A stretch of DNA of 39,941 nucleotides, from the IMG/VR virus record IMGVR_UViG_3300022752_000162, positions 1 through 39,941 of that record; one strand, written 5' to 3'. Numbering within the stretch: the stretch's first letter is position 1; each line of letters opens with the position of its first letter. Position numbers and translations under genes: made by a program. Positions 1 to 39,941 of the stretch are shown here, piece by piece. The DNA is from a virus. The notes beneath the pieces were generated by a model. The model saw only the letters and a program-made list of their open reading frames with translations. It had not been told where the DNA came from and ran no database searches.

Positions 1-29
1 AGCGAGTGGCAATCGCTACTTGGTAATTT

Positions 30-179
30 ATGAAACAAATAACCCTCACCGAAGAACAAGCCAAAAACGCCATGCAACTCCTTGATCTCGCCGTGAAGGC
101 AGGAGGGTTGAACGCCTCCGTCTTGGCGTTGCCGATTGCACAGGAAATTGAAAAACAGCTAACCGAGGAAAAGAAATGA
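30..179 (+). CDS. small conserved phage protein, 49 aa
   Basis: Too short for many gene callers. It starts at ATG 30 and ends at TGA 177-179, overlapping the next gene by 4 bp (ATGA). The product begins MKQITLTEEQ and continues with a Leu/Ala-rich amphipathic helix ending in a Glu/Lys tail, so it is probably an all-helical soluble protein. Small proteins of this pattern (LTEEQ, then LLDLAVKAGGL) recur among phage structural genes, from memory rather than a search. Function unknown. No convincing Shine-Dalgarno is visible in the 29 bases available upstream. Confidence 0.6.
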   Translation: MKQITLTEEQAKNAMQLLDLAVKAGGLNASVLALPIAQEIEKQLTEEKK

Positions 180-355
180 CATTCACAATCGAAATTACCG
201 ATCCGTCCCACCTTGCAGGAATCGCCGCCGCCCGTGAGGCGCGGAACGCATCTCTGCCAGAAGACTCAAACGACAGGCTCAACACGGATGCGGAATATGT
301 GCAGTTTGTGATGGCCTCGGCGGCGGAGAGCTATTCCAAGCAGTACAACACATGA
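176..355 (+). CDS. small conserved phage protein, 59 aa
   Basis: Translationally coupled to the previous gene by an ATGA overlap and to the next one in the same way. The product starts MTFTIEITDP and then has a segment typical of small phage proteins (HLAGIAAAREARNA), followed by an acidic and then an aromatic C-terminus. No membrane segment, Cys cluster or catalytic motif is visible. It lies in a run of tiny genes between fibre genes and a possible holin accessory gene. Function unknown. Confidence 0.6.
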   Translation: MTFTIEITDPSHLAGIAAAREARNASLPEDSNDRLNTDAEYVQFVMASAAESYSKQYNT

Positions 356-402
356 GCGATGCCTTCCAGTTCCTCGCCCCGCCCGTGCCGGAGAATTTGT
401 GA
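352..402 (+). CDS. possible 16-aa microprotein
   Basis: A 16-codon frame, MSDAFQFLAPPVPENL, linked by ATGA to the upstream gene. Its stop overlaps the GTG of the downstream gene (GTGA at 399-402). The main support is its position in the chain of overlapping starts and stops. It may be a real peptide or only a coupling device that carries ribosomes to the GTG start. Function unknown. Confidence 0.3.
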   Translation: MSDAFQFLAPPVPENL

Positions 403-578
403 AAATCCCCGAATCCGAAGCCCTCAAAGCCATAGACTACCTCTATCGGGAGGGCTTTCTGGTGTTGGGCTATCGGGATGGGGAGCCAGCGGTGTTTCTA
501 TCTACTGATCTGAAAGATGCCCAAAAGGCGATTAAGGCCGTTGGCGAGAAGGATTCGGCGGACTGGTGGAAGCAATGA
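399..578 (+). CDS. hypothetical protein, 59 aa (GTG start)
   Basis: Reads from GTG 399 (GTGA overlap with the stop at 400-402) to TGA 576-578. The product is a compact alpha/beta protein with a lysine-rich helical C-terminal half that ends DWWKQ. No other start lies close by in frame, and the overlapped GTG fits the local pattern of coupled genes. No family recognised. The next gene begins inside its stop codon. Confidence 0.5.
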   Translation: MKIPESEALKAIDYLYREGFLVLGYRDGEPAVFLSTDLKDAQKAIKAVGEKDSADWWKQ

Positions 579-850
579 ACTGGCTGACTGGCTTTCTATT
601 CTGGGCTTGGGGCAGGCTTTTCCTTGGAAGGCTCGATTGGGAGATCCTTGAGAGGGCTATATCCGTGGCAAAGAAGGAGAACAAGGAATCTGGCGAAACC
701 GGATATGATTCCCGCACCAAGCACCTCCTTTCCTATGCCAAGGTGAGAAAAAGCTTTGGCGACCCGACCCAGCTTACTGGGGCCATCATTCACATTGCAG
801 TTGCGATTGCGTACCTAGAATCCAAGAAGGATTCCGATAGGCTCTTCTGA
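575..850 (+). CDS. hypothetical protein, 91 aa
   Basis: The ATG at 575 overlaps the upstream TGA (ATGA) and is preferred over an in-frame GTG at 566. The first 20 residues (MNWLTGFLFWAWGRLFLGRL) are hydrophobic and aromatic and could be a membrane anchor. The rest is a charged, Lys-rich domain ending in a hydrophobic helix (AIIHIAVAIAYLES). It lies directly upstream of the XhlA-like gene, so a membrane or lysis role is possible but unproven. Confidence 0.5.
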   Translation: MNWLTGFLFWAWGRLFLGRLDWEILERAISVAKKENKESGETGYDSRTKHLLSYAKVRKSFGDPTQLTGAIIHIAVAIAYLESKKDSDRLF

Positions 851-852
851 TC

Positions 853-1113
853 ATGGGCGACCCATCCATAGCGGACTTGCGGGAACGCCTCGCAAGGACG
901 GAGGAGATGCTCAAGAACATTGTCGAAAGGCAGTCCTACATTATGGGCATTCTCGAAAAGCAATCTTCCGAGCTTGGGGAATGGGTGGAGAGGATATCTC
1001 TCAGGGTCAATGCGTTAGAGCATATATGGGCAAAGATTCTTGGAGCGGCAACTGTAATTGGGATTATCTTCTCGTTTTTATTTGATTGGATCAAAAACAG
1101 AATTACATCGTAA
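853..1113 (+). CDS. XhlA-like coiled-coil membrane protein (putative holin accessory)
   Basis: 86 aa. Residues about 5-55 form a charged coiled coil (ADLRERLARTEEMLKNIVER and on). Residues about 58-80 form one hydrophobic segment (WAKILGAATVIGIIFSFLF), followed by a short basic tail. A cytoplasmic helix plus one C-terminal membrane span is the plan of the hemolysin XhlA family, small phage membrane proteins that support holin/endolysin action. The endolysin is about 14 kb downstream, so lysis genes are dispersed. A virion or spanin-related role is an alternative. Confidence 0.55.
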   Translation: MGDPSIADLRERLARTEEMLKNIVERQSYIMGILEKQSSELGEWVERISLRVNALEHIWAKILGAATVIGIIFSFLFDWIKNRITS

Positions 1114-1126
1114 CAGGAGTTAATTT

Positions 1127-1912
1127 ATGGCCGAAATCACCACTACGCAGAGCTTTGCAGATGGAGATACAGTAACAGCCGCAAAGCTGAATAACATTGT
1201 TGCTAACGCTTCAGTTGGTTCGGAAATCATCACTAACCGCTCCGAGCTTACCACGATTGACGGGGCCGCTGATTTTGTCCTTGGTTATGACACGAGCGCA
1301 ACCGACCTGCGTAAGATTAAGCCTAACAACCTTTTAGACACGGGATCAGTCACTACAACCAAGATTGCCGATTCTGCGGTAACTACCGCCAAGATTAACG
1401 ACTCTGGGGTAACGACTCCAAAAGTTGCCGACTCAGCCATCACCACGGCCAAGATTGCTGATTCATCTATCACCACGGCCAAGATTGCCGCTGGCGCAGT
1501 TATTACGGCTGACATAGCCGATGCCGCCGTCACAAGTGCAAAAGCGGATACGACCAGCGTTGCAGTTCTTGGTACAGCCCAATCTTTCACCACGGCCCAC
1601 GGGTTTGCAATCACCACACTAACCGATGCCGCCAACATTTCTTGGAACCTTGCGTCTAATCAGGTGGCTAGGGTTACGCTTGCAGGGAACAGGACTCTTT
1701 CCAATCCGACAAACAAGGTTGAGGGGAATGTCTATATCCTGATTGTTAAACAGGACTCCATTGGAGGAAGAACCCTTTCATTCTCATCCGACTACAAGTT
1801 CTCCGGTGGAACAGCCCCAACGCTTACCACGACTGCCTCCAAGGCAGATGTCATCACTTTTGTTTGCGAGGGAACTTCCCTCATCGGCGTAGCATCTCAG
1901 AACTTCCTGTAA
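1127..1912 (+). CDS. tail fibre protein with repeated stalk
   Basis: 261 aa, preceded by a good ribosome site (GGAG, 1116-1119). The N-terminus (TQSFADGDTVTAAKLNNIV) is a motif common at the start of phage fibre genes. Residues about 70-145 hold at least six imperfect repeats of the form (D/A)S(A/S)(I/V)TTAKIAD, a repetitive shaft. The C-terminal third (RVTLAGNRTLSNPTNKVEGN) resembles the compact beta domain that ends many short fibres. It is probably part of the host-recognition apparatus, next to the larger fibre gene. The DNA repeats here are coding and are not a CRISPR. Confidence 0.75.
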   Translation: MAEITTTQSFADGDTVTAAKLNNIVANASVGSEIITNRSELTTIDGAADFVLGYDTSATDLRKIKPNNLLDTGSVTTTKIADSAVTTAKINDSGVTTPKVADSAITTAKIADSSITTAKIAAGAVITADIADAAVTSAKADTTSVAVLGTAQSFTTAHGFAITTLTDAANISWNLASNQVARVTLAGNRTLSNPTNKVEGNVYILIVKQDSIGGRTLSFSSDYKFSGGTAPTLTTTASKADVITFVCEGTSLIGVASQNFL

Positions 1913-1915
1913 TAT

Positions 1916-4303
1916 ATGGCATATCCAGTAATGCCCTTGGGCTTTCTGGGGAACCAAGGCGACTCCGACACCTACCGCATTGAGCGGAGTTTGCGGTTCA
2001 ATGATGATGATGCGGCCTACCTCTCCAGAACCTTCGGGACTCCAACAGACGGAAAGAAATGCACATTGTCGCTTTGGTATAAGAGGGGAAACCTTGGAGG
2101 AAGTTTATCGTCATATGGTGGGGTTGTTTTCGCCGCAAGCGGAACAAACTTCTTTAGCATTGCAGACAATACCCCTTCTGGTTCTGACGAGCTTATGCTT
2201 TGGTATGGCAACGCAAGAACGCTGACCTCAACCGCCAAGTTTAGAGACCCTACGGCTTGGTATCACTTGGTCATAGCCTTTGACAGCACACAGGCGACAG
2301 CGGCTAATAGGTGTAAGGTTTATATTAACGGATCTGAGGTAACTTCTTGGTCTACTGATGCAAGAAGTAATATCACGCTCAACTCGACCATAACATTTAA
2401 CACGGCTTCAATTTCGGCGTTAATCAGCGGATATGTTGCTGGTGGTGTTGGTCAGTATGATGGATATCTGGCCGAGTATCACTTTGTGGACGGCCAATCC
2501 CTAACCCCATCCAGCTTCGGCGAGACCGATGCCATCACAGGCCGCTGGAAGGCCAAGGCTTACAGCGGGACGTATGGGACGAATGGGTTTTATCTGAAGT
2601 TTGCTGACAACTCAGGAGCGACAGCGACTACGCTTGGCAAGGACTCCAGCGGAAACGGAAACAACTGGACTGTGAATAACTTCTCCGTCACGGCTGGTGC
2701 AGGCAACGACAGCCTTGTGGATAGCCCGACGAATTATGGAACGGATACTGGAATTGGTGGGGAGGTGAGGGGGAATTATGCAACATTAAATCCATTAGCG
2801 ACAACTGGTGGAACATTATTAAACGGAAATCTTGAGTATAATGGAGCTTCTGCGTGGAAAGCATCTCCTTCAACATTTTTAATTCCTTCATCTGGAAAGT
2901 GGTATTGGGAAGGAACGCTTATTGTTGGGCCAGCAGGAGCTACATTTGGTGGTGCTTATGGAGGAATTGGGGTAATCGCACCATCAGCCGTATCTGCTTG
3001 GAGTTATAACTCTGCAACATCCTGCTATCTTACTGATACTGGACACATATCGAATTACAATTCAGGATCTACAACAAGTTTTACTGGAAATACATTGGGG
3101 ACGGTTATTGGACTCGCATTTGATAGAAGCGCAAACACATTAGCATTTTATCAAAACAACACATTAAAATCCACGCAAACAGTTGGAATTTCTTCTGGCT
3201 CTGATCTTTATGCGTTTGTTGCAAATTATAATTCGTCTTACGGGGTATTTGCAGTCAACTTCGGCCAACGCCCATTCGCCTACACAGCCCCGTCTGGCTT
3301 CAAGGCTCTCTGCACCCAGAACCTAAACCAGCCGACAATCCAGAAACCAAGTACGGCAATGGATGTGGTGACTTATACTGGAACAGGCGCAAGCCAGAGC
3401 ATCTCCAGCCTTGGGTTTTCTCCTGACCTTGTATGGATCAAGGGGAGAAGCGGGGCAACGGATCATGCCATCTATGACACAACAAGAGGCGTTCAAAAGG
3501 ATTTAGGCTCTAACCTAACCACGGATGAAACTACCCAATCTCAGGGTATAACATCTTTTGATAGTGCAGGATTTACAATCGGAACCCTAGCCAAACTAAA
3601 CACAAGCACATCTACCTATGTCGCTTGGTGCTGGGATGAATCCGCAATGGATGGCGTGGATATTGTGAGCTACACAGGAAACGGGGCCAACCGCACAATC
3701 TCGCACAATCTTGGCGTTGCCCCGAAGATGATTATTGTCAAGGCTCGAACCACGGCTGGGGCGGATCAGGGTTGGCCCGTCTATCATGCCTCATTAGCAA
3801 ACACGGAATATCTGCTTCTTAATTCAACTGCGGCCAAGGCAACGGGAACAGACTACTGGAACTCTACAAGCCCAACTGCAAGCGTGTTTTCGCTTGGAAC
3901 TAATGCGGCGGTCAATACCAACAACGATACCTATATAGCCTACGCATTCTCTGAGGTGGATGGATTTTCCAAGTTCGGAAGATACACAGGTAACGGATCG
4001 GCTGATGGGCCGTTTGTGTGGTGCGGGTTTAGGCCAAGGTGTGTGATGATTAAGGACACTATTTCTGCGTACACTTGGTTTATTGTCGATACTGCAAGAA
4101 GCGCGACAAATGTAGCCTCGCTGTATCTTAGGCCAAATGACTCATTGGCAGAGCAAAATAATTTTACTGGTACTGCAATCCTAGATTCATTGTCGAATGG
4201 ATTCAAGATTAGAAGTTCCGATGCAATAGGAAATACTACATCAAATACCTACATTTTTGCCGCCTTCGCCGAATCACCCTTCAAATACGCCAGAGCAAGA
4301 TAG
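1916..4303 (+). CDS. large receptor-binding / tail fibre protein with LamG- and SPRY-like domains
   Basis: 795 aa. Residues about 20-200 look like a concanavalin/LamG fold (LSLWYKRGNL, WYHLVIAFDS, KVYINGSEV, YDGYLAEYHFVDGQ). About 280-460 resembles a SPRY/B30.2 beta-sandwich (SGKWYWEGTL, GLAFDRSANTLAFYQNNTLK, VNFGQRPF). The C-terminal part holds two or three copies of a domain of the type GFSPDLVWIKGRSG...YDTTRGVQKDL, common in marine and freshwater phage tail proteins. All are carbohydrate-binding-style modules, so host adsorption is the likely role. No classical Shine-Dalgarno is seen before ATG 1916. Local A+T content is higher in the SPRY part (about 2790-3240), suggesting domain exchange. 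Confidence 0.75.
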   Translation: MAYPVMPLGFLGNQGDSDTYRIERSLRFNDDDAAYLSRTFGTPTDGKKCTLSLWYKRGNLGGSLSSYGGVVFAASGTNFFSIADNTPSGSDELMLWYGNARTLTSTAKFRDPTAWYHLVIAFDSTQATAANRCKVYINGSEVTSWSTDARSNITLNSTITFNTASISALISGYVAGGVGQYDGYLAEYHFVDGQSLTPSSFGETDAITGRWKAKAYSGTYGTNGFYLKFADNSGATATTLGKDSSGNGNNWTVNNFSVTAGAGNDSLVDSPTNYGTDTGIGGEVRGNYATLNPLATTGGTLLNGNLEYNGASAWKASPSTFLIPSSGKWYWEGTLIVGPAGATFGGAYGGIGVIAPSAVSAWSYNSATSCYLTDTGHISNYNSGSTTSFTGNTLGTVIGLAFDRSANTLAFYQNNTLKSTQTVGISSGSDLYAFVANYNSSYGVFAVNFGQRPFAYTAPSGFKALCTQNLNQPTIQKPSTAMDVVTYTGTGASQSISSLGFSPDLVWIKGRSGATDHAIYDTTRGVQKDLGSNLTTDETTQSQGITSFDSAGFTIGTLAKLNTSTSTYVAWCWDESAMDGVDIVSYTGNGANRTISHNLGVAPKMIIVKARTTAGADQGWPVYHASLANTEYLLLNSTAAKATGTDYWNSTSPTASVFSLGTNAAVNTNNDTYIAYAFSEVDGFSKFGRYTGNGSADGPFVWCGFRPRCVMIKDTISAYTWFIVDTARSATNVASLYLRPNDSLAEQNNFTGTAILDSLSNGFKIRSSDAIGNTTSNTYIFAAFAESPFKYARAR

Positions 4304-4311
4304 GAGACTAT

Positions 4312-4569
4312 ATGTGGATCACATCTGACAATCAAATCATCTCAACTCCCATAGGGATAACCATCAACGGAATCCAGCACCCGCAGACCATTTTCTATCT
4401 TTGGAACAAGGGCGAGTTGGCCTCCGTTGGAATCAAATACTATTACCCAGCCACCTGCCCAGATGGGCATCGTGTGACTGGGGCCTACACGGAGGAGATT
4501 GACGGAGAGGTGTATGAGAGATTCACAACCGAACCGATTCCACAACAACCTATTAAGGAGAATGTATGA
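4312..4569 (+). CDS. small virion-region protein, 85 aa
   Basis: Starts at ATG 4312 after GGAG (4303-4306) and ends in an ATGA overlap with the adaptor gene. The product has short beta-rich segments (IISTPIGITINGIQHP, FYLWNKGELASVGIKYYYP) and an acidic linker. Similar proteins sit beside fibre genes in aquatic phages, from memory. No catalytic signature. Probably a minor fibre or tail component, inferred from position only. Confidence 0.5.
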   Translation: MWITSDNQIISTPIGITINGIQHPQTIFYLWNKGELASVGIKYYYPATCPDGHRVTGAYTEEIDGEVYERFTTEPIPQQPIKENV

Positions 4570-5297
4570 CGCTTTCTGACATGGCATCCTTCATCTGCGG
4601 GAAGGTCGGGAAGACCGACTCCGATTCGCTTGCCAAGTGCAAGGAGTTTATCGCCCGCCGTTACGAGCTAATTTGGTCTAGCCAGCTTTGGCGGGACACA
4701 CTCACTACGTCCTCCCAAAGCGTTCCTGCGGATACCCAAGACGTTACTCTTAGCGACACCTCTATTGATCAAATAGTGGCGGTTAGGTGGAGCGACACCA
4801 CTCTCGGCCCCGTGGCCCATGAGGCTGTGTTTGCGATTGATCCGACTCTCTTCGATAACTCAGGTACGCCTATGGCCTTCATCACCCTTCCGAAAACCAC
4901 GGCTGGGGTATGCAGGGTCAGGCTTGTTCAGAAGCCCAAGGAGACAAAAACTCTTACAGTATTGGGCAAACTCAAGCTTCGTGTGATTGATTCATCCTCG
5001 CAGTTTCAAACTCGCAACTTAACTCAGGACGGGGATCAGCCAGCCATCTATAATATAGACAACGCCCTCCTGTCATTTGCCGAAGCAGATATGCTGGCCC
5101 GTGACCGCCAGTATGCAAAATCCCAGCTAATGATGCAGGATGGCGTGGCCCAAGTGAAGGTGGCGACTAATGTGGAGCAGAGCCAAGCGGCCAACAATCT
5201 CCAGTTGAATGTGGTCGATTCAGGCGAGTGGAGCAGGGATGACTGGGATACGGCAGTTGGGGATGGATATAGGCCTAGCTTCTTGGGACTTGGATAA
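4566..5297 (+). CDS. head-tail adaptor protein (tail tubular protein A / gp11-like)
   Basis: 243 aa. The start is supported by AAGGAG upstream and an ATGA overlap. The N-terminus (MASFICGKVGKTDSDSLAKCKEFIARRYELIWSSQLWRD) is the helical pattern typical of the adaptor ring that binds beneath the portal in T7- and P22-like phages. A central beta-rich part and a C-terminal helical hairpin (SFAEADMLARDRQYAKSQLM) follow. It is immediately followed by the nozzle-like gene, the order seen for tail tubular proteins A and B. Assigned by pattern and synteny rather than by alignment. Confidence 0.65.
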   Translation: MTLSDMASFICGKVGKTDSDSLAKCKEFIARRYELIWSSQLWRDTLTTSSQSVPADTQDVTLSDTSIDQIVAVRWSDTTLGPVAHEAVFAIDPTLFDNSGTPMAFITLPKTTAGVCRVRLVQKPKETKTLTVLGKLKLRVIDSSSQFQTRNLTQDGDQPAIYNIDNALLSFAEADMLARDRQYAKSQLMMQDGVAQVKVATNVEQSQAANNLQLNVVDSGEWSRDDWDTAVGDGYRPSFLGLG

Positions 5298-6880
5298 TGC
5301 CAGTCTTAAACGTAGAGAGTCTTGACGATCCGTTGCTATTTGACGCAACGGGTTCCTTCTCCGGTGGGATGGATTCCATTTCCGCCCCACGACTGCTTTC
5401 GGAATTTGCCTCAGCAGAGCTTATCAATGTGGATATTGACCGGACGGGTACTGCCATCACAAGAAAAGGAACAACATCGCTATCTTCAACGGCCCTGCCT
5501 GAAGGTACTGCCTATGTGCAGGGCATGGCCTTCTTTAATACACTCACTTACGATCAAATGGTTGTAGCCAAGAACCGGAAGATTTATTACTTTCAGTCTG
5601 GGGCAGGAACAGGATCGTGGGTTCAAGATGGCTCTTCCTATCTGACAAGTTCTGCTTCCGATGAGGTTCACTTTGCCCAACTGGAGGACAAGCTGTTCTT
5701 CACGGACGGAACCTCATCGCTGAAATATTTCAACGGATCATCAGTCCAGTCAATCAACGCAAGTTCTGGGGCTCCCGCCTCGCCCAAGTTGATTGCCTCT
5801 CACACCAACAGGCTATTTGTTGTTCCAAGCGGAGAACCCGATGCCATCTATGTTTCGGATCTTCTGAGCGCAGAGGGCTCCGCAAGCTGGAGCGTTGTCC
5901 AATCCATCAGGATCGGAGGAGACGGCGATCCCATCACGGCAATTTTCCCTTGGACTGGGTTCCGTCTCTTGGCCTTCAAGCGCACAGCCACCTATGTGAT
6001 CAACGCCGACCCGACCCAGACCATCGCCAACTGGGAGATTCAGACGATTGACAAGAGCGTGGGGTGCGTTGCCCCACGCTCCTTGGCTCAGGTCGGGGCT
6101 GATGTCTATTGGCTGGCCTTGGATGGCGTAAGAAGCCTCCGCAGAACCTTGGCCGGAACTGAGCAGGAAATCAGCGAGCCACTATCCAAGCCGATTGATT
6201 CAATTATCCATGATATCAATCTGGAGCATATTCAGAAGTCGGCTGGATTTTACTATCTAAACCGATACATCCTGTCTGTTCCTGTCGGAACATCACAAAA
6301 CCCGAATGTCTCCATAGTCTTTAACACGGACTTCAAAACTTGGAGCGGAAAATGGACTGGTTTTGCTGGAACCTGTTTTGCGAGATATACCAGATCCCCC
6401 AATGACGATATGTGCCTTGGGACAAGCAATGGGAAAGTTCTTCGGTGGCGTGGGAATGTGGCGGAAAAGGATGAGGTTGACAATGACTACAAGGATGACG
6501 GATCAAGCATTCCCACAACCATTCTAAGCAGGGAATTTACATTCAGGGATGTGGTCAGCCTTAAGAGCTTATATGGGATTGAACTTGAGTTCTATGGATC
6601 TTCAACCACCTGCAATGTCCAGTTAATCCCAGACGGAGGATCAGCCGAGACTGTATTTACCGGAATCTCAACATCCAATAATCAGCTTCTTGTTCCGTTT
6701 GTTCTAAATACTAGCGCAGTCTTGGGCTCGCTTGGAACCAAGCGCAGGGGCAGGGACTTGAGCGGAAGGGCTCCAATAAGGGGTGTTCAGGTTAAAATTA
6801 CATCTGATTCTGGGAAGCTGGCCCTTCGTTCCTTGGTTCTTTCATCGTTCATTGAATCCTACCGCCCGCAGGTTTTATGA
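5297..6880 (+). CDS. tail nozzle-like beta-propeller protein (tail tubular protein B-like)
   Basis: 527 aa, starting inside the previous stop (TAATG at 5295-5299). The N-terminus (FSGGMDSISAPRLLSEFASAELINVDID) matches a common opening of phage nozzle/stabilisation proteins (MD...P..L...E......NVD). Repeated short beta blades follow (MVVAKNRKIYYFQSG, VHFAQLEDKLFFTDGTSSLKYFNG, LFVVPSGEPDAIYVSDL, VYWLALDGVRSLRRTL), spaced like a beta-propeller. It would close the short tail below the adaptor ring. Confidence 0.65.
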   Translation: MPVLNVESLDDPLLFDATGSFSGGMDSISAPRLLSEFASAELINVDIDRTGTAITRKGTTSLSSTALPEGTAYVQGMAFFNTLTYDQMVVAKNRKIYYFQSGAGTGSWVQDGSSYLTSSASDEVHFAQLEDKLFFTDGTSSLKYFNGSSVQSINASSGAPASPKLIASHTNRLFVVPSGEPDAIYVSDLLSAEGSASWSVVQSIRIGGDGDPITAIFPWTGFRLLAFKRTATYVINADPTQTIANWEIQTIDKSVGCVAPRSLAQVGADVYWLALDGVRSLRRTLAGTEQEISEPLSKPIDSIIHDINLEHIQKSAGFYYLNRYILSVPVGTSQNPNVSIVFNTDFKTWSGKWTGFAGTCFARYTRSPNDDMCLGTSNGKVLRWRGNVAEKDEVDNDYKDDGSSIPTTILSREFTFRDVVSLKSLYGIELEFYGSSTTCNVQLIPDGGSAETVFTGISTSNNQLLVPFVLNTSAVLGSLGTKRRGRDLSGRAPIRGVQVKITSDSGKLALRSLVLSSFIESYRPQVL

Positions 6881-7314
6881 CCATCACAGCCTCCCAAGCC
6901 GCCGAGTGGATTGCCCCACGCATGAAGGGATGGGAAGACATCACCCATACCACCAATGTTTTGCAATGGTATATGAACAATAAGCTTTGCGGGATTGTAA
7001 CTGAGAATGGGGAGATTAGGGGCGTGGCTTGCGTAAGATTCCTAGAGCAGGCGGAGGACGGCCTCATTCCATATAAGCACGAGCCCAGCGGGCGAGTGAC
7101 TTGGGTAGAGCTTGTGGTGTCGGAGGCTGGCGGAGCCGTGGCCAGCCTATTTCGTCTTCTTTGGGATAGATATGGAAAGCGGCCTTATGTGGCCTACCAG
7201 AGAGGGCTAAAGAACGGAAGGATAAGGACTTATCCGGTCAAAATGTTTGAGAAGATGAATGTCTTGTCAGAGGGCAAGATGGAATTACATGGAGGATCTA
7301 AGCAATGTTCCTAG
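6877..7314 (+). CDS. hypothetical virion-region protein, 145 aa
   Basis: ATGA overlap with the nozzle gene and a 10-bp overlap with the next gene. It is a mixed alpha/beta protein (WEDITHTTNVLQWYMNNKLCGIV, IRGVACVRFLEQAEDG, VTWVELVVSEAGGAVASLFRLL). The layout is faintly like a small GNAT acyltransferase fold, but a clear acetyl-CoA loop (Q/R-x-x-G-x-G/A) is not visible, so I do not assign activity. Several podoviruses carry a small gene of this size between nozzle and internal virion proteins. Function unknown. Confidence 0.5.
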   Translation: MTITASQAAEWIAPRMKGWEDITHTTNVLQWYMNNKLCGIVTENGEIRGVACVRFLEQAEDGLIPYKHEPSGRVTWVELVVSEAGGAVASLFRLLWDRYGKRPYVAYQRGLKNGRIRTYPVKMFEKMNVLSEGKMELHGGSKQCS

Positions 7315-8264
7315 AGCAACGACTTTCTAACCCCAAGCAGGCCCATGGTTTTACGGGCTTATTTTGGATTTCTAACGTCAGATACGGCGGATCTCCGCCT
7401 TCCCCGCCACCGCCCCCGCCTCCACCCGAACCCCCCAATTATGCGGCGGCTAATGCGGCGGCAGTTGAGGCGGACATTCGCTCGCTCCCTGCCCGCAAGC
7501 AGGTGGAGAACCTCGCCAAGCTGGGCGGGGCTGGCACAGTCCAAGTTCCCAAATACGACAAGGACGGAACCCTTACTGGCTATGATGCGGTGGATGTGGA
7601 TTTTCGGGGCAAGTCGGATGTCGATATCGCAAGGGAGTTTGCCAAGTTTCAGCGGGAAGAGGCTGATCTTAATGCGGCAACCCAGCTTGACCTAAACAAG
7701 AAGTATGCCTCTGAATATACCTCGGAGGCCAAACGTCAGCTTCGTGAGCTAGACCCAGAGGGAGTTGCCCTGCGTGAACAGCTTGGGAAAAGTCTAGCCA
7801 CAGAGCTTTCCGCCGGAACTGGCCTGACCCCCGATGAGGAGCGGCAGGTAACGCAATCGGTGAGAGGAGCGCAAGTGGCCCGTGGAAATATCTACGGAGG
7901 GGCTCCGATTGCCCAAGAAGCTATTGCCCGTTATGGGGCGGGAGTCCAACGCCAACAGCAGAGGATGGCCAATGTCCAATCCTATCTAGGCCTGAACCCG
8001 ATTGTTCAGCAGGCCGGAGGATTGTCGGCCCTTCAACAGGGGGCGGCTCCCTATAACCCAACCCCGATCCCGCAGGGTGTGAACATCAATCCCTCGGCGG
8101 GGCAGATCGGAACCAATTTTGCTCTTGGCATATATGGAAACCAGACAAGCCAATACAACGCTTTGCTCGATTACAATGCCTCAACATACGCATCCCAAAT
8201 GAGCTATGCCGCCTCCAGACCCACGGCAGTCAGCTACATCTCGGCCCTCGGCGGGCTGATCTAA
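7305..8264 (+). CDS. putative internal virion protein with polyproline N-terminus, 319 aa
   Basis: After about 28 residues comes a proline tract (SPPSPPPPPPPPEPP, about residues 30-44), then Ala-rich helical sequence, a Gln/Arg-rich helix (YGAGVQRQQQRMANVQSYLGL) and a low-complexity Gln/Asn/Gly C-terminus. Pro-rich beginnings followed by long helices are common in internal or ejection proteins of short-tailed phages. It precedes two further helical proteins, giving three consecutive candidates as in the T7 and P22 ejection sets. The true start could lie a little downstream, since the first 28 residues look unlike the rest. Confidence 0.5.
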   Translation: MFLEQRLSNPKQAHGFTGLFWISNVRYGGSPPSPPPPPPPPEPPNYAAANAAAVEADIRSLPARKQVENLAKLGGAGTVQVPKYDKDGTLTGYDAVDVDFRGKSDVDIAREFAKFQREEADLNAATQLDLNKKYASEYTSEAKRQLRELDPEGVALREQLGKSLATELSAGTGLTPDEERQVTQSVRGAQVARGNIYGGAPIAQEAIARYGAGVQRQQQRMANVQSYLGLNPIVQQAGGLSALQQGAAPYNPTPIPQGVNINPSAGQIGTNFALGIYGNQTSQYNALLDYNASTYASQMSYAASRPTAVSYISALGGLI

Positions 8265-8274
8265 GGAGAACACT

Positions 8275-9177
8275 ATGGCCGCTTTATTCCAACTGCTTGA
8301 CTATATGGATCGGCAAAAGCAACGGGAACTGGATCGCCAGTTTACGGAAGTAAAGATGGAGGCATATCGCAGGAGCCAGAATGCCGCCGCAGTTCAGGAG
8401 GGTAAGGCGATGGCCCTGCGGGATAATCTTACCCAGACAGCCAAGGATATCGAAGCGGCTGATATGGATGCACAGAGAACCCAAAAGCAATGGTTTGAGG
8501 CCAGACAGAAGGGGATGTTGAGCGCAGAACAGAACGAGCTTTACAGAAATGCTTACGCCAATGCACAAGCCAATGTGGAGATGCAAAAGAGTAAATACAG
8601 GGTTTTGACGATGGAAAAGGGCCACATGGACGGAACATTGGATAAAACCATCGCCAAGGCAACAGAGCCAATGTTCGGAAGAATTTTTGATCCTAAGAAA
8701 GATCCCTACGATCAGATTCAGGAGGAGCGCAGGAGCAAAACCAAGGATGAGGCCACGGGAACCGAGACTGAGGTTATCCAGAAAGGGCCAGCCACATCAT
8801 TTGCAGGTGGAAATGCCTATGCCCCACAAGGCGATGAGGACACATTCACGGCACCAGCCACGATTGGAGGCCTGCTTGGCTATACTCCGCAGGGATTTGA
8901 GCCGGAGGAAACGCCAGAGTTTTCCTATAAGCCAGTTCGCAACCAAGGCGGAATCACCGAAGAGGCCGATGTCGCCGGAGCCACGGAGGTTGACCCAACC
9001 TCAACCCAACCCAATCCCAATCCGGTTGCCGCCATGACACCTCAGTCCGTAACTGGGCCAGTAAGACAAAATGGCGTTGTTCGGGTTCGCAACAAGGCCA
9101 CGGGCCAAACCGGATCAATGCCCATTGGCAACGCCAACAAGGCGGTTGAGTCCGGCGAATACGAGATCATCCAGTAA
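8275..9177 (+). CDS. putative internal virion protein, coiled-coil, 300 aa
   Basis: Starts after AAGGAG (8264-8269). Residues 1-130 are almost wholly alpha-helical and charged (LLDYMDRQKQRELDRQFTEV; QKQWFEARQKGMLSAEQNEL), with heptad-like spacing. The C-terminal half is Pro/Thr/Asn-rich and probably disordered, ending in a basic patch (VRVRNKATGQTGSMPIGNAN). The plan fits a packaged protein that associates with the portal-tail channel. No enzymatic motif. The assignment is inferred from position between the nozzle and the 1,560-aa protein. Confidence 0.5.
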   Translation: MAALFQLLDYMDRQKQRELDRQFTEVKMEAYRRSQNAAAVQEGKAMALRDNLTQTAKDIEAADMDAQRTQKQWFEARQKGMLSAEQNELYRNAYANAQANVEMQKSKYRVLTMEKGHMDGTLDKTIAKATEPMFGRIFDPKKDPYDQIQEERRSKTKDEATGTETEVIQKGPATSFAGGNAYAPQGDEDTFTAPATIGGLLGYTPQGFEPEETPEFSYKPVRNQGGITEEADVAGATEVDPTSTQPNPNPVAAMTPQSVTGPVRQNGVVRVRNKATGQTGSMPIGNANKAVESGEYEIIQ

Positions 9178-9182
9178 TCCAG

Positions 9183-12100
9183 ATGGCAGAGGACTTCGGC
9201 TTCGTTCCCGATCCTCCCAAAAAGAAGGAAAAGGAAGACTTTGGGTTTATCCCCGATGATCCGGCATCCCAGACCAAGCTGGAATATGTGGAGCAGGGTG
9301 GAAAGCCAGAAGATGTTTATAGCCCAGAGCGGGCTAAGATTCTTATAGAGCAGGGGCCGGAAGCCCTCATTGCCAAACCTCCGCTTAAGCGTGGAGATGG
9401 CTCCATTGCTGGCCCAACGCTTCCAACGGAAGAAGCCCTAGCCAAAGGCCTGATTGAGAAGAGGGCCGAGCCTGCCGTGAAGAAAGCCCTCGAAGAGGGC
9501 GTAGATACAGTTTCCTCCGGCTATGATCAGGAGAAGGGCGTGGGGTTTGCCGTTGGTAGGAACAAGGATGGTAAGGTTGTTAGGGTTGAGAAGGAGCCTG
9601 ATAATTTCGGATTTGTTCCTGATGAACCTAAAAAGAAGGTAGAGGATTTCGGATTTATTCCAGATGAGCCGAAACAACAATCAGATGATCCTTCATTCCT
9701 AGGAGCCCTTGGCCGTGGGGCGATTAGGTCAGCTTTCCCGACAGCCGCAGGTATCGCCGGAGGAGCCGCCACAGGAGCCGCAATCGGAGCGGTTGCAACT
9801 GGGCCAGCGGCGGTGGTTGGTGCGCCCATTGGTGGGTTGCTTGGAGGACTGTTATTTGCCTTCGGGGCAGAAAAGCTTCAGGACTATTCAATAGATAAGA
9901 TTGTTTCGCCTGAAACCAAGAAGGCGATTGACGAGCAGTTTGCCAAGGATGCCGAGAAACAGCCAGTAGCCTCATTCGCTGGACAGGTTGCCCCATCCTT
10001 TGCCCTCTTCCGCCCAAGCCCAAGCAACCTCGCAAAGGCAGGATCTTTCGCAAAACAGATTCTATCAGGCCAAGTGACAAAGGAGGCCTTGGAAACTCCT
10101 GCCGTCAGGGAGCAGGCATCCAATCTTTTGAATGTGGCTTTTGGGGCCGGAACCCAGACTGGCTTGGAGGCCTATGGGCAGTTCGAGCGGGGCGAGTTTG
10201 ACCCGCTAAGACTTGGGGCAAGCGTGGTGATTGGAGCCCTGCAAACGGAGCCCACAAGACTTGGGAAAGCCACCATCACGGAACCGATGGCTAGGATGGA
10301 GGAGGCAATGCGGGCAAGGAAGGTAACTCCTCAAGACGCTCAAAGTGCTGACATGGCCGAACCCAAGGCCCAACAGGACGTAGCCACAACCGAGCCACAG
10401 GCTCAGGAGCAAGCTCAACCAGAAGATCCGTTTGGATTAACCGATGATCGTACAGAAATTGCAACCCAGAAGGGTTTCGCAAATCCAGAACAGAAAAAAA
10501 ATCCAAGCGACTTTTTAGTTAAGGAAGATGACATGGTTAGCCCAGAGGTTTTAGGTGATCGCCAGCCTGATGTGATTGATTATATCAGGGAGCTTGGCGG
10601 CATCCTGCCAAAGGGAAGGGCTCAGGCGGAAAAGAATTTGAGGCTTTATGGCAATAGGAGTGGGTCATCCATTAAGAGGCTTCAGGAAGCTGGGTCTATA
10701 CCAGAGTATGATGGAGCAACAAATATCAATGCAGGATATAGGAAAGAGATCGCCGGAACGATTGCTCCAGATGAAATGGCCCAAATGTTGCTTGATAATT
10801 ATGGGATTGGGGATGGATCGGTGGATAGCCTGTGGGGATCTATTTCAAAGGCAATCGAAACTAGGAACAAGAACAGGCGTTCTCTCCAAGATTTCAGGAA
10901 GGCCGGAAGACAGGAAAAGGCTTTTGTTGGAAATGTCCTTAAGCCAAAGAATCAAAACAAGGAGTCAGTCACGGCTGGCCAGTTTTACAAGGGGGACAAG
11001 TTTGTTGCCGGAGGAGAAGATTTCAGGGTTTCGGATATCAGCCCAGACACGGGTGCGGTAACTCTCACCGATGGGGACAAATATGGAACCCAGACTGTAA
11101 GGCCAGACACATCCTTATTTACAGACACAAAGCCAGTACCTCCAAATGCCAAGCAGTCCACGCCTCCATCAGAGCCACCTCCTCCAGCCAGACCCCCGAC
11201 ACAACCCACCCCTGAACCACAACCAACACCGGAACAACGCCCAACAATCCGCCAGAGATTAAAAACCGGACTTGATAACTTCCGGCGCATATTCCAAGAC
11301 AAGTTTGTTGACATTGAGAACCTTCAGAAACGCATTGAAAAAGGAAAGTTCGGCCTGCCGGATGCGGTTAATATAAAGCAATCAGAGGAACTCTTTCATG
11401 GAAGAGTTGGGGAGAGGCTTACAAGCTTTGAAGAGGGCCAAGTTAGGCCGATCATCGAAGACCTGCGGAATACTGGAATAGATCCGGCCACCTTCGAGAA
11501 ATATGCGATTGCCAAACACGCAAGAGAACGAAATGCGGTCATAGCTGGTCGTAACCCAAATATGCCTGACGGAGGTAGCGGGATGACAAATGCAGAGGCC
11601 GAAAGGCTTCTTGCCGGAGGAATCCCGCTGGATGTTCAGGCAAAGCTTGAGCCAGTCCGGCAGAAGCTTCTGGATATCAATCGCTCGACAATCAACAACC
11701 TTTTGGAAGGCGGGCTTATTAGCGCAGAAACGCATGACCTCCTGACCAAGCGATACAAGGATTATGTTCCCCTGCGAGGAACAAAGAACAGGGGTGTGGA
11801 GGGCGGTACTGAATTTGAGGCCGCAAGGATAACTGGAACTGGGAGCGGGCTAGATGTCAGGGGAAGGGACATCATAAGGGCTGGTGGTCGTGAAAGCATG
11901 GCCAACGATATTCTTGCCTATGCGGTATCGCAAAACATGGATTCTATTGTGCGCTCAGAGAAAAACAGGGTTCTCCAGACTGCGGCTAGGTTTGCTGAAT
12001 CCTTTAAGGATAACGGAGTTATAGAAAAGATTGAGGCATCCGATAAAATAAATGCGAATGATCCAGATATCATTGCCTACAAGGAGAACGGGGAAACCAA

Positions 12101-13865
12101 GTACCTCCGCATCAACGACCCTAGGTTGGCCGATGTGATGAAGAACAGGGCAAGCCCCGTGCTTGGTTCTGTGATTGAAAGGCTTGGATCACTTAATCGC
12201 TATTTTGCCCTTATCAATACGCAGGCTTCGCCGGAGTTTGTCGTTTCCAACTTTGCAAGGGATCTCCAAACAGCCTTGGTCAATATCAACTCCGATCAGG
12301 CCCAAGGCCTAGCAAGGGGATTGGTGAAGAACATTGCACCAGCCCTGAAGGCAACTTACAGGGCCGAGCTTGGCAAGCCCGATCTCGGAGGTCGCATGGA
12401 TGTCTTCTATCGGCAATTCAGGGCCGCTGGTGGAAAGATGACTTTCTTTGGATTAAAAGACTTCCAAACACTCCAGAAACAGATTCAATCCAAGCTGGCA
12501 GGAGGTGGTAGCAATGCTGGAGCAAGGGTGTTTAGGCTTGTCCTAGATAGGGTTGGTCAGCTTAACAGCGCAGTTGAGAACGCCACCCGTCTTGCCACCT
12601 TTGCCACCCTCAAGGAGCGGGGATATACCGACCAGCAGGCCGCCTATGCGGCTCGCAACATTACTGTAAATTTCACACGCAAGGGAACGGCAGGCTCCCT
12701 GATGAACGCCTTTTATCTATTCTTTAACGCCAACATTCAGGGCTCGGCTCGAATTATCCAAGCCCTCGCCACAAGCAAGAAGGTTCAGAAAATTGCCTTG
12801 GGGGCTATGACCTTTGGATTCTTTAGGGATATGGTGAACAGGATTGTAGGCGGAGAGGATGAAACAGGAATGCCGATCTACGATAAGATTCCAGAATACC
12901 AGCGCAGGCAGAACATTATTGTAATGAATCCATTTTCCGAGGAGATGGGAATCCCATACTTCAAGGTTCCAATGCCCTATGGCTATTCAGTATTTGATTA
13001 TGCGGGACAGCTTGTGGCCGACACGATGCCAAGTGATATTTATGGTGGAGGAAAGAAGCCGATGGACTCAGCCGTTAATCTAACCCTAGCGGCCATCGAC
13101 AACTTTAACCCACTTGGCGGATCTTACTCTCTCCTGCAAGCCATCGCACCGACTATCACCACTCCATTCGTTGACTCTGCCCTAAATCAGGATTTTTCAG
13201 GAAGGCCGATCATGCCTACCCCAAATCCATTTGATCCAGTACCTCCGCCAGATTCCCAGCGTTATTGGAATAATGTGAATCCGGCGAGCAAGTGGGTTGC
13301 GGAAAGGCTCAACGAGCTAACTGGGGGATCTAAAGTGAGGGCTGGATATATTGATGTAAGCCCAGAGACTCTCGACTATGGATACGAGTTCCTTACTGGC
13401 GCAGTTGGTAAATTCGGAGAGCGGGTGATGATGGCCCCGATTAGGGCGGCTAGGGTTGCGGCTGGTCAGGAAGATGTGACTGACCTTATCGGTGAAATTC
13501 CAATGGCTCGCAAGGTTACTGGGAGCGTTCCAAGTTTTGTGGATGTGAAGCGTTATCAGGATATGCGAACCGAGATCCTGACGGTTGACAGGGAACTCAA
13601 GCTGGCAAGGAAAGCTGGTGATACCGAGAGGGCTAGGGAGATCGTTCAGGACGCAAAGCCGGAACTCCGCTTGGTTAATATGATCAAGGCCACGGAACAG
13701 GATTTAAAGGAACTTCGTTCCCAAAGGCGCAGGCTTCAGGAGTTGGACAAGAGCAGGACTAATCCTGCCATTCAGAAACGACTGGATGCCAACAGAGAGA
13801 GGCAGAAGGCACTGATGATTAGGGCGTTGAAGCTATACAATTCCTCCATTGACGAGAAGATGTAA
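9183..13865 (+). CDS. 1,560-aa polyvalent internal/ejected virion protein with LPD38-like domain
   Basis: The N-terminus carries four copies of a short motif (D/N)FGF(V/I)PD at residues 4-10, 19-25, 141-147 and 155-161, each followed by acidic or lysine-rich linkers. Residues about 172-231 are Gly/Ala-rich and hydrophobic (AAGIAGGAATGAAIGAVATG), a likely membrane-inserting segment. A Pro-rich linker near 640-680 leads to a large helical region. The part reading LNRYFALINTQASPEFVVSNFARDL, then NATRLATFATLKERGY and FYLFFNANIQGSARII, matches what I know of LPD38 (large polyvalent protein associated domain). Such proteins are packaged in the head and injected with DNA. The C-terminus is a charged coiled coil. 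It is by far the longest gene here. Confidence 0.7.
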   Translation: MAEDFGFVPDPPKKKEKEDFGFIPDDPASQTKLEYVEQGGKPEDVYSPERAKILIEQGPEALIAKPPLKRGDGSIAGPTLPTEEALAKGLIEKRAEPAVKKALEEGVDTVSSGYDQEKGVGFAVGRNKDGKVVRVEKEPDNFGFVPDEPKKKVEDFGFIPDEPKQQSDDPSFLGALGRGAIRSAFPTAAGIAGGAATGAAIGAVATGPAAVVGAPIGGLLGGLLFAFGAEKLQDYSIDKIVSPETKKAIDEQFAKDAEKQPVASFAGQVAPSFALFRPSPSNLAKAGSFAKQILSGQVTKEALETPAVREQASNLLNVAFGAGTQTGLEAYGQFERGEFDPLRLGASVVIGALQTEPTRLGKATITEPMARMEEAMRARKVTPQDAQSADMAEPKAQQDVATTEPQAQEQAQPEDPFGLTDDRTEIATQKGFANPEQKKNPSDFLVKEDDMVSPEVLGDRQPDVIDYIRELGGILPKGRAQAEKNLRLYGNRSGSSIKRLQEAGSIPEYDGATNINAGYRKEIAGTIAPDEMAQMLLDNYGIGDGSVDSLWGSISKAIETRNKNRRSLQDFRKAGRQEKAFVGNVLKPKNQNKESVTAGQFYKGDKFVAGGEDFRVSDISPDTGAVTLTDGDKYGTQTVRPDTSLFTDTKPVPPNAKQSTPPSEPPPPARPPTQPTPEPQPTPEQRPTIRQRLKTGLDNFRRIFQDKFVDIENLQKRIEKGKFGLPDAVNIKQSEELFHGRVGERLTSFEEGQVRPIIEDLRNTGIDPATFEKYAIAKHARERNAVIAGRNPNMPDGGSGMTNAEAERLLAGGIPLDVQAKLEPVRQKLLDINRSTINNLLEGGLISAETHDLLTKRYKDYVPLRGTKNRGVEGGTEFEAARITGTGSGLDVRGRDIIRAGGRESMANDILAYAVSQNMDSIVRSEKNRVLQTAARFAESFKDNGVIEKIEASDKINANDPDIIAYKENGETKYLRINDPRLADVMKNRASPVLGSVIERLGSLNRYFALINTQASPEFVVSNFARDLQTALVNINSDQAQGLARGLVKNIAPALKATYRAELGKPDLGGRMDVFYRQFRAAGGKMTFFGLKDFQTLQKQIQSKLAGGGSNAGARVFRLVLDRVGQLNSAVENATRLATFATLKERGYTDQQAAYAARNITVNFTRKGTAGSLMNAFYLFFNANIQGSARIIQALATSKKVQKIALGAMTFGFFRDMVNRIVGGEDETGMPIYDKIPEYQRRQNIIVMNPFSEEMGIPYFKVPMPYGYSVFDYAGQLVADTMPSDIYGGGKKPMDSAVNLTLAAIDNFNPLGGSYSLLQAIAPTITTPFVDSALNQDFSGRPIMPTPNPFDPVPPPDSQRYWNNVNPASKWVAERLNELTGGSKVRAGYIDVSPETLDYGYEFLTGAVGKFGERVMMAPIRAARVAAGQEDVTDLIGEIPMARKVTGSVPSFVDVKRYQDMRTEILTVDRELKLARKAGDTERAREIVQDAKPELRLVNMIKATEQDLKELRSQRRRLQELDKSRTNPAIQKRLDANRERQKALMIRALKLYNSSIDEKM

Positions 13866-13901
13866 GAAGGCTACACAAGTAGCCAATGGAACCCATCCAT
13901 C

Positions 13902-14279
13902 TTGAGACTAAGCAATCGTCAAATCGGGGCCGTGGGTGTGTCGAGGGTGGCTTCTGCCCTGCTTCGGTTGGGTTATTCGGTGCTGGCTCCGCTGGAGGAT
14001 TTTGCAGGCTATGACCTCGTTGCCGAAAAGGGCGGAAAATTTATCCGCATCCAAGTCAAAACCTCGGAGAAGCGGGATGGGAATAGAAACAGGTACGGGT
14101 TTATGACCTCTAGGGGATGCGCTGGAAAGGAAGTCTATAAGTCTGGCGTGGATGCCTTTGTCCTGTGGGGCATGGATGAGGATCTCTTCTGGATTGCAAG
14201 GCCAAAGGATTGCCTTGGCAAGAACTCGAAGCGCAATGCAAAGACTGGTTCAAGCTGGAGGATCTTGGCTGATCTATGA
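13902..14279 (+). CDS. PD-(D/E)XK nuclease-like protein (resolvase type), 125 aa
   Basis: Opens at TTG 13902. The upstream in-frame stop is the TAA of the previous gene, and no ATG is available in frame. Residues 7-54 follow the Holliday-junction-resolvase-like pattern: a helix (IGAVGVSRVASALLRLGY), then D38 in GYDLV, a beta strand, and Q51-V-K53 in IRIQVKTSE. The helix Glu common in this superfamily (GE..V) is replaced by Val here. It probably cuts branched DNA before packaging. The start codon is uncertain and no Shine-Dalgarno is visible. Confidence 0.55.
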   Translation: MRLSNRQIGAVGVSRVASALLRLGYSVLAPLEDFAGYDLVAEKGGKFIRIQVKTSEKRDGNRNRYGFMTSRGCAGKEVYKSGVDAFVLWGMDEDLFWIARPKDCLGKNSKRNAKTGSSWRILADL

Positions 14280-14932
14280 GCATGACGATGAGCGTGGGAA
14301 GCGGAACCCTTGTTACTGGCTATCAGGCCGAACAGGCGGAGCCTGAGCATCTCAAGCATACGAAGGTATGCGATGCCTTCACGATCCCCAATTCCTTCAC
14401 GCCGGACGAATGCGAGCGGATCATCGAGATAGGCTTGGCGAATGAGGTTTTGTCCGGCCTTGGGATGAGCGATGACGGCAAGTTTAAGAAGGATGCCGGA
14501 AGGAAATGTTCTTTAAGTTGGGTGGGCAGGTATGATCAAACGGACTGGATCTTCCAGCGTCTTGAGAATCTGCTGGCTTACGCCGCAAGGGTATATGGGT
14601 TCGCCCTCTGCCCATCCAACCGATTTCAGTTCACGATTTACAAAGGGAGTCCGCTGAAGCCCCAGTTCTACGGATGGCACTTCGACAACGCCGCAGGCGG
14701 GGATCGGCGCAAGATCGCCATCTCGGTCAATCTCTCATCGCCCAAGGCTTATGTTGGCGGAAGGCTCAAGATCCGTTGCCACAAATGGAACGGATGGGAT
14801 AGGGCAACGGAGCAGGGCTCCGCCACCATGTTCCCGTGTTATCTTAAACACATGGCCTCGCCTGTCTGGTGGGGTACTCGATATAGCTTGGTATTCTGGC
14901 CAACTGGCCCAAACAACGGAGGACTGGTATGA
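14276..14932 (+). CDS. 2-oxoglutarate/Fe(II)-dependent oxygenase (prolyl-4-hydroxylase-like)
   Basis: 218 aa, coupled by ATGA on both sides. The double-stranded beta-helix signature is complete: H135-x-D137 (YGWHFDNA), distal H192 (FPCYLKHMASPV) and R202 (GTRYSLVFW) for 2-oxoglutarate. GGRLKI at 161-166 takes the place of the usual GGEL. An upstream Y-K motif (QFTIYKGS) supports the P4H/PKHD type. It would hydroxylate a protein or another substrate using Fe(II), O2 and 2-oxoglutarate. Such genes are common in aquatic phages. Its place between a nuclease and the endolysin suggests late expression. Substrate unknown. Confidence 0.8.
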   Translation: MSMTMSVGSGTLVTGYQAEQAEPEHLKHTKVCDAFTIPNSFTPDECERIIEIGLANEVLSGLGMSDDGKFKKDAGRKCSLSWVGRYDQTDWIFQRLENLLAYAARVYGFALCPSNRFQFTIYKGSPLKPQFYGWHFDNAAGGDRRKIAISVNLSSPKAYVGGRLKIRCHKWNGWDRATEQGSATMFPCYLKHMASPVWWGTRYSLVFWPTGPNNGGLV

Positions 14933-15687
14933 GCCGAGGAGTAAGCGAAGGACTGGCGAGGGGGCTGAATTGGTTCAAGAGCGTGGTGGGGCAAACGCTT
15001 GTGGAGGAGCCCAAGAAGCCTGAGCCAAAGCCGGAGGAGCCGCAGACTGAGGCCAAGCCAACCAAGGAGAAGCCCAACTACACCACCTATCACGGCTGGC
15101 TCCCGCCGGAGGAGCTTGTGGGGAAGATCGTCAATTTCGAGATTGGCTCAATCCGCTACTACAACCGCTACCTGACAACCCCCCTTGAGCCCCTGAACGA
15201 GGCAAGTGGCTTAACCATCGGCGTTGGCTACGATCTTGGCTACTACACGCCGGATGAGATTAAGAACGATTGGCAGGGATTCCTTTCCAAGGAGGATATC
15301 CAAAAGCTTTGCAAGGTGAGCGGGCTTCGTGGCTGGACGGCGAAGCAGGCCCATAGGGATGTGGTGGGCGTGGTGATCCCTTACGAGGTGGCCTTGAAGC
15401 AGTTTATGAAGGTTACGCTTCCTCGCTGGATTATGAAGACCTACCAAACCTTCCCAAACTTCGATAACCTGAATGCCAATCAAAAGACGGCCTTGGTGAG
15501 CCTTGTTTTTAACAGGGGATCGGCCCTTCGGGGCAAGGGAAGGGAAGAAATGCAGGCCATCTACGATAACCTTTCCAGAGGCAATGTGAGGCCAGTGGCT
15601 GGCCTGATTAAGGCAATGGCAAACAGGAGCCCGCTCAAGGGAGTCCAGAAGCGCAGGGTTGAAGAGGCTGAATTGTTCGCAAGTTAA
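14929..15687 (+). CDS. endolysin, lysozyme-like muramidase, 252 aa
   Basis: The N-terminus (residues 1-50) is basic and then Pro/Glu/Lys-rich (EEPKKPEPKPEEPQTEAKPT), a flexible linker. The catalytic domain begins near 60, with E71 in IVNFEIGS as the probable general acid, followed by GLTIGVGYDLG (94-104), the T/D-containing loop typical of T4-lysozyme/pesticin-type muramidases. Later, ALVSLVFNRG is the conserved structural helix of the same fold. No signal peptide is seen, so export would need a holin. It is the last gene of the late rightward block and is followed by a convergent gap. Confidence 0.75.
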   Translation: MSRGVSEGLARGLNWFKSVVGQTLVEEPKKPEPKPEEPQTEAKPTKEKPNYTTYHGWLPPEELVGKIVNFEIGSIRYYNRYLTTPLEPLNEASGLTIGVGYDLGYYTPDEIKNDWQGFLSKEDIQKLCKVSGLRGWTAKQAHRDVVGVVIPYEVALKQFMKVTLPRWIMKTYQTFPNFDNLNANQKTALVSLVFNRGSALRGKGREEMQAIYDNLSRGNVRPVAGLIKAMANRSPLKGVQKRRVEEAELFAS

Positions 15688-15795
15688 GCCCGACAAAAAC
15701 TAAACAGCAGTTTTGTAACTTGTTGGTTTTTCGGTGTAAGTCATTATTTAGGAGTAGTTTGCGAATAGCTTGTAAGTGCTTGTTACACGGAATGG
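15688..15795. other. convergent gap between endolysin and integrase: candidate attP / terminator
   Basis: About 108 bp, A+T-rich, without a gene. It contains a stem-loop candidate at 15693-15715 (AAAACT, loop, AGTTTT). A longer imperfect pairing is possible between CCGACAAAAAC (15689-15699) and the T-rich GTTTTTCGG further right, which would give a T-tract for rightward termination. Position beside the 3' end of the integrase gene is the usual place of an attP site. I cannot define the core without the host junction. Confidence 0.4.
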
Positions 15796-16938
15796 TCAGA
15801 GAGAAACAGGCTCTTTATCTGTAATAAGTGTTGCTTGTGGTGGTATAATTTTGTCGTTTTTAACCCCAAAACCCGACAAAACCTCGACATTCCCAACTTG
15901 GGTCAATTTGTCCAAGAGCTTTGACTTGGAGGCATGGGCATACTCCTTGTGAACAGCCTGTGAATGACCAATGATCGCACAGGCCAGACGCTCCTCCACC
16001 CCCATGTCATAGAGCCGTGAGGCCAAGGTGTGCCGGAGCCAATGGAAAGTGGCGTTGGGGACTCCGGCCTCCTTGGCGGCGGCTTGAAAATAATAGGCGA
16101 GCTTCTGTTTGTTCACCTTGTCGTTAGGGAAGGCATCTTCCGGCAGATCCTTGAGGTACTCGGCAAGGATCGGGCTCATTACTTTCTCCATGATCACCCC
16201 GCCCCGCTTAATGTCTTTTATCCTGATGTGCGGAACAACCTTTCCGTTGAACTCTTTTTCGTCAAAGAAGAGGTTGTCCTTCCTGACTTGGATGGCCTCC
16301 GAGATTCTGGCCCCAGTCCAAACCCCGATCATGGCGCAGGTGAGCGGCCACTTCTTTTTATAGGACTTCAGTAGGGAGAAGATCCGATCTTGTTCCTCGT
16401 AAGACAAAGCCCTCCGCTCAAGACGGGGCTCCATGTCGCCCTTAAGTTTCTTCTTGTTAAACTTGTGGAATAGCTGGGCCTTGGAATACCCCTTCTTTAC
16501 ACAGAAATCCCAGAAGGAGGCGCAGGAGGCAAAGACCGTGAGCTTGGTTTGATAAGCCATCTCATGCTGATTGAGCCTTCCGATGACATTTAGGACATCA
16601 CCCTCATTTACATGGGCCACCATCTTCTTGAAGAACTCCTCCCCCAAGGTGCGGGGGACAAAAGCCTGCCTATATTTCCAAGTTCCCTCCTTAGATATCT
16701 TCGCATCCTCCTTGCTCCATTCTAGGAAGGCCTCCGAAACCAAGAGCTTTGGGATATATTCTTCCCCCGTCTTAAAACACTTTAGCTTTTCCTGAATATC
16801 AGCGAGGAGCCTGTTCACCTCCGGCGGTGGATTGTTGCCCTCGGCTTTGACATGGGTGGATTTCTGCATCCATCGGCCATTCTCGTTCCAGCCGATGTGC
16901 CACCAGTTCCCCCTCCGAATGGCCTTGCCTGAAATCAT
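15796..16938 (-). CDS. int: tyrosine-family integrase (site-specific recombinase)
   Basis: 380 aa. The catalytic set is intact: R211 (TGARISEA), a beta-strand Lys (K241 or K244), H299-x-x-R302 (FHWLRHTLAS), H325 (IGHS) and nucleophile Y333 (KEYAHAS). The N-terminal part has an arm-type DNA-binding region (IRRGNWWHIGWNENGRW), and a SAM-like core-binding domain lies at about 65-165. It is translated from an ATGA overlap with the upstream ribbon-helix-helix gene, so the two are made together. It points toward the endolysin, with a probable attP between. Expected to carry out integration and, with a partner, excision. Confidence 0.92.
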   Translation of the reverse strand: MISGKAIRRGNWWHIGWNENGRWMQKSTHVKAEGNNPPPEVNRLLADIQEKLKCFKTGEEYIPKLLVSEAFLEWSKEDAKISKEGTWKYRQAFVPRTLGEEFFKKMVAHVNEGDVLNVIGRLNQHEMAYQTKLTVFASCASFWDFCVKKGYSKAQLFHKFNKKKLKGDMEPRLERRALSYEEQDRIFSLLKSYKKKWPLTCAMIGVWTGARISEAIQVRKDNLFFDEKEFNGKVVPHIRIKDIKRGGVIMEKVMSPILAEYLKDLPEDAFPNDKVNKQKLAYYFQAAAKEAGVPNATFHWLRHTLASRLYDMGVEERLACAIIGHSQAVHKEYAHASKSKLLDKLTQVGNVEVLSGFGVKNDKIIPPQATLITDKEPVSL

Positions 16939-17213
16939 TGGACGTATTTTTGGAGATCCCGCCCACGAAGGATGATGTCGGGGGTATGGGTGTGGCCGAT
17001 GCGGATCTGGTTATAGACCGCATCAATGGCCTCAATCACGATCCGGTTGGCGGAGTAGTTGAGGCATTTCCTCAACCAAGTCAGCCTTTCACGGGTTTCT
17101 TTTGGGGCCTTGAATCCAATCGAATCGGCGAGGATCTCAACATTGGGATTCTTGGGAGCCCTGAATCTAATCCCATCGGCGGAGGATATCTTTTCTTTTT
17201 TGGGTTCGTTCAT
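16935..17213 (-). CDS. ribbon-helix-helix-like DNA-binding protein, 92 aa (possible excision/regulatory partner of integrase)
   Basis: Residues 32-72 (beta strand SIGFKAPKETRERLTWLRK, then helices LNYSANRIVIEAIDAVYNQI) fit the Arc/MetJ ribbon-helix-helix pattern: a short strand, a helix starting P-K-E, a turn with S/N, and a helix E-A-I. The N-terminal 30 residues are a charged extension with a related phrase (IRFRAPKNP). It is the first gene of the leftward integrase transcript, directly behind a promoter. It is a candidate autorepressor or directionality factor. The strong inverted and direct repeats just upstream are plausible targets. Confidence 0.6.
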   Translation of the reverse strand: MNEPKKEKISSADGIRFRAPKNPNVEILADSIGFKAPKETRERLTWLRKCLNYSANRIVIEAIDAVYNQIRIGHTHTPDIILRGRDLQKYVQ

Positions 17214-17219
17214 GGAATG

Positions 17220-17263
17220 ACTCTAAGTTTGCAGTCAATCACAGACAAGCCTTAAAAAGACTT
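17220..17263 (-). promoter_or_regulatory. leftward promoter of the integrase operon, predicted leaderless
   Basis: On the minus strand: -35 TTGTCT (17248-17243), exactly 17 bp, -10 TAGAGT (17225-17220), then 6 bases to the ATG at 17213. Transcription would begin at or next to the start codon, and no Shine-Dalgarno is present. Eight bases upstream of the -35 lies AAGTCTT (17263-17257), an element found at the same distance before the packaging-operon promoter. Seen in sequence; activity is inferred. Confidence 0.5.
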
Positions 17264-17289
17264 ATTAACAACACTAATAGTATTGAGTC

Positions 17290-17319
17290 TTGTCTCTAAT
17301 AAATGGAATACTCTAAAAG
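17290..17319 (+). promoter_or_regulatory. candidate rightward early promoter
   Basis: TTGTCT (17290-17295), 18 bp, TAAAAG (17314-17319) would initiate about 40 bases before the HTH gene at 17369. An overlapping alternative is TTGAGT (17283-17288) with AATACT (17307-17312). Both are only 4-of-6-type matches, but some promoter is required here for the early operon, and the boxes overlap the operator repeats. Confidence 0.3.
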
Positions 17320-17368
17320 TTTATCCTTGTGGGTATAGAGCCCAATCGGTAGTAAGCCTCCACACGCC

Positions 17369-17689
17369 ATGAACCCCACCGAAGCGACAGCCAAAACCAC
17401 CAAGATGAGGGCGGGAAATGACCAATGGTGGAACATAAATGATGTCGCAAATTTCCTAGGGATCAAGCCTGCCTCCGCCCGTCATTGGATGTGGAAGATG
17501 AAGGTCAAGAGGTCGGCGGCGAACTACCGCCTAACCCATCGCTCTTGGGTGGAGCAGGCCTTGGACAGAAAAGCAAAAAAAAGAACCCGTGGGACTGAAT
17601 CTGTCCTAACTACCCCGCTAGATTTGCCTGATGAAACCACAACTCAACTCAACCAAGGAGAACCCAATGAACAACCAACCAACCCTTAA
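17369..17689 (+). CDS. helix-turn-helix DNA-binding protein, 106 aa
   Basis: Residues 19-48 (QWWNINDVANFLGIKPASARHWMWKMKV) form a winged-helix/MerR-like HTH: recognition of the type 'DVA.FLGI...S.RHW'. It is followed by a basic stretch (KVKRSAANYRLTHRSW, KAKKRTRG) and a Pro/Thr/Gln-rich tail. It is the first gene of the rightward early operon beside the divergent control region, a usual place for a repressor, Cro or excisionase. I cannot tell which. It overlaps the next gene by 23 bp. No strong Shine-Dalgarno before its ATG. Confidence 0.6.
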   Translation: MNPTEATAKTTKMRAGNDQWWNINDVANFLGIKPASARHWMWKMKVKRSAANYRLTHRSWVEQALDRKAKKRTRGTESVLTTPLDLPDETTTQLNQGEPNEQPTNP

Positions 17690-18290
17690 AACCGTCAACT
17701 TTAGGGGCAAGGAATACAATCTGGTGGAGAGCCGGATTGCCATCTTCAACCACAATAACCCAAGGGGGGCGATCAAGACCCGCATTGTGGGTGATTGGAG
17801 GGACTGGGTTTGCTTTGAGGCCACGGCGATTCCAGACACCGACAAGCCGGAGCGGTGTTTTACTGGGCATTCCCAAGCCAAGTGGGAGGGCAACATCAAC
17901 AAAGCCGCCGCAATGGAAAACTGCGAGACTTCCGCCATCGGGCGGGCGTTGGCCGCAATGGGACTTGGGGGCGGAGCTTCGTATGATGAGATGGTAAAAT
18001 GCGGGGCGACCCAAGAGGAGCAGGCTTCCGCTCCGATGGAAGTTCTTTTGGATACCAAGATCACCCTACCGAAGGCGGTTGAGATGCTGGAGAGGTGGCT
18101 GGTTGAGAATCCCAACCACAACGGCAACGATGTCGTGGAGTTTCTGGCCTCGACCAAGAAGTTCAAGTTTGACCGAGAGGAAGTGGCCGGAGATCCGGTC
18201 AATCTTCCTTCCGAGGTGCTGATCGAACTGGCCTCCAAGCTCGAAAAGCTGGCTCCTTCCCTTGTGAAATTTAAGTCTAAGAAGGCTTAG
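17667..18290 (+). CDS. probable single-strand annealing recombination protein (ERF/Rad52-like), 207 aa
   Basis: The start at ATG 17667 is chosen because AAGGAG (17655-17660) lies 6 bases upstream. A longer frame from 17631 lacks such a site. Residues 1-60 are beta-rich (TVNFRGKEYNLVESRIAIF). Residues 84-99 (ENCETSAIGRALAAMG) are the hallmark helix of ERF-type annealing proteins, in which a conserved (A/C)ETSAIGRAL segment is followed by a Gly-rich loop (LGGGASYDE). The C-terminal part is a charged helical domain. It is followed by a RecB/Cas4-like nuclease, the classical annealase-exonuclease pairing. Confidence 0.6.
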   Translation: MNNQPTLKTVNFRGKEYNLVESRIAIFNHNNPRGAIKTRIVGDWRDWVCFEATAIPDTDKPERCFTGHSQAKWEGNINKAAAMENCETSAIGRALAAMGLGGGASYDEMVKCGATQEEQASAPMEVLLDTKITLPKAVEMLERWLVENPNHNGNDVVEFLASTKKFKFDREEVAGDPVNLPSEVLIELASKLEKLAPSLVKFKSKKA

Positions 18291-18307
18291 TAGCCTAAAA
18301 AGGATAT

Positions 18308-19054
18308 ATGCCAAAGAAGAAGACTCAGGAAATTTCCAGTCACCTCAAGAAGAGGCTGGATGGATATGGATTAACCTTACCCCTAAAGGAACATAAGATA
18401 GTCAAACTGGATCTGGATGAGCCCCATCAGAAATACTTCCTTAAATGTGGGACGGAAGTGGATGGGACTACCAGAGCCTTGAGATATATTCCCAAGGATG
18501 CCCTGATTGGCTGGGCCTATAAGCTGGGTAAGCAGGGTAAGGACATGAATGCGGAAAAGGGCAATGCGGCCAAGATCGGAACCATTGCCCACTTCCTCAT
18601 TCAATGTGATTTATTGGGCTGGGAGCCGGATCTTTCGGCCTGCGATGGCATCTTGGTTCGCTCTGCCCAGATAGCCTTTAAGGCCTATCGGGAATGGTTC
18701 TCCAAGGCTGGGCTACGCCCATTGGCGGTGGAGGCCCAGCTTGTTTCCCATTGCTATCGCTTCGGGGGGACGATTGACCTTGTAGGCATTGACCAGCATG
18801 AGGAACTAACGCTGGTCGATTTTAAGACTTCGGGAGGGCTATGGCAGGATTACCTGTTTCAGGTGGCCGCTTATGCAAACCTGTGGGAGGAGAACTTCCG
18901 CAGGCTCCCGATCCAACGCCTGCTCCTTGTCCGGCTGGACAAGGAAACGGGTGAACATGAAACCAAAGGCCTGACGGAGTGGAAGCGACATTGGGAAGTC
19001 TATGTCGCCCTGCTTCGTCTCGCAAAACGAGTAAAGGACATTTCGGGCAAGTAG
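18308..19054 (+). CDS. PD-(D/E)XK exonuclease-like protein (RecB/Cas4 type), 248 aa
   Basis: All motifs of the family are visible: H95 in KIGTIAHFLIQ (motif I), E142, D157 in FGGTIDLVG, D171-x-K173 in LTLVDFKTS, and Q185..Y189 in LFQVAAYANLW. No Cys cluster is seen, so there is no Fe-S centre as in true Cas4. It is likely to resect DNA ends to give single strands for the annealing protein just upstream. The start is 17 bases after that gene's stop, with AAGGA before ATG 18308. A role in anti-defence, as for some phage Cas4-like proteins, cannot be excluded. Confidence 0.75.
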   Translation: MPKKKTQEISSHLKKRLDGYGLTLPLKEHKIVKLDLDEPHQKYFLKCGTEVDGTTRALRYIPKDALIGWAYKLGKQGKDMNAEKGNAAKIGTIAHFLIQCDLLGWEPDLSACDGILVRSAQIAFKAYREWFSKAGLRPLAVEAQLVSHCYRFGGTIDLVGIDQHEELTLVDFKTSGGLWQDYLFQVAAYANLWEENFRRLPIQRLLLVRLDKETGEHETKGLTEWKRHWEVYVALLRLAKRVKDISGK

Positions 19055-19094
19055 CGTCTAACAAGACTATACAAACCGAAGTGATTAAATAACA

Positions 19095-19328
19095 ATGCCA
19101 TACGAACCTAGAGAGGGATCAGGAGTCCTGTTCCCAGAACGAGACAAGAAAAGCGAGAAGGCCCCCGATTTCAAGGGGAACCTGCTCATCGGCGGAAAGG
19201 CAATCCGCATTGCCGGATGGAAGAAGAACGGAAAGAAGGGCCCGTTCATCTCCCTATCGGTGGACAACAGACCCAAGAACCCATCAACCGACAAGGTATC
19301 CGAGTCGGACGATGACTTGGGTTTCTAA
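19095..19328 (+). CDS. DUF736-like small protein, 77 aa
   Basis: Residues 24-56 (PDFKGNLLIGGKAIRIAGWKKNGKKGPFISLSV) match a pattern common in phages and plasmids: a short OB-like beta domain with G-K-x-I-R-I-A-G-W-K-K and a G-P-F-I-S-L strand. The tail is acidic (ESDDDLGF), reminiscent of the acidic C-terminal tip of single-strand-binding proteins. Next to the annealase and nuclease, a single-strand DNA-binding role is plausible but inferred. Confidence 0.6.
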   Translation: MPYEPREGSGVLFPERDKKSEKAPDFKGNLLIGGKAIRIAGWKKNGKKGPFISLSVDNRPKNPSTDKVSESDDDLGF

Positions 19329-19364
19329 GGACTGAGTGAAACTGAAGGGGCATAGAGCCGTTGG

Positions 19365-19460
19365 ATGACTACGGACGAGTTCATTGAACACCCTTCTTTT
19401 TCACAAATGAAAAACCATGAAACCACGGGAAAAATTCCTGCAACTCTGGAGAGCAAATGA
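19365..19460 (+). CDS. possible 31-aa microprotein
   Basis: The frame MTTDEFIEHPSFSQMKNHET... runs from ATG 19365 to TGA 19458-19460 and overlaps the start of the next gene by 44 bp. It is the only sizeable frame in the otherwise empty 19329-19416 stretch. No family is recognised, and no strong ribosome site is visible. It may be a leader peptide or chance. Confidence 0.2.
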   Translation: MTTDEFIEHPSFSQMKNHETTGKIPATLESK

Positions 19461-19821
19461 CGGGCCTGAACTACAAGAGGAATACAAGTTCCATCCCAAG
19501 CGGAGGTGGAAGGCGGATTTCCGTTACGAGAGCCCGCATGGCCCTGTGCAAATTGAAATCGAGGGAGGGATATGGTTGGGAAGATTTGCCCGTCATACCA
19601 ACCCTGCGGGCTACTGGCGGGATTGCGAAAAGTACAACGAGGCTTGTCTCATGGGAATCAAGGTCGTGCGGCTCGCTGGGCCTCTAATCAACCATGACTA
19701 TATACGAAGACTTTCTGGATGGATACGAGGACGAGACGAATCTCCCGACCTCGGAATGGTCGCCACGCCCCTTCGGAAAAAACAATCGGCCAAAGGTGGG
19801 AATCGGAGGGCATCCCGATGA
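19417..19821 (+). CDS. PD-(D/E)XK endonuclease-like protein, 134 aa
   Basis: The sequence RRWKADFRYESPHGPVQIEIEGG (about 29-51) gives the D-(x)n-E-x-E core, followed by H60 and the helix YWRDCEKYNEACLMGIKVVRL. This pattern (DF, EIEGG, H, DCEKYN.A...GW.V.R) is common in phage and prophage endonucleases of the superfamily. The reaction is probably metal-dependent cleavage of branched or foreign DNA. Its last 42 codons lie over the following gene, an unusually long overlap for this genome, and are basic and low in pattern. Confidence 0.6.
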   Translation: MKPREKFLQLWRANDGPELQEEYKFHPKRRWKADFRYESPHGPVQIEIEGGIWLGRFARHTNPAGYWRDCEKYNEACLMGIKVVRLAGPLINHDYIRRLSGWIRGRDESPDLGMVATPLRKKQSAKGGNRRASR

Positions 19822-20119
19822 AAGCAAATACACAAGGGCAATGGCGAAAGAGGACAAGAACAAGCTGGAAGCGTTTCTCGCCAAGCGTGGTCTTGCGAGC
19901 AAGGGATACAATGACTGGTACTGGGACGCTAGAGCGGGTTTTGTCAGGGGCCGAAGGTCTAATAAGCCGCAACAGGATATGGGGAATCAGGAGCGAGTCG
20001 GCTCTGGAAGAAATCATCTGCGTCCTGAAGGAAACAAGAAAAAGGCTAAGGGCTCCGGCCATCTACATCAGCGGCCCCATGACCGGACTGCCAAACCTAA
20101 ACATGGCGGCGTTCAATGA
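19694..20119 (+). CDS. hypothetical protein, 141 aa, in an overlapping-frame cluster
   Basis: Residues 1-90 have ordinary, acidic protein-like composition (MTIYEDFLDGYEDETNLPTS; AKEDKNKLEAFLAKRGLASK; GYNDWYWDARAGF). After about residue 95 the product turns into basic low-complexity sequence (RPEGNKKKAKGSGHLHQRPH), while the DUF4406 frame becomes meaningful over the same bases. Either the gene truly overlaps its neighbour by about 200 bp, or the two frames were once, or still are, joined by a shift. No ribosome site is evident. A start at ATG 19841 is an alternative. Confidence 0.4.
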   Translation: MTIYEDFLDGYEDETNLPTSEWSPRPFGKNNRPKVGIGGHPDESKYTRAMAKEDKNKLEAFLAKRGLASKGYNDWYWDARAGFVRGRRSNKPQQDMGNQERVGSGRNHLRPEGNKKKAKGSGHLHQRPHDRTAKPKHGGVQ

Positions 20120-20468
20120 GGCGGAGGAGAAACTCCGTAAGGCGGGATGGTCTGATATCCGCAATCCCGCTCGGCTCGCTGTCAACGAGTACGAAAACCT
20201 GCCACGAAGCCTCTATCTACGTTCGGATCTTCGACAGTTACTCGACTGCCAAGCGATTTTACTTCTGCACGGATGGGAGAGATCCAAGGGGGCTCGTCTT
20301 GAGGCTCTCATTGCTGACGAGGTGGGTATTCGGAGGGTTTATGAAAAAGAAACAAAAAGAACAAACGACCATACGGAGCGTGTTAATCACGCCCTCCATC
20401 AAGCAATCCATAACCCGACACCTCAATGCTTGGGCCAAGGCAAAAAGTCTGGAGATCAAACAAGTTGA
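19911..20468 (+). CDS. DUF4406 / nucleoside 2-deoxyribosyltransferase-like protein
   Basis: The core APAIYISGPMTGLPNLNMAAFNEAEEKLRKAGW followed by NPARL, then SDLRQLLDCQAILLLHGWERSKGARLEALIA, is typical of DUF4406, relatives of nucleoside 2-deoxyribosyltransferases that bind deoxynucleotides. The frame stays open upstream to 19719, with possible starts at ATG 19818 (ATGA on the 19821 stop) and ATG 19911. I use 19911 because the preceding residues look like a shadow of the other frame. The last 40 residues run over the next gene. Likely role: nucleotide salvage or modification, inferred. Confidence 0.6.
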   Translation: MTGTGTLERVLSGAEGLISRNRIWGIRSESALEEIICVLKETRKRLRAPAIYISGPMTGLPNLNMAAFNEAEEKLRKAGWSDIRNPARLAVNEYENLPRSLYLRSDLRQLLDCQAILLLHGWERSKGARLEALIADEVGIRRVYEKETKRTNDHTERVNHALHQAIHNPTPQCLGQGKKSGDQTS

Positions 20469-20481
20469 GAAGGTCGGATGA
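20341..20481 (+). CDS. hypothetical small basic protein, 46 aa
   Basis: The start at ATG 20341 is set by GGAGG (20332-20336). The longer upstream frame is a shadow of DUF4406. The product MKKKQKEQTTIRSVLITPSI is Lys-rich, with an internal strand-helix pattern (SVLITPSIKQSITRHLNAWAKAKSL) that could be a mini ribbon-helix-helix. It ends in an ATGA overlap with the next gene. Function unknown. Confidence 0.45.
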   Translation: MKKKQKEQTTIRSVLITPSIKQSITRHLNAWAKAKSLEIKQVEKVG

Positions 20482-20690
20482 AATACATCACCCGAAGACT
20501 GGAGTGGATGGACGATATTTTGAGGGATGCGTCCAAGAAGCTGAAGGAATTGTGCCGTGGCTTGAATCATGCCGAGAACCACGGGTGCAAGGAGATCCGG
20601 CAACAGATCGAGTCCGCCCAGACCATTCTCACGGAGATCGTGCGTTGGCACAAAAAACATCAGGAGGAGCGAAAGAATGAAAACACTTGA
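20478..20690 (+). CDS. hypothetical helical protein, 70 aa
   Basis: Coupled by ATGA to the upstream gene. The product is nearly all helix and charged (RRLEWMDDILRDASKKLKELCRGL; EIRQQIESAQTILTEIVRWHKKHQEERKNE), with heptad-like spacing and therefore probably a coiled coil. Two Cys and several His are present, but not in a metal-site spacing. Function unknown. Confidence 0.5.
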   Translation: MKYITRRLEWMDDILRDASKKLKELCRGLNHAENHGCKEIRQQIESAQTILTEIVRWHKKHQEERKNENT

Positions 20691-20973
20691 GGAGTTACGA
20701 AGGGAGCTTTGCGAGGTGAAGGCCGAGATTGCCGGAAAGAAATATGAGAACGAGCGCATTCATTACGGATGGGTGGACGGACTTCTCTATGCAATGGAGG
20801 CAGATGAGAAGGACTTGAGGGAACGCTACTGGGAGGCACGGGACAACATAAACCAAGGCAGGGCTGACGATCTGGATCACGAATCAGGATTCAAGGATGC
20901 GATGGAGTTTGCCTTAGATGAAAAGATTCGTCCAGCTCCCGATTGGGTGCGGAAGGCCAATTATGAAGTCTGA
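20677..20973 (+). CDS. hypothetical protein, 98 aa
   Basis: The start at ATG 20677 is chosen for AGGAG at 20662-20666. The frame further upstream is a shadow. Residues 1-25 form a helix (LEELRRELCEVKAEIAGKK), then aromatic and acidic segments (HYGWVDGLLYAMEADEKDLRERYWEARDNINQG). It overlaps the next gene by 11 bp. No known family recognised. Confidence 0.5.
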   Translation: MKTLEELRRELCEVKAEIAGKKYENERIHYGWVDGLLYAMEADEKDLRERYWEARDNINQGRADDLDHESGFKDAMEFALDEKIRPAPDWVRKANYEV

Positions 20974-21295
20974 TATGGACAAGTTTTCCACGGGATCGGT
21001 CAGGGATAACCGCAATGGGAAGGGGAGATATGACCTGCTCCCGCCGGAGGGGATCGCCCTTCTTGCCCGCCACTTCGAGACGGGGGCTGTCAAGTATGGG
21101 GAGCGAAACTGGGAACTGGGTCAGCCTATCAGCCGGATCATGGACTCTGCCCTGCGCCACGCCTTTCAATTCATGGCTGGCCGAAAGGACGAGGATCATC
21201 TTTCGGCGGCTTGCTGGAACCTGATTGCGGCCATGACGATCAGGGAGAGGGTAAGGGCTGGAAAACTCCCGAAGGATCTGGAGGACATTGGATGA
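20963..21295 (+). CDS. dATP/dGTP pyrophosphohydrolase-like protein (DUF5664 / PF18909 type), 110 aa
   Basis: The segment GRYDLLPPEGIALLARHFETGAVKYGERNWELG, then SALRHAFQFMAGRKDEDHLSAACWNLIA, carries the conserved helix set of this family: E-x-G-x-x-K-Y-G-x-x-N-W, R-H, and G-x-x-D-E-D. These are MazG-like all-alpha enzymes that remove pyrophosphate from dATP or dGTP. In a few phages with modified adenine they act with PurZ and DatZ, neither of which is seen here. More likely it tunes dNTP pools during replication or blunts nucleotide-based defence. It starts inside the upstream gene's stop region. Confidence 0.7.
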   Translation: MKSDMDKFSTGSVRDNRNGKGRYDLLPPEGIALLARHFETGAVKYGERNWELGQPISRIMDSALRHAFQFMAGRKDEDHLSAACWNLIAAMTIRERVRAGKLPKDLEDIG

Positions 21296-21405
21296 GCAAC
21301 TGGGAGATTTTGGCGAGTCTGGCGATTGTCTATATTGCAATTCCGGCAGGCTTCACCTTGTTGGCCTTTGGCGTGGTATGGCTCATTTCGAGGATCACCC
21401 GATGA
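21292..21405 (+). CDS. single-span membrane microprotein, 37 aa
   Basis: The frame MSNWEILASLAIVYIAIPAG continues hydrophobically through LLAFGVVWLI and ends SRITR, giving one long membrane helix with a basic cytoplasmic end. It overlaps by ATGA with both neighbours (21292-21295 and 21402-21405), so it is in the translated chain. It sits directly before the glycosyltransferase. Possible anchor, toxin-like or superinfection-exclusion peptide; unknown. Confidence 0.5.
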   Translation: MSNWEILASLAIVYIAIPAGFTLLAFGVVWLISRITR

Positions 21406-22442
21406 GGATGGTCAGTCCTGAGAGAACCCAAAAGTGGGGAGAGGTGGAGCTTAAGGCCGGAGACAGGTATGTGCTGGAGCCGAGGGGGGTTCCAGCCCTG
21501 CTCTCCAAGGTTGACGGGATGGCGAGCGTGGAGCCCGTTGTCCTTCCGCCCTACTACCCAAACGAGGATTACAATCACAAGACCCTGACCATTCTGAGGG
21601 CCGGAGGAATCGGGGATATCCTGATGCTGACCCCGCTTCTCAGGGCCATGAATGACAAATGGCCGGAGGCTCATCTTGAGGTTTGTTGCGGGAGCCGGAG
21701 CAAGTTTGCTTTGCCTTCCTTCGTTGACTGGCTTCCTTACCCAGCCAACGCAAAGGAGCTTCTGGAGAGGGACAGCGTTCTCAATCTCACCGATGTCATT
21801 GAAACGGAGTTTGAGAAGCATGGCGTTCATGCCTTTGGTGAGGTGGCTGGATTCAATAATCTTCCGCTCAAGCTGATCTACGAGCCGGATAGTTCCTTGG
21901 TTGGGGATTTAAGGATTCGATATCCAAGAAAGGCCAAGGCAAGGGTTGGGATTCAGTTAAAGGCCAGTTCCCCGATCCGCACCTATCCAAACATGAATGA
22001 GGTTATTTATCTCTTGGTTGCCAAAGAAATCGAGGTGGTTCTTTTTGCCGAACCCCACACGATCATCATAGACAGGCCTCATCCCTTAATCACAAACGCT
22101 TCCTCCGATGCCTTGGACATGGAAGACTCGGTGGCTCTGGCGAGCCTGTGCGATTGCCTGATAGCCCCAGACTCATCCTTCGTTCACTTCGGATGCGCCA
22201 TGAATGTCCCGACCATAGGGCTTTATGGGAGCTTCTCCTATTCAATCAGGAGGACGGAAGGCCATCCCAATAATTATTTCATAGAGGCAAAGGGAGAATG
22301 CTCTCCCTGCAACCATCATGGACAAGGAGGGGAAGCTTGGCCAAGCCACGGGCCATGCAAGCGAAGCGGGTTTTGCAATGTATTGGCGGGAATCCCTGCT
22401 GAAAGAGTGGCGAGAAAGGCGATTCAAATATGCAAAGTATAG
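21402..22442 (+). CDS. GT9-family (heptosyltransferase-like) glycosyltransferase, 346 aa
   Basis: Start at ATG 21402 (ATGA overlap). The N-terminal Rossmann half has the GT9 entry motif RAGGIGDILMLTPLLRAM (66-83). The C-terminal half has the nucleotide-sugar motif DCLIAPDSSFVHFGCAMNVP (251-270), with P256-D257-S258 and H262, then TIGLYGSF. Four Cys cluster near the end (300, 303, 319, 325), as in some GT9 relatives. In bacteria these enzymes add heptose or other sugars to LPS core from ADP-sugars. In a temperate phage this suggests surface modification of the lysogen, or decoration of a phage product. It lies among early or accessory genes. Confidence 0.8.
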   Translation: MRMVSPERTQKWGEVELKAGDRYVLEPRGVPALLSKVDGMASVEPVVLPPYYPNEDYNHKTLTILRAGGIGDILMLTPLLRAMNDKWPEAHLEVCCGSRSKFALPSFVDWLPYPANAKELLERDSVLNLTDVIETEFEKHGVHAFGEVAGFNNLPLKLIYEPDSSLVGDLRIRYPRKAKARVGIQLKASSPIRTYPNMNEVIYLLVAKEIEVVLFAEPHTIIIDRPHPLITNASSDALDMEDSVALASLCDCLIAPDSSFVHFGCAMNVPTIGLYGSFSYSIRRTEGHPNNYFIEAKGECSPCNHHGQGGEAWPSHGPCKRSGFCNVLAGIPAERVARKAIQICKV

Positions 22443-22525
22443 GGCCTGAACAATTCATAGAACTGATAATCGTCATCACGATTGGATTCATTGTTTTGGA
22501 TTTGATCTGGGGGAAGGACGAATGA
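22430..22525 (+). CDS. single-span membrane microprotein, 31 aa
   Basis: MQSIGPEQFIELIIVITIGF followed by IVLDLIWGKDE: one hydrophobic helix with short polar ends. The start lies 10 bases inside the glycosyltransferase gene, and the stop overlaps the next start (ATGA, 22522-22525). The coupling on the 3' side is the main evidence. Function unknown. Confidence 0.45.
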   Translation: MQSIGPEQFIELIIVITIGFIVLDLIWGKDE

Positions 22526-22737
22526 GCGAGCTACTTGAGCTTGTCTATCTTGGCTTTCGATACGGGATTATCGGGCTTATCTCAATCGTCACGATCATTG
22601 TTTTTGGCACGATCATCCAGATCCTTGTTTCAATGTTTCTTGTGTCTCCGATGGTGATAATCAATGCACTAAGGGATGCCTTAAACAAAAAGCCGGAGCC
22701 TCCCAAGTTTGATTATGGCGATTGGATGGACAAATGA
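22522..22737 (+). CDS. membrane protein with two hydrophobic segments, 71 aa
   Basis: Residues about 8-34 (YLGFRYGIIGLISIVTIIVFG) and 34-50 (TIIQILVSMFLVSPMVII) are hydrophobic, probably two short spans or one long helix. A polar, Pro-rich tail ends GDWMDK. It is coupled by ATGA on both sides to other tiny membrane proteins. Hole-forming or regulatory membrane roles are possible, but no family is recognised. Confidence 0.5.
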   Translation: MSELLELVYLGFRYGIIGLISIVTIIVFGTIIQILVSMFLVSPMVIINALRDALNKKPEPPKFDYGDWMDK

Positions 22738-22820
22738 GGGGCTTCATCTTGGGGCTGGCAAGCCTTGTCGGGATGCTTGTTGGAAGCCTGATTGTTTTGG
22801 TCTGGAGGAAGCGGGAATGA
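22734..22820 (+). CDS. single-span membrane microprotein, 28 aa
   Basis: MRGFILGLASLVGMLVGSLI then VLVWRKRE: a Gly-containing hydrophobic helix with a basic end. ATGA overlaps at both ends (22734-22737 and 22817-22820) make it part of the coupled chain. Function unknown. Confidence 0.45.
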   Translation: MRGFILGLASLVGMLVGSLIVLVWRKRE

Positions 22821-22993
22821 CTGACAGGCCGGATCATACCAAGCCGATTCGTATCCTTTCAACGGGCGAGATCATTCCTTCCGGCAAGTGGACAGGCCGA
22901 TACGAGGATGACGGGGATTATTGCGTTTATTACACAAGTAAGGACGGCCTTTGCTTCGGAACCCAATCCGAAGACTGCGAGATCGTTCAATGA
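22817..22993 (+). CDS. hypothetical protein, 58 aa
   Basis: The start at ATG 22817 is fixed by the ATGA overlap. The product has the feel of a small beta barrel (RILSTGEIIPSGKWTGRYED, DYCVYYTSKDGLCFG, CEIV) with three Cys. It ends by overlapping the next ATG (22990). No known family recognised. Confidence 0.5.
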   Translation: MTDRPDHTKPIRILSTGEIIPSGKWTGRYEDDGDYCVYYTSKDGLCFGTQSEDCEIVQ

Positions 22994-23211
22994 TGCTTCA
23001 GCTTAATCCTGAAATCTGGGTGATGACCCCGAAGGGCGAGGGGCTTGCGTTCCTTGTCACCGACTATGGGCTGGATCACAACAAGGTTTTCTCGGTTCTT
23101 CTCCAGAGCGGGGATGTTCTGGACTTTGACCTTAAAGATATCCGGCGTTGTGAGAACGCAACCTACGGATTGATCAGCCAACCCAAACCGCCGGAGCCAC
23201 ACTACCCATGA
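22990..23211 (+). CDS. small beta-barrel-like phage protein, 73 aa
   Basis: IWVMTPKGEGLAFLVTDYGLDHNKVFSVLL then GDVLDFDLKDIRRCENATYGL resembles a small SH3/KOW-like phage protein of the form 'TP.G.G.A.F..DYG.....W.V....G....F....V....N.T', known to me from many phage early regions without an assigned function. The start at ATG 22990 gives the local ATGA overlap. A short Pro-rich tail follows. Confidence 0.5.
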   Translation: MMLQLNPEIWVMTPKGEGLAFLVTDYGLDHNKVFSVLLQSGDVLDFDLKDIRRCENATYGLISQPKPPEPHYP

Positions 23212-23366
23212 GCTTTAAGGGATACACGGAAACCGAAAGCTGGGTTCTTGAAATGGGATGGGAAGATATGACTCCAGAGCAAAAGTATGATTTTTGCGTT
23301 GAGTATCAGGTTAGTGGTGAACTGATTCATAATCTTGAATTAAAGCTAAAGGCCGAAGGCCTATGA
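23208..23366 (+). CDS. hypothetical protein, 52 aa
   Basis: Frame from ATG 23208 (ATGA) to TGA 23364-23366 (ATGA with the helicase). The product MSFKGYTETESWVLEMGWED is acidic and mostly helical. Position directly before a DnaB-type helicase suggests a possible loader or regulator, but it is much smaller than known loaders. Function unknown. Confidence 0.45.
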   Translation: MSFKGYTETESWVLEMGWEDMTPEQKYDFCVEYQVSGELIHNLELKLKAEGL

Positions 23367-24679
23367 GCCTGACCGCATTCTCCTCAACCACTTGGGGGCC
23401 GATTGAGAAGTCTATCCTATCCGCCCTTTGCCATGACTGGGCCGACAAGGGAAGAATCTTGGATGATCTCAAGCCATCCGACTTCTTCCTGACCGAGACC
23501 CAGAAGCTTTATTCCTATATCGCCTCCGAGATTGAGGCGGGTCGCCCAACTGATCCGGCCACGCTATCCGCAACTATGACGGATGGCGTTACAAGGAACC
23601 TGATTATAGAAATTTCCGGCACGCTCCCCTCCACGCCAACCCAGATTGATCGGCACATAGAAAAGCTGAAGGAGCTTTCCAGAGTCAGGACAATCACAAG
23701 GGCGTTGGAAGATGCTAAGGTTAAGCTGGAGCAGGGTGAGCCAAGCCTAGAGATTGCGAGCGGGCTTGAGAATGCAATGAAGGAGGTTGAGACGGATTCC
23801 CCTTCAGCCTGTATTACGATTGCCGAGTGTGCGGACAAGGCCTTGGAAGGAGTCAAAGCCGCCATCGAAAGGGGATGTCTCTATGCCGGAATCCCCTCCG
23901 GCATCCACAAGCTGGATCAGATTTGCGGGGGCTGGCAGGCGGGTCAACTGATTGGGATTGCCGCCAGAACAGGGGAGGGAAAGACAGCCCTTGCCCTTCA
24001 GCTTGCCCTCCATGCGGCAAGGTTTAGGTGGAACAAGGACACGAAAGACTGGGATGGCAAGGGGCATCCCGTGGTGCTGGTTGAGTTGGAGATGAGCGCA
24101 AGGGAGATCGGGCATCGGGCCATGTCCCATCTTGGAGGCCCGCCCATGTGGAAGATGCGGGACGGATCGAGCATGAATGACTTCGACAAGGCCAACCTGC
24201 ATGAGGCGAGAGGCAGGCTGGATGACATCCCTTTCTTTGTGGATGATCCCCCCAGACTCAGGCTTTCAGAGCTTCGGGCGAGGGCTCGGCGGTGGAGGAA
24301 GAAGATTGGGATGGAACTTCTGATCGTGGACTTACTTGGCAAGGTTAGCTCGGATACCAAGGAGAAGGACAGGTGGCGGGAGGTGGCTCTTGTTAGTCAC
24401 GGGCTAAAGGCTCTCGCCAAGGAACTAGGCATCCCCGTCATGGCGGTGTGTCAGTTGAATCGAGATTCCGTTGGGGATGGTGAGGCTGGGCTTCATCACT
24501 TGCGGGAATCCGGCGACATAGAGCAGGACTTGGATGTGGCGATTCTCCTGACGAAAAGAGAGGATGAATCGAGGAAGTTAAAGATAGCTAAGAATAGGAA
24601 TGGCTTCCTTGGCTCCTTGGATTTGGCCTTCGATGGGGATCATCAGAGTTTCAAGGAGATACAGAGGGAGGCGAAATGA
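23363..24679 (+). CDS. dnaB-like: replicative DNA helicase, DnaB type, 438 aa
   Basis: The N-terminal domain (residues about 10-110: EKSILSALCHD, FFLTETQKLYSYIA) resembles the helical DnaB N-domain. The RecA-like domain carries Walker A A201-R-T-G-E-G-K207-T208, a conserved VELEMS (239-244) and Walker B LLIVD (319-323) with sensor-like QLNRDS. RARRWRKKIGM and the DIEQDLDVAILLTKRED ending fit the family. It unwinds the fork 5'-3'. No primase domain is fused, and no phage primase or polymerase is seen, so it must work with host factors. ATGA overlaps on both sides. Confidence 0.85.
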   Translation: MSLTAFSSTTWGPIEKSILSALCHDWADKGRILDDLKPSDFFLTETQKLYSYIASEIEAGRPTDPATLSATMTDGVTRNLIIEISGTLPSTPTQIDRHIEKLKELSRVRTITRALEDAKVKLEQGEPSLEIASGLENAMKEVETDSPSACITIAECADKALEGVKAAIERGCLYAGIPSGIHKLDQICGGWQAGQLIGIAARTGEGKTALALQLALHAARFRWNKDTKDWDGKGHPVVLVELEMSAREIGHRAMSHLGGPPMWKMRDGSSMNDFDKANLHEARGRLDDIPFFVDDPPRLRLSELRARARRWRKKIGMELLIVDLLGKVSSDTKEKDRWREVALVSHGLKALAKELGIPVMAVCQLNRDSVGDGEAGLHHLRESGDIEQDLDVAILLTKREDESRKLKIAKNRNGFLGSLDLAFDGDHQSFKEIQREAK

Positions 24680-24978
24680 ACCTAGACGCATTCGCCGACT
24701 GGCTTACCTCTCATCTTATGGATGGGCCGGAACTGGTGATGACTGAGCATGGGCCGATGAATATAACCAAGGCCCGCATCTTGGCGGACGAGGGGGAACT
24801 AACGCTTGTCCCTTTGCGTACTGGCAGTACGGGAATGAGGGAGATCAGGTTCAACACGCTTCTCTTTGACATCCTGACGGAGCGTGGCTTCAGGCTCGAT
24901 CTAATCACCGGACAATATCACAATGAGACAACTCTACGAGACTCCGCAGGATCGGGAGAACAACGCAAGGCTGGCTGA
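24676..24978 (+). CDS. hypothetical protein, 100 aa
   Basis: ATGA overlap with the helicase. The product has an N-terminal helix (AFADWLTSHLMDG), a mixed beta part (ELVMTEHGPMNITKARILAD, ELTLVPLRTG) and a basic tail. The last 18 codons lie over the next gene. No family recognised. Transcription with the helicase hints at a replication accessory role only by position. Confidence 0.45.
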   Translation: MNLDAFADWLTSHLMDGPELVMTEHGPMNITKARILADEGELTLVPLRTGSTGMREIRFNTLLFDILTERGFRLDLITGQYHNETTLRDSAGSGEQRKAG

Positions 24979-25354
24979 CGAGTTTGGCAGGGCCTTGGGG
25001 TTTGCTTTGGATATCGCCCCGAAGGCCTGCCTATTCGACTACTGGGTGCTTACCCCTATCGGCCAATATGGGATTGCCGAGATGAGGATTCGGGCCTGTG
25101 AAAAGGAGAAGCACGACACGCTTTTCTTCTCCGCCACAAAGTGGAGGCATCTGACGCAACTGGCCGAAAGGTTCAGGATTCCATTCTTTCTTGTGGTGAA
25201 GTGGACAAACGGACAGGGCTATTTCCTTTGGAGGGGGCAGAAGTTTGGAAAGACTTTCGGTGGACGAAGCCGGATGAACATGAGGGATTCCTACGATCAG
25301 GAGGAACTGATCCAGATCCCGATCACGGAGTTCCATCCCTTCCATAACAAATGA
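24923..25354 (+). CDS. PD-(D/E)XK-like protein with altered active site, 143 aa
   Basis: Starts 56 bp inside the previous gene. The layout is like a small phage nuclease fold: FDYWVLTPIGQYGIAEMRIR (D39, then E53-x-R55 where E-x-K is usual), a strand-helix (LFFSATKWRHLTQLAERF) and a core strand (IPFFLVVKW). In related phage proteins the second half reads 'K...L...A...GIP....V', as here. Replacement of the motif Lys by Arg leaves catalysis uncertain. It may be a DNA-binding relic or a weak nuclease. Confidence 0.45.
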   Translation: MRQLYETPQDRENNARLADEFGRALGFALDIAPKACLFDYWVLTPIGQYGIAEMRIRACEKEKHDTLFFSATKWRHLTQLAERFRIPFFLVVKWTNGQGYFLWRGQKFGKTFGGRSRMNMRDSYDQEELIQIPITEFHPFHNK

Positions 25355-25575
25355 AGCTTCACCTCGAAGGCTTGGAGATCAGGACGGAGGCCGGAAACCC
25401 CATTGGCCCTAGGTTCATCATGGGAGGGAGGCCACCGCAATCAGGCTTCGGCCCATATAAAACAAAGGAGGAGGCCGAGGAGGCGATGGCTGAGTGGGAG
25501 GCCTACATCAACGAGAGACGGGAATCCAAGGACATGAGAAGGATTAAGGCCAACAAGAATGCAAGGATGGCATGA
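25351..25575 (+). CDS. hypothetical protein, 74 aa
   Basis: ATGA-coupled on both sides. The product has a beta-turn-beta N-terminal part (LHLEGLEIRTEAGNPIGPRF, GFGPYKTKEEAEEAM) like small phage proteins in which 'G.Y.T..EA...' repeats occur, then a basic helical tail (INERRESKDMRRIKANKN). Function unknown. Confidence 0.5.
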   Translation: MKLHLEGLEIRTEAGNPIGPRFIMGGRPPQSGFGPYKTKEEAEEAMAEWEAYINERRESKDMRRIKANKNARMA

Positions 25576-26177
25576 TTGATCTTCATAAAATAGCTCGCCA
25601 CATGGGGCTAAAGCCAAGCCTTGTCATGGAAATAGGGGTCAATGAGCCGGACAAATGCTCTCTATCGGGTTTTATTAAAGACGGAATAAGGGCGGTACTG
25701 GTGGAGCCTCTTCCTTGGTGTTCTGAAAACCTTCGTAAGGCCTTCCCAAATGCCGAGGTGATTGAGGCGGCTTGCGGGGAAAAGAATGGGGAGGTGGTGC
25801 TGTTCGACAGGGGAGAGGGGAGTTGGATCGAGGATGTGAAGGAGGGAGGTGCGCCAGACGAGCATCCAAGGCATTCTGGAATGAGAAGGGATGGGTTTGA
25901 AGAGAGATATCGCAGGCTCGTCAGGAGCATCCGATTCGACAGGGTGCTAGATCCCATGAGGCCGGACATCCTTGCCGTGGACATCGAGGGGGCGGAGTGG
26001 ATGGTGGTCGGACAAATGAAACTCGCAAGGCCCAAGCTGATCCGGCTTGAACTTCACTTCACACACTCCGGCTACCGCAACCCAGACAGGGACAGGATTT
26101 TGGAAAGGCTCTCCGCTTTGGGCTATGAGATTCTGGTTGAGGACATAAGCGACTGCCTCCTAGCAAGGATTGACTGA
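25572..26177 (+). CDS. FkbM-family methyltransferase, 201 aa
   Basis: A short member of the family. Motif I is LVMEIGVN (17-24), the SAM acid is in VLVEPLP (42-48), and the FkbM hallmark DILAVDIEGAEW lies at 132-143. A late LELHF strand (159-163) follows. These enzymes O-methylate sugars or polyketides using SAM. Together with the GT9 enzyme in the same operon it suggests a two-gene glycan modification set, though the genes are about 3 kb apart. ATGA overlap upstream. Confidence 0.75.
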   Translation: MIDLHKIARHMGLKPSLVMEIGVNEPDKCSLSGFIKDGIRAVLVEPLPWCSENLRKAFPNAEVIEAACGEKNGEVVLFDRGEGSWIEDVKEGGAPDEHPRHSGMRRDGFEERYRRLVRSIRFDRVLDPMRPDILAVDIEGAEWMVVGQMKLARPKLIRLELHFTHSGYRNPDRDRILERLSALGYEILVEDISDCLLARID

Positions 26178-26206
26178 CAGGCACTTGGGATTACGGGCTA
26201 GTGGTA

Positions 26207-26374
26207 ATGAAGAACAAACCGATCTGGAACAAACCCAACCCGAAAAAGGAATCCTCTCCGCTATCAGACAGGGCAAAGCAATGGGCCAAGAGCAGGGCGA
26301 AGGTGGCGGGAAGGCCTTATCCGAATGCGGTGGATAACATATCGGCGGCTAGGAAGTTTAAGATAGGCCTTTAG
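26207..26374 (+). CDS. small basic phage protein, 55 aa
   Basis: Frame from ATG 26207 to TAG 26372-26374. The product MKNKPIWNKPNPKKESSPLS continues to a conserved-looking phrase (AKVAGRPYPNAVDNISAAR), seen from memory in small phage and proteobacterial proteins whose motif is AGRPYPN.VDN. It is Lys/Arg-rich, so nucleic-acid contact is possible. It is the last gene of the rightward early operon. Confidence 0.55.
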   Translation: MKNKPIWNKPNPKKESSPLSDRAKQWAKSRAKVAGRPYPNAVDNISAARKFKIGL

Positions 26375-26386
26375 CACGCCCTCCGA

Positions 26387-26407
26387 TAATCAGGCTTTGC
26401 CTGATTA
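26387..26407. terminator. bidirectional terminator hairpin between convergent operons
   Basis: A perfect 9-bp stem (TAATCAGGC at 26387-26395, GCCTGATTA at 26399-26407) with a TTT loop, 12 bp after the last rightward stop and 25 bp from the end of the leftward operon. A second small stem (TCCGC/GCGGA, 26411-26423) follows. There is no long T-tract, so strength is uncertain, but the position between convergent genes is typical. Confidence 0.6.
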
Positions 26408-26432
26408 GAGATCCGCCTTGCGGACCAAAGAC

Positions 26433-26828
26433 CTAGTATGGGCCTCCGATGGCATTAAACTGAACATTCCCGTTATTGGGGCCAGTCAGGGGGATGTTGT
26501 AATAGATGCCGGACAGATCGGGCTGGCTTTGATAGCTATCCCTCACCACCACCCTATCCACATAGACAGGCCTATCCACCACAACCACCTCAGTCTCAGG
26601 TTCGGATCGACTGGATTGATAGGAGGCTCCGTAAGAGCCTGAGTAATACTTGCCCCGATACACCTCCATTGCGTAGTCATATTGGCGTTTCCTCTCTGCT
26701 TTGAAGTAGGCCGACCAAGCCTTTGTCTGGTCTTCCTTTGGAGTTGATGGACGAATGAATGTAAGGATTGCTGGTGCTATCCATAGAACAAGCAAGCCTA
26801 CGACTATCAGCCAGCCTCTCCGCTTCAT
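26433..26828 (-). CDS. membrane-anchored tyrosine-rich protein, 131 aa
   Basis: The start at 26828 is chosen for GGAGG just upstream on the minus strand, plus the overlap with the previous gene's stop. Residues 5-25 (GWLIVVGLLVLWIAPAILTF) form an N-terminal membrane span after MKRR. The rest is a charged helix (AYFKAERKRQYDYAMEVYRG), a Tyr/Ser-rich segment (YYSGSYGASYQSSRS), and a Val/Asp repeat (VVVVDRPVYVDRVVVRD). It may face the periplasm. No family recognised. Last gene of the leftward operon. Confidence 0.5.
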   Translation of the reverse strand: MKRRGWLIVVGLLVLWIAPAILTFIRPSTPKEDQTKAWSAYFKAERKRQYDYAMEVYRGKYYSGSYGASYQSSRSEPETEVVVVDRPVYVDRVVVRDSYQSQPDLSGIYYNIPLTGPNNGNVQFNAIGGPY

Positions 26829-27223
26829 GCCTCCAATCCTCGTCTTTCGGCTCTGGCAATCCAGCCGGATTTGAAGCCATTCCTTTTTGCAAATAAGACT
26901 GATCCATGATCGCATTTGAAGGCCTTGGCTATTTCCGTGGGGCGGACTCCGGCTCGGTCAAGCTTCTCCCAAACCGCCCATCTCTCCGCCACAATCTCCT
27001 TCTTGCGGCTTTTGCTAGCCCTAAGAAGGTCTTTGCTCACCTCAAGGATTGGCCTCTCCACTATGTCTATCTTGATGTTCTTGGATTTGACCAAGTGATC
27101 GCTCACTTTTTCCAAGCTCAGTTGCTTCTGGCCCAAAAGGGATAGGCTCTCCTCTAGGCTCCTTACTTTCTTTTCCAACTGATCGAGGCGGTAGGTGGTC
27201 GAGATTTGGAAGGCGTTGTTCAC
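26825..27223 (-). CDS. coiled-coil protein with DnaA-domain-IV-like HTH, 132 aa (GTG start)
   Basis: The start is placed at GTG 27223, which overlaps the TGA of the upstream gene (GTGA, 27223-27220) and has GGAGG about 9 bases before it. Residues 10-45 are coiled coil (RLDQLEKKVRSLEESLSLLG). Residues 93-114 (VRPTEIAKAFKCDHGSVLFAKR) resemble the dsDNA-binding signature of DnaA domain IV (IA..F..DH.SV..A.KR). This fits a small DNA-binding regulator that recognises a site by a DnaA-like HTH, without an ATPase. Function unproven. Confidence 0.5.
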   Translation of the reverse strand: MNNAFQISTTYRLDQLEKKVRSLEESLSLLGQKQLSLEKVSDHLVKSKNIKIDIVERPILEVSKDLLRASKSRKKEIVAERWAVWEKLDRAGVRPTEIAKAFKCDHGSVLFAKRNGFKSGWIARAERRGLEA

Positions 27224-27450
27224 TTGCTTGCCCCTCCAAGAGCAACCCTCGAAACCCTGCACACCTGCTCAAGGCTATATGACTCAACAATCTCCTTATC
27301 CTTGCGACAGATAACCTTGTCGCCCCGCCATCCGGCACGACAAAGGCAGATCATGGTGCGGTAGATGTCTCCAAAATTGGGAATGCCGTCCCCCCTCCAG
27401 ACAACGAAGGGAACCCCTTCGGCTTTCATTTGGTAGATGTATTTTCTCAT
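27220..27450 (-). CDS. hypothetical protein, 76 aa
   Basis: The start has AAAGGAG upstream on the minus strand. The product has four Cys (CLCRAGWRGDKVICRKD... and VCRVSR) around a basic core, so a metal site is conceivable but the spacing is not a standard zinc ribbon. GTGA overlap with the next gene. The last segment reads SYSLEQVCRVSRVALGG. No family recognised. Confidence 0.45.
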   Translation of the reverse strand: MRKYIYQMKAEGVPFVVWRGDGIPNFGDIYRTMICLCRAGWRGDKVICRKDKEIVESYSLEQVCRVSRVALGGASK

Positions 27451-27498
27451 ACTCGCTTTGCTCCTTTGGTTGCTGACGCAACCTAGTTGATTGTTGTC

Positions 27499-27606
27499 CT
27501 AGTCCTCCCGCATCGCAAGCCAAGCTCCGGCAAGGAGAAGGCAGGAGAAGAGGGGGATAGTCGCTCGGCAGATTGTATCCATAAGGGCTAGGCTCTCCGC
27601 TGTCAT
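27499..27606 (-). CDS. single-span membrane microprotein, 35 aa
   Basis: From ATG 27606, overlapping the TGA of the upstream gene (ATGA), to TAG 27501-27499. The product MTAESLALMDTICRATIPLF continues SCLLLAGAWLAMRED, one hydrophobic helix with polar ends. Missed by size cut-offs. Function unknown. Confidence 0.45.
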   Translation of the reverse strand: MTAESLALMDTICRATIPLFSCLLLAGAWLAMRED

Positions 27607-27950
27607 GGCCTCGCTCCTGTGCCTGCTTCGCAGGCTAGGGATAATTCAAGCTGTTTCCCATGCCCAGATAGATATCCTCGGCCTTGGCGTACAAATGTCC
27701 AAGGATCATCAACAGGATGACCGGAGAAGCCGGAGAACATGGAATATGCTGAATCCTTTCCCCTTCTACCTATGGCCTGATAGAACAGATCCTCCATAAG
27801 GTATTTTGTGAACTGGCCAGTAATTGTGTTATACCAGTAGCAACGCCAAAATCCTCCACGATTCCTGATCCTTCTTGTAACCATCAGCCAAGGGCTATTC
27901 TTGTAGGCCTTAAACTTATGACGGCTTTGGGCAATACTTGGCTTCTTCAT
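27603..27950 (-). CDS. hypothetical basic aromatic protein, 115 aa
   Basis: ATGA-coupled on both sides. The N-terminal 50 residues are basic and rich in Trp/Tyr (SRHKFKAYKNSPWLMVTRRI, GFWRCYWYNTITGQFTKYL), the rest Gly/Ser-rich. This could be a small nucleic-acid-binding protein. No family recognised. Confidence 0.45.
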   Translation of the reverse strand: MKKPSIAQSRHKFKAYKNSPWLMVTRRIRNRGGFWRCYWYNTITGQFTKYLMEDLFYQAIGRRGKDSAYSMFSGFSGHPVDDPWTFVRQGRGYLSGHGKQLELSLACEAGTGARP

Positions 27951-28225
27951 TCCTCATCCTCCTTAATTCTCTCCGCAATCTGCTCGCAGAGATTGTTGAG
28001 TTGATCCCAAGGGGAGCCGGAGACGGCATCCAGTTCCTCGGCCAGCCTCTCCTTGAAGGCAAGGTGGCGGGGATCGTCCCAGCTTTCCGCTTTCAGTTCC
28101 TTATCGAGGAATTGGTTATGATCCTCCGGCGTGACGGCAAGAAGCGTCACGGAAGGAAAGTCTTCTTGGAGTTTGTTGAGCCTTTCAAAGAAGGCTTCGA
28201 GGGTTTGGTTGGGGGCGGAAGTCAT
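27947..28225 (-). CDS. hypothetical acidic helical protein, 92 aa
   Basis: ATGA overlaps at both ends. Acidic and helical (LEAFFERLNKLQEDFPSVTL; FKERLAEELDAVSGSP; LCEQIAERIKEDEE). Strong negative charge is common in DNA-mimic or anti-defence proteins, but nothing specific is recognised. Confidence 0.5.
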   Translation of the reverse strand: MTSAPNQTLEAFFERLNKLQEDFPSVTLLAVTPEDHNQFLDKELKAESWDDPRHLAFKERLAEELDAVSGSPWDQLNNLCEQIAERIKEDEE

Positions 28226-28431
28226 CGGACTACCTCCAGTTCCTTTGCCATTCTCTCCATTACCTCAATCTGTCCTCTGACGAAGAAGGCATAGGCCATG
28301 TCTCCGTCTCTTGTGTTCATCATGGAGTCCTTTAGGAGGCCATCAGGATTTTCAATCCCATAACTAGCCAATACTTCCTTATGTTCCTTGAATTGCTTCT
28401 TCAGTTGCTTGAGGTTTGCTTTTATGTTCAT
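28222..28431 (-). CDS. hypothetical helical protein, 69 aa
   Basis: Preceded on the minus strand by AGAAAGGAACCCAA, a leader shared by three genes of this operon. The product is a charged helix pair (IKANLKQLKKQFKEHKEVL; VRGQIEVMERMAKELEVV) with a loop in between. Coiled-coil-like. Function unknown. Confidence 0.5.
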   Translation of the reverse strand: MNIKANLKQLKKQFKEHKEVLASYGIENPDGLLKDSMMNTRDGDMAYAFFVRGQIEVMERMAKELEVVR

Positions 28432-28444
28432 TGGGTTCCTTTCT
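28431..28444 (-). repeat. shared leader element AGAAAGGAACCCAA, copy 1
   Basis: Identical 14-base element, carrying the ribosome site AAAGGA, directly before the gene ending its start at 28431. Two further exact copies lie at 29626-29639 and 29849-29862. Distances to the ATG differ among the copies. Confidence 0.6.
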
Positions 28445-28457
28445 CTTTGTTTGGGTT

Positions 28458-28485
28458 AAGCCAGAGAGAGCTATCTCTCCGGCTT
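28458..28485 (-). terminator. stem-loop spanning a stop codon in the leftward operon
   Basis: AAGCC-A-GAGAGA (28458-28469), loop GCTA, TCTCTC-C-GGCTT (28474-28485). On the minus strand the single irregular pair becomes G-U, so a 12-bp stem forms in the leftward transcript only with wobble, whereas the plus strand has A-C. The loop contains the stop of the 28471-28677 gene. No T-tract follows, so it may be an attenuator, processing site or stabiliser rather than a full terminator. Confidence 0.5.
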
Positions 28486-28677
28486 GAGGAGGTGAAGGGG
28501 GCGGGGGAGTTCGAGCCAGCCAGCCCTACCTAGGCTAGTTAGACGCACAATCCGCAAAGGCTCAAACTCTAGGCCGTTCCTGACGAGCCAGCGATGGGCT
28601 AGGGCATAGCTATGGAAGGAGCCAAAGGCCTCTCCGCTATCTGCCACAAGGGTGAATGGAGAGGGGGAAAGGCTCAT
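28471..28677 (-). CDS. hypothetical protein, 68 aa
   Basis: ATGA-coupled to the RadC-like gene upstream. Product SPSPFTLVADSGEAFGSFHS, then YALAHRWLVRNGLEFEPLRIVR, a compact alpha/beta protein with a basic C-terminus. The stop lies in the loop of a strong stem-loop. No family recognised. Confidence 0.45.
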   Translation of the reverse strand: MSLSPSPFTLVADSGEAFGSFHSYALAHRWLVRNGLEFEPLRIVRLTSLGRAGWLELPRPLHLLKPER

Positions 28678-29150
28678 AGATAACCCGCCTCTCTGAAGGA
28701 ATAGTAGGCCTGCTGATTGCCGTTGCCGTCTTTCTGTCCGATAATGACATGATCCGTCAAGACTATATCGAGCATCTTTGCCCCTTCTCTGACTCTGCGG
28801 GTGATCTCCAAGTCGGCAGGGCTGGGCGAAGTCTCCCCGCTGGGGTGATTATGGGCGAAGATAATCCCATAAGCCAAGGTTGCCACGGCTGGCCGGAGGA
28901 TTTCCCTTGGGGTGACGCAGGTTTGATTGATCGTGCCAACGCTCACCATCTGCCAACTCTTGACCCTTAATTTCGTGTTGAGGTTGAACACAACCACGGC
29001 TTCTTTCTCAGGGTCAAACCAAGGGGCGGTGGCAACGCAAGTCTCCCAAAGGTGGCGGATTTTGGCGGGGGAGTTCGCCACGGATACCCCCTCGGCCTCC
29101 TCGCATACCTTGGAGATGATTTTGATCTCGTTTAAGTGGTAGGTTTTCAT
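28674..29150 (-). CDS. RadC-like JAB/MPN-domain protein, 158 aa
   Basis: The metalloprotease-like JAMM set is intact: E50 (EKEAVVVFNLNTK), H100-x-H102 (FAHNHPSGE), S110 and D113 in the pattern H-x-H-x7-S-x2-D. The C-terminal phrase PADLEITRRVREGAKMLDIVLTDHVIIG is the standard RadC signature. The HhH N-domain of chromosomal RadC is absent; instead there is a short helical start. Phage and plasmid RadC proteins travel with anti-restriction genes such as ArdC and ArdB, as here. Biochemical role still unsettled for the family. Confidence 0.8.
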   Translation of the reverse strand: MKTYHLNEIKIISKVCEEAEGVSVANSPAKIRHLWETCVATAPWFDPEKEAVVVFNLNTKLRVKSWQMVSVGTINQTCVTPREILRPAVATLAYGIIFAHNHPSGETSPSPADLEITRRVREGAKMLDIVLTDHVIIGQKDGNGNQQAYYSFREAGYL

Positions 29151-29175
29151 GGGTTTTTATTTGGTCTTATTACAC

Positions 29176-29619
29176 TTACTGAGGATCAAAGGCATCGCAG
29201 AAAGCCCTCGCCACTTCCTCCCCTGCATACCAAGCAAGGGCGTTAAGGACATTTACCCCCATCGGGTGAGCGATTCCGGCCAGTCCGTCAATGATTTCCC
29301 TGTCCGAAGGCTTGCTATGCCGGAAGCATCCGAAGCCTTTAATCATCTCCACCACGCCAAGCCCAAACTCTTGAGCCTGATCCATGGCTAGTTGCCGGAT
29401 CGCTTCCCTGTTCTTCTTGGCGAACTTCATCGTGTCGGCGTAAGAGATGAAGCCGGAAAAGCCCCCATCTATTCCGCCTCGGCAGATATCGGGGGCGGAT
29501 TCCTTAAAGGATTGCCAGCCTCCCATCTGCCGGACTACTGCACGGACAAGGGATTCAGGGATTGAGGTTGAGTTGATGAGGCCTTGCAGGGAAGGCCGTT
29601 GAGTTGCGGTTGTGTTCAT
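29176..29619 (-). CDS. conserved phage/plasmid protein (DUF7222-like), 147 aa
   Basis: The product follows a pattern I know from plasmid and phage islands: VRQMGGWQSFKESAPDI, GGFSGFISYADTMKFAKKNREAI, NALAWYAGEEVARAF. It is a helical protein with conserved Gly-Trp and Asp-Tyr positions. I associate it with DUF7222 from memory, not from a search. No activity known. Preceded by the AGAAAGGAACCCAA leader, with 12 bases to the ATG. Confidence 0.5.
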   Translation of the reverse strand: MNTTATQRPSLQGLINSTSIPESLVRAVVRQMGGWQSFKESAPDICRGGIDGGFSGFISYADTMKFAKKNREAIRQLAMDQAQEFGLGVVEMIKGFGCFRHSKPSDREIIDGLAGIAHPMGVNVLNALAWYAGEEVARAFCDAFDPQ

Positions 29620-29625
29620 GGGTTC

Positions 29626-29639
29626 TTGGGTTCCTTTCT
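29626..29639 (-). repeat. shared leader element AGAAAGGAACCCAA, copy 2
   Basis: Exact copy before the gene starting at 29619. See copy 1 for the set. Confidence 0.6.
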
Positions 29640-29643
29640 ATTG

Positions 29644-29844
29644 TTAAGCAAACAGAAGATTTCCTTGTTTGCGGATCATTCCGGCCTCGCAGAGGCCTGA
29701 GATTATGGCGTTGAATTGCTCAAGGGAGCATCCTTGCGTCATTAGCAGGGCATAGAGTGAGCCTTCCGGCGTTCCGGCTGGGTTCGTCTTGAGGGATTCG
29801 ATGATCCCATCGCATATCAGTTTAAGGGCTTGGGTTGGGTTCAT
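29644..29844 (-). CDS. hypothetical small winged-helix-like protein, 66 aa
   Basis: Product MNPTQALKLICDGIIESLKT, then SLYALLMTQGCSLEQFNAIISGL, then EAGMIRKQGNLLFA. The helix-helix-helix-beta-hairpin order is that of a mini winged helix, as used by many small DNA-binding regulators. Preceded by leader copy 3. Function unknown. Confidence 0.5.
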   Translation of the reverse strand: MNPTQALKLICDGIIESLKTNPAGTPEGSLYALLMTQGCSLEQFNAIISGLCEAGMIRKQGNLLFA

Positions 29845-29848
29845 TGGC

Positions 29849-29862
29849 TTGGGTTCCTTTCT
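29849..29862 (-). repeat. shared leader element AGAAAGGAACCCAA, copy 3
   Basis: Exact copy before the gene starting at 29844. See copy 1 for the set. Confidence 0.6.
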
Positions 29863-29865
29863 TTT

Positions 29866-29994
29866 TTATTTTGCTTCCGAGTAAAACAAGCCCCAAGCCA
29901 GCCACCCAAGGACGGAGAGGATGGGGATCAGGGGGATGAATAAGTCAGAGCCTTGGGGAAGGCTTTGGGCGAAGGATTGAAGAAAGGGGATCAT
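29866..29994 (-). CDS. single-span membrane microprotein, 42 aa
   Basis: From ATG 29994 to TAA 29868-29866. Product MIPFLQSFAQSLPQGSDLFI then PLIPILSVLGWLAWGLFYSEAK. One hydrophobic helix (about 19-38) with a polar periplasmic-like start. It lies between the ArdC-like and the winged-helix-like genes. Function unknown. Confidence 0.45.
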   Translation of the reverse strand: MIPFLQSFAQSLPQGSDLFIPLIPILSVLGWLAWGLFYSEAK

Positions 29995-30006
29995 TGTTAA
30001 GCCTTG

Positions 30007-30417
30007 TTAGACATTAGGCAGAAGTGAAAGAGTTGAGGCTTCCGCCGTGGTCAAGGGTTCGGTTTGGGAGATGTCGAATACATTGCCCCCAATAAAAAAG
30101 ATATCCTCCTTGCCTTCCTCGGTCTGCTCCTTGTTCTTCCTAGTGGCGGGGCAGAGGATCAGGAGAGACTTTTCCCCCTTCCTTACGATCCGGCCAGCCT
30201 TCCGCCATTGCTGGAAGCCCCCGACAAGGGAGACTTTGGGACGCTGAACAATCAAAAGGTAGGTATTTCGCAGGGAGAGGGGATTTCCCTCAATGGTGCG
30301 GATTCCACCCATCCGGCGGGAGATTTCGAGACGCTGGGATTCATCCAAGCGAGAGAAGCTTTCGGCAAGCTCCTTCATCTTGGCTTTCTTTTCTGCGATG
30401 GCTTGTTCTTTGTTCAT
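30007..30417 (-). CDS. ArdC N-terminal-domain protein (anti-restriction-like), 136 aa
   Basis: Matches the ssDNA-binding N-terminal domain of ArdC: NPLSLRNTYLLIVQ (45-58), then VGGFQQWRKAGRIVRKGEKS (65-84) with the G-R-x-V-x-K-G-E-K core, then FFIGGNVFDISQTEP (106-120). The zinc metallopeptidase C-domain of full ArdC (HExxH) is missing, so this is a stand-alone N-domain. ArdC proteins are carried by plasmids and phages and can protect incoming DNA from restriction. First gene of the leftward operon, read from an apparently leaderless promoter, and so probably made early. Confidence 0.75.
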   Translation of the reverse strand: MNKEQAIAEKKAKMKELAESFSRLDESQRLEISRRMGGIRTIEGNPLSLRNTYLLIVQRPKVSLVGGFQQWRKAGRIVRKGEKSLLILCPATRKNKEQTEEGKEDIFFIGGNVFDISQTEPLTTAEASTLSLLPNV

Positions 30418-30422
30418 GCAGG

Positions 30423-30474
30423 CTTATTAGCCGTAAGACTTATTAGCGTCAATAGCAACTGAGCAACTATTAGC
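30423..30474. repeat. operator repeats CTTATTAGC
   Basis: CTTATTAGC at 30423-30431 and 30439-30447, spaced 16 bp, with a third shorter copy CTATTAGC at 30467-30474. AAGACTTATTA (30435-30445) is identical over 11 bases to 17257-17267 in the other control region, suggesting one protein acts at both. The first two copies sit on the promoter, so binding would repress it. Confidence 0.55.
30424..30452 (-). promoter_or_regulatory. leftward promoter of the ArdC-like operon, predicted leaderless
   Basis: On the minus strand: -35 TTGACG (30452-30447), exactly 17 bp, -10 TAATAA (30429-30424), then 6 bases to the ATG at 30417. The expected start site is the A of that ATG, and the intervening bases hold no Shine-Dalgarno. 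The strongest promoter match I found in the window. Operator-like repeats overlap both the spacer and the -10. Confidence 0.6.
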
Positions 30475-30487
30475 AATGCTAAGACAG

Positions 30488-30810
30488 ACAAAAAAAGAAT
30501 CTAATAGAGCCTGATGATTTACGAGGGGATTGTTAAGGAAGTTAAGGAAATTTCTTTCTAACTAGGGAAAAAGAAAAAAAACGAGAAAAAAAGAAAAATC
30601 CGAGAAAGAGGAACAGGAAGGACAGGATTTTTCGAGACTGACGAGGTTCCTTCCCCGATTGATTAGAAAGGGAATTAAAAAGGGGAAGGGATGGTTAAGG
30701 CCTTAACTACTGAACGAGCCCCCCGAGCGGAAGGGGGACTGAATGACAAAAGCGAAGGGGGAGGATTAGCGGAGGGATGATCCAACATTTCCCCTTTAAA
30801 TTATTATCGA
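30488..30810. other. gene-free stretch: purine-rich tract and palindrome
   Basis: No open frame of note. 30538-30645 is strongly purine-rich on the plus strand, with many runs of A and GA. It is followed by a perfect 14-bp palindrome GTTAAGGCCTTAAC (30694-30707), a C5/G5 hairpin (30719-30737), and AAGGGG/CCCCTT arms (about 30755 and 30791). This could be a leader, an origin-like region or part of a longer RNA. Nothing decisive. Confidence 0.35.
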
Positions 30811-30813
30811 AAG

Positions 30814-31104
30814 CCGAGGACTGCGGAGGTTTTAAAGGCATAACGAAAGTATGCGGGCAGTTTTCGCCCTGCAAGGGTGCGAAGGGTTTTTGCGGTGTAG
30901 TTTGTCCTATGTCCTCGGTAAGCCAGTAAGGAACTATCCCTCTTTAGCGGGGGTGGACAATCGCAGGCTCAAGGCCTCTTATTAAGCTAGGGGGCGAGCC
31001 TAGCACCGATTGAAGGCATTACGCTTGGCGGGTTTCCCCTCTGTCATCCAAGGATCAGACTTGCTGGCATCCGGCGGGGCTTTGTGTCCTCCCCATTGAT
31101 GCCA
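30814..31104 (+). ncRNA. candidate structured RNA upstream of the packaging operon
   Basis: About 290 bases without an open frame but with many helices. P1: CCGAGGAC 30814-30821 with GTCCTCGG 30911-30918. Inside it a stem with GAAA tetraloop (GCATA 30838-30842 / TATGC 30850-30854), then GGGC/GCCC (30855-30858 / 30866-30869). Then CTATCCC/GGGGTGG (30934-30940 / 30950-30956, two G-U pairs that hold only on the plus strand). Then CAATCG/CGATTG (30958-30963 / 31007-31012) enclosing AGGCTC/GAGCCT, which competes with GCTAGG/CCTAGC. Last, TGGCATC/GATGCCA (31065-31071 / 31098-31104) enclosing GGGG/CCCC. The tetraloop and wobble pairs favour the plus strand. No known family recognised. Confidence 0.4.
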
Positions 31105-31116
31105 AGGAGACCTATA

Positions 31117-31159
31117 AAGTCTTATCTAGCCTTGTCAAACTTTTTAATGGTCTTATGGG
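31117..31159 (+). promoter_or_regulatory. candidate rightward promoter of the packaging operon, predicted leaderless
   Basis: -35 TTGTCA (31132-31137), 16 bp, weak -10 TATGGG (31154-31159), then 6 bases to ATG 31166. AAGTCTT (31117-31123) lies 8 bases before the -35, the same distance as at the integrase promoter, and the bases between are also similar. The poor -10 suggests help from an activator or a dependence on phage control. Confidence 0.35.
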
Positions 31160-31165
31160 TTTCCT

Positions 31166-31432
31166 ATGGCCTTTAACCGATGGGGCGAGAAGATCACCCG
31201 AAGAATGCGGAAAAATAAAGGGTGGAGGATGCACGAGGATGAATCGACTAGGAAAATGGCCGTAGAGCTAGGCAAGTTGAATAATAAAACCCTTACAGAA
31301 TCCGATATGGGGGATTTATGGGACAGGATGGGCAGGAAACAGCACTTGGTCGGGATTATGACGGAATGGCTCAATCGGACGCATTACAGGCAGGGGGAAG
31401 CATGGATGCCGAAAGATCGTGTGGTTTTATGA
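31166..31432 (+). CDS. hypothetical basic protein before small terminase, 88 aa
   Basis: First gene of the packaging block. The product is basic and helical (WGEKITRRMRKNKGWRMHED; MGDLWDRMGRKQHLVGIMTEWLNRTHY). No Shine-Dalgarno is visible, in line with a leaderless start. It ends in an ATGA overlap with the terminase small subunit. A DNA-binding or regulatory role is possible. No family recognised. Confidence 0.5.
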   Translation: MAFNRWGEKITRRMRKNKGWRMHEDESTRKMAVELGKLNNKTLTESDMGDLWDRMGRKQHLVGIMTEWLNRTHYRQGEAWMPKDRVVL

Positions 31433-32112
31433 ATGTAACGCCGGACACGATCAAAAAGCACGCTGGCGGAAGGCCTAGTCGGTGGAGTATCGCAACGGCG
31501 AAGAAGATTTGCGGATTCGTTAGGCGGGGGATTCCCTTGCGTTATGCTGGCCCCCTTGCGGGGGTTCCGTGGTCAACCTGTAAGGAATGGGCGGGGGAGC
31601 ATCCTGAGTTCCCGCCTATGCTTGAAGAAGCTCACTCGGCCTTCGTGCAGGATCATGTTGGGAACATTGAAAGACATTCCAGAACATCAGAGAAGGGGAG
31701 CCAATGGCTTTTAGAGCGAAGGGCTAAGGAGGAGTTTTCGGCTCCTTACACTCAGAACAACGCTTCCCAGCCCTCGCTCAATGTTCTAGCCCTCGGAGGC
31801 GATGCCCTAGCCAAGCTGATGCAGGGATGGGGCGGGATGATTGCCGGACAAACGGCGGGGCAATCGCAACCGATCCCGATTCCAGTTGAATCCCAACAAA
31901 TTCCCGACATTCAACCTACTCCTACTCTGTTGCCGGAACATATTACAGAATCTAACGAACCACCCAAAATCAAATTAGATATTCCCTCAGAGAAAATAGA
32001 AGCCCCTAAGATTGAAGAAGTTAAACCAAAAAGAGGCAGGGGAAGGCCTCGGAAGTATCCCAAGCCTGACGGGGTAGCCACACCCCCACCCCATGCCACC
32101 CCTAATTTATAG
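31429..32112 (+). CDS. terS: terminase small subunit-like protein with C-terminal AT-hook, 227 aa
   Basis: Start at ATG 31429 (ATGA); the longer frame is a shadow. Residues 16-53 hold an HTH (SIATAKKICGFVRRGIPLRY, then LAGVPWSTCKEWAGEHPEF), the usual phage terminase small-subunit DNA-recognition fold. A helical oligomerisation part (EEAHSAFVQDHVGNIERHSR) follows. The tail is Pro/Gln-rich and carries a clear AT-hook (KRGRGRPRKYPK, about 203-214), unusual for this family. It lies directly before the large subunit. It would select and hold phage DNA for packaging. Confidence 0.7.
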   Translation: MNVTPDTIKKHAGGRPSRWSIATAKKICGFVRRGIPLRYAGPLAGVPWSTCKEWAGEHPEFPPMLEEAHSAFVQDHVGNIERHSRTSEKGSQWLLERRAKEEFSAPYTQNNASQPSLNVLALGGDALAKLMQGWGGMIAGQTAGQSQPIPIPVESQQIPDIQPTPTLLPEHITESNEPPKIKLDIPSEKIEAPKIEEVKPKRGRGRPRKYPKPDGVATPPPHATPNL

Positions 32113-32162
32113 ACCCCCCTTTCAAAAAAATTCTAAAAAATTCATCCCCCTCTAAGAAATAA

Positions 32163-33566
32163 ATGCCTCTCGCCACTCCCGACCAACTTCCGAAGAACCC
32201 CACTCCAGAACAACTCTTAGCAACGCCGCTGGGCTTTTCCAAAATGCTCGGCATCGACCTCCACCCTTGGCAGGCAAAAGTATTTTTGGACGTTGGCCTC
32301 GGCAACCGAGTCGCCCTCAAAGCCGCCAACGGCTCCGGCAAAACCTCCTGCTTGGCGGCTCCCTTGGTTCTTTGGTGGTGTGCGGTCTATCCCAAAAGTC
32401 AGGTTGTCACCACCGCCGGAGTCTATCGTCAGGTTAAGGAGCAACTCTGGCAGAGGCTCGCCGGATGGCGGGATCGGCTGACAGGCTGGACTCTGAATGC
32501 CACCGACCTCACGGCCCCCAACGGCTCTAAGGCCATAGGCTTTTCTACTGACGAACCCAACCGCTTCGAGGGCTGGCACAACGACAGGCTCCTGATGATC
32601 TTTGACGAGGCGAAATCCATCCCTGCCGACATCTGGAGGGCGGCGGAACGCTGTCAGCCATTCGCTTGGTTGGCCATGTCTTCGACTGGCGGGATGGATG
32701 GGGAGTTTGCCCAATGCTTCCTAGGCAAGCGCAAGTTCTGGAAAAACTACTCTGTTACGGCCTTTGACTGCCCCCATATCAAAAAGGAATGGATTGATAT
32801 GCAGATTGAGCAACATGGCAGGGATAACCCATTTATTAGGAGCATGATATTCTCGGAGTTCATGGGGGAGGATGATGGGATTAGCCCCTTCACCTATTCC
32901 AAGATCCGCTTCTGTAAGGACAATCCCCCCAAGAGGATAGAAGGCCCCCCTGTGGCTTTTATTGATTGGGCCGGAGGCGGGGATGAATCCGTGATCGCTA
33001 TTAGGCGTGGAAACGTGTTAGAAGCCTTAATAGGGTGGAAGGACTCGGATACGATGAAAAGCGTTGGGAGGGCCATTGTGGAGCTAAAGAAGGCCAACCT
33101 GAAGCCTTCCGATGTCTGGGCTGACGATGGTGGGCTAGGTAAGCCAATGAATGACCGGATGCGGGAGATGGGCTGGCCCATAAGGAGACTCAACTTTGGG
33201 GGCAAAGCCTACTCTGACCGCTATGTGAACAGGGGATCGGAAATCTGGTGGGAGACGGCTAGGCAGATCGAGAGGGCTGAACTGATCCTCCCGCAGGATG
33301 AACTCTTGGATGCCCAGCTTTGTAGTCGGAAAGCCAAGATCACCTCATCTGGAAAAATGGGTCTTGAAAGTAAAGATGAAATGAAGCGCAGGGGGGTTAG
33401 CTCGCCGGATCGGGGGGATGCGGTTTGCGGGGTGTGTTGCGTGAGAAATGATTTGGGGGAGTTGACAAAGTTTGATTCCGGCAATACGGGCTCTGATTGG
33501 TTGAGCGAGATGCAGGAAACCTCGGATGGGGAATCCTCGATATCTGGCTTCGACTCAGGAGGCTAA
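32163..33566 (+). CDS. terL: terminase large subunit, 467 aa
   Basis: The ATPase domain has Walker A A54-A-N-G-S-G-K60-T61, Walker B LLMIFDEA (143-150) with catalytic E149, and coupling motif AMSSTGG. The nuclease domain has D268 (AFIDWAGGGDES), D321/D322 (VWADDGG) and a distal D416 or D419 (SPDRGDA), the RNase-H-like triad that cuts concatemers. Length is normal. It powers DNA translocation into the prohead through the portal encoded shortly downstream. No Shine-Dalgarno is visible before ATG 32163. Confidence 0.9.
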   Translation: MPLATPDQLPKNPTPEQLLATPLGFSKMLGIDLHPWQAKVFLDVGLGNRVALKAANGSGKTSCLAAPLVLWWCAVYPKSQVVTTAGVYRQVKEQLWQRLAGWRDRLTGWTLNATDLTAPNGSKAIGFSTDEPNRFEGWHNDRLLMIFDEAKSIPADIWRAAERCQPFAWLAMSSTGGMDGEFAQCFLGKRKFWKNYSVTAFDCPHIKKEWIDMQIEQHGRDNPFIRSMIFSEFMGEDDGISPFTYSKIRFCKDNPPKRIEGPPVAFIDWAGGGDESVIAIRRGNVLEALIGWKDSDTMKSVGRAIVELKKANLKPSDVWADDGGLGKPMNDRMREMGWPIRRLNFGGKAYSDRYVNRGSEIWWETARQIERAELILPQDELLDAQLCSRKAKITSSGKMGLESKDEMKRRGVSSPDRGDAVCGVCCVRNDLGELTKFDSGNTGSDWLSEMQETSDGESSISGFDSGG

Positions 33567-33573
33567 AAAATAA

Positions 33574-33744
33574 ATGCAAATCTGGACTTGGATCACATCG
33601 AACTGGACGGAAATCGTGGCGGCACTTGGCGCACTTGTGATGGGCAGTCGGATTATTGTAAGGCTCACCCCCAGCAATACGGACAATGTGTGGCTGGAGC
33701 GTGTGGTGGCCTTCCTAAAAAATGTTGGCCTAAAGATCGACTAA
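33574..33744 (+). CDS. small membrane protein, putative holin, 56 aa
   Basis: Product MQIWTWITSNWTEIVAALGA continues LVMGSRIIVRLTPSNTDNVW, then LERVVAFLKNVGLKID. One membrane span (about 12-28), then the phrase LTPS.TDN.WL.RVVAFLK, common in small phage holin-like proteins. GGAGG lies 12 bases before ATG. It sits first in a short cassette between terminase and portal with two spanin-like frames. Confidence 0.55.
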   Translation: MQIWTWITSNWTEIVAALGALVMGSRIIVRLTPSNTDNVWLERVVAFLKNVGLKID

Positions 33745-33939
33745 GTGGGAATCCTGTCCGCCATCTTGCAGATTATTGCGAGGCTCCTTGGTTTTGTTCC
33801 TGATCGAAAAGAACGGGATGAAGCTGGGGCAAGACAGGCTTGGGAAAAGAACCAGAGTGCCATTGACGCTGATCTTGGCCCTAGCCCTTGGTGGATGCGC
33901 GACAATTCAGCCCGTAACAAGAACGACAGGTCAGGTTGA
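33745..33939 (+). CDS. membrane protein, possible inner-membrane spanin, 64 aa (GTG start)
   Basis: Starts at GTG directly after the TAA of the previous gene. An N-terminal hydrophobic helix (GILSAILQIIARLLGFVP) is followed by a charged helical region (RKERDEAGARQAWEKNQSAI) and a polar tail. A membrane anchor plus periplasmic helix is the plan of an Rz-type i-spanin, though it is short. The next gene, a probable lipoprotein, overlaps it in another frame, as Rz1 overlaps Rz. Tentative. Confidence 0.4.
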   Translation: MGILSAILQIIARLLGFVPDRKERDEAGARQAWEKNQSAIDADLGPSPWWMRDNSARNKNDRSG

Positions 33940-34060
33940 GCGACTGATGACCATGCCCGAATACGAACAGGTCAGATCCTCCTCGCCGGAAGTCCGGCGT
34001 TGGGCTCGTGAAGCTCTTACCTCCGTGAATGATTTGGAATATCAGGTGAGGAGCAAATGA
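33818..34060 (+). CDS. probable lipoprotein, outer-membrane spanin-like, 80 aa
   Basis: From ATG 33818 (M15 of a longer frame that starts at 33776) the N-terminus is basic (MKLGQDRLGKRTR), then hydrophobic (VPLTLILALA), ending in lipobox LGGC, with C28 as the lipid-attachment site. The mature part is short, charged and helical. It lies largely inside the preceding gene in another frame, which is the Rz/Rz1 arrangement of Gram-negative phages. It would join the outer to the inner membrane at lysis. It ends in an ATGA overlap with the portal gene. Confidence 0.55.
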   Translation: MKLGQDRLGKRTRVPLTLILALALGGCATIQPVTRTTGQVERLMTMPEYEQVRSSSPEVRRWAREALTSVNDLEYQVRSK

Positions 34061-35916
34061 AGGAACGGCAGGAACTTTATTCGACTTTGATTGAGGATTT
34101 GCGGGCTCGGACTGGCTGGGAGGAGCGGCAGAGGATTTGGTATGAGATGCGGCACAATGGCCTTCGCAGAAAAAAGAAACTCCCTTGGCAGGCCGACCTT
34201 CACTACCCCTTGGCCGATTCAATTATAGGCAAGCTCAAGCCCTTCTACTATCAGCAGGTTTTCTCCAATGAGGTGATTGCCTCATTTGTTCCGGCCAAGC
34301 CCCAGACCGATTCCGTGACGCAGAGCGTGAGCCGTTGGTTCGATTATCAGGTTCGCCAGCAAAGCAATTTCGAGACGGAGATCCTAACCACGATTGACGC
34401 AATGCTGATGAGCGGGATGAACCTGCTAAAGATTTCTTGGGATGAGGATGCCGGAGGGATTCGGTTTGATTCAGTCGATCCCGTCCATGCCATTGTCCCC
34501 CATTATACCCGTGATGTCCGCACCTGTGATCGCCTGTGCCATGTCATTCCAATGTCGGTGAATCAATATCGGAACAACAAACTTTACAATCAGGACGAGG
34601 AATTGATCAAAAAGATCAAGGGGCGGAACAACGAGGGAACGAGGTTTTCCAGTTTTGAGGATGTGAAGCTCCGGCGGGAGGGCATCACCGTTGGGGCCGA
34701 TGACGAACAGGTGATCGTCTGGGAAGTTTATGAGCGGGATGAGGACGGAAAGATTTACGTCCACACCTTCAGCCCCGTGGAACCCACGATTGATATCCGG
34801 CCCACCTTCGAGTTGCCCTACAACCACGGCCAGCTTCCGTTTGTGCCGTTTGTCATGGAGATCAAGGATAAGGGTGTGTATTCGAGCCGTGGAATCTGCG
34901 AGGTGGTTGCGCCGTTTGAGGCCTATATGTGCAAGCTGATGAACGAAAAAGCCGATGCGATGACTTTGTATAATCGGCCTTTGTTCCGTTGTGAGCAGGA
35001 CATCCCCAACACAAACAACCTGAAGTTCGGCCCTGCCACAATCCTTCCCGTTGGAGTGTCTCCCGTGACTATGCCCCAGCCTCCGATCTCCTTTGATCAG
35101 GAGATGATCAATCAGCGCATGATTTCCGAGTATTTAACCTCCATGCCTGACTTTGGCTTGGCGCAACAGGGCAACACGAAGAACGCCAGAACGGCCACCG
35201 AGATTTCCCAGATTGGATCGCTGATGGGTCAGTCCACCGATCTTCGGGCTCGTATCTTCCGCATCTCGCTTGGCCATGTCTATCGGCAGGCCTATTCCGT
35301 GCTTACGCAATTCGGAAAGAAGAGTCTCAATTTCCATTTCATCGACACCTTTGGCTCCGTTCCGCCGGAAGCCTTGGAGGTGACTTATGCCATCCATCCC
35401 TCCGGTTCCGCCGATGGGATCAACAAGGCCGTTCAGTACCAGAAGGCTTTCGCCCGTCTTCAGCTTTTGGGCAACAACCCCATGATCAACCAAGCCGCCC
35501 TGCTTAAGAGCGTGCTTGAGATTGACGATCCTTCATTAGTCCAAAGACTAATAACTGATCCCAAGCTGGAGGAGATGGATCAGGCCGAGGATCAGGCCAA
35601 CGAAAACCTGATCCTTGAGAGCGGATTCCCAGCTTTGGTTCGTCCTTCCGACAATCACAAGGCACACCTCAAGGTCATGCTGGATCGGATCGAGTTCCTG
35701 TCCCAGAGTGGCGGAGGCAGTCCGGTTGCGATGCAGAGATATCGGGAACACCTTGAACAGCATCTTCTGGCCTTGGGCCAAACCGACAAGAACCTTGAGC
35801 GTCAGATCCGGCGTGAGTTGGCGGATCGGGCGAAGGCAATGGAATCCCAGATGGGCAATCAATCCCAACAGGGAACAATGACCACCGAAAACCTCCCTAG
35901 TGGACAAGGCGTGTAA
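34057..35916 (+). CDS. portal protein, 619 aa
   Basis: Size and position (after terminase, before scaffold and capsid) fit. Recognisable phrases are KKLPWQADLHYPLADSIIGK near the start, a central WDEDAGGIRFDSVDPVHAIVPHYTRDV (adaptor wing), and a C-terminal GNTKNARTATEISQIGSLMG, typical of podovirus portals (NARTATE). It forms the 12-mer ring through which DNA enters and leaves and which binds the adaptor encoded at 4566. The tail is Gln-rich and probably disordered. ATGA overlap with the lipoprotein gene. Confidence 0.8.
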   Translation: MKERQELYSTLIEDLRARTGWEERQRIWYEMRHNGLRRKKKLPWQADLHYPLADSIIGKLKPFYYQQVFSNEVIASFVPAKPQTDSVTQSVSRWFDYQVRQQSNFETEILTTIDAMLMSGMNLLKISWDEDAGGIRFDSVDPVHAIVPHYTRDVRTCDRLCHVIPMSVNQYRNNKLYNQDEELIKKIKGRNNEGTRFSSFEDVKLRREGITVGADDEQVIVWEVYERDEDGKIYVHTFSPVEPTIDIRPTFELPYNHGQLPFVPFVMEIKDKGVYSSRGICEVVAPFEAYMCKLMNEKADAMTLYNRPLFRCEQDIPNTNNLKFGPATILPVGVSPVTMPQPPISFDQEMINQRMISEYLTSMPDFGLAQQGNTKNARTATEISQIGSLMGQSTDLRARIFRISLGHVYRQAYSVLTQFGKKSLNFHFIDTFGSVPPEALEVTYAIHPSGSADGINKAVQYQKAFARLQLLGNNPMINQAALLKSVLEIDDPSLVQRLITDPKLEEMDQAEDQANENLILESGFPALVRPSDNHKAHLKVMLDRIEFLSQSGGGSPVAMQRYREHLEQHLLALGQTDKNLERQIRRELADRAKAMESQMGNQSQQGTMTTENLPSGQGV

Positions 35917-35932
35917 TAAGGCTATCTAATAT

Positions 35933-36262
35933 ATGTTGACCAAGATCAAATCGGCCATACGGGTTTTTCGAGAGCTAGGTCATGTCGAGGTGGACTGGAC
36001 TCCAGAAAACCAGAATGCGGCCAAGCAGTTCTTTTTATCTCCCGCCGGAAAAAGGCTTCTCCTTGTTCTGCAAAACTGCGCCACACGAAAAGACACGCAG
36101 GCAGTATTCGCCGGAGGGGGACGTTTTGAGGCGGGAAAAGCGGTGGGGATGAGGGAGGGTCTGGTGATCCTTGAATACCTCGCAAACACCGAGATTGAAG
36201 AATTTACCGAGAACTCCGAGGGCGGGGCCGTTGCGGAGCTTCTCGAATCACTACGGCCCTAA
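35933..36262 (+). CDS. hypothetical head-region protein, 109 aa
   Basis: Small helical protein between portal and scaffold. It reads SAIRVFRELGHVEVDWTPEN, then AAKQFFLSPAGKRLLLVLQN, then GKAVGMREGLVILEYLANTE. A recurring companion of portal and scaffold genes in aquatic podoviruses, from memory. Function unknown. The intergenic upstream has AAGG some 10-13 bases before ATG. Confidence 0.5.
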   Translation: MLTKIKSAIRVFRELGHVEVDWTPENQNAAKQFFLSPAGKRLLLVLQNCATRKDTQAVFAGGGRFEAGKAVGMREGLVILEYLANTEIEEFTENSEGGAVAELLESLRP

Positions 36263-36292
36263 ACACACACGGGAAGGACACCTGAAAAACCA

Positions 36293-37327
36293 ATGAATGA
36301 GGAAGCAACCAAGGAAATGACTCCGGCTGTGGAGCCGAGCATTTCTCCAGAGAACATCACGGAGGAGCAGATCAGGGCGATGGCGGCGGAAGCCGATGGC
36401 ATCCCCTATAAGGCTTCTCCCAAGGCGAATATCGAACCTGAAGTCGCCGCTCAGGATTCTCAGGATGCCTCCAAAACAACCCCAGAGGCCAAGGAGGAAA
36501 TCAAGGATTCGGATGAATCCGCCCCCAAGGCTGAAGAAAAAGCAGAAGTTAAGACTGAAGAACGCAAGGCCTCCGATGACTCGGAAGCCAAGGAAGCCAA
36601 GGCCGAGGAGAAATCCAAGGTTGAGGATTCCAAGAAGGAAACCAAGCGGGCCAAGGAAGAGGCCCGCCTTTCGGAAAGCTGGAAGAAGCTGGAGGCCGAA
36701 AAGGCCCAAGTTCGGGCTCGTCAGGCCGAGCTTGAAAAGAAGATCGAGGAGCTTGAAGCCAAGAACGATCCGACCAGCCCAAGCCCCGATGCGCTCAGGA
36801 AATACGCCCGTGAGTGGGAGAATGAGGGAAGGGATGACCTTGCCAAAGCCGCCCGCCAACAGGCCGAAATGCTGGAGCAGAGGGCCAAGAGCCAAGCCGA
36901 GAAGGAGGAGCGTCAGAAGCGGGAGTTCACGGAACAATGGAGTTCCAGCGTCCGGCGCATGATTGAGGAGAATCCAGAGCTGAAGGATGAGGAATCCCCG
37001 TTTGCCAAGAGGGTTGTTTCCCTTCTGAAGAGCGAGGATGCCGAGCTTCGCAAACTCCTTAATTCCAGCCCCAATGGTTTCGCCTATGCCACCCAGATCG
37101 CCCGAATGCAGGAGGCGGCGGAGGCATCGGAAGCCTTGCGGAAAGAAGTTGAAACTCTGCGAAAAGAGAACACCGAGTTCAGGAAAAAAACCTCCCTGTC
37201 CGCCAGTTCAACCGCCAAGGCTCCCAAGCGGAAGTCCTTTGAGGAAATGAGTTGGGGCGAGCAGGAAGAGTTTCTCAGGCGCAATGCGTCTGATGCCGAC
37301 AAACTTGGCGTTCTCATAGGAGATTAA
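36293..37327 (+). CDS. capsid scaffolding protein, 344 aa
   Basis: Extremely charged and helical. The N-terminal 110 residues are Glu/Lys/Ala-rich and low in complexity, then comes a long coiled coil (SESWKKLEAEKAQVRARQAE; LEKKIEELEAKN) and a C-terminal helix with basic end (TAKAPKRKSFEEMSWGEQEE). This composition and the place just before the major capsid gene are typical for an internal scaffold that is removed after prohead assembly. A short RNA or DNA-contact role of the tail is possible. Confidence 0.75.
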   Translation: MNEEATKEMTPAVEPSISPENITEEQIRAMAAEADGIPYKASPKANIEPEVAAQDSQDASKTTPEAKEEIKDSDESAPKAEEKAEVKTEERKASDDSEAKEAKAEEKSKVEDSKKETKRAKEEARLSESWKKLEAEKAQVRARQAELEKKIEELEAKNDPTSPSPDALRKYAREWENEGRDDLAKAARQQAEMLEQRAKSQAEKEERQKREFTEQWSSSVRRMIEENPELKDEESPFAKRVVSLLKSEDAELRKLLNSSPNGFAYATQIARMQEAAEASEALRKEVETLRKENTEFRKKTSLSASSTAKAPKRKSFEEMSWGEQEEFLRRNASDADKLGVLIGD

Positions 37328-37332
37328 ATTAT

Positions 37333-38331
37333 ATGGCACTTATGTCCCGTTCCAATCCGGCTTCGCTGGGGAGCTATTATCAGGCTTTCCTCTCGAAGAA
37401 CCTGATTGATCGTATTAACGACACCCTGAAACTCAATGAACTGGCCCAGCAGGTTGACCTGCCCAAGAATATCGGATCGACCTCCGTTAAATTCTTCCAG
37501 TTCGACACCACCCCTGCTTCGAGCAACGTGCAGACCCTTACCGAAGGTACTCCGATCAGCACGTTCCGTGAAGTGGGCCTCAACAGCGTGAGCGTGTCCC
37601 TGACCCAATATGGGGAAGCAGTAAAGATCAGCGACATCCTCTCCCAGACCAGCCTCTTTGACGTTCTCAAAGAAGCCTCCAACACCCTCGGTCAGGAAGC
37701 GGCTCTCAAGGCCGATGACCTCTCCCGTGATCAGTTGGTGACTGGTACTGACGTTGCAGGAAGCGCCACCGAAAAGCGTTATGGTCAGGGCATTGCGTCC
37801 TTCGCAAGCCTGTCCTCGACTGCGGCGGCTTCCGCCTATCTGGATGCCGAGGATCTGCTCGATGCAGTCACGGCCCTGAAGGCCAACAAGTCCAACCCCC
37901 TCAACGGCAAGTTCACGGCGTTGGTTCCCCCGCAGGTTTCTCGTGACCTGCTTCGGGACACCGACTTCCTGAACACCGTTTATCGCAACCCTGAGACAAA
38001 GCTGGGTTCGATGATCAAGGGTGAGCTTGGTTCGTTCTATGGTGTCCGCATCGTGGAACACACCAACCCCTTCATCGAAGGAACGACTGCCGGAACGTAT
38101 AACTCCGCTGGTTCCATCTATTCAACGGTGGTGCTGGGAGCCGATGCGTTTGGCGTGGTCAAGATCGCTGGCGACTCCCCGATGAGCCCCCGCATGATCG
38201 TTCTGCAAAACGCTGACAAGAGCGACCCCTTGAACCAGACCATCACGGCTGGTTATAAGGCGTTCTATGCGGCCAAGTTGCTCAACGCAAAGCGGGCCGT
38301 TGTCATCAAGAGCAAGAGCCGTTTTGCCTAA
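37333..38331 (+). CDS. major capsid protein, N4-gp56 family, 332 aa
   Basis: Preceded by GGAG (37319-37322). The N-terminus (LGSYYQAFLSKNLIDRINDTLKLNELAQQVDLPKNIGST) and the following strand FFQFDTTPASSNVQTLTEGTPI are characteristic of the N4gp56 family (HK97 fold), with EVGLNSVSVSLTQYGEAVKISDIL next. Codon use is more biased to frequent codons here than in neighbours, fitting a very abundant protein. It makes the head shell, with scaffold and portal just upstream. Confidence 0.85.
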   Translation: MALMSRSNPASLGSYYQAFLSKNLIDRINDTLKLNELAQQVDLPKNIGSTSVKFFQFDTTPASSNVQTLTEGTPISTFREVGLNSVSVSLTQYGEAVKISDILSQTSLFDVLKEASNTLGQEAALKADDLSRDQLVTGTDVAGSATEKRYGQGIASFASLSSTAAASAYLDAEDLLDAVTALKANKSNPLNGKFTALVPPQVSRDLLRDTDFLNTVYRNPETKLGSMIKGELGSFYGVRIVEHTNPFIEGTTAGTYNSAGSIYSTVVLGADAFGVVKIAGDSPMSPRMIVLQNADKSDPLNQTITAGYKAFYAAKLLNAKRAVVIKSKSRFA

Positions 38332-38333
38332 AA

Positions 38334-38636
38334 ATGGCTAAGGGACTCGTTATCCTGATGAGTCCAGAGGCGAAGGAGGGGGGCTTGGAGACAAGCCCCT
38401 CTCCCAAGCCCGAAGAGAAGTCTTCGGGTCTGCGTCTGGAGATCCCAGCCTCGGAATTGCCGGAAGGCTCCGTTGCTGGTGATCGTGTATCTATGAAGGG
38501 GGTTCTCTCCTCCGTAGAAGGTGACACCGCTGTTGTGGAAGTGGAAGAAGCTGAGTTCATGCCATCGGAAGACGAAGGCGAAATGGACGAGGAAAAACTC
38601 CGCTCCAAGGCAGAGGAAGCCGATCTGGAAAGTTAA
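38334..38636 (+). CDS. hypothetical acidic head-region protein, 100 aa
   Basis: Starts 2 bases after the capsid stop. Acidic and Pro/Ser-rich at both ends, with a short beta-rich middle (GLRLEIPASELPEGSVAGDR; VSMKGVLSSVEGDTAVVEVE). The phrase G-D-x-V-x-x-x-x-x-x-x-x-x-x-G-D-x-A is like small head-associated or decoration proteins, but no family is recognised. Confidence 0.45.
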   Translation: MAKGLVILMSPEAKEGGLETSPSPKPEEKSSGLRLEIPASELPEGSVAGDRVSMKGVLSSVEGDTAVVEVEEAEFMPSEDEGEMDEEKLRSKAEEADLES

Positions 38637-38650
38637 GGAAGCAGTTCCCC

Positions 38651-38896
38651 GTGCCTATTTATCAATATGAAAATAGAGATGGGGAGGTTGTTTCCTACAT
38701 TCTTCCTGTTGATCAAAGGGACGGAGTGAAAGGCCTAAAGCGCATTCTTTCCGCCCCTTTCATCAGCAGGGGAGTGGCTAATCCTGATTCTTCCGAGGAG
38801 GGCGCAAAACGCTTTTACAGGCAGGCCGAGGAAAAGGGGACGCTCAAATCCAAGAAATACTCGAAGAACAGGATCAAACAAATCTGGGGATGGTGA
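38651..38896 (+). CDS. FmdB-like small protein lacking the zinc cysteines, 81 aa (GTG start)
   Basis: GTG 38651 opens MPIYQYENRDGEVVSYILPV, reminiscent of the FmdB zinc-ribbon start (MP.Y.Y.C..CG..), but no Cys remains. The rest is basic and helical (ILSAPFISRGVANPDSSEEG; YRQAEEKGTLKSKKYSKNRI). A related small protein is found beside head genes in several phages, from memory. Possibly a minor head protein. The GTG is used because no ATG is available near the conserved start. Confidence 0.45.
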   Translation: MPIYQYENRDGEVVSYILPVDQRDGVKGLKRILSAPFISRGVANPDSSEEGAKRFYRQAEEKGTLKSKKYSKNRIKQIWGW

Positions 38897-38899
38897 TTT

Positions 38900-39769
38900 A
38901 TGCCTAGCATCAAGGAAATCTATAATTCAATTGGGGAGGTGGAACTTAACGCAGAATCCATCAATCTGAATGTGGACGGGCTTGAGGCGTTAGCTTCCAC
39001 GCAACAGGCCGATGTTGCGCTGATCAAGGCTGATCTCGCCAACGGAGTAACCATCAACCAGCCAGTCGCAGTCACGGACAATTCTGGTTCTCTCACCGTT
39101 GATGGAACCGTAACGGCCAACGCTGGGACTGGAACATTCGCGGTCTCGGCGGCATCCCTTCCCCTCCCGTCTGGAGCCGCAACTTCCGCCAACCAATCCA
39201 CGGCCAACACAAGCCTAGCCAATATTGACACGGATTTGGGCGCACAGGCAGATGCTTCTGCCTCATCCGATACGGGAACATTCTCGCTAATCTCGTTGGT
39301 CAAACGCATTCTTGGAACAAAACTCCCCGATCAGTCATCTGGACGCATTCCAGTCACGCTTGCCTCCGCTGGAACGACTGGCTCAACCGCCCCCACTACG
39401 GCCAATCTTTACGCTGGAACAGACGGAACAAATCTTCGTGCCGTTTCGGTAGATACAAGCGGAAGGCCAAACACCAATATTGTTTCAGTTCCATCTGGAA
39501 CCGTCACCAACCGCTCATCCACCATCACCACGGGAGGGACAAGTCAGCAGGTAGCGGCCTCCAACACATCAAGGAAGTATTTTCTAATCCAGAACATCTC
39601 CGACACGGATATGTATCTTGGCGTTGGATATACGCCAACGACCACGACGGGCATCCTACTTGCCAAGAGCGGAAGCGGGATCACCTTTGAGTCTGGGTTT
39701 ATACCAACCTCTGCAATTAACGTATTGTGCGCCACGACAGGCAAGGCCTTCGTTGCGCTGGAAGGATAG
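38900..39769 (+). CDS. virion fibre-like protein (head or tail fibre), 289 aa
   Basis: A helical N-terminus (KEIYNSIGEVELNAESINLN) is followed by Ser/Thr/Ala/Gly-rich repetitive beta sequence (TVDGTVTANAGTGTFAVSAA; SLPLPSGAATSANQSTANTS) common in phage structural fibres. The C-terminal domain (RKYFLIQNISDTDMYLGVGY) resembles the compact beta sandwich that caps such fibres. Lies directly after the head genes, so head fibre is as likely as tail fibre. Confidence 0.6.
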   Translation: MPSIKEIYNSIGEVELNAESINLNVDGLEALASTQQADVALIKADLANGVTINQPVAVTDNSGSLTVDGTVTANAGTGTFAVSAASLPLPSGAATSANQSTANTSLANIDTDLGAQADASASSDTGTFSLISLVKRILGTKLPDQSSGRIPVTLASAGTTGSTAPTTANLYAGTDGTNLRAVSVDTSGRPNTNIVSVPSGTVTNRSSTITTGGTSQQVAASNTSRKYFLIQNISDTDMYLGVGYTPTTTTGILLAKSGSGITFESGFIPTSAINVLCATTGKAFVALEG

Positions 39770-39772
39770 GAG

Positions 39773-39941
39773 ATGGGCTTCTTCGGCGGCGGCAGTAGCG
39801 TGGATCTGGCCAGTCCTTCGGCGATTGGTAGCACCACGCCAAATACTGGCAAATTCACAACACTAGAGGCAACGACATCACTTCAAGTCTCAACCAGCGG
39901 ATTTTTGTTCGGCGGAACAAATCTATTGGAGCAAAGAAACT
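39773..39941 (+). CDS. tail protein, 5' part only (cut by the window end)
   Basis: 56 codons are visible: MGFFGGGSSVDLASPSAIGS, then TTPNTGKFTTLEATTSLQVS, ending GGTNLLEQRN at the edge. PS.IGSTTPNTGKFTTL and LEQRN are very common openings of phage tail-fibre genes that usually run to hundreds of residues. AGGAG precedes ATG 39773. The rest lies outside the window. Confidence 0.6.
   Translation, partial: MGFFGGGSSVDLASPSAIGSTTPNTGKFTTLEATTSLQVSTSGFLFGGTNLLEQRN

Follow-up and report, generated by a model that had tools for sequence, protein, structure and literature searches.

In a group of 40-kb phages, most of them uncultured, the noncoding stretch beside the DNA-packaging genes contains a conserved, covarying structure, and the comparison of relatives supports it well as a structured noncoding RNA of a new family. 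The DNA studied is IMG/VR record IMGVR_UViG_3300022752_000162, whose full 39,941 nt are here called the window. The stretch followed up, positions 30814-31104, is flanked by a leftward ArdC-N-domain gene (30007-30417) and the rightward packaging operon, and had been marked in a first-pass annotation of the sequence as a candidate new RNA. We consider it rather probable that the stretch encodes a noncoding RNA of about 260 nt that is read leftward from about 31104 to about 30850, acts as a regulator and has a promoter shared back to back with the packaging operon.

Locus and gene neighbourhood

The genes and signals around the element are as follows.

30007-30417, minus strand: 136-aa protein with an ArdC-N domain (anti-restriction-like), opening the leftward operon in the window
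30424-30452, minus strand: TTGACG-N17-TAATAA, promoter-like signal ahead of the leftward operon
30850-31104, minus strand (probable): structured noncoding RNA, about 260 nt, predicted 5' end near 31104 and predicted 3' end near 30850
31166-31432, plus strand: 88-aa open reading frame, which leads the packaging operon here but not in relatives; overlaps the start of TerS (ATGA)
31429-32112, plus strand: small terminase subunit (TerS), likely start at 31429 in agreement with the GTG starts of relatives
32163-33566, plus strand: large terminase subunit (TerL)

The 88-aa frame, which sits between the RNA and TerS, has no match in Pfam, PHROG or PADLOC and none in a tblastn search of the relatives. 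A short frame, MPDQILARIYFGTTEAGR, ends on the GTG start of TerS in the relatives L001 (3222-3280) and L002 (386-444), and akin frames occur in L004 and L006; a short leader frame before TerS was rejected as not conserved across the rest of the clade. On the other side, the promoter-like signal of the leftward operon reads TTGACN-N17-TAACAA in relatives and is kept whether or not the RNA is present, and the distance from the RNA to the first leftward gene differs by several hundred bases. The ArdC-N gene is present in every RNA carrier with enough left flank, and L006 and L004 have neither the gene nor the RNA; this co-occurrence comes from linked sequences in few lineages and may serve as a lead only. 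A 66-aa protein (29644-29844) is found in most RNA carriers with enough left flank, and both it and the ArdC-N protein are missing from L006, a 38.5-kb relative without the RNA. Elsewhere in the window, a 1560-aa protein (9183-13865) is akin to very large PHROG families, among them a DarB-like antirestriction family. Akkermansia phages supply the nearest named TerL proteins (33-35% identity), which gives a weak hint of a host among the Verrucomicrobiota.

Distribution of the element

Relatives were gathered by a TerL search of IMG/VR, which yielded 20 with TerL proteins 83-99% identical. The element is present in 14 IMG/VR phages, namely the window and 13 of these 20 relatives, and its position is constant, since in carriers it lies with shared blocks immediately upstream of the first packaging gene. 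A core model of 140 positions, R1, matches the window at 30956-31104 with 104.5 bits; in every carrier it has a single hit to the element, at 1e-30 or better. Four of the 20 contigs (L008, L012, L015 and L016) end before the site; the contigs of L004, L006 and L007, whose TerL is 91-92% identical to that of the window, extend well past it and gave no match to R1. The element occurs in most, not all, members of one phage clade.

Outside this clade, the R1 search of 61 more distant TerL loci returned nothing credible, and a TerL profile search of genome contigs gave one distant relative, which is without the RNA. Among the matches listed in a loose DNA pattern scan, none beyond the known relatives fits R1; further DNA pattern scans gave no new members, and a DNA search of named phages gave no match. 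In Rfam 15, no family reaches its gathering threshold in the window under strict or relaxed settings, so the proposal of a new RNA is supported in this regard as well. The relaxed scans of the window and of the L020 and L001 regions returned two chance-level lncRNA matches, far below threshold and outside the RNA. The phi29 pRNA family has no Rfam match in the window, and ARAGORN found no tRNA or tmRNA in the stretch. A literature search, with most subscription journals outside its scope, found no description of the element.

Covariation and consensus structure

The following helices make up the proposed structure, given on the probable minus strand and in the order of window coordinates.

30863-30883, minus strand: P1, 30863-30867/30879-30883; CGCCC/GGGCG or UAGCCC/GGGCUA in relatives
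30912-30932, minus strand: P2, 30912-30914/30930-30932; UCC/GGA in the window, where its homology was assigned by hand; AGGU/ACCU and GGGU/ACCC in relatives
30936-30954, minus strand: P3, 30936-30940/30950-30954; GCC/GGC, GACC/GGUC and CCC/GGG variants
30958-31012, minus strand: P5, 30958-30963/31007-31012; may close P4 and P6, with irregular pairing in relatives
30965-30977, minus strand: P4, 30965-30968/30974-30977; minus-strand loop GNRA in 12 distinct relatives
30986-31004, minus strand: P6, 30986-30991/30999-31004; 6 bp, paired in 14 of 14 sequences, both sides changing in 4 of 6 pairs
31024-31052, minus strand: P7, 31024-31028/31048-31052; 5 bp, paired in 14 of 14 sequences
31030-31032/31037-31039, minus strand: P7b, inside P7; minus-strand loop GAAA, GAANA in relatives
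31065-31104, minus strand: P8, first minus-strand hairpin; outer helix 31065-31071/31098-31104, inner helix GGGG/CCCC 31076-31079/31091-31094

Comparison across relatives gave a clear signal where folding of the single sequence gave none. The latter did not set the stretch apart from its dinucleotide shuffles (z = -0.29; 70 of 200 shuffles fold as well), and the density of helices noted in the first-pass annotation, which counted six or more, is by itself uninformative; the stretch does contain several short helices. In alignment A3, standard pairs fill 91.3% of the cells compared with 74.5% after shuffling, double-sided changes are found in 62 cells against 18.5 in shuffles, and the structure slid along the alignment pairs at most 49% of the cells. 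From A3 alone, RNAalifold proposes P4, P6, P7, P7b and P8 with double changes in 15 of 22 pairs, a result to be read with the caveat that A3 had been fitted to the proposed structure. In a tree-aware null written for this analysis and comparable to R-scape, in which the substitutions of each column are dropped anew on a FastTree tree, the columns 80/100 (P7) and 13/20 (P4) top all core column pairs with E < 0.02, and six pairs have E < 0.05 when the test is limited to the proposed pairs. Compensatory changes on homologues, the general test for a structured noncoding RNA, are thus present beyond phylogenetic expectation. No open reading frame common to the homologous sequences spans the stretch, as its first description as noncoding had implied.

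The single helices differ in their support. P6 and P7 are paired in all sequences though most of their pairs vary, with the P7 sequence types CUUGG, CUCGU, CUCGC, CACGG and UCCGU. P8 has a conserved loop of 11 nt, and its outer helix changes in a compensatory manner from UGGCAUC/GAUGCCA in the window to UGGAAUC/GAUUCCA in L014; P3 and outer P8 rest on hand-aligned arms. P1 and P2, located in the plus-strand 5' half, are paired in 97.3% of the cells over 8 sequences with double changes in 3 pairs. P5, with 70% of its cells paired, is a weakly supported helix. The GCG that joins P7 to P6 and the CGC in the loop of P6 make up a candidate pseudoknot, visible by eye in most sequences, its bases being conserved.

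Two helices that had been picked out from the single sequence, GCTAGG/CCTAGC (our P6) and the terminal two-part hairpin (our P8), are real and covary. Other parts of that first model did not withstand the comparison. The helix CCGAGGAC/GTCCTCGG (30814-30821/30911-30918), thought to close over 97 bases, is unconserved, with only the right arm in L014 and part of the left arm in L001 and L002; the window is a mosaic around it, changing from L001-like to L014-like. The stem with a GAAA loop near 30838-30854 is missing from L014. A switch had been suggested from the competition of AGGCTC/GAGCCT with P6, of which we found no sign: L014 keeps GAGCCT but has AGGTGG, and AGGC (30965-30968) pairs locally with GCCT (30974-30977), the two being replaced by AGGU/ACCU in L014.

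Boundaries and exchange between phages

The ArdC-N protein and TerL of the window are 96% and 99% identical to those of L001, yet its RNA resembles that of L014 (87%), and the nearest TerL relatives L001-L003 (99%) carry a clearly different version of the element. L014 and the window are 87% identical over 30845-31104 while their flanking genes share only about 69% at the DNA level. Between about 30820 and 30900, identity to L001 drops from about 80-90% to about 30-40% and identity to L014 climbs from about 32% to about 95%; the L014-like similarity stops near 31104. Because the identities to L001 and L014 switch at about 30820-30900 and at 31104, the element has, as read from these alignments, been exchanged between phages in one piece, and the exchange shows where the edges of the RNA lie. 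The boundaries deduced in this way are sharp, on the left near 30850 and on the right at 31104. The right end of the originally marked stretch is therefore borne out; its left edge moves from 30814 to near 30850.

Strand of the RNA and promoter-like signals

In P4, the minus-strand loops are GUAA, GCAA, GCGA and GUGA, all of the GNRA type, in each of the 12 sequences that remain when the window and L014 are set aside. The minus-strand loop of P7b is GAANA in the same 12 and GAAA in the window and L014, and the sole varying base within GAANA is the one extruded in known GNRNA loops, a feature known from boxB-type loops. The plus-strand counterparts are UYRC and UNUUC, neither of which is, to our knowledge, a stable loop class. 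Folding energies are split, with P4, P7 and P8 favouring the minus strand and P6 and the whole core favouring the plus strand by about 2 kcal/mol, and counts of G-U versus A-C pairs do not clearly mark one strand. Because of the loop sequences (GNRA, GAANA) and the leftward promoter-like signal described below, the RNA is probably read from the minus strand, opposite to the packaging genes; the earlier view that a stem with G-U pairs was valid only on the plus strand is unsupported. The minus-strand reading puts the RNA ahead of the leftward operon, which has its own promoter-like signal.

Two divergent signals with overlapping -35 boxes lie between the RNA and the first packaging gene.

31111-31138, minus strand: leftward promoter-like signal, -35 TTGACA (31138-31133), 16 nt, TATAGG (31116-31111), ending 6 nt before P8
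31132-31159, plus strand: rightward promoter-like signal, TTGTCA (31132-31137), 16 nt, TATGGG (31154-31159), with the ATG at 31166 following after 6 nt

The leftward motif, TTGNNA-N16-TANNG[GAC], occurs with the same spacing in 14 of 14 carriers, at 6-8 bases from P8 in most and up to 13 in a few. Identity across carriers is 0.87 in the -35 box, 0.50 in the spacer and 0.78 in the -10 box, the spacer differing between lineages. Such a motif is found in 0.4% of shuffled regions, a rate that gives no clean probability since the motif had been noticed before testing. Its second hexamer is missing in L004, L006 and L007, which are without the RNA, and the rightward hexamer is kept there. The rightward layout (TTGNNAA, 16 bases, TA and a start codon 6-9 bases further on) is present in 17 of 17 loci, carriers or not. 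The position of the rightward hexamer, 6-9 nt before the start of the first late gene, suggests leaderless mRNAs in these phages. We predict from the arrangement a pair of divergent promoters, one for the RNA and the other for a nearly leaderless packaging mRNA. The -10 hexamers TACGGG/TATAGG are unusual and represent no standard sigma-70 box, and a consensus promoter scan called no promoter at the leftward signal of the RNA. The layout TACGGR / TTGNNAA / YCCGTA at 31132-31159 and 31138-31111 is palindromic, and the hexamer palindrome could be a protein-binding site instead of a promoter. A similar sequence, TTGACA-N17-TACGGG, lies at 33462-33490 within the 3' end of terL, where it may be a mere reflection of the coding sequence. 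No intrinsic terminator was found on the minus strand at the 3' end of the RNA.

Discussion

In the explanation that we prefer, the leftward promoter arm would start the RNA at the P8 hairpin, whereas the rightward arm would start the packaging mRNA at the first start codon or right beside it. With overlapping -35 boxes, polymerase bound in one direction would probably exclude polymerase bound in the other, making the RNA and the packaging transcript alternatives. The folded RNA would most likely bind a phage or host protein and thereby regulate the phage programme, acting either free or at the head of the leftward accessory transcript (ArdC-N), as its leader; the regulator role already considered in the first-pass annotation is in this sense possible. 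It is more speculative, and in our view rather doubtful, that the element represents a new swappable cassette whose promoter physically excludes that of the leaderless packaging mRNA, i.e. an undescribed RNA-based early/late or immunity-type switch.

Within the preferred reading, it is conceivable as a sub-case, though we would not count on it, that the minus-strand RNA serves as leader of the ArdC-N operon, in cis in the manner of HK022 put or in operon control. The RNA and the leftward genes share the strand, no minus-strand terminator was found between them, and the ArdC-N gene occurs in carriers and is missing from non-carriers; however, the leftward operon owns a promoter-like signal downstream of the RNA that is kept in phages without it, and the gap between the RNA and the first leftward gene differs among phages by several hundred bases. 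On strand, the chief rival, which appears unlikely, is a 5' leader of the packaging/late operon on the plus strand that would act in cis before TerS by antitermination, attenuation or protein sensing. Whichever gene leads, about 61-68 nt separate P8 from its start codon, several relatives have an AT-rich TATGATAAT-like stretch left of the RNA, and the energies of P6 and of the total core favour this strand. Yet the stable-loop classes are found on the minus strand only, the leftward hexamer appears and disappears together with the RNA, and an mRNA begun from the rightward signal, 6-9 nt ahead of the start codon, would start past the RNA. Rightward transcription that begins at the first start codon, to which the promoter-like signal points, would likewise count against the antitermination leader envisaged at the outset.

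Readings tied to packaging itself have to be weighed as well. Packaging sites are often located near terS, and the position next to terS, the palindromic promoter-like motif and G-U pairs that mark neither strand clearly would fit a DNA element such as a pac/cos site, an origin, a recombination site or regulator-binding hairpins that act without any RNA. Seven or more helices that covary, differ in size and carry conserved RNA-type loops (GNRA/GAANA), long conserved unpaired stretches, and the loss of the element from close relatives that must package too make this quite improbable. The proximity to terS and terL had also raised the idea of a packaging RNA within the terminase motor, comparable to phi29 pRNA. 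Such a role is unlikely in the extreme, because phages with 91-92% identical TerL (L006 and L004) lack the element in the contigs examined; moreover, the phage has a TerS/TerL pair, and such pairs work without RNA in known systems.

Among known systems, the element is best called a new RNA family within a known kind, the structured noncoding RNAs of phages. The put RNA of phage HK022 is described as binding, while still nascent, the elongation complex for early phage genes, and it shares with our element the hairpin-folded structure near the start of a phage operon (PMC9378689); the present element is larger, has several domains and probably its own promoter. Put might be at most a functional analogue. 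GOLLD and ROOL are likewise structured phage RNAs of unknown function found by covariation, but they measure about 660 to more than 800 nt and are often located near tRNA islands (PMC12286853), whereas the element described here has about 260 nt, adjoins the terminase genes and has no Rfam match to them. Phi29 pRNA is also a phage RNA encoded near packaging functions; it differs in that our element is dispensable within its TerL clade, is found with another motor type and has no Rfam match to pRNA. Structured RNA candidates from human microbiomes, some of them near phage genes, rest on the same kind of evidence, covariation and gene neighbourhood, and the main text of that study mentions no terminase-linked motif (PMC8040213).

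Collectively, the findings enlarge the small set of structured phage RNAs by one well-supported family. Its boundaries, consensus structure and probable strand are now given, which opens its function to testing, and the close relatives without the RNA together with the cassette-like swap can serve as natural controls. Should the shared promoter act in the way proposed here, these phages would possess a compact genetic switch that sets a noncoding RNA against the packaging genes.
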